From a virus: 25,806 nucleotides of DNA. This document shows positions 1 to 25,806 of this stretch, piece by piece. Position 1 is the first letter of the stretch. Each line of letters starts with the position of its first letter. Both the position numbers and the translations under genes were made by a program. The notes under the pieces were generated by a model. It searched no databases and was not told the origin of the DNA. It was given only the letters and a program-made list of their open reading frames with translations. The DNA lies in the IMG/VR virus record IMGVR_UViG_3300018424_007150, positions 1 to 25,806 of that record. One strand, 5' to 3'.

Positions 1-49
1 GCCAAGGCACAGACCGTCTAGACTAACCACAACAACACACACCAGACAA

Positions 50-238
50 ATGGCAATCTTCTCCATGGCATCCGACCTCACCACCCGTGAGATCCGCTAC
101 GTCCCCCGCAAGACTGAGACCTCTCCCCAGTCTGTCTTCGCTGGTCAGATTCAAGCGCACGAGGGTTGGTGGTTCGCTGGTGTCTACGCCGACCGCTACC
201 ACGATGAGGCGATCGCCGCCATCCCCACCTTCGAGTAG
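50..238 (+). CDS. Small hypothetical protein, GC-rich, 62 aa
   Basis: I do not recognise this protein. The ORF runs from an ATG at 50 to a TAG, with a second in-frame ATG at codon 6 (position 65); neither has a Shine-Dalgarno sequence. The frame is also open back to base 1, so the true start could lie outside the window. The codons favour C in third position (ATC, TAC, GTC, ACC, CGC), unlike the A/T-ending codons of the tail genes downstream, so the gene looks either highly expressed or of different origin. The product has no membrane segment or signal peptide. Its middle has aromatic and charged residues (HEGWWFAGVYADRYHDEA). A strong hairpin follows the stop, as expected for the last gene of a transcription unit. 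An alternative frame (87-305) is less protein-like. Confidence 0.55.
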   Translation: MAIFSMASDLTTREIRYVPRKTETSPQSVFAGQIQAHEGWWFAGVYADRYHDEAIAAIPTFE

Positions 239-252
239 GGGGCAGAGGCAGT

Positions 253-272
253 CGCCGCCCTTCGGGGCGGTG
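253..272 (+). terminator. C(UUCG)G hairpin, possible terminator
   Basis: CCGCCC (255-260), loop TTCG, GGGCGG (265-270) form a perfect 6-bp GC stem. It extends to 8 bp with a G-U pair and a C-G pair (253-272). The cUUCGg tetraloop is exceptionally stable. The hairpin lies 15 bases after the stop of the small GC-rich gene, so termination is the natural reading. It is followed by a C run rather than a T run, so it may instead be a pause site or a 3'-end stabiliser. A weaker hairpin CCCCT/AGGGG follows directly, around 276-291. Confidence 0.45.
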
Positions 273-338
273 CCCCCCCTAGCTAAAGGGGACCCAAAGA
301 GCTAATCTATAAAGTCTTGCATTCGCGTCCGTACTATC

Positions 339-800
339 ATGTTCGTTGAAAAACTTAGGATCCCTATTTCAGAAATTTTTTTGGGGGAAAATTTTCTCGT
401 ATACCTTTTCGAGGAACCCCAAATCGCCCATTCCAAGATTATCCGAGCTTGCATCGCAGATTTCCTAGAGGGGAGATTGCACTGCAAATCGCCTGCCACG
501 GTGCATTGGAGTAAATCCGACACTGCCGACTACGTGGCAATTGCGGTAGGATCCATGCCAATTGGCATAGATATTGAGGTTATGCGTGACCGCCCATTTG
601 AAAAAATTTCCCGCAGATTTTTTAGCCCCTCAGAGATCACCTCTGACAAAGAAAAATTCTATGAGACCTGGACCAAGAAGGAAGCATGGATCAAGCGAGA
701 TAAGTTAAGCATTGCAACGAATATTGCAAAGCCCCCCAGCGGCACTATAATTAGTCTGAGAGACATTCCACGACACTTGAAGGGAGCCGTTGCTTTATGA
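339..800 (+). CDS. Compact Sfp/HetI-type 4'-phosphopantetheinyl transferase
   Basis: Enzymes of this family move the 4'-phosphopantetheine arm from CoA to a serine of an acyl, peptidyl or aryl carrier protein, using Mg2+. The 153-aa product shows the family signature in order: a degenerate SHS-like site (WSKSD, residues 57-61), GIDIE at 76-80 with the expected metal ligands D78 and E80, a FFSPSE segment at 94-99, and WTKKEAWIK at 111-119 with catalytic E115 and K119. The end (GAVAL) resembles the final strand of the family. The usual length is about 220-240 residues; here the N-terminal half and the part after motif 3 are shortened, so this is a minimal version. The SHS-site His is Lys (K59). 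No Shine-Dalgarno is visible at the ATG. The stop overlaps the next start (ATGA). The target carrier protein is not in the window. Confidence 0.85.
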   Translation: MFVEKLRIPISEIFLGENFLVYLFEEPQIAHSKIIRACIADFLEGRLHCKSPATVHWSKSDTADYVAIAVGSMPIGIDIEVMRDRPFEKISRRFFSPSEITSDKEKFYETWTKKEAWIKRDKLSIATNIAKPPSGTIISLRDIPRHLKGAVAL

Positions 801-1009
801 TCAATCTTCATCAGAAGTACAATCATTATCTCAATACAAACAAACTTCTAGATCATGATGACATTCACGAGACTGTGAGGAGTTATGGTTGGACTGATGA
901 CGGGAAAGATCTGACGGGATATTACGTCATTACGGAAAACTGGGTCATGCATTTCGATCTATCAGAAAAATTCATTAAAAAGGAGAGACTTAAAAGTGGA
1001 GTTAGATGA
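797..1009 (+). CDS. Hypothetical protein, 70 aa, coupled to the PPTase gene
   Basis: Unrecognised. The start overlaps the PPTase stop in an ATGA arrangement, so translation is probably coupled and the two proteins are likely made together. The product is soluble and rich in His, Tyr, Asn and Trp, with a central GWTDDGKDLTGYYVITENW stretch and a basic C-terminal tail (KFIKKERLKSGVR). It lacks the DSL-type serine motif of an acyl carrier protein, so it is not an obvious PPTase substrate. It does not continue the PPTase fold, which argues against a frameshifted PPTase C-terminus. The 3' end overlaps the next gene by 14 bases. Confidence 0.7.
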   Translation: MINLHQKYNHYLNTNKLLDHDDIHETVRSYGWTDDGKDLTGYYVITENWVMHFDLSEKFIKKERLKSGVR

Positions 1010-1190
1010 CACCCCCGCTCGAGCCTATAGGGATGCTGAGATTGAGCTTCTATGGGCACGTTTAAATGCCTTAGAGAAGCGTGTAAATGACTCTAAGTTA
1101 ATGATGCGTCGTCCAGGAGAAACTCAGTATGAGAGACTGGTCGATGTCGTTTGTGACCATGAAGATCGTTTAAATAGTCTTGGCGGGTAA
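996..1190 (+). CDS. Hypothetical coiled-coil protein, 64 aa, GTG start
   Basis: The start is GTG at 996, supported by AGGAG at 981-985 with a 10-base spacing, one of the clearest ribosome-binding sites in the window. It begins inside the preceding gene. Residues 14-30 form a short amphipathic helix with hydrophobic positions I16, L19, L23, L26 and V30 in heptad spacing. A second helical stretch with YERLVDVV and DRLNSL follows a basic RRPG turn. This suggests a small oligomeric or partner-binding protein. No known family is recognised. Co-transcription with the PPTase gene is likely from the overlaps. Confidence 0.75.
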   Translation: MELDDTPARAYRDAEIELLWARLNALEKRVNDSKLMMRRPGETQYERLVDVVCDHEDRLNSLGG

Positions 1191-1201
1191 AAAATCGCGT
1201 A

Positions 1202-1215
1202 GCGCCGTTAGGCGC
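1202..1215 (+). other. Small GC hairpin in intergenic leader
   Basis: GCGCC (1202-1206), loop GTTA, GGCGC (1211-1215). It sits between the 64-aa gene and the 217-aa gene, just before the ribosome-binding site GAAGG (1216-1220), which is 10 bases from the ATG at 1231. There is no T run, so a classic terminator is unlikely. It may mark an mRNA processing site or leave the RBS exposed at its 3' edge. Confidence 0.3.
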
Positions 1216-1230
1216 GAAGGTCTCTAAGGT

Positions 1231-1884
1231 ATGGCACAGTTATCTAAGTATACTTTTAATGATGCTACGATAGGCGTCGCTTTCAGCGATACTATCACAA
1301 TCATCCTAGACCCCTGCCCGCCTCCTACAGGACCCTTAGAGGTCCTTGTAGACGTGACTATGACAGCGGTATCCCCTGCACTTCCCACTGGTATTCTTCC
1401 TGGTCTCGATCCTGGTTACCCGAATACTGGTGACATTGTTTATATTCCAACAGCTACGCCATCAACAAGTCTGACGATCTCGATGATTGGTACGTTAAAT
1501 GAGACTTACTTTGATGAGCGTGAATGGGAATACCGTGATGATACGACTGGAAAGAGTTACCACACTCCTGTTACTGAGTTAACAAGTTCTACTAGTGATG
1601 GTGGACGAATCTATACAGTCAACAAGAACAATGTGCAACCAGATGCTTATACAACTGGCGGCGAATATGAGACAGACATCCCAAACCCCGTTGATACTCT
1701 GATTCGCTATAAGCCTGATTTTAGAGCATCTAGAACAGTTACTTACACATATACGATCAGAACCATCTGTGCAGGTGTTCCAACTACATATGTGTATGAT
1801 GTAACTCAGAATATTTTGAATAATTGGGATCTCGGAAGAGATAAAATGCAAGACATCATCGACAATAAAGTTAGATATACCTGA
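1231..1884 (+). CDS. Putative virion protein of unknown function, 217 aa
   Basis: No family is recognised. The protein begins MAQLSKYTF and has no signal peptide or membrane helix. It is rich in Thr, Pro, Ile, Val and Tyr, with a Pro cluster at about 28-35 (DPCPPPTGP) and many alternating beta-type segments, for example VTYTYTIRTI near residue 180. It ends in a charged helix (GRDKMQDIIDNKVRY). This composition is usual for a beta-rich tail structural protein. It is translated from GAAGG ten bases upstream, and its TGA overlaps the ATG of the PAAR gene (TGATG). Coupling to a spike-tip gene and location ahead of gp25 make a tail-tip or baseplate-hub role the best guess. This is inference from context only. 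Confidence 0.8.
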   Translation: MAQLSKYTFNDATIGVAFSDTITIILDPCPPPTGPLEVLVDVTMTAVSPALPTGILPGLDPGYPNTGDIVYIPTATPSTSLTISMIGTLNETYFDEREWEYRDDTTGKSYHTPVTELTSSTSDGGRIYTVNKNNVQPDAYTTGGEYETDIPNPVDTLIRYKPDFRASRTVTYTYTIRTICAGVPTTYVYDVTQNILNNWDLGRDKMQDIIDNKVRYT

Positions 1885-2201
1885 TGGCAAAGACTACTCC
1901 AGCAGTTTTGGACGCTTACAGCACAGGAGAAGGGTGTTTTCCCCCCACACAACTGGTTCAAGCGTCTCCAAATGTCTATGCAGGCGGTAAAAACGTCGGT
2001 AGATTAAACGATCAGTATGCTCCACACACATGTGGGAGCACAACGCACGCTGGAACTCAGCGTGCAATCGTCTCTGGATCAGAAAAAGTCTATGTCAACG
2101 GTCTAAAATGTGGAAAATTGGGTTCTGACATCGGTGATGGGGACAAAGTTGGCAATCATGGACTCCCAGAAGGAGCTAAAAAAGTTTACATTGGCGGTTG
2201 A
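1884..2201 (+). CDS. PAAR-domain tail spike tip protein (T4 gp5.4-like)
   Basis: PAAR proteins form a small metal-bound cone that caps the central spike of contractile tails and sharpens it for membrane piercing. The 105-aa product has the family rhythm: PNVYAGGKNVGRLNDQY (29-45), then H48-x-C50, then GSEKVYVNGLKCGKLGSD (65-82). Likely metal ligands are among C18, H48, C50, H55, C76 and H92. The whole chain is this one domain, the usual size for a stand-alone tip. It is coupled to the upstream 217-aa gene by TGATG and lies upstream of gp25, which fits a tail-tip/baseplate cluster. A promoter and inverted repeat begin exactly at its stop codon. Confidence 0.88.
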   Translation: MAKTTPAVLDAYSTGEGCFPPTQLVQASPNVYAGGKNVGRLNDQYAPHTCGSTTHAGTQRAIVSGSEKVYVNGLKCGKLGSDIGDGDKVGNHGLPEGAKKVYIGG

Positions 2202-2219
2202 CCTTGACAAAACCGCCAA
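2191..2219 (+). repeat. 9-bp perfect inverted repeat around a promoter -35
   Basis: TTGGCGGTT (2191-2199) and AACCGCCAA (2211-2219) are exact reverse complements separated by 11 bases. The left arm includes the last codons of the PAAR gene. The loop holds the TTGACA -35 box at 2204-2209. It could be an operator for a dimeric repressor or activator, or an RNA hairpin that ends the PAAR transcript, although no T run follows on the plus strand. Confidence 0.6.
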
Positions 2220-2232
2220 AAACCCGTAAAAT
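2204..2232 (+). promoter_or_regulatory. Consensus sigma70-type promoter
   Basis: TTGACA at 2204-2209, a 17-base spacer, and TAAAAT at 2227-2232. This matches the bacterial housekeeping consensus at 11 of 12 positions with ideal spacing. The start codon of the 48-aa basic protein lies 24 bases after the -10 box. A host-type early promoter within a late structural cluster suggests that gene is expressed earlier than its neighbours. Confidence 0.7.
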
Positions 2233-2255
2233 TTGAAGGTAATTCACACAGAACT

Positions 2256-2402
2256 ATGGCAAAAGCGAAAGTCGGCATCAACAAAAGCAGCTACGTCCCT
2301 GGTAAACCCAAGATGACTGCCCAAGGAAGGTCCAAAAACACCAGTTACGCCGCAACTTCCCGTAATGGTCGTGGAAAACGGTATCGTGGACAAGGTAAAT
2401 AA
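2256..2402 (+). CDS. Highly basic 48-aa protein, function unknown
   Basis: ATG at 2256 to TAA at 2400-2402. The 48-residue product has 8 Lys and 5 Arg and no Asp or Glu, is rich in Gly and Ser, and ends GRGKRYRGQGK. Such composition points to an unstructured nucleic-acid-binding protein, comparable with basic ribosomal-type tails or phage nucleoid proteins, but no family is assigned. A near-perfect sigma70 promoter sits immediately upstream, so it can be transcribed alone. I recall similar short basic ORFs in cyanomyoviruses, but could not check this. The longest minus-strand ORF over it (2278-2544) is a shadow. Confidence 0.8.
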   Translation: MAKAKVGINKSSYVPGKPKMTAQGRSKNTSYAATSRNGRGKRYRGQGK

Positions 2403-2406
2403 ATAA
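2398..2406 (+). promoter_or_regulatory. Possible T4-like late promoter (ATAAATA)
   Basis: AATAAATAA contains the ATAAATA core of the T4 late promoter TATAAATA. It overlaps the stop of the basic 48-aa gene and lies 60 bases upstream of the 63-aa gene, so the RNA leader would contain the 2422-2457 hairpin. The AT-rich setting makes chance matches easy. Confidence 0.35.
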
Positions 2407-2421
2407 TTTTGGAGATAGCAA

Positions 2422-2464
2422 CCTCCCTAAAAGTTCTGAAAAGGACTTTTTCGGAGGATTTTTT
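2422..2464 (+). promoter_or_regulatory. Hairpin with U run that sequesters a Shine-Dalgarno site
   Basis: CCTCC (2422-2426) pairs with GGAGG (2453-2457). Inside, AAAAGTTC (2429-2436) pairs with GGACTTTT (2443-2450) with one G-U pair and a TGAAAA loop. The structure is followed by ATTTTTT and then the ATG at 2465. It therefore has the form of a rho-independent terminator, and its 3' arm is also the GGAGG ribosome-binding site, 7 bases from the start codon. The leader may control the next gene at termination or at translation initiation. Confidence 0.6.
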
Positions 2465-2656
2465 ATGGCAAATTCACCCGTAGACCTAGGAAACGAATTT
2501 ATTGAGTCAGGTATGACACTAATTACATCTCCCGCCAGTGACAAATACTTAGAAATGGCGAAAAAAGCGAAAAATGAACCTCCAAAAGATCGAATGTCCC
2601 GTCCTTGCGGTGGAAAAGGCGGATTTGACGATTATGTTGAGCGTTGGCACGAATGA
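2465..2656 (+). CDS. Hypothetical protein, 63 aa
   Basis: Unrecognised. The start is fixed by GGAGG at 2453-2457, 7 bases upstream. The protein begins with a polar region (VDLGNEFIESG), has a short basic helix (YLEMAKKAKNEPPKDRM), then a Gly-rich turn with a single Cys (RPCGGKGGFDDY) and ends ERWHE. There is no membrane segment. Access to the ribosome-binding site seems to require opening a hairpin, so expression is probably regulated in time or kept low. It lies between the basic 48-aa gene and gp25, with 42 bases before gp25. Its role, if structural, is not evident. Confidence 0.75.
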   Translation: MANSPVDLGNEFIESGMTLITSPASDKYLEMAKKAKNEPPKDRMSRPCGGKGGFDDYVERWHE

Positions 2657-2669
2657 TTTAAGAAACCCT

Positions 2670-2678
2670 GATAAATAA
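2670..2678 (+). promoter_or_regulatory. Candidate late promoter upstream of gp25
   Basis: GATAAATAA at 2670-2678 contains ATAAATA and differs from the T4 late consensus TATAAATA at one position. It lies 20 bases before the gp25 ATG at 2699, the same distance as the match ahead of gp8. Confidence 0.5.
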
Positions 2679-2698
2679 ATCAAGGTCGAACTGTAAAA

Positions 2699-3088
2699 AT
2701 GGCGTTTATCTCAAAGTCCTTTAGGGACTTTAGCCTAACTTTTGAAAAAAATCCAGTGACTAACGATGTTTTGGCGCTTAAGAATGAAAAAGCGATCAAA
2801 GAGTCAGTAAAAAACATCGTTAGATATAATTTTTATGAGAAACCATTTTTACCACAGTTCGGTGGGAATATTATTGCACAGCTTTTTGAAAATTACACAT
2901 CTGGATTAAGTTCCGAACTTGAAGATAGCATCCAAAATGCTATCACCAACTATGAACCCAGAGTTGTTTGCTATGAAGTCGTTGTAGACTTTGAAGAAGA
3001 CCGTAATGAGTTGTCTGCAAAAATTAGTTATATTATTCTCGGTCAACAACCGAAAGTTGATTCCATAGATTTAGTATTAAAACCATAA
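2699..3088 (+). CDS. 25: Baseplate wedge subunit gp25
   Basis: In T4, gp25 belongs to the core bundle of each baseplate wedge with gp6 and gp7 and acts as the template for sheath assembly. The 129-aa product is almost the same length as T4 gp25 (132) and ends in the typical alpha/beta domain. It carries the family's EPR motif at residues 86-88 (NYEPRV), preceded by the helix segment SELEDSIQNAI and followed by VVDFEEDRNELSAKISYII. The N-terminus (AFISKSFRDFSLTF) has the usual form. Its TAA overlaps the gp6 ATG (TAATG), so the two are co-translated, in keeping with their physical contact in the wedge. A late promoter candidate lies 20 bases upstream. Confidence 0.94.
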   Translation: MAFISKSFRDFSLTFEKNPVTNDVLALKNEKAIKESVKNIVRYNFYEKPFLPQFGGNIIAQLFENYTSGLSSELEDSIQNAITNYEPRVVCYEVVVDFEEDRNELSAKISYIILGQQPKVDSIDLVLKP

Positions 3089-4938
3089 TGGCATTCAATC
3101 AGGTAAATTCGTTAGAATTTAACGAAATTAAAGCCCAGATTAAAGATTACCTCAAAGGTCAGTCTCAGTTCTCTGATTATGACTTTGAAGGATCGTCTTT
3201 GACTGTCCTTTTGGACATTCTGGCGTATAACACTTATTATTCTGCGGTAAACGCAAACCTGATTGTCAATGAGAACTTTCTTGAGACCGCTGTTTTAAGA
3301 GAGAACGTCGTTAAACTGGCAAGAATGATTGGATACACTCCTAGGAGTGCAAGATCCTCTTTCATGCCCGTCAACATTAACGTACAAACTAGTTTTCCTT
3401 ATCCAAGGACCGTTACTTTATCGTCTGGACTGGTATTAAACTTCACTGGTGACGATAACGATAACTTTGTCTTCTCGGTTGATTCTGATCAGACTGTATC
3501 TGTAGATAGTCTTTCTGGAATCGCAACATTTTCCAATTTAAATTTATACGAAGGCGTCTTTCTCACCGATACGTTTGTTAGAGACGTAACAGAAAGACAG
3601 AGATTTGTTCTTACTAATGAAAGTGTAGATACCACTACATTAAAAATTGAAGTTACTAGTGGAACTACAACCGAAGCATATCTTAAAGCTACTGACATCA
3701 CAAAAATCAATGGTGAGTCGAAAGTCTACTTCTTAGAAGAATCTGAGTATGGCAGACCAGAGATTCTTTTTGGCGATGATGTTCTTGGCAGAGCTCTGCT
3801 TGATGGAGATGTTATTTCTGTCACCTATACCACTAGCAGTGGATCTGGTGCAAATGGTCTAACTGCATTTGATTTTATCGGAACCCTCAGAGATAATAAC
3901 AGTGTTGCTATCACTAGTGGTGTTACCGTAGAATTGATCACAAACCCCGATGGAGGGGCAGATAGGGAGTCTACAGAGGCAATTAAGTTCTCTGCACCCA
4001 AGTTCTACTCATCGTTCGGTAGAGCGGTTTCTACGAGGGACTACGAGGTTCTTATTCCACAGATCTATCCTAATATCCAATCCATTTCAGCTTACGGTGG
4101 TGAAGAAGCAGACCCCCCTGAGTATGGAAAGGTATTTTTAGCAATCAAACCAAAGAACGCAGATAAGTTATCTTTGGCTGAAAAGAATAATATTCTCAAG
4201 AAATTGAGAGAATATTCTGTAGCAGCAGTAGAACCAAAGATTATTGATCCATCTGTTCTTTATATTGATCTAACTAGCTTTGTATACTTTAATCCAAACT
4301 TAACAAGAAGAACTCAAGCAGAATTGAAGAATATCGTTATTGCATCTTTGAATGCACTGAACGCTGGATCTGAGTTCAATAAATTTGGCGGCAAATTTAA
4401 GTATTCCAAGTTACAGAAAATCATTGATGATGCCGATGTTTCATTCACATCGAACATCACCAGAGTCTCAATGAGAAAGAATGTTTCTATTGAACTCAAT
4501 GCAAGGGTCAACTACAAAATTTGCTATGGTAACAGAATCTTTGCCTCCTCTGATAATCCATCTGTAACAACTACAGGATTTAACCTTGCAGGTGACACAA
4601 CAAATACATATTATCTTGAAGATGATGGAAAAGGAGAACTTAAACTCTTTTACATCAAAGAGACTGGAGAAAGGCAGTATACAGACGGTCTCTGGGGAAC
4701 TGTTGATTATAATTTAGGAGAAATTGTAATCAATGACTTAATCATTAGCGGCACCCCATACACAACCAATCAGATTAGAGTAAACGCAGTTCCAAAATCA
4801 AATGATTTGATTTCACTCCGAGAAACCTATCTGACAATTGGCATAGATAATACAGTTATCAACGTTGTTGAAGACGTGATTAGCAGCGGTTCCAATCTTT
4901 CTGGAACTGGCGTCACAATTGAGTCCAGTTATAAGTAA
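3088..4938 (+). CDS. 6: Baseplate wedge subunit gp6
   Basis: T4 gp6 forms the continuous dimeric ring that joins the six wedges of the baseplate; its core is of the Baseplate_J type. The product is 616 aa against 660 in T4. The N-terminal region (LEFNEIKAQIKDYLKGQSQFSDYDFEGS at the protein start) and the segment near 30-75 (LTVLLDILAYNTYYSAVNAN, then LETAVLRENVVKLARMIGY) are typical of gp6 proteins of T4-like cyanophages. A further conserved patch, PKFYSSFGRAVSTRDYEVLI, lies near residue 305, with a gpJ-like alpha/beta region after it. The C-terminal part is beta-rich and less conserved. It is joined to gp25 by TAATG and followed after 8 bases by the giant wedge gene. Confidence 0.93.
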   Translation: MAFNQVNSLEFNEIKAQIKDYLKGQSQFSDYDFEGSSLTVLLDILAYNTYYSAVNANLIVNENFLETAVLRENVVKLARMIGYTPRSARSSFMPVNINVQTSFPYPRTVTLSSGLVLNFTGDDNDNFVFSVDSDQTVSVDSLSGIATFSNLNLYEGVFLTDTFVRDVTERQRFVLTNESVDTTTLKIEVTSGTTTEAYLKATDITKINGESKVYFLEESEYGRPEILFGDDVLGRALLDGDVISVTYTTSSGSGANGLTAFDFIGTLRDNNSVAITSGVTVELITNPDGGADRESTEAIKFSAPKFYSSFGRAVSTRDYEVLIPQIYPNIQSISAYGGEEADPPEYGKVFLAIKPKNADKLSLAEKNNILKKLREYSVAAVEPKIIDPSVLYIDLTSFVYFNPNLTRRTQAELKNIVIASLNALNAGSEFNKFGGKFKYSKLQKIIDDADVSFTSNITRVSMRKNVSIELNARVNYKICYGNRIFASSDNPSVTTTGFNLAGDTTNTYYLEDDGKGELKLFYIKETGERQYTDGLWGTVDYNLGEIVINDLIISGTPYTTNQIRVNAVPKSNDLISLRETYLTIGIDNTVINVVEDVISSGSNLSGTGVTIESSYK

Positions 4939-4946
4939 AATCGACA

Positions 4947-7900
4947 ATGCCTACATCTTCTTGGAAAGTTGGTTCGTGGACTACACCATCAACTCCCGTA
5001 ACTGTTCCACCAGTTCCGTCGGAGGTTAGTCCTGAGTCTAAATCTCAGATTTCAGACCGCGTATTTTCTCAGTTCCCCTCTTTTGTAAGAGAGGACTATC
5101 TAGCTTTCATTGATTTTGTAAAGGCTTACTATAAATCGCAAGAATTAAAGGGAAATCCAACGGATATCATCCAAAACTGGGATGATTACTATAATGTTGA
5201 CAGATATGCTTCCCTGGTCAAAGAGACCACTCTGATTTCTTCTCTTTCTGACTCTGCATCTGCAATTGACGTTCAGAGTACGAAGGATTTTCCCCAAGAA
5301 GGTTTAATTTTAGTAGATAATGAAATCATCTACTATAATGGCAAAGGTGCGACTACCTTTGAGAATTGCGTAAGAGGATTCTCTGGCGTAACCTCTGTTG
5401 GAACAACCGCAGAATTTAATTTTAGTGACACTGTTGCATCTGCACATGCAATTGGGTCTACAGTTGTCAATTTAAACAACATATTCCCACTTTACATTTT
5501 AGAAAAGTTTAAAGAGCAGTTTTTAGCAATTTATCCAAAGGATTTTTACGAAACGGTAGAGCAAAACGTTGTCGTAAAGAGAATTAAGGACTTTTATGCT
5601 TCTAAGGGAACAACTAGATCCTTCCAATTCATCCTTAGGACCATTTTCGGCGTCGAATCTGAAATTAAGTATCCAAGAGACAGGATTTTCAAACCATCTG
5701 ACGCATATTACGTTTCTAGAGAAGTTATCAGAGCGAAAAAACTCTCTGGGAACCCATTAGAGTTGGTTGGGCAAGTTTTATACCAGCAAGACGATTCAAC
5801 AGACTCAAATGTCAATTTTGCAAGAATTTATGTAAAGAGTGTTGTTGAAGTTTACACCGACGAAGGTATTGTTTACGAAATTGACGTAGATACCAATAAT
5901 TCCGAAGGAACTTTTGTAACTCCATACAAAACGCTTCTTTCCTATGGATTGGGTGACAATGTTCTGACTGATACGATTGTAACCGTTGATTCTACGATTG
6001 GTTGGCCAGAGCAAAATGGTAGATTCCGTATTGAAGATGAAATTATTCAATATTCGGAAAAAACAGTAACTCAGTTTCTTGGATGCACTAGAGCGAGAGA
6101 TAATACTTCCCCAGCAAGTCATATTGCTGGTCAATCAGTAATCGCAGCGTTCAAAGTATATGGATACTCAAACATAGATGGTTCAGAGATTACCATTTCC
6201 ATGTTTGGTGGTACAAGAGGAATCGAACTCAATTCTGGTGGTAAGTATTACTTGCCAGACAGCAAAATTACCACTCCAGTATCTCCTGGTTTTGATAGTA
6301 TTGATTCCGTTTGGGATTCTTTCATTTATAATGTTAGAAGAGCTTTCCGTGGAACTTCGATTACTCTTGGATCCCCAAATGCAAATGGCAGTGTCGTTGC
6401 TACAGTAACTACAGTAGAAGATCACAATTTAGTTCGTGACGACAAAGTAAAAATCCTGAATTGCCCAGAGGATATCTACAACTCTGAATTTAGTGTAATT
6501 GGTATTGGATCCAGCAAAACGTTCAATATTTTAATCCCACAAACTCCACAACAAGGGGTTAGTGTTGACTTTATTGCAACTAGGGAGTTCTCGTTTGGTA
6601 AGAGTGATTATAATAGCATTAATTCAAGTATTTCAAAGTTTACTTCTGATATTCAGAATACGTACAGATCTGATGATAATATCATTGTAGCCAGTAGTGG
6701 AATTCCTTCTCATAAAATTGGTCCCTTTGGTCCTAATGATTTGGTTCCAGGCAACCAAAGATATCTCAAGAGAATTCCTAGAGAACCACAAACTAAGAGC
6801 ACAAAACAGTCTACGCCAATCGGGCAAATTGGTATTGGTGTAAACGGTGTCCCACTCTTCTCATATAAAGGGGAAGAAACTAAAAAGTTTGGTGGTCTTC
6901 TTGATATTGAACAAATAAATGCTGGTGATGGTTATGATATTACAAACCCACCTCTGGTTGAGTTTGAGGCAGATTATCAACTTGACAGAACATATCCAGC
7001 TGGATCTAGAGTAAAATGGAATGGAAACAGATACATTTCTCTTGACGCTGGATTAAGTTCCCCAGATGTATACCCAACTCATACTTCTGGTATTGTTTTG
7101 CTTGGAAATATTCGTTGGCAGTTTGAAGGAACTTCTGCAGAAGCTTCTGTTGATATTGATGGTAGAGTCATTAGTATTAACGTAACTAATGGAGGATCTG
7201 GATATACCTCCGAACCAATTGTAGCTATTATTGGCGGTGGAGCAACTCCAACCAATTCTGCTGCTGCAACTGCAACCATCACGAATGGTGTAGTTACCAA
7301 TATTAACGTTACCTTCTCTGGTTCTGGATATACTTCAGTTCCAACGATTTCTATTACAGGTGGAGGTGGATCTGGTGCAACCGCTATCGCAGTTGTACGT
7401 GGACCAATCAAAGAGGTACATGTCACTAATCCAGGGTCTCAATATACTGTTGAACCAAACCTGACTCTTGTTTCTGGCAATGGCGCTGTAGCATACCCAT
7501 CCATTCTTAATGGTAAGATTGAAAGTATCATTGTAACCTTCGGTGGACAAAGATATTATGGTCCTCCCGATGTGGTTATTGTTGGTGATGGTGTTGGCGC
7601 AACTGCATATGCTAATGTAGATCTTGTAAGAAATATTGTTACTGACATTGTAGTTACTAACAAGGGTATTGGATATAGTGCAGGTAAAACTGAGATCTAT
7701 ATTGTATATCCTGGAAGTGGAGCACAGTTCCAAACAAAATTAACAGAATTTACATATAACGAAGCTGCAAACGCAGCAGAAATGGGAGTAAACCCAAATA
7801 CCTTTGTTCCAAGAAGAACATTTGACCATGCAAATGGAGCATCATTCCAAGGAACAAACTATTTGATTTATGGTGGTGAATATGGTCACATGTTCAACCC

Positions 7901-10900
7901 CAAAAACTTAAGATTCGTTCTTCAGGACAACATTAGCGACTCCTTTTCTGAATTAAGTCCAACTAAGCACTCTCCAATTATTGGATGGGCGTATGATGGA
8001 CATCCCATCTATGGTCCATATGGATTCAAGGATGCAGAGAACAAGAGTCCATTTAACGAATATAAAGAATTAGTTTGTAGTTATCGAATTAAGAGTTCCA
8101 GAGTATCTCTTGTTGATGGTCTGACAGATCCCCTTGGAACTTTCATTGAAGACTATGAATATGTTGAAGGTCTTGGTGATCTTGATGAATATAATGGAAG
8201 ATTCTGTGTAACACCAGAATTTCCAAATGGAACTTATGCATATTTCTGTTCCATCGACGGTGTAACAGGAAATCCAAAATTCCCATACTTTATTGGTCCA
8301 GAGTTTTACTCTCAAGCAAATGAAGTTAACTGGAATGGTAATGGTCTCCAAAAGAACTTCACTGAAGATGCAATTCGCTATAAAGGTCCATTTATCAATG
8401 TTGACAACTTAACAGTAAAGAGAAAGCAACTTGAAGATATTGAATTCTTCTATATTGCGTTAGAGGACACTACGACTATTATTACATTAGAAACTGGCGA
8501 GTTTATTCAGTTAGATGAAGATGGAATTGGTTACTTTGCATTCTATCCATTAATTAAGGGCAGTAAAGCAGATTCTCTCTTTGTCTCTTCAACTAACAAA
8601 TATTCCTCCAATGGAATTGATCAATATTTCATTGAGGGAGGTGGAACTGGATATAAGGTAAACGATAGGCTAGTATTTGACGAAACCAATACTGGTGGAT
8701 CTGGTTTAAGTGGAGTCATTTCTGCAGTAGAAGGCGTCCCAACATCTACATTAAATTATACTGTTGATGAAGATGATGTTACCACCGCAACAATAACCAC
8801 CACTCAAAGTCACTATGTAAAGCAGGGAGATTTAGTTACAGTCTCCTTAGGAAACAATGACTATGAAAGAACTTTCAATGTCAAGGTAATTAATAATAAG
8901 TACAACTTCAATTACTTCAATTTACAAAGTGCCAAATTAATGGCAGAGTGGACCACTGCGACTTCTTATGATCAAGGAGATCTTGTTTTTAATGGAGTAA
9001 ACGTCTATAGAGCAAAAGCAGCTGGAACCTCTGGTGCATCTGCCCCAACTCATACCAGTGGAACTGTAATCGATGGAATTGGTGGAGTTGAGTGGGAATA
9101 TCAGAGAGTAAGAACCGATGGAAATCTATACCAGGGTGGTTGGGCTTCTATCACTGGTGGATCTAACTATTTGAATGGAACTTATACCGATGTTCCACTG
9201 ACAACCAACGGTAATGGAAATGGTGGTAGAGCTACTATTGTCGTTAGCGGTGGAGCAGTAACCACAGTAACTATTACCAGTGTTGGGTATGGATATGAAA
9301 TTGGAGATACTATTTCTGCCACTAACTTAAACCTTGGAAATAATTTAACTCCTTCCGCTGGATCTGGATTCACAATCACTCTCACAGAAGTAGAGAAGGA
9401 AATTGTGTTTAGATCCAATTCTTCTCATTATCTTAGAGTTGGTGATACAGTCAATATCAGTGGCATTAATCCATCCGCTTATGATAAAGCAGATTATTCT
9501 GTTGTTAGAATTGATAGCAATAGAAGATTTGTATGTAAGAGAAATTTTGCCACGGTTGTGGCTGCAATTGTCACCACTGCTGAGGTTTACGTTAAGGAAC
9601 CACAGTTCCATTTTATTAATGGTCACAAATATAAATTTGATGTAACTGATTCTAGCAATAGTGGAAAGAGACTAACTTTCACTAAAGATCAGGAAAATAC
9701 CGATATATTCAGCTATAAAAATATCTTTGATAGTGTCAATGATCCAATTACAGGAGATCAAGAATCCATTACTATTAGAATTGTGGATCTTTCCAGTGTT
9801 TTCTATTATTTTGATGTCAATGGAACTATTTCTGGATCATACTTCACTATTATCAATGATCCTGTTGTTGGAACCAATACAGTAACGGCAACTACAAATA
9901 CAAGCATTAGTTATCAAATTAATTTAGAACCAGAATCTAATTACACAACAGCAAATAAAATTTCTTACATCACTAACTCCATTTACGCTAAGGGTGGAAT
10001 TGGTAATATTACTATCGGTGATAATGGTAGAAATTATTCTTCCATTCCTGCTCTTGTTGGTTCTACAAGATCGGGTTCTGGTGCAACTGCAGTTGCTACT
10101 ATTGCTGGTCCCATTTCTTCGGTTTCTATATCCAACCCTGGTTCTGGTTATAATTCAGCATCTCTACCAACGGCAGTTGTTAGTATGCCAGATTTCGTAG
10201 ATTTAACTCTCACTGGAGTTCTCGGATCTTTCGTTCCAGATGAAATTGTCACATCACAAACTTCTGTAGGTACGCAAACTGCAAGGGGTAAGGTTATTTC
10301 CTGGACACCAGATACATCAACTTTAAGACTAAAACCACTTCAAAACACCACCACTGGTGCAGCAAACAAAGGTTATATCATGTTTACTAGTGGAAATTCC
10401 AATACAAATACAGTATATTCTTCAGATTCTCAAGCAAGCATTAGTGCTGTTTCGGGAACTCAAGCTACTGTAGCTGCTGTAATTCCTGCATCGGGTCCCA
10501 ATGTTGGAACTCTGGAAAGTGTAACTATTACTGGAGTTGGATCTAATTATAGAACAGCACCTTCGATTATCCTCGACGATCCATACTACGGATCTGTAAA
10601 TTCTGTTAATCTAACCAGTCAGAATAGCGGAGCATACACTACAGCACAAACAACTTGGACTGGAGTTGCTCAGAAGAGCGTTGCTCCTACTGGCGGTATT
10701 AATGCAACCTTTACTGTTGTTGTTAACATTGCAACAAATAACATTGATAGTGTAACTCCAGAGAACGGTGGTAGCACATATGCTCTCGGTGACATCATCA
10801 CTATCTCTGGTGCCTCTGTGGGCGCTGTAGACGGCACAGACGACTTTACGGTGACGGTTAATGGATTATCCCATGCAAACCCAGCCACGACGGTTACAAA

Positions 10901-13900
10901 GATCAATGGTGCAATTGATTCAGTAACAGTAACCAATAGTGGATCTGGTTATCTATCCTCTCCTGATGTTGATGTTAGTGGTGGCAATGGAATCAATGCG
11001 ATTCTTAACGCTGCAATTGTCAATCAAGGTGTAACTAGTATTTCAATTCAAGATGGCGGAGAGCAATTTGAAACTCCCCCTGTAATTAATATTTTACAGA
11101 GAACTGGAACTGGAGCATCTATTCTACTCAAGTCCAGCAACCTCGGAGAAATCGTCAAGATTGGTGGTGACAATATCACATACAATTATAGTCATGATAG
11201 AACTCTAAAACCAGAGTTAAACACAACATATAACTTACAACTCATTAGAACCCAAATTATTAATTACCTTGATGTTATTGATGGTGGTGCCAACTTTGTT
11301 GCTAAACCAACGATTGTTCTCGAAGGAAGTAGTGGATCTAATTTTGTTCTGAATCCAATCATCCAAAACGAAGTAATTCAAGAAGTAGAGGTGATTAATC
11401 CAGGTAGAGGATTCCTTTCTGCTCCAACAGTAAAAGCAAAAATTAGTCATAACTTTGTTGCTCTTCAGTCCAACAGTACAATCAACTTTGCATATGACGC
11501 AAAGATTCCAACTGGCACACAAGTAACTCTTAGACAGGTATATGGAACTCTTCCACAACCACTCCAAACTAATGTCGTTTACTATGCCATTGAAGATACT
11601 ATTGCAAATGGATTAGGAAACAATCAAATTAGATTAGCTACTAGTCTCGCAAACGCTAATGCTGGAACTTTCATTGCCTTTACTACTCCACCAACTTTAG
11701 GAAACAATGGATTAGCCACATTTGTGTTAGACACGACTGATTTGGGTGATAATATCATTGCATATATGAAACCAGGAGAATTTGCTGTTGGGGAAATTCT
11801 TTATCAAGGTGCATCTAGGGCATCTTATACCGCTCGCGGTATCGTTAAGAATTGGGATCCTAAAGGTAGAGTTGTTAGTGTTGAAATCTTTGATGGTGAG
11901 TTTAAAATTGGCGAACCTGTATTTGGTGGAGAAACTGCTGCATTTGGTCAAATCCATGCATTTGACAGAGCAGATGCGGTCTTTGAAGTGTCGCCTATCA
12001 GTATTTCTGGTAACACTTGGGAAAGAACTACTGGTTTCTTGGATATTAATGAGCAGAGATTATATGATAGTAATAGATTCCAAGAATTTTCTTATGAGAT
12101 TTCTTCCTCTATTAATATTAGTGAATGGAAAAATCCTGTAAAATTTGCAGCACACCCAGCTGGATTCAAAGTATTTGGATCTCAAATTGTAGAGACTGCA
12201 ACCTTCAAATCATTTAGACCAAGACCAGTTAGAGATTATGTAACTAATGACCTTTATAACTGGTGGATTCCTGGAAATCCCCCACAAACCCTACAATCCT
12301 TCAATGGTTTAACTATATTCACACCAAAACCATCTGCACAAAACACTGGTAAACTTTCCACTATTACTAATTTTGCTCTTGGTAAACCAGATTACACAGC
12401 AGCAGTTCCAACAGAAGTTCTTTTGTTTGGTAGGCAGTTGCTTGATGTTCAAAAAATTCTGACATGTATCGTATATAAAATTGATAATGTAAACACCAGA
12501 TCTATCGCTTTTGATGCTGGATCTGCTAGCGTTGTTGATACTGCGACAGACAGACTCACTTTAACCAATCATGGATTCGTAGATAACCAAAGAGTCGTCT
12601 ATGATGCTGGTGGAGATAGGTTCTTAGATGCTAGAGATCTCATTGTTGCAAACATCGATTACATCACAGAAGAGGTAATTGGATATCTGGAAGCAAATTA
12701 TCCATCTCTGACTGATGGTACAAAACCAGACTACGATAGATCCATTTGCGCTAGGGACACTAGACTTGTTCTGGCTGCTTGGGCAAATGACCTTCGTTAC
12801 GGTGGTAACTCCTTCACTGTTTCTGCACTTGAGTCTTATGTTGGACAAACAGTATTAGTTGGCGATAGATATGGTGACGCCAGAGAACTTCTGAGAGCAA
12901 ATAAAGAGTTTATTGCTGAGGAAGCAGTTGGTCGCATGTTAGACGACCCCATTGTTGGTATTTCTGCTGGATTTGCTGGTATTCCTGGTGGGGATCAAAA
13001 TTGTATTGATGATATTATCGATATTATTGAGGTCATTGCATACAACGTTGCATATGGCGGAAATAGTGAGGTGTATGATGCAGCGAATCTTTATGTAACA
13101 GGGTCTCATGTTCAAGGTGAAGAAGATCAAACAAGAAAAGCATTTGAGATCGCATTGGAGCTCTGTGAGGATGTAATTCAAAACTATCCAATTACAGCTC
13201 TCTATACCCAAAAGACTCAGTTCATCGATAACAGCATTTCAACAGATCCTATTGGTTTTATTGCTGATAGAAACGGTGATGCATATAATCTTCTGCAATC
13301 CAACAAAACCTTCATTGCAAATGAGGCAGTTGAGCAATATCTAATTGCCAATCCATCATTTACCGTCCCAACTGGTAACCAAAACTGTATCGATGATGTT
13401 ATTGATGTTATTGATGCGGTATCGAAGAACGTTGGATATGGTGGAAATAATCATACCTACGATGCTGCTTCCTACTATGTTGGAACAAGTCATATTGACA
13501 ATGAAGAGGCAGAAACTATTGCAATCATGAATCTCGCAAGAGATATGTGCCAAAAGGCAATAAACAATGAAGTAATTACTGTACAGGGATCTCATGGATT
13601 AACCCAGACCACTGACAATACAATTACCGTTGATCTTGGTGGTTGTGCAGCTATTAAGTCTACAATTTCCACTCTCTTTGCTATTGTCACCACTGCTATC
13701 AATACAGATAGCATGGCACATGCAACTAGAACTGGTGGCGGGGGATATGTTAACTCCTGCCAGAATGTTGTTTCTTCGATGACAACTCTCTTCGGAATTT
13801 TAGATCAAGCGGTTGGAACAACTGGAAATCCAGGAAATCTTAATGGAATTACCAGAACAACACCAGCAAACGCAATTCTGCATATTGGTGGAGAAGAAGC

Positions 13901-16193
13901 AGAGACTATTGCTGCATACAACAAAGCAAGAGATCTTGCCATTCTTGCAATTGACAACAATCTTCCAATTGGTACGTATACTTCAATTGTTCCTGTTTCT
14001 GATCCATCTATTACAACTGTTTCAGGTGGATGTACAAATGTGGTTAGTGCAATCACAACATTGGCACAAATCCTTACTGATGGTATTGATAATCCAGGAT
14101 CTATTCCAAATAAGGACTTTGGATTCTATCCAAACGTAAGAACTGGTGATCCTATTGGTGGACTTTCTGGAAATACTGCATATTACATCAGTGTCATCGA
14201 CGCTGATACAATTGAGCTTTTAGATGCTCCAGGTGGAAGTGTTGTTGACATTACTGCTCTTGGAACTGGAAACGCTCACCAATTAACTCTATCCGTCGAT
14301 GGAATTAACAATGAATTCAAACTCAGAAAGAATTCTGTAGATATTTCTACCGAAATTGGAAAGACTGCACAAAAGAGTCAATTGATTGTTTCGATCAATG
14401 GAATTATCCAAAATCCTGCAGGATTCAGTTTTGCAAATGATATCCTCACATTCTCGGAGGCACCTTTAGATGCTTCAGAGATGCTTATCATGTACTTTGA
14501 TAAGGCATCCTACAATAATGACTTTGTTCTTGATACTTTCGGTGATGGAATCAAAGACTTTGATACTACTGATGGTTTGATTGCTGGTGCTGGATATACT
14601 GATGGAGTATACAATGCCGAACCACTTACCAATAAGAGAGGAAGTGGATCTGGAGCAACTGCAAACATCTCTGTGGTCGGCGGAGAGGTTGTATCGATTA
14701 GTATTGTTGATGGTGGATCTGGATACACCAATAACGATATTGTAAGTGCAACTTTAGCTGGGTCCCCAACACAAGAATTCCAAGTTGAAGTAAATGATGT
14801 CACTTTTGATGGAGTTGACACCACATTTACCGCTGAAGTTGGTGGAACACCATACAGTCTGCCTGCTAGTGATAACTTCTTACTGTTCTTGAACAGTACA
14901 CTGCAAGTTAAAGGTACGGATGATTCTTATCTTTATACTGGTAGCAGTATTACCTTCAATGAAGCTCCATTGGGCAACATGGACTTCTATTGCTTCTACT
15001 TTGGTAAGTTAAATCTTCTTGATGATTTATCTCCATTCTTCGACAGCAATAAGAAGACATTCATCATTAAAGAGAACAGCAATCCTTTCTCCATCGAATC
15101 TGATGACCCAACTGTAGATGCATCTGGAAACCTCCTCATTTTCATCAATGGAGTATATCAGGAGCCTGGAGTTGCATATAACCTCAGAGGATCTCTTCTT
15201 GAATTCACAGAAGCACCTAGGTCTGGATCTGTTTGTGTTCTTTATTGTTATCTTGGATCTAATGATGATGTTCTTGTAGAAGAAACATTCAATAGTATTG
15301 ATCCTGGCGATATTGTTAATGTTCAAAGTGAAGGAAGCGAAAGATTGCTTGCTAGCGTAAGTAGTTCAAATACAATTGATACTTATGAATACGTTGGTTT
15401 GAAACCAAATGTAGCATCCTTCAGTGCTGTTATTAGTGGCGGAAGAGTTGTAGCAGTGACTATTGTAGATGCTGGAAGTAATTATGAAGTTCCCCCATAT
15501 TTGGTATTCACTAGTGGTGGAGGAGAAGGTGCATTTGCAGAAACTACCATTGATCCAAATACAGGATCCGTAACTGGAATTATCAACTTAGTTGGTGGAA
15601 ATGGATATACATCTGCTCCCGATATTGTTCCATGCCATCCAGTATCCATTGAGAGGGCACAGAGAGATAGAATTGTTTCCAATAGCGTAGCTCTTGCAAA
15701 TACATATCTTTCTGCTTCTATCACAGACACAGATACAACGATTACTGCTGAAAACGTACATTGGAATAGCAACCAACAAATCGGATTCTCTGATGATGGA
15801 GAAATCTTAATTCAAGTCTATAACGGTTCTGCTTGGACCGTTGAGAGAGTCCTTTATGGATCCAGAGATACTGTTGCAAATACTTTCACGGTTGCAACTA
15901 ACGGTAGGGGATATGCTGGAACTGGTCCATCTACGGGGGTTGGACTTGCAAATACAATTGTAACTGGAACTTACAGTTCTTCTGGAACTGCATGTACAGT
16001 AACTACCTCTGGAAATCACAATCTTGTCACTGGAATGAGTATGTATCTCAAGCATACTTCTGGAGATGGTTTTGATGGAAGTTACACAGTAACAGTCACA
16101 AGCGCCACAGAGTTTACTGTGGAGTATCCATTCTCTAGAACTACATCTGGCAATATTTCCCTTCTCCCAGAGATTCGTTTTAGATCCTTATAA
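4947..16193 (+). CDS. Giant 3748-aa baseplate structural protein (gene 7 position, YHYH-type domain)
   Basis: A mosaic virion protein of roughly 0.4 MDa between gp6 and gp8, where T4 has gene 7. It begins with a baseplate-type N-terminus: PSFVREDYLAFIDFVKAYY (44-62), then KDFYASKGTTRSFQFIL (214-230). Two DNEIIYY/DEIIQY modules lie near 107-144 and 340-395. GSGY-type beta repeats recur near 653, 735-920, 1402-1458, 1682-1745, 1850-2165, 3232-3272 and 3496-3566. Carbohydrate-binding-like W/Y modules lie at 676-725 and 1333-1388. A YHYH-type domain spans about 950-1120, with YDGHPIYGPYG at 1016-1026. A largely helical insertion (2558-3067) splits a beta domain. Three fibre-like 'NG-x-Q...EAP' modules occupy 3117-3438. 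The reading frame is intact. The likely role is a wedge scaffold with surface-exposed binding modules. Equivalence to gp7 is from position only, as T4 gp7 is about 1030 aa. Confidence 0.88.
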   Translation: MPTSSWKVGSWTTPSTPVTVPPVPSEVSPESKSQISDRVFSQFPSFVREDYLAFIDFVKAYYKSQELKGNPTDIIQNWDDYYNVDRYASLVKETTLISSLSDSASAIDVQSTKDFPQEGLILVDNEIIYYNGKGATTFENCVRGFSGVTSVGTTAEFNFSDTVASAHAIGSTVVNLNNIFPLYILEKFKEQFLAIYPKDFYETVEQNVVVKRIKDFYASKGTTRSFQFILRTIFGVESEIKYPRDRIFKPSDAYYVSREVIRAKKLSGNPLELVGQVLYQQDDSTDSNVNFARIYVKSVVEVYTDEGIVYEIDVDTNNSEGTFVTPYKTLLSYGLGDNVLTDTIVTVDSTIGWPEQNGRFRIEDEIIQYSEKTVTQFLGCTRARDNTSPASHIAGQSVIAAFKVYGYSNIDGSEITISMFGGTRGIELNSGGKYYLPDSKITTPVSPGFDSIDSVWDSFIYNVRRAFRGTSITLGSPNANGSVVATVTTVEDHNLVRDDKVKILNCPEDIYNSEFSVIGIGSSKTFNILIPQTPQQGVSVDFIATREFSFGKSDYNSINSSISKFTSDIQNTYRSDDNIIVASSGIPSHKIGPFGPNDLVPGNQRYLKRIPREPQTKSTKQSTPIGQIGIGVNGVPLFSYKGEETKKFGGLLDIEQINAGDGYDITNPPLVEFEADYQLDRTYPAGSRVKWNGNRYISLDAGLSSPDVYPTHTSGIVLLGNIRWQFEGTSAEASVDIDGRVISINVTNGGSGYTSEPIVAIIGGGATPTNSAAATATITNGVVTNINVTFSGSGYTSVPTISITGGGGSGATAIAVVRGPIKEVHVTNPGSQYTVEPNLTLVSGNGAVAYPSILNGKIESIIVTFGGQRYYGPPDVVIVGDGVGATAYANVDLVRNIVTDIVVTNKGIGYSAGKTEIYIVYPGSGAQFQTKLTEFTYNEAANAAEMGVNPNTFVPRRTFDHANGASFQGTNYLIYGGEYGHMFNPKNLRFVLQDNISDSFSELSPTKHSPIIGWAYDGHPIYGPYGFKDAENKSPFNEYKELVCSYRIKSSRVSLVDGLTDPLGTFIEDYEYVEGLGDLDEYNGRFCVTPEFPNGTYAYFCSIDGVTGNPKFPYFIGPEFYSQANEVNWNGNGLQKNFTEDAIRYKGPFINVDNLTVKRKQLEDIEFFYIALEDTTTIITLETGEFIQLDEDGIGYFAFYPLIKGSKADSLFVSSTNKYSSNGIDQYFIEGGGTGYKVNDRLVFDETNTGGSGLSGVISAVEGVPTSTLNYTVDEDDVTTATITTTQSHYVKQGDLVTVSLGNNDYERTFNVKVINNKYNFNYFNLQSAKLMAEWTTATSYDQGDLVFNGVNVYRAKAAGTSGASAPTHTSGTVIDGIGGVEWEYQRVRTDGNLYQGGWASITGGSNYLNGTYTDVPLTTNGNGNGGRATIVVSGGAVTTVTITSVGYGYEIGDTISATNLNLGNNLTPSAGSGFTITLTEVEKEIVFRSNSSHYLRVGDTVNISGINPSAYDKADYSVVRIDSNRRFVCKRNFATVVAAIVTTAEVYVKEPQFHFINGHKYKFDVTDSSNSGKRLTFTKDQENTDIFSYKNIFDSVNDPITGDQESITIRIVDLSSVFYYFDVNGTISGSYFTIINDPVVGTNTVTATTNTSISYQINLEPESNYTTANKISYITNSIYAKGGIGNITIGDNGRNYSSIPALVGSTRSGSGATAVATIAGPISSVSISNPGSGYNSASLPTAVVSMPDFVDLTLTGVLGSFVPDEIVTSQTSVGTQTARGKVISWTPDTSTLRLKPLQNTTTGAANKGYIMFTSGNSNTNTVYSSDSQASISAVSGTQATVAAVIPASGPNVGTLESVTITGVGSNYRTAPSIILDDPYYGSVNSVNLTSQNSGAYTTAQTTWTGVAQKSVAPTGGINATFTVVVNIATNNIDSVTPENGGSTYALGDIITISGASVGAVDGTDDFTVTVNGLSHANPATTVTKINGAIDSVTVTNSGSGYLSSPDVDVSGGNGINAILNAAIVNQGVTSISIQDGGEQFETPPVINILQRTGTGASILLKSSNLGEIVKIGGDNITYNYSHDRTLKPELNTTYNLQLIRTQIINYLDVIDGGANFVAKPTIVLEGSSGSNFVLNPIIQNEVIQEVEVINPGRGFLSAPTVKAKISHNFVALQSNSTINFAYDAKIPTGTQVTLRQVYGTLPQPLQTNVVYYAIEDTIANGLGNNQIRLATSLANANAGTFIAFTTPPTLGNNGLATFVLDTTDLGDNIIAYMKPGEFAVGEILYQGASRASYTARGIVKNWDPKGRVVSVEIFDGEFKIGEPVFGGETAAFGQIHAFDRADAVFEVSPISISGNTWERTTGFLDINEQRLYDSNRFQEFSYEISSSINISEWKNPVKFAAHPAGFKVFGSQIVETATFKSFRPRPVRDYVTNDLYNWWIPGNPPQTLQSFNGLTIFTPKPSAQNTGKLSTITNFALGKPDYTAAVPTEVLLFGRQLLDVQKILTCIVYKIDNVNTRSIAFDAGSASVVDTATDRLTLTNHGFVDNQRVVYDAGGDRFLDARDLIVANIDYITEEVIGYLEANYPSLTDGTKPDYDRSICARDTRLVLAAWANDLRYGGNSFTVSALESYVGQTVLVGDRYGDARELLRANKEFIAEEAVGRMLDDPIVGISAGFAGIPGGDQNCIDDIIDIIEVIAYNVAYGGNSEVYDAANLYVTGSHVQGEEDQTRKAFEIALELCEDVIQNYPITALYTQKTQFIDNSISTDPIGFIADRNGDAYNLLQSNKTFIANEAVEQYLIANPSFTVPTGNQNCIDDVIDVIDAVSKNVGYGGNNHTYDAASYYVGTSHIDNEEAETIAIMNLARDMCQKAINNEVITVQGSHGLTQTTDNTITVDLGGCAAIKSTISTLFAIVTTAINTDSMAHATRTGGGGYVNSCQNVVSSMTTLFGILDQAVGTTGNPGNLNGITRTTPANAILHIGGEEAETIAAYNKARDLAILAIDNNLPIGTYTSIVPVSDPSITTVSGGCTNVVSAITTLAQILTDGIDNPGSIPNKDFGFYPNVRTGDPIGGLSGNTAYYISVIDADTIELLDAPGGSVVDITALGTGNAHQLTLSVDGINNEFKLRKNSVDISTEIGKTAQKSQLIVSINGIIQNPAGFSFANDILTFSEAPLDASEMLIMYFDKASYNNDFVLDTFGDGIKDFDTTDGLIAGAGYTDGVYNAEPLTNKRGSGSGATANISVVGGEVVSISIVDGGSGYTNNDIVSATLAGSPTQEFQVEVNDVTFDGVDTTFTAEVGGTPYSLPASDNFLLFLNSTLQVKGTDDSYLYTGSSITFNEAPLGNMDFYCFYFGKLNLLDDLSPFFDSNKKTFIIKENSNPFSIESDDPTVDASGNLLIFINGVYQEPGVAYNLRGSLLEFTEAPRSGSVCVLYCYLGSNDDVLVEETFNSIDPGDIVNVQSEGSERLLASVSSSNTIDTYEYVGLKPNVASFSAVISGGRVVAVTIVDAGSNYEVPPYLVFTSGGGEGAFAETTIDPNTGSVTGIINLVGGNGYTSAPDIVPCHPVSIERAQRDRIVSNSVALANTYLSASITDTDTTITAENVHWNSNQQIGFSDDGEILIQVYNGSAWTVERVLYGSRDTVANTFTVATNGRGYAGTGPSTGVGLANTIVTGTYSSSGTACTVTTSGNHNLVTGMSMYLKHTSGDGFDGSYTVTVTSATEFTVEYPFSRTTSGNISLLPEIRFRSL

Positions 16194-16196
16194 ATA
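16189..16196 (+). promoter_or_regulatory. 8: Consensus T4-type late promoter TATAAATA before gp8
   Basis: An exact TATAAATA at 16189-16196 overlaps the stop of the giant gene and is 19 bases before the gp8 ATG. In T4 this octamer alone is recognised by gp55-loaded RNA polymerase. It could supply gp8 and the downstream virion genes independently of the 11-kb gene. Confidence 0.7.
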
Positions 16197-16215
16197 ACTA
16201 GAAAGCTCAATTGGC

Positions 16216-17727
16216 ATGGCATTAGTCACTGATAAATTTAGAATTTACGCTGCCGAAAGTTTCAGAGACACTCTTCTCAGCACGAATAGGGTGTATATGT
16301 TCATCGGTCGCGCAAAATCGTGGGGTTCTCCCGACAGCCCACCTACCAATGAGCCTGTTGATAGTTTTGAATACCACAGAGACTCTTATAGAGATTCTGT
16401 TGCATTTAAGAGAATTGACATTTCTGACACTTCTTTGGTTATTCCTAGAGTTGACTGGATTGATCCAGTAAATACCACTGGTGGAACTGGTAAAGTATAT
16501 TCTATGTACAAACCAGACTACGCTCCAGCAAAAACAGCCTCAAATGGTTCATCTAGGTTGTATGACTCGAACTTCTATGTAATGAATAGTCAATACAACG
16601 TTTATAAGTGTCTGTATAACGGTCAATCTCCAGATTATCCTAGAGGTCGTCCTTCTCTGGTAGAACCAACTGGAACATCTACCACTGTTATTGAGACTGG
16701 CGACAGCCCTGGAAACTATTCGTACAGATGGAAGTACATGTACACCATCGATGCGGATAACATTTTGAAATTTGTTACTTCTGAGTTCATTCCAGTAATT
16801 ACCAATTCTCTCGTACAGTCCGCTGCAAACGAGGGTGCTATCGATACCATCGTAATTGAAAATGCTGGTACTGGATACAACAATGGAACATATACCAATG
16901 TTCCTGTTCGTGGTGATTGGCAAAAGAACGGAGGCACTCAAGCATATTGCACTGTCACCATTGTTTCTGGATCTATCACTTCGGTCATTATTACTTCCGC
17001 TGGTAGTGGATATACCTTTGCAACTGTAGACGTTGCGTTAATCCCTAACGTTGGTAGTGGAACATCTGCAAATCTGGATGTAATCATTCCACCTAACGGT
17101 GGTCATGGTAAAGATGTTGCCAGAGAACTTGGGTCATATCGCCTGATGTTCTCCACCAAATTGGAAACCACCAATGCGTTTGTTGACTTTCCAAATGATT
17201 TAACATACAGAAGAATTGGTATTGTTCTCAATCCATATGATTACAATACTACAACAGTCTCTAACCAAAACACCAGATCTGGGGTTAGAGCCATCAAATT
17301 CCCTCAATCTGGAACTGGAACTCCAAGTGGAAACTTTGCACCTGGAGACATCATTACACAAGCAAATACAAATGCTAAGGGATTTGTAGTTTCATATGAT
17401 TCTACCACTAAGACACTGAAGTATGTTCAGGATTCTGTAGATGGTGTGTATCAAGGAAACGTAGTTGAGTTTTCTGGATCAAACGAGATTACATCTGATT
17501 CTGGAATTACTGGAACCCCAGATTCGACTTTTGGTACTTCATCTATCCCAGTGTCCCAGATCACCATCGGTGTTTCTGTATATGAATTGGGCGTTTCTTT
17601 TGTTGCTGGTTATGCAAATGAAGAAATTGAAATTAATTCTGGAGAAGTCCTCTACATAGATAATAGAAATCCGATCACTAGATCGGCGGACCAAAATGAA
17701 GAGCTCAAAGTAGTAATAGAATTCTAA
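16216..17727 (+). CDS. 8: Baseplate wedge subunit gp8 with inserted repeats
   Basis: T4 gp8 is a dimeric wedge protein that binds gp7 and gp10. The N-terminal part has the gp8 character: FRIYAAESFRDTLL (about 8-21), VYMFIGRAKSWGSPDSP (27-43), DSFEYHRDSY (48-57), then the RWKYMYTIDADNILKFVT region near 170-187. The product is 503 aa, against 334 in T4. The excess is explained by GSGY-type beta repeats at about 215-295 (ENAGTGYNNGTY, ITSAGSGYTFATV) and by an SGxxxPGDIITQANTNAKGFVV module near 365-410. Both resemble modules of the neighbouring giant protein. The C-terminus (SFVAGYANEEIEINSGEVLYIDNR within the last 50 residues) again looks like gp8. It is preceded by a perfect late promoter and directly abuts the next ATG. 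Confidence 0.9.
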   Translation: MALVTDKFRIYAAESFRDTLLSTNRVYMFIGRAKSWGSPDSPPTNEPVDSFEYHRDSYRDSVAFKRIDISDTSLVIPRVDWIDPVNTTGGTGKVYSMYKPDYAPAKTASNGSSRLYDSNFYVMNSQYNVYKCLYNGQSPDYPRGRPSLVEPTGTSTTVIETGDSPGNYSYRWKYMYTIDADNILKFVTSEFIPVITNSLVQSAANEGAIDTIVIENAGTGYNNGTYTNVPVRGDWQKNGGTQAYCTVTIVSGSITSVIITSAGSGYTFATVDVALIPNVGSGTSANLDVIIPPNGGHGKDVARELGSYRLMFSTKLETTNAFVDFPNDLTYRRIGIVLNPYDYNTTTVSNQNTRSGVRAIKFPQSGTGTPSGNFAPGDIITQANTNAKGFVVSYDSTTKTLKYVQDSVDGVYQGNVVEFSGSNEITSDSGITGTPDSTFGTSSIPVSQITIGVSVYELGVSFVAGYANEEIEINSGEVLYIDNRNPITRSADQNEELKVVIEF

Positions 17728-20700
17728 ATGGCACAGAATACTAACCTGAACATCGCCCCTTATTTTGACGACTTTGACTCAGATAAGGGGTTTCTAAAAG
17801 TTCTTTTTAAGCCAGGATATCCTGTTCAAGCTAGAGAACTGACGACTCTGCAGAGTATCCTGCAGAATCAGATTGATTCGTTTGGGCAAGGTGTATACAA
17901 GGAAGGTTCTATGGTGGTTCCTGGTGGAATCACACTAAACAATGAACTGCCAATTGTCATCATTCAGAATAACTATTTGAACCTGGATGTTGAATTATAT
18001 AGAACTGCTCTTGATGGAAAAGTTATTAAAGGATCCACATCTGGAGTCAGAGCACGGGTCAATTTCTCCATCTCCGCTGCTACTTCGGAGAGAGGTAATA
18101 TTTCTTTCTACGTCACATACTTACAAAAAGCATCTGACAATACAACAACCACTTTCACTAACGGTGAAGTATTGACATGCGAAGAGGATGTAACCTATCA
18201 GTCAACTACCATTTCTGCTGGTACACCTTTAGCACAACTTTTAAATTCTAACGCCAACTCCAAAGGATCTACTGCTAATATCAGTGCTGGTGTTTATTTT
18301 GTTAGAGGGTATTTTGTACCAGTTCTTCAACAAACTGTTATTCTTGATCAGTACGGAACGACCCCAAGTTACAAAGTAGGTCTGAAGGTAGAAGAGAGAC
18401 TCATCACTGCAGATGAGGATGATACTCTCTATGACAATGCAATTGGTAGTACCAACTTCTCTGCTCCTGGTGCAGATAGATTTAAAATTAATCTTACTTT
18501 AGTCAAGAAAAACGTCACAGATCCTAATGCTGCTGACTTTATCGAACTTCTTAGAACAGATGTAGGTAAGGTACAGAAGAAAGTTGTTAGAAGTGATCTT
18601 GGTTTCATCAATGAAGTTCTTGCAAATAGAACAAGAGAAGAGTCTGGGGATTATTACGTTAAGAAGTTCTCTGTAGATGTAAGAGAGAATCTTGACAATG
18701 GTTTCAACAATGGTGTTTTTGCTGCTGGTGCAGTAACCGCAGATGAAAATACTGCATCGGAAGATAATGTAGCAGTTCAACTTTCTTCTGGTGTTGCGTA
18801 TATTTCTGGTTTCAGAACAGAAAGACAATCCACATCGTATAAGGATGTAGAAAAACCAAGAACTTTTGTCGGTCAAGATAACCAAGCAATTACCGCTTCT
18901 TTCGGTAATTACATCTATCTTGATAATGCATATCAAGCTCCAACTTTATATGAAGAGATTGATCTTAGGGATGAAAGAGTAACCACACCTGGAACTCCTG
19001 TTGGCACCATTATTGGAAAAACAAGAGTATATGGATTCTCATATGAAGATGGTGATAGAGATACATCCAGCACTCTTTATAGATTAAACGTTGCGGATAC
19101 AACACTCTATACAAAAGTAACCACAAACAGCGTCACTTGGACTGCTGGTGATTATCTTGTAGGTGCTACTTCTGGTGCAACTGGATTTGTTGCAACTGGT
19201 TCGGGAACAACAGGTTATCTCTATGGAGTGAATGGAACCTTCGCTGCTGGTGGAGAGGTTCTGCAGAAGAATGGATCTACATTTGCAACTGCTACCGCTG
19301 CATATGCATATAGCTTTACTGATGTAAAGTCCTTAACTGGTGGTGGTTTTACTGGAGACACTGTTCTTGATGTCAAGGTTGCCCTTCCTGCTGGTGGTCC
19401 AATCCTCTCTGGTGTTGCTGGAGGAAACGCTACCGTAACCGCAACTTTGTCCAACTTTGTGTCCCAACTTAGAATTAATGATATCATTGAATTTTCAAAC
19501 AATAACGAAGCACACAAAGCAAAAATTACTGCTATTACTGATAATTATAACTTTAATATCACTCGTTTGGGATCTACCACTCTTGCTAATGGTTCAATTA
19601 CTAGCTCCATTGTAAGAACTAGACCAGAAATCAAAGAAACTAATCGTAGAACTCTTCTGTCTACCATCGGTCAGACAGCAATCAAAAATACTAATAAGAA
19701 CAATACAATTGCTCCTTCTGGATTCTTTAGAAAGAGCTACACTGGAATTTCAGTATCTTCTGGTTCCTTCAGTTTGACCGCTGGTACAGGTCTTCAGTTC
19801 AGAGATGCAACTGACGCCGACGACTTTATGATTGTAGTTACCGCTGGTGGCGGTACAATGCCAACGGGAACTATCGTTACTTATGGTGGATCATTAACCT
19901 TCAGTGCTGCCTCTGGGGCACAGTCTTCGGTTACCGTAAGTTCTTTAGACAATGCAGTAACCGCCGTTGAAGTTATTGCTACCGTATTCCAAAGTGATAG
20001 ATCTGCGAAGGTCAAGACAACAGAAAGGATGAAGATCCTTAAGATTGATGATACAAATGGATCTGCAGTAAACGGTCTCACCCAATCCTTAAATGGATAT
20101 GGTTATAGAGTTGATGATGCAGCAATTTCTCTTGGGTGTGCTGACGTATTCAAGATTAAAGCAATCTACGAATCTAATGATGATCAAGATCCAATTCTTC
20201 CAAGTTTCCAGTACACTAACTTGACTGGAACTCTTCAAATTGATGAAATCATCACTGGTACTACTTCTGGATCTAGAGCTAGAGTCGTTTCGCTTGACAG
20301 CAACTACGTCTACTTTATTCCAGTAGAAGATGACAAGTTTAGCGATGGGGAGAATATCACTGGTCCAAATTCGACACTGAAAATCGTAACTGGTTCTGTC
20401 GTCAATGGATCTAAGAACATCACAAATAGCTATGATCTGGATAATGGTCAGAGAGATCAGTATTACGATTATTCTAGAATCGTAAGAAAGCAAGGATATA
20501 CCGCACCAACTCATAGAGTTTTTGTTATCTTTGATAGATTCTTAACCACCAGTGGAACTGGATTCTATACCGTTGATTCTTATCCAGATTCCGAGTATAA
20601 GGAGATTCCTTCTTATAATGGAACTGCACTTAGAGATACCATTGACTATAGACCAATTGTCCCAGCAAACCTTAGTGGATCTGGTTCTAGAACATCTCCA

Positions 20701-23700
20701 TACACTTTAACTAGTGGTGGATTGCTTGATTTCAACAACCGAGATTTCACTGGAAACTTAGTTGGTCTTCCTGGTCAAAGTGACACTACAATTATTAGCT
20801 ATGAGCATTATCTTGGAAGAATTGACAAGATTTTCCTCAATAAGGATAATGTAATTCAGATTGTCAAGGGTTCTCCTTCTGAGACCCCAGTTCAACCAGA
20901 AGACATTGATGATGCAATGCTTTTGGCAACAATTACATACCAACCTTATGTCTTTGATGTTGATCAAGATGTAAGTATTGTAGAGACCAACTTTAGAAGA
21001 TATACATTTAGAGATATTCAGAGACTTGATGAGAGAATCAAGAATCTCGAATATTATACTCAACTCTCCTTACTTGAGAGTGAAACTGCAAACATGACTA
21101 TCAGAGATACAAGTGGTCTCGATAGATTCAAGAATGGTTTCATTGTTGATAACTTTGCAAGTCTCGCCACTAGCGACACTCTGCACCCAGATTATAGAGT
21201 TTCTGTAGACTTTGAAAGAGGCGAACTTCGTCCTGGTCACTACACCACCCAAGTTCCTCTCGTACCTGGAACATCTTCTACCAATATTAAGCAGACTGGC
21301 GATATCGTCACACTGCCATTCACGGATAAGCTTCTTCTTGAGCAGTCCTATGCTTCTGGTGTCGAAAACGTAAACCCATTCAACGTTTTCACTTACATTG
21401 GCGATATTAAGTTATATCCAGAATCGGATAACTGGGTAGATACAAAAACTCTGTCTCCAATCAAGGGTCCAACCTTAGAAGGTAACTTCCTCACGACTGT
21501 TCGTGAATATAATGCCGATCAGAATGGATTCTCTCCTGTACATTGGAATTCTTGGCAAACAACCTGGACAGGTACTTCGACATCCACTTCCGAGTCTAGA
21601 AGCGGTGGTGGTGGCAAAGGTGGTGGAAGACAAGAAATTAGAACCACCACAACCACAACTACAACTACCAGACAGACTAGAACTGGTATTCGTTACAGAG
21701 TTACTCCTGTTATTGAGCAGCAGTCACTTGGAAACAGACTCGTTTCTGTTGAGCACATCAACTTCATGCGCTCCAGAAATATTGATTTCACCGTACAAAA
21801 ACTCAAGCCAAGAACGAAGTTCTATGCTTTCTTCGATGGAATCGCTATTCCAACTGCAAACATCACACCAAAGATCATTGGATTGACCAAAGATCCTGCA
21901 GTTGACTCTAAGACAAACAACATTCCATTCCAAATTGGCGAAACTGTAACTGTCAAGGATGCCAATGGCAACTTCAGATTCAAAGCAAGAGCAACCACTC
22001 CAAACGAAAACTACAGTATCAATCCCTTAGATGGATCCGATATTAGTTCTGTAAATGACTACACATCCAACCTTGGGTTTGTAAATATTGACACCAAAGC
22101 ACTTGCAGATCAAGCAAAAGGAACTTACTACGGTTCGCCAAAACTTAACGATTATCTTGTTGGTTCTACCTCTGGTGCAATCGCTAAGGTAACGGATAAG
22201 TCCCTCATTACAGACGGTTCTGGTAACCTTAGAGGTAGTTTCTTTATCTCCAATCCAAACGTAGCTGGAAACATCAAGTTTAAGACTGGAACCAGACTCT
22301 TTAGATTGACCGACCAAACCGATGACAACCGAGTAACTGGAAAGTCAGATTCTTCTGCTGAAGCAGAGTTTACTTCTTCTGGTCTGCTCCAAACTCAACA
22401 GGAAACTCTTATTTCTGTAAGAAACGCAAGAGTCACTTCTGAGGAGTTAAGACAAGAAAGAACTCTCGTCAGCACATCTTCTAGCACAAGCACTAGATTT
22501 GTTGACCCACTTGCACAAACCTTCCTTGTTGATGAGGCTGGTCTTGAGGGTGGTGTATTCCTGAGCAAGGTTGATCTGTTCTTCCAAACTAAGGACTCTG
22601 AAATCCCAGTTTCTTTGGATATTAGAGTTGTAACCAATGGAACTCCAACTCAGATTATCGTACCTTTCTCCAAGGTAGTTAAGCAACCAGCGGAAGTCTT
22701 CACTTCCGAAGATGCATCTACACCAACAACATTTACATTTGAATCTCCCGTATTCATTCCATACAGATCCGAATTTGCTCTTGTTCTGACTTCCGATTCT
22801 AATAATTACAAGACCTTCATCTCTATTCTCGGTGAAGATGCTATTGATGCTGCTCACGCTGGTGAGAAGATCTCTGAACAACCATATATCGGTGTTCTGT
22901 TCAAATCTCAGAACGCTTCTACTTGGACTCCTTCCCAGTTTGAAGATCTGATGTTCAAGATCTATAGATGTCAATTTACACTTCCAAATACATCTGCACC
23001 ATCTAGACTTATCCTCAATAACGCTCAGCTTGGTGAAGGCAATGGTGGATATCTGCGTCTCCTTCCAAACACCTTCCAGTTAACAAGTGGAAGCGATGAA
23101 ATTAGAGTATTCCACTCTAATCATGGTATGCAGTCTAACTCCAACTATGTAAAAGTTCAGAACGTAATTTCTGAAGTTGCAGATACGGCTCTAAATGGAG
23201 CATTCGGAACAACTGCTACTCAAATGACTCTTGATGATGCATCCGAGTTCCACACAACTATCGGTGGTTCTGCAATCAGCAATGGCAACCCAGGATTCTT
23301 AAGAATTCTTGGTGAAGAAGAAGATGGAAGTGGAGACGAAATCATTGCATATTCTTCTATCGCAGGTAACGTTGTTACCGTCGCAACTAACGGGAGAAAC
23401 TGGAGCAATGGTTCTGGAACTTCTACTGGTCTCGATCATGCAGATAACGCTATTGTTGAGTGCTACAACCTCGCTGGTATCCCACTGACAAAAATTAATA
23501 CCACACATAATTCCAGCACTGGCGGTCTCATCACCATCAATAGCCCACACTCCTATAAGTTAAAGGTAACTGGAGTAAACGCTGGCAAGTCGATCAGTGC
23601 TGGTGGTCCAAACATTCTGGTTTCTCAGAATATTCCTTGGGATGTTCTGACTCCACAAATCCAGTCTCAAGTACAGCCAGAAACTTCTCTGGTAGCTCGT

Positions 23701-24369
23701 GTTCTTGGAACAAGTGGAACTTCCTCTGGTCCTTTCCCATCTGGGGTAACTGCAGAGACCTCCTTTGTCAAGGACACTACTTACAGTGAAGTAACTCTCG
23801 GTGAACTGAACTACTTTACTTCTACAAAACTCATTGCCTCTGAGTTGAATGAAATCAACAACATGAACAGTGAGAAATCATTCACTATGGAAATTGATCT
23901 TGGTTCTGAGAGAGACAACCTTTCTCCTGTCATTGACCTTGAGAAGTGCTCAATTATCACGTCGGCAAACGTCTACAACAATGCAACTCCATCCAAGTCT
24001 GTTGGTGGAGAATGCGTAGCAAATTACATCACTAGACTTGCTAGACTCGACAATAGCGCAACCGCTCTGAGAGTTATGATCTCTGGTAACGTCTTCACTC
24101 AATCCAACATTGTTGTAATGTACAAGCTCATACCAGTTGGTTATGGTGGAAACGTTGATGATCTTGACTTTGAGTTCTTCAATACCGATGGAAGACCAGA
24201 TGCAGGAATCATTGTTCCACAAAACGATCCTGGAATCTTTGATGATTATGAATACACAATCGAAGATGTAACAAACTTCGACGCATTCCAAATCAAGATT
24301 GCCCTCACTGGTTATCAGCAACCATATATACCTAGAGTTAAGGATCTGCGAGCAATCGCACTGGCATAA
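17728..24369 (+). CDS. DUF4815-containing virion structural protein, 2213 aa
   Basis: The N-terminus is a clear DUF4815 region: YFDDFDSDKGFLKVLFKPGY and VQARELTTLQSILQNQI (about 12-52). This family occurs in large tail/baseplate proteins of marine T4-like phages. Four β-type modules contain a G-x-TSG core, near 97-110, 474-490, 840-853 and 1475-1488. A conserved helical segment (DIQRLDERIKNLEYYTQL) lies near 1096. A flexible linker follows, with SGGGGKGGGR at 1292-1301 and nine Thr at 1306-1314, then RYRVTPVIE and a TKFYAFFDG segment. From about 1590 a domain common in phage tail proteins starts with DPLAQTFLVD and includes GVLFKSQNASTWTPSQFEDL. It sits where T4 has genes 9-10, so a wedge-to-fibre connector is plausible. 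Its ATG follows the gp8 stop directly, and its TAA overlaps the next ATG. Confidence 0.88.
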   Translation: MAQNTNLNIAPYFDDFDSDKGFLKVLFKPGYPVQARELTTLQSILQNQIDSFGQGVYKEGSMVVPGGITLNNELPIVIIQNNYLNLDVELYRTALDGKVIKGSTSGVRARVNFSISAATSERGNISFYVTYLQKASDNTTTTFTNGEVLTCEEDVTYQSTTISAGTPLAQLLNSNANSKGSTANISAGVYFVRGYFVPVLQQTVILDQYGTTPSYKVGLKVEERLITADEDDTLYDNAIGSTNFSAPGADRFKINLTLVKKNVTDPNAADFIELLRTDVGKVQKKVVRSDLGFINEVLANRTREESGDYYVKKFSVDVRENLDNGFNNGVFAAGAVTADENTASEDNVAVQLSSGVAYISGFRTERQSTSYKDVEKPRTFVGQDNQAITASFGNYIYLDNAYQAPTLYEEIDLRDERVTTPGTPVGTIIGKTRVYGFSYEDGDRDTSSTLYRLNVADTTLYTKVTTNSVTWTAGDYLVGATSGATGFVATGSGTTGYLYGVNGTFAAGGEVLQKNGSTFATATAAYAYSFTDVKSLTGGGFTGDTVLDVKVALPAGGPILSGVAGGNATVTATLSNFVSQLRINDIIEFSNNNEAHKAKITAITDNYNFNITRLGSTTLANGSITSSIVRTRPEIKETNRRTLLSTIGQTAIKNTNKNNTIAPSGFFRKSYTGISVSSGSFSLTAGTGLQFRDATDADDFMIVVTAGGGTMPTGTIVTYGGSLTFSAASGAQSSVTVSSLDNAVTAVEVIATVFQSDRSAKVKTTERMKILKIDDTNGSAVNGLTQSLNGYGYRVDDAAISLGCADVFKIKAIYESNDDQDPILPSFQYTNLTGTLQIDEIITGTTSGSRARVVSLDSNYVYFIPVEDDKFSDGENITGPNSTLKIVTGSVVNGSKNITNSYDLDNGQRDQYYDYSRIVRKQGYTAPTHRVFVIFDRFLTTSGTGFYTVDSYPDSEYKEIPSYNGTALRDTIDYRPIVPANLSGSGSRTSPYTLTSGGLLDFNNRDFTGNLVGLPGQSDTTIISYEHYLGRIDKIFLNKDNVIQIVKGSPSETPVQPEDIDDAMLLATITYQPYVFDVDQDVSIVETNFRRYTFRDIQRLDERIKNLEYYTQLSLLESETANMTIRDTSGLDRFKNGFIVDNFASLATSDTLHPDYRVSVDFERGELRPGHYTTQVPLVPGTSSTNIKQTGDIVTLPFTDKLLLEQSYASGVENVNPFNVFTYIGDIKLYPESDNWVDTKTLSPIKGPTLEGNFLTTVREYNADQNGFSPVHWNSWQTTWTGTSTSTSESRSGGGGKGGGRQEIRTTTTTTTTTRQTRTGIRYRVTPVIEQQSLGNRLVSVEHINFMRSRNIDFTVQKLKPRTKFYAFFDGIAIPTANITPKIIGLTKDPAVDSKTNNIPFQIGETVTVKDANGNFRFKARATTPNENYSINPLDGSDISSVNDYTSNLGFVNIDTKALADQAKGTYYGSPKLNDYLVGSTSGAIAKVTDKSLITDGSGNLRGSFFISNPNVAGNIKFKTGTRLFRLTDQTDDNRVTGKSDSSAEAEFTSSGLLQTQQETLISVRNARVTSEELRQERTLVSTSSSTSTRFVDPLAQTFLVDEAGLEGGVFLSKVDLFFQTKDSEIPVSLDIRVVTNGTPTQIIVPFSKVVKQPAEVFTSEDASTPTTFTFESPVFIPYRSEFALVLTSDSNNYKTFISILGEDAIDAAHAGEKISEQPYIGVLFKSQNASTWTPSQFEDLMFKIYRCQFTLPNTSAPSRLILNNAQLGEGNGGYLRLLPNTFQLTSGSDEIRVFHSNHGMQSNSNYVKVQNVISEVADTALNGAFGTTATQMTLDDASEFHTTIGGSAISNGNPGFLRILGEEEDGSGDEIIAYSSIAGNVVTVATNGRNWSNGSGTSTGLDHADNAIVECYNLAGIPLTKINTTHNSSTGGLITINSPHSYKLKVTGVNAGKSISAGGPNILVSQNIPWDVLTPQIQSQVQPETSLVARVLGTSGTSSGPFPSGVTAETSFVKDTTYSEVTLGELNYFTSTKLIASELNEINNMNSEKSFTMEIDLGSERDNLSPVIDLEKCSIITSANVYNNATPSKSVGGECVANYITRLARLDNSATALRVMISGNVFTQSNIVVMYKLIPVGYGGNVDDLDFEFFNTDGRPDAGIIVPQNDPGIFDDYEYTIEDVTNFDAFQIKIALTGYQQPYIPRVKDLRAIALA

Positions 24370-24593
24370 TGAAGGATGAATATATTGAACTCATTCCTGT
24401 CGAAGGTCACACTAACCTCGGCAGGGATGAGACTTCTAATGCAATTATCAACACCGATAATGCAGGATACGAAGCGTATATAAAGGCAAGAGAGGAAAGG
24501 AAGAAAAAAGATAGAGAACTTAGCGAGTTGAAAGATGAAGTCAGGGAGCTAAGAGATCTACTGAAGAGTGTCATCTCTCAACTGGATAAATAG
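24369..24593 (+). CDS. Small coiled-coil protein, 74 aa
   Basis: It starts at the ATG of a TAATG overlap with the DUF4815 gene. Residues 1-35 are polar without clear structure. From about residue 39 the chain is a charged helix (KAREERKKKDRELSEL). Hydrophobic residues at L51, L54, V58, L61, L65, V68 and L72 give a regular a/d heptad, so a parallel coiled coil of about four heptads is expected. The family is not recognised. Position and coupling suggest a small oligomeric virion component or a fibre-assembly helper. The last codons overlap a late promoter match. Confidence 0.78.
   Translation: MKDEYIELIPVEGHTNLGRDETSNAIINTDNAGYEAYIKAREERKKKDRELSELKDEVRELRDLLKSVISQLDK
24585..24592 (+). promoter_or_regulatory. 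Candidate late promoter GATAAATA before the fibre genes
   Basis: GATAAATA (seven of eight bases of TATAAATA) lies at the end of the coiled-coil gene, 36 bases before the ATG at 24629. A similar CTAAATA follows at 24601. The downstream ORF has a good ribosome-binding site TAAGGA at 24611-24616. Confidence 0.45.
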
Positions 24594-24628
24594 CAATGAG
24601 CTAAATAATATAAGGAATTCTTTAGAGA

Positions 24629-24967
24629 ATGGCTTCTGCAGTATCCAATCTTTTGATCTATCAAGGTGCCGATTTCATTACCGATTTTACGGTAGAGAAT
24701 GATAACGGGACTATGTTTGATTTGACTGGATATACAGTGGCTTGCAAGATTAAAAAACATTATACAAGCAGCACAGCGGTTACCGTTACTGCTGCAGTTT
24801 TGAATCCACCAACCGCAGGTCAAGTACAATTATCTCTAGGGAACACTGCCACTGCTGCTATGAAGGCAGGCAGATATGTTTATGACGTTGTTATTACTTC
24901 CACAACTGGTCAGAAGACTAGAGTTCTGGAAGGTACTGTAAGCGTTCTAGAGGGAGTTACACTCTAA
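24629..24967 (+). CDS. Fibre-locus beta-sandwich-type protein, 112 aa
   Basis: The start is supported by TAAGGA at 24611-24616, 12 bases upstream. The product shows the pattern of a small Ig-like or BppU-N-like tail protein family common in phages. It has an N-terminal LLIYQGADFITDFTVENDNG (about 8-27), then LTGYTVACKIKKHY, a middle PPTAGQVQLSLGNTATAAM, and a last strand set (AGRYVYDVVITSTTGQKTRV) ending in LEGTVSVLEGVTL. I infer a one-domain baseplate-to-fibre adaptor, not an enzyme. It is coupled to the next ORF by TAATG. Family assignment is by remembered pattern and needs a profile search. Confidence 0.75.
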   Translation: MASAVSNLLIYQGADFITDFTVENDNGTMFDLTGYTVACKIKKHYTSSTAVTVTAAVLNPPTAGQVQLSLGNTATAAMKAGRYVYDVVITSTTGQKTRVLEGTVSVLEGVTL

Positions 24968-25188
24968 TGGCAAGACTTAGATTCGGGGACCAATCAGTTC
25001 CAAGAGTAACGAGAGTCGCTGCTGGTGGCGGAGGAGGAAGCGTAGGTGGTCTCTCCGACGTTGATCTTACAGATACTTCTCAGGGCGGTTTGAATGACGG
25101 TGCAGTCTTAGTATATGACCAGGCAAATAGCAAGTTTGTTGCAACTAACGTTTTAAATAACATCACGATCAACGGGGGTTCGTTCTGA
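24967..25188 (+). CDS. Small tail-fibre-associated protein, 73 aa
   Basis: It is read from the ATG in TAATG, and its TGA overlaps the following fibre start (TGATG). After a basic head (MARLRFGDQSVPRVTRVAAG) it has a Gly-rich linker (GGGGGSVGGL, about 20-29). It then has a fibre-type module with LSDVDLTDTSQGGLNDGAVL followed by VYDQANSKFVATN, a sequence pattern often seen in cyanophage tail fibres. It ends INGGSF. The short length suggests an N-terminal fibre attachment piece or an adaptor that co-assembles with the next protein. Confidence 0.75.
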   Translation: MARLRFGDQSVPRVTRVAAGGGGGSVGGLSDVDLTDTSQGGLNDGAVLVYDQANSKFVATNVLNNITINGGSF

Positions 25189-25806
25189 TGGCATCATCCA
25201 TCCTCATTAAAAGAAGTACAGGCACAGTAGCGCCAGGTACTATTACATACGGCGAATTAGCCGTAACTCAAAGTGGCACTGGTACTCAAGCAAACCAAGG
25301 TGACCGTCTATTCATCGGTGACAATAATGGTGCCGCGCAGGTAGTTGGTGGTAGATACTTCACCGACATGATGGATCATGTCCATGGTGTTCTAACCGCC
25401 GATTCTGTTGCTATCCTCGATAGTAATTCTAAGATTGATAATTGGTTAGTTGATGACATTCAACTCAACGCCAATGTCATTACAACTAGCACTACGGATA
25501 CCGATCTTGTTCTTCGTGCCAATGGAGTTGGGAAACTCGTCATCGAAGATGGACAAGAACTTGAGTTTGGTACATCTGGAGACGTAGAATTTGTCTACAC
25601 TGATGCAGATGGCGCATTAGATATCAAGCGCGTAACAGGAACCCCCGACCTGCGTATCGCTGATGATATGCGTATCTACTTCGGTAGCAACAAAGATGGC
25701 GGCATTCGTTACGACGAGACAACTCTGGATAAAGTAAGAGTTGACGGAGCAGACTGGGAGTTTGACAATGGAGTGGCAGTCAAGTTATCTGACACTACAG
25801 CTTCCA
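25188..25806 (+). CDS. Tail fibre protein, N-terminal part (cut by window edge)
   Basis: The frame is open from the ATG of TGATG to the last base, 206 codons plus one base, with no stop. The N-terminus SSILIKRSTGTVAPGTITYG followed by ELAVTQSG and GDRLFIGDNNG is a common attachment/start region in marine phage fibres. Next comes a spacer with DHVHGVLTADSVAILDSNSK, then the repeats LVLRANGVGKLVIEDGQELEF and a beta region with DDMRIYFGSNKDGGIRYDE. The region beyond the window should hold more shaft repeats and the receptor-binding tip. It is translationally coupled to the 73-aa gene. Confidence 0.85.
   Translation, partial: MASSILIKRSTGTVAPGTITYGELAVTQSGTGTQANQGDRLFIGDNNGAAQVVGGRYFTDMMDHVHGVLTADSVAILDSNSKIDNWLVDDIQLNANVITTSTTDTDLVLRANGVGKLVIEDGQELEFGTSGDVEFVYTDADGALDIKRVTGTPDLRIADDMRIYFGSNKDGGIRYDETTLDKVRVDGADWEFDNGVAVKLSDTTAS

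Follow-up and report, generated by a model that had tools for sequence, protein, structure and literature searches.

The window analysed here, a 25.8-kb virus record from a T4-like cyanophage, begins 338 bp before an open reading frame (ORF) that reads as a phosphopantetheinyl transferase (PPTase) and stands beside tail genes. This locus raises the question of whether the product is an active enzyme and, if so, which carrier protein it would modify and why a phage would bring its own copy. An answer could show how viruses that infect the most numerous photosynthetic cells interfere with lipid metabolism.

The transferase ORF and its surroundings

Judged by its sequence, the ORF (153 aa, ATG start) is a genuine and unusually small member of the PPTase family. 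The initial annotation had proposed an Sfp-type enzyme and named a profile search and a structure prediction as checks, both of which agree with it: Pfam ACPS (PF01648) matched at 34.8 bits (E 1.8e-8; cut-off 25), phrog_23098 matched at E 4.7e-28, profile comparison with the PDB recovered Sfp (E 2e-10), and the predicted fold is closest to Sfp. The nearest NCBIfam models were AusB (NF047349; 44.6 bits against an equivalog cut-off of 225), HetI (NF042922; 19.7 bits against 370), and AcpT, all of them well under their cut-offs, so the protein corresponds to no established equivalog. Its shortness, also remarked on initially, is common to the whole phage family (about 148-167 aa).

Among 31 aligned phage PPTases, the invariant positions include G76, D78, I79, E80, W111, K114, E115, A116, and K119, and the catalytic residues are unchanged down to about 36-40% identity. 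D78, E80, E115, and K119 lie where the initial annotation had placed them and, as far as the alignment can tell, are equivalent to Sfp D107, E109, E151, and K155; the Mg ligands that mark the family (D and E of GxDxE, E of WxxKE) and the following Lys are all present in the aligned sequence. Values of pN/pS of 0.22-0.38 in close homologues, and up to 0.51 in more distant ones, indicate that the gene is under purifying selection. An AlphaFold2 model built on the 31-sequence alignment (mean pLDDT 88.4, pTM 0.83, below 50 at residues 1-9 only) has strong PDB matches that are, every one, Sfp-type PPTases, the best solved match being the Sfp-CoA-PCP complex 4mrt (Z 12.0, 129 of 153 residues, rmsd 3.0). 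Model residues 19-153 correspond to Sfp 1-206, and a strand-helix-hairpin N-terminal lobe (residues 11-71) stands before the GIDIE half; the prediction is of a two-lobed Sfp fold in one chain, though a trimmed one. An AcpS-type identity (trimeric, ~120 aa, a single half-domain) was rejected given this N-terminal lobe and the Sfp-type character of the best solved structures.

Table 1 Features of the window at and around the PPTase gene
Feature	Positions	Strand	Basis
Conserved non-coding element AATCTATAAAGTCTTGC, ahead of the PPTase gene	304..320	+	Precedes many PPTase homologues and other cyanophage genes
Compact Sfp-type 4'-phosphopantetheinyl transferase	339..800	+	Pfam, PHROGs, NCBIfam, Sfp match, AlphaFold2; T4-GC 500 / phrog_23098 family
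W-[SN]-K-S-D site, residues 57-61, in place of cellular [SN]xSH	507..521	+	D61 in 31/31 phages; K59 in 29/31
GIDIE motif; D78 and E80 aligned to Sfp D107 and E109	564..578	+	G76, D78, I79, E80 invariant in 31 phage proteins; Sfp alignment
WTKKEAWIK motif; W111, K114, E115, K119 aligned to Sfp W147, K150, E151, K155	669..695	+	Invariant in 31 phage proteins; Sfp alignment
70-aa gene, ATG overlapping the PPTase stop; syntenic neighbour	797..1009	+	Overlap, phrog_6312 match, synteny
PAAR-motif protein, conserved tail context	1884..2201	+	phrog_281 (E 1.7e-18); Pfam PAAR just under cut-off
Baseplate wedge gp25, first of the gp25-gp6-gp7-gp8 block	2699..3088	+	Pfam GPW_gp25, 46.5 bits

The PPTase and the 70-aa gene (Table 1) share an ATGA at 797-800 and are likely carried on the same transcript. 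The cyanophage origin and the position beside tail genes, both read from the window initially, hold up. In P-HM1 and P-HM2 the gene stands beside the same tail block. Positions 1231-1884 of the window encode a 217-aa protein with a weak PHROG match and homologues at 62-77% in G003, G005, G007, and G009; P-HM1 has a different protein in this place, labelled 'putative RTX toxin' (T4-GC 504), with no Pfam match. A 3748-aa ORF (4947-16193) fills the position of gp7, the baseplate wedge initiator, takes up nearly half of the window, and has homologous ORFs in the corresponding position of related contigs.

The conserved element upstream of the gene extends over positions 280-330 (GGGACCC..CTAATCTATAAAGTCTTGC..TCGCG) around the core listed in Table 1, and in many relatives it likewise lies ahead of the PPTase. 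Its 17-nt core was found in 91 IMG/VR stretches, with a PPTase downstream in 37 of the 90 examined; many other copies precede a 62-aa gene ('MQKNPGENFTTVEVDPVTGEY..') and a 'MAKGFTVKAK' gene, frequently with TATAAAA some 20-25 nt upstream. The element has the appearance of a promoter or 5' leader shared among cyanophages. We rejected a classical TATAAATA late promoter as the one driving the PPTase, one-mismatch matches in the window being no more frequent than expected by chance, and a stem-loop at 236-281 was no more stable than its shuffles (z -0.81).

Linkage to a phage acyl carrier protein

Modification of a phage or host carrier-like protein had been among the options listed in the initial annotation, which missed the phage acyl carrier protein (ACP) itself, its locus falling outside the window. 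When whole records were searched with PF00550, carrier proteins turned up in P-HM1, P-HM2, MED4-213, and the IMG/VR contig G004, and then in a second IMG/VR contig, G006 (200 kb); the phage ACP scores were 22.4-38.1 bits, all above the cut-off of 20.8. The gene for this protein (T4-GC 457 / phrog_27464, about 155-177 aa, DSL motif intact) directly follows the gp5 hub/lysozyme genes, precedes cpeT-YadA-fibre, and stands 23-28 kb upstream of the PPTase. All five PPTase records that extend far enough upstream contain it; they stem from perhaps three lineages, three of the records being from one genus; the nine other mapped PPTase contigs end short of the ACP position, and its lack there is not read as absence. 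In P-HM2, a gene between the ACP and cpeT (19368-19865; L088:6369-6866) matches a 2OG-Fe(II) oxygenase profile just under its cut-off, as well as a PHROG named 'DNA endonuclease V', a name that may be wrong.

Two scans of viral contigs with the PPTase yielded 10 and then 70 loci, the second set containing the first, and a scan for the ACP yielded 160 relatives, of which 80 were kept. The DSL serine and a GC29 neighbour occur in 80/80 of these ACP loci, and gp5b lies nearby in 79/80. Two of the contigs, G026 at 77.6 kb and G027 at 87.2 kb, have unbroken synteny that starts at the ACP and takes in the 70-aa and 64-aa genes, PAAR, gp25, gp6, gp7, and gp8, yet no PPTase occurs in its slot or elsewhere on either contig, both being partial genomes. 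These natural empty slots rule out a strict two-way pairing: the PPTase is seen only with the ACP, the ACP is sometimes alone, and the dependence is one-way, which is the asymmetry expected if the ACP is the substrate. The ACP of the two contigs presumably relies on the host PPTase, or on one encoded in genome sequence that the contigs do not include.

We consider it probable that the product of the ORF is a small, active PPTase of the Sfp type whose task is to turn the phage ACP into holo-ACP. The enzyme would hold Mg2+ by D78, E80, and E115, act with the conserved lysine K119, and move 4'-phosphopantetheine from CoA onto the DSL serine of the ACP, which is encoded in the baseplate-hub/tail cluster, so as to form holo-ACP during infection. 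Points that weigh against this reading are the occurrence of the ACP without a PPTase in G026 and G027, the few lineages behind the five co-occurrences, and the loss of the CoA-binding histidine and of much of the N-lobe. Over 82 aa, the phage and Prochlorococcus ACPs share 48% identity, with still greater similarity around the DSL helix, so docking of the phage protein on host fatty-acid enzymes is plausible; given how close its recognition helix is to that of its host counterpart, these enzymes would presumably then acylate the holo form. The acylated ACP could serve the phage as an acyl donor or an acyl sink, and the roles that we considered for holo-ACP are acyl donor to a tail protein, acyl sink, and diversion of host fatty-acid synthesis. 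An enzyme of its own might be needed where an abundant phage ACP would outrun the host PPTase as host expression is displaced.

The PPTase might instead mainly modify the ACP of the host fatty-acid synthase and thereby maintain or increase lipid synthesis in infected cells. Sfp-type PPTases are often promiscuous, the recognition region around DSL is common to host and phage ACPs, and the carrier-protein search of one Prochlorococcus genome (G039, MIT 9201) gave a single match, an 80-aa ACP. Set against these points, 55 of 61 Prochlorococcus genomes have a PPTase of their own (~220 aa), and in records that cover the ACP locus the phage gene is seen only together with the phage ACP. Because of these two observations, a raised host fatty-acid or polyketide capacity, as suggested initially, is less likely, and we regard a host ACP as an unlikely main target. 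A second PPTase occurs in some Prochlorococcus genomes (G051, G070, G084), and in the Prochlorococcus SAG AG-449-J16 (L295) a PPTase is found close to a FabH-like gene and a reductase, an arrangement suggestive of a secondary-metabolite locus.

What is shared along with the PPTase-ACP pair is mainly the tail module: G006 retains the ACP, the PPTase, and the special tail/fibre genes. The glycine dehydrogenase, TauD, and two Asp hydroxylases, metabolic genes specific to P-HM1, were unmatched in G006 at E 1e-3, so a wider NRPS-like pathway built from the two Asp/Asn hydroxylases, TauD, and the dehydrogenase does not supply obligate partners. It is conceivable, though quite unlikely, that the phage operates a tail acyl-carrier system of its own, with a rebuilt CoA pocket, in which the acyl chain of the hub-cluster ACP is passed to a tail or fibre protein, or the holo form is built into one, giving a lipid-modified or ACP-containing virion.

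The histidine site and CoA recognition

The (S/N)xSH histidine, which is usual for Sfp-type enzymes and not strictly defining, is lost in the phage family. The column aligned to it holds Asp in 31/31 phage PPTases and His in 23/23 cyanobacterial hosts, and all aligned cellular PPTases from other genomes of the cyanobacterial phylum retain the His. The initial annotation had described a Lys at this place; the histidine is indeed gone in either register, and the placement of the Lys is uncertain, since gap-free profile and MAFFT alignments put D61, not K59, opposite the histidine. The register that sets K59 against His (W-S-K-S against W-S-H-S of RCC307) requires the next hairpin to be two residues longer; a point for it is that W57, rather than K59, would then fall where hosts have a hydrophobic residue. 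The model, with strands at 56-61 and 65-71 and a three-residue loop, is a better fit to the gap-free register.

In human PPT, His111, with Arg47 and Arg86, binds the CoA 3'-phosphate, as do Lys28 and Lys31 in Sfp (PMC2148441). Phage PPTases lack about 25-30 N-lobe residues in the region that carries these ligands in Sfp. With the His and much of the N-lobe missing, CoA recognition would have to be rebuilt and the use of CoA is not certain; K59 (K or R in 30/31) and R/K36 are candidates for such a rebuilt site. The same losses, of residues whose equivalents in human PPT (His111, Arg47) and Sfp (Lys28/Lys31) bind the 3'-phosphate (PMC2148441), could point to a changed pantetheine donor such as dephospho-CoA. 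We judge this distinctly improbable: the nearly invariant basic residues K59 and R/K36 could substitute, the exact register at the histidine site is uncertain, and human PPT already shows shifts of individual ligands. Hardly credible is a catalytically dead relative acting as a binding or tail-assembly protein, for although the gene is embedded beside tail genes and its product is shorter than every cellular PPTase compared here, the catalytic residues are all invariant across the divergence sampled, the gene is under purifying selection, and its carrier-protein partner has an intact serine.

Distribution and comparison with known systems

In INPHARED, where at least 434 Synechococcus-phage and 'Cyanophage' records carry gp6, credible phage PPTases and full-length relatives of the ACP are both confined to P-HM1, P-HM2, and MED4-213. 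Two further sets of PPTase matches were rejected: the 'Sfp' of Acinetobacter phage MD-2021a (CAKLQH020000017.1) sits in a bacterial chromosome among engA, secB, and grxC in a record that is apparently mislabelled, and matches in faecal 'Bacteriophage sp.' records are weak and unannotated. The initial annotation did not count the gene among the standard cyanophage ones; it is already present in the same three phages, is annotated as '4'-P-pantetheinyl transferase' (T4-GC 500) in P-HM1 and P-HM2, and was named by Sullivan et al. (2010), a single sentence of which lists T4-GC 500 as 'ACPS' together with the phage ACP. Our literature search found the cyanophage PPTase treated nowhere beyond that sentence, no test of the pair, and no biochemical or expression data for either protein. 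The pair was thus known beforehand by annotation and one sentence; the additions made here are the window lineage, the family-wide loss of the histidine, the trimming of the N-lobe, the one-way co-occurrence, and the empty-slot contigs. ACPs occur in many phages, and an activating enzyme accompanying an ACP of this kind was found only in Eurybiavirus among the annotated phages searched. The one-way pattern, the constant position of the ACP within the baseplate-hub cluster, and the loss of a usual CoA ligand from a compact PPTase make concrete tests possible.

The closest known systems are those of the Prochlorococcus phages P-HM1, P-HM2, and MED4-213 (genus Eurybiavirus), to which the gp6 of the window is also closest (70.5-71.6% identity, the highest to P-HM2). 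Their PPTases (PHM1_077, PHM2_076, and CPMG_00044) are like that of the window in protein family, length, and place upstream of PAAR-gp25-gp6-gp7, and we count the same partner, T4-GC 457, as a further likeness. On homology (38.4% identity to PHM1_077 over 87%, E 5e-25) and synteny, the window PPTase is assigned to the T4-GC 500 cyanophage PPTases; at only about 38% identity, it belongs to a lineage of its own, whose members in this analysis come from metagenomes. Sfp of Bacillus subtilis (PDB 1qr0, 4mrt) has the predicted fold, the Mg ligands, and the WxxKExxxK motif in common with it and differs in length (228 aa) and in having H90 and Lys28/Lys31 for the CoA 3'-phosphate, whereas the phage protein lacks the His and most of that N-lobe segment. 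The Prochlorococcus PPTase, which is HetI/Sfp-like, shares the superfamily and the D, E, E, and K residues, but it is about 65 aa longer, keeps SHC/SHS, and is only about 30% identical over 80 aa; with this identity and the different motif, a recent host-derived copy was rejected as the source of the phage gene. Short cellular PPTases (about 172-177 aa) from several small genomes of the cyanobacterial phylum, and the AusB model, have a DIE-M-[KR]-R-F-like signature and small size in common with the phage enzyme; the short cyanobacterial-phylum proteins are cellular, measure about 172 aa or more, and, unlike the phage PPTases, keep the histidine in every one aligned.
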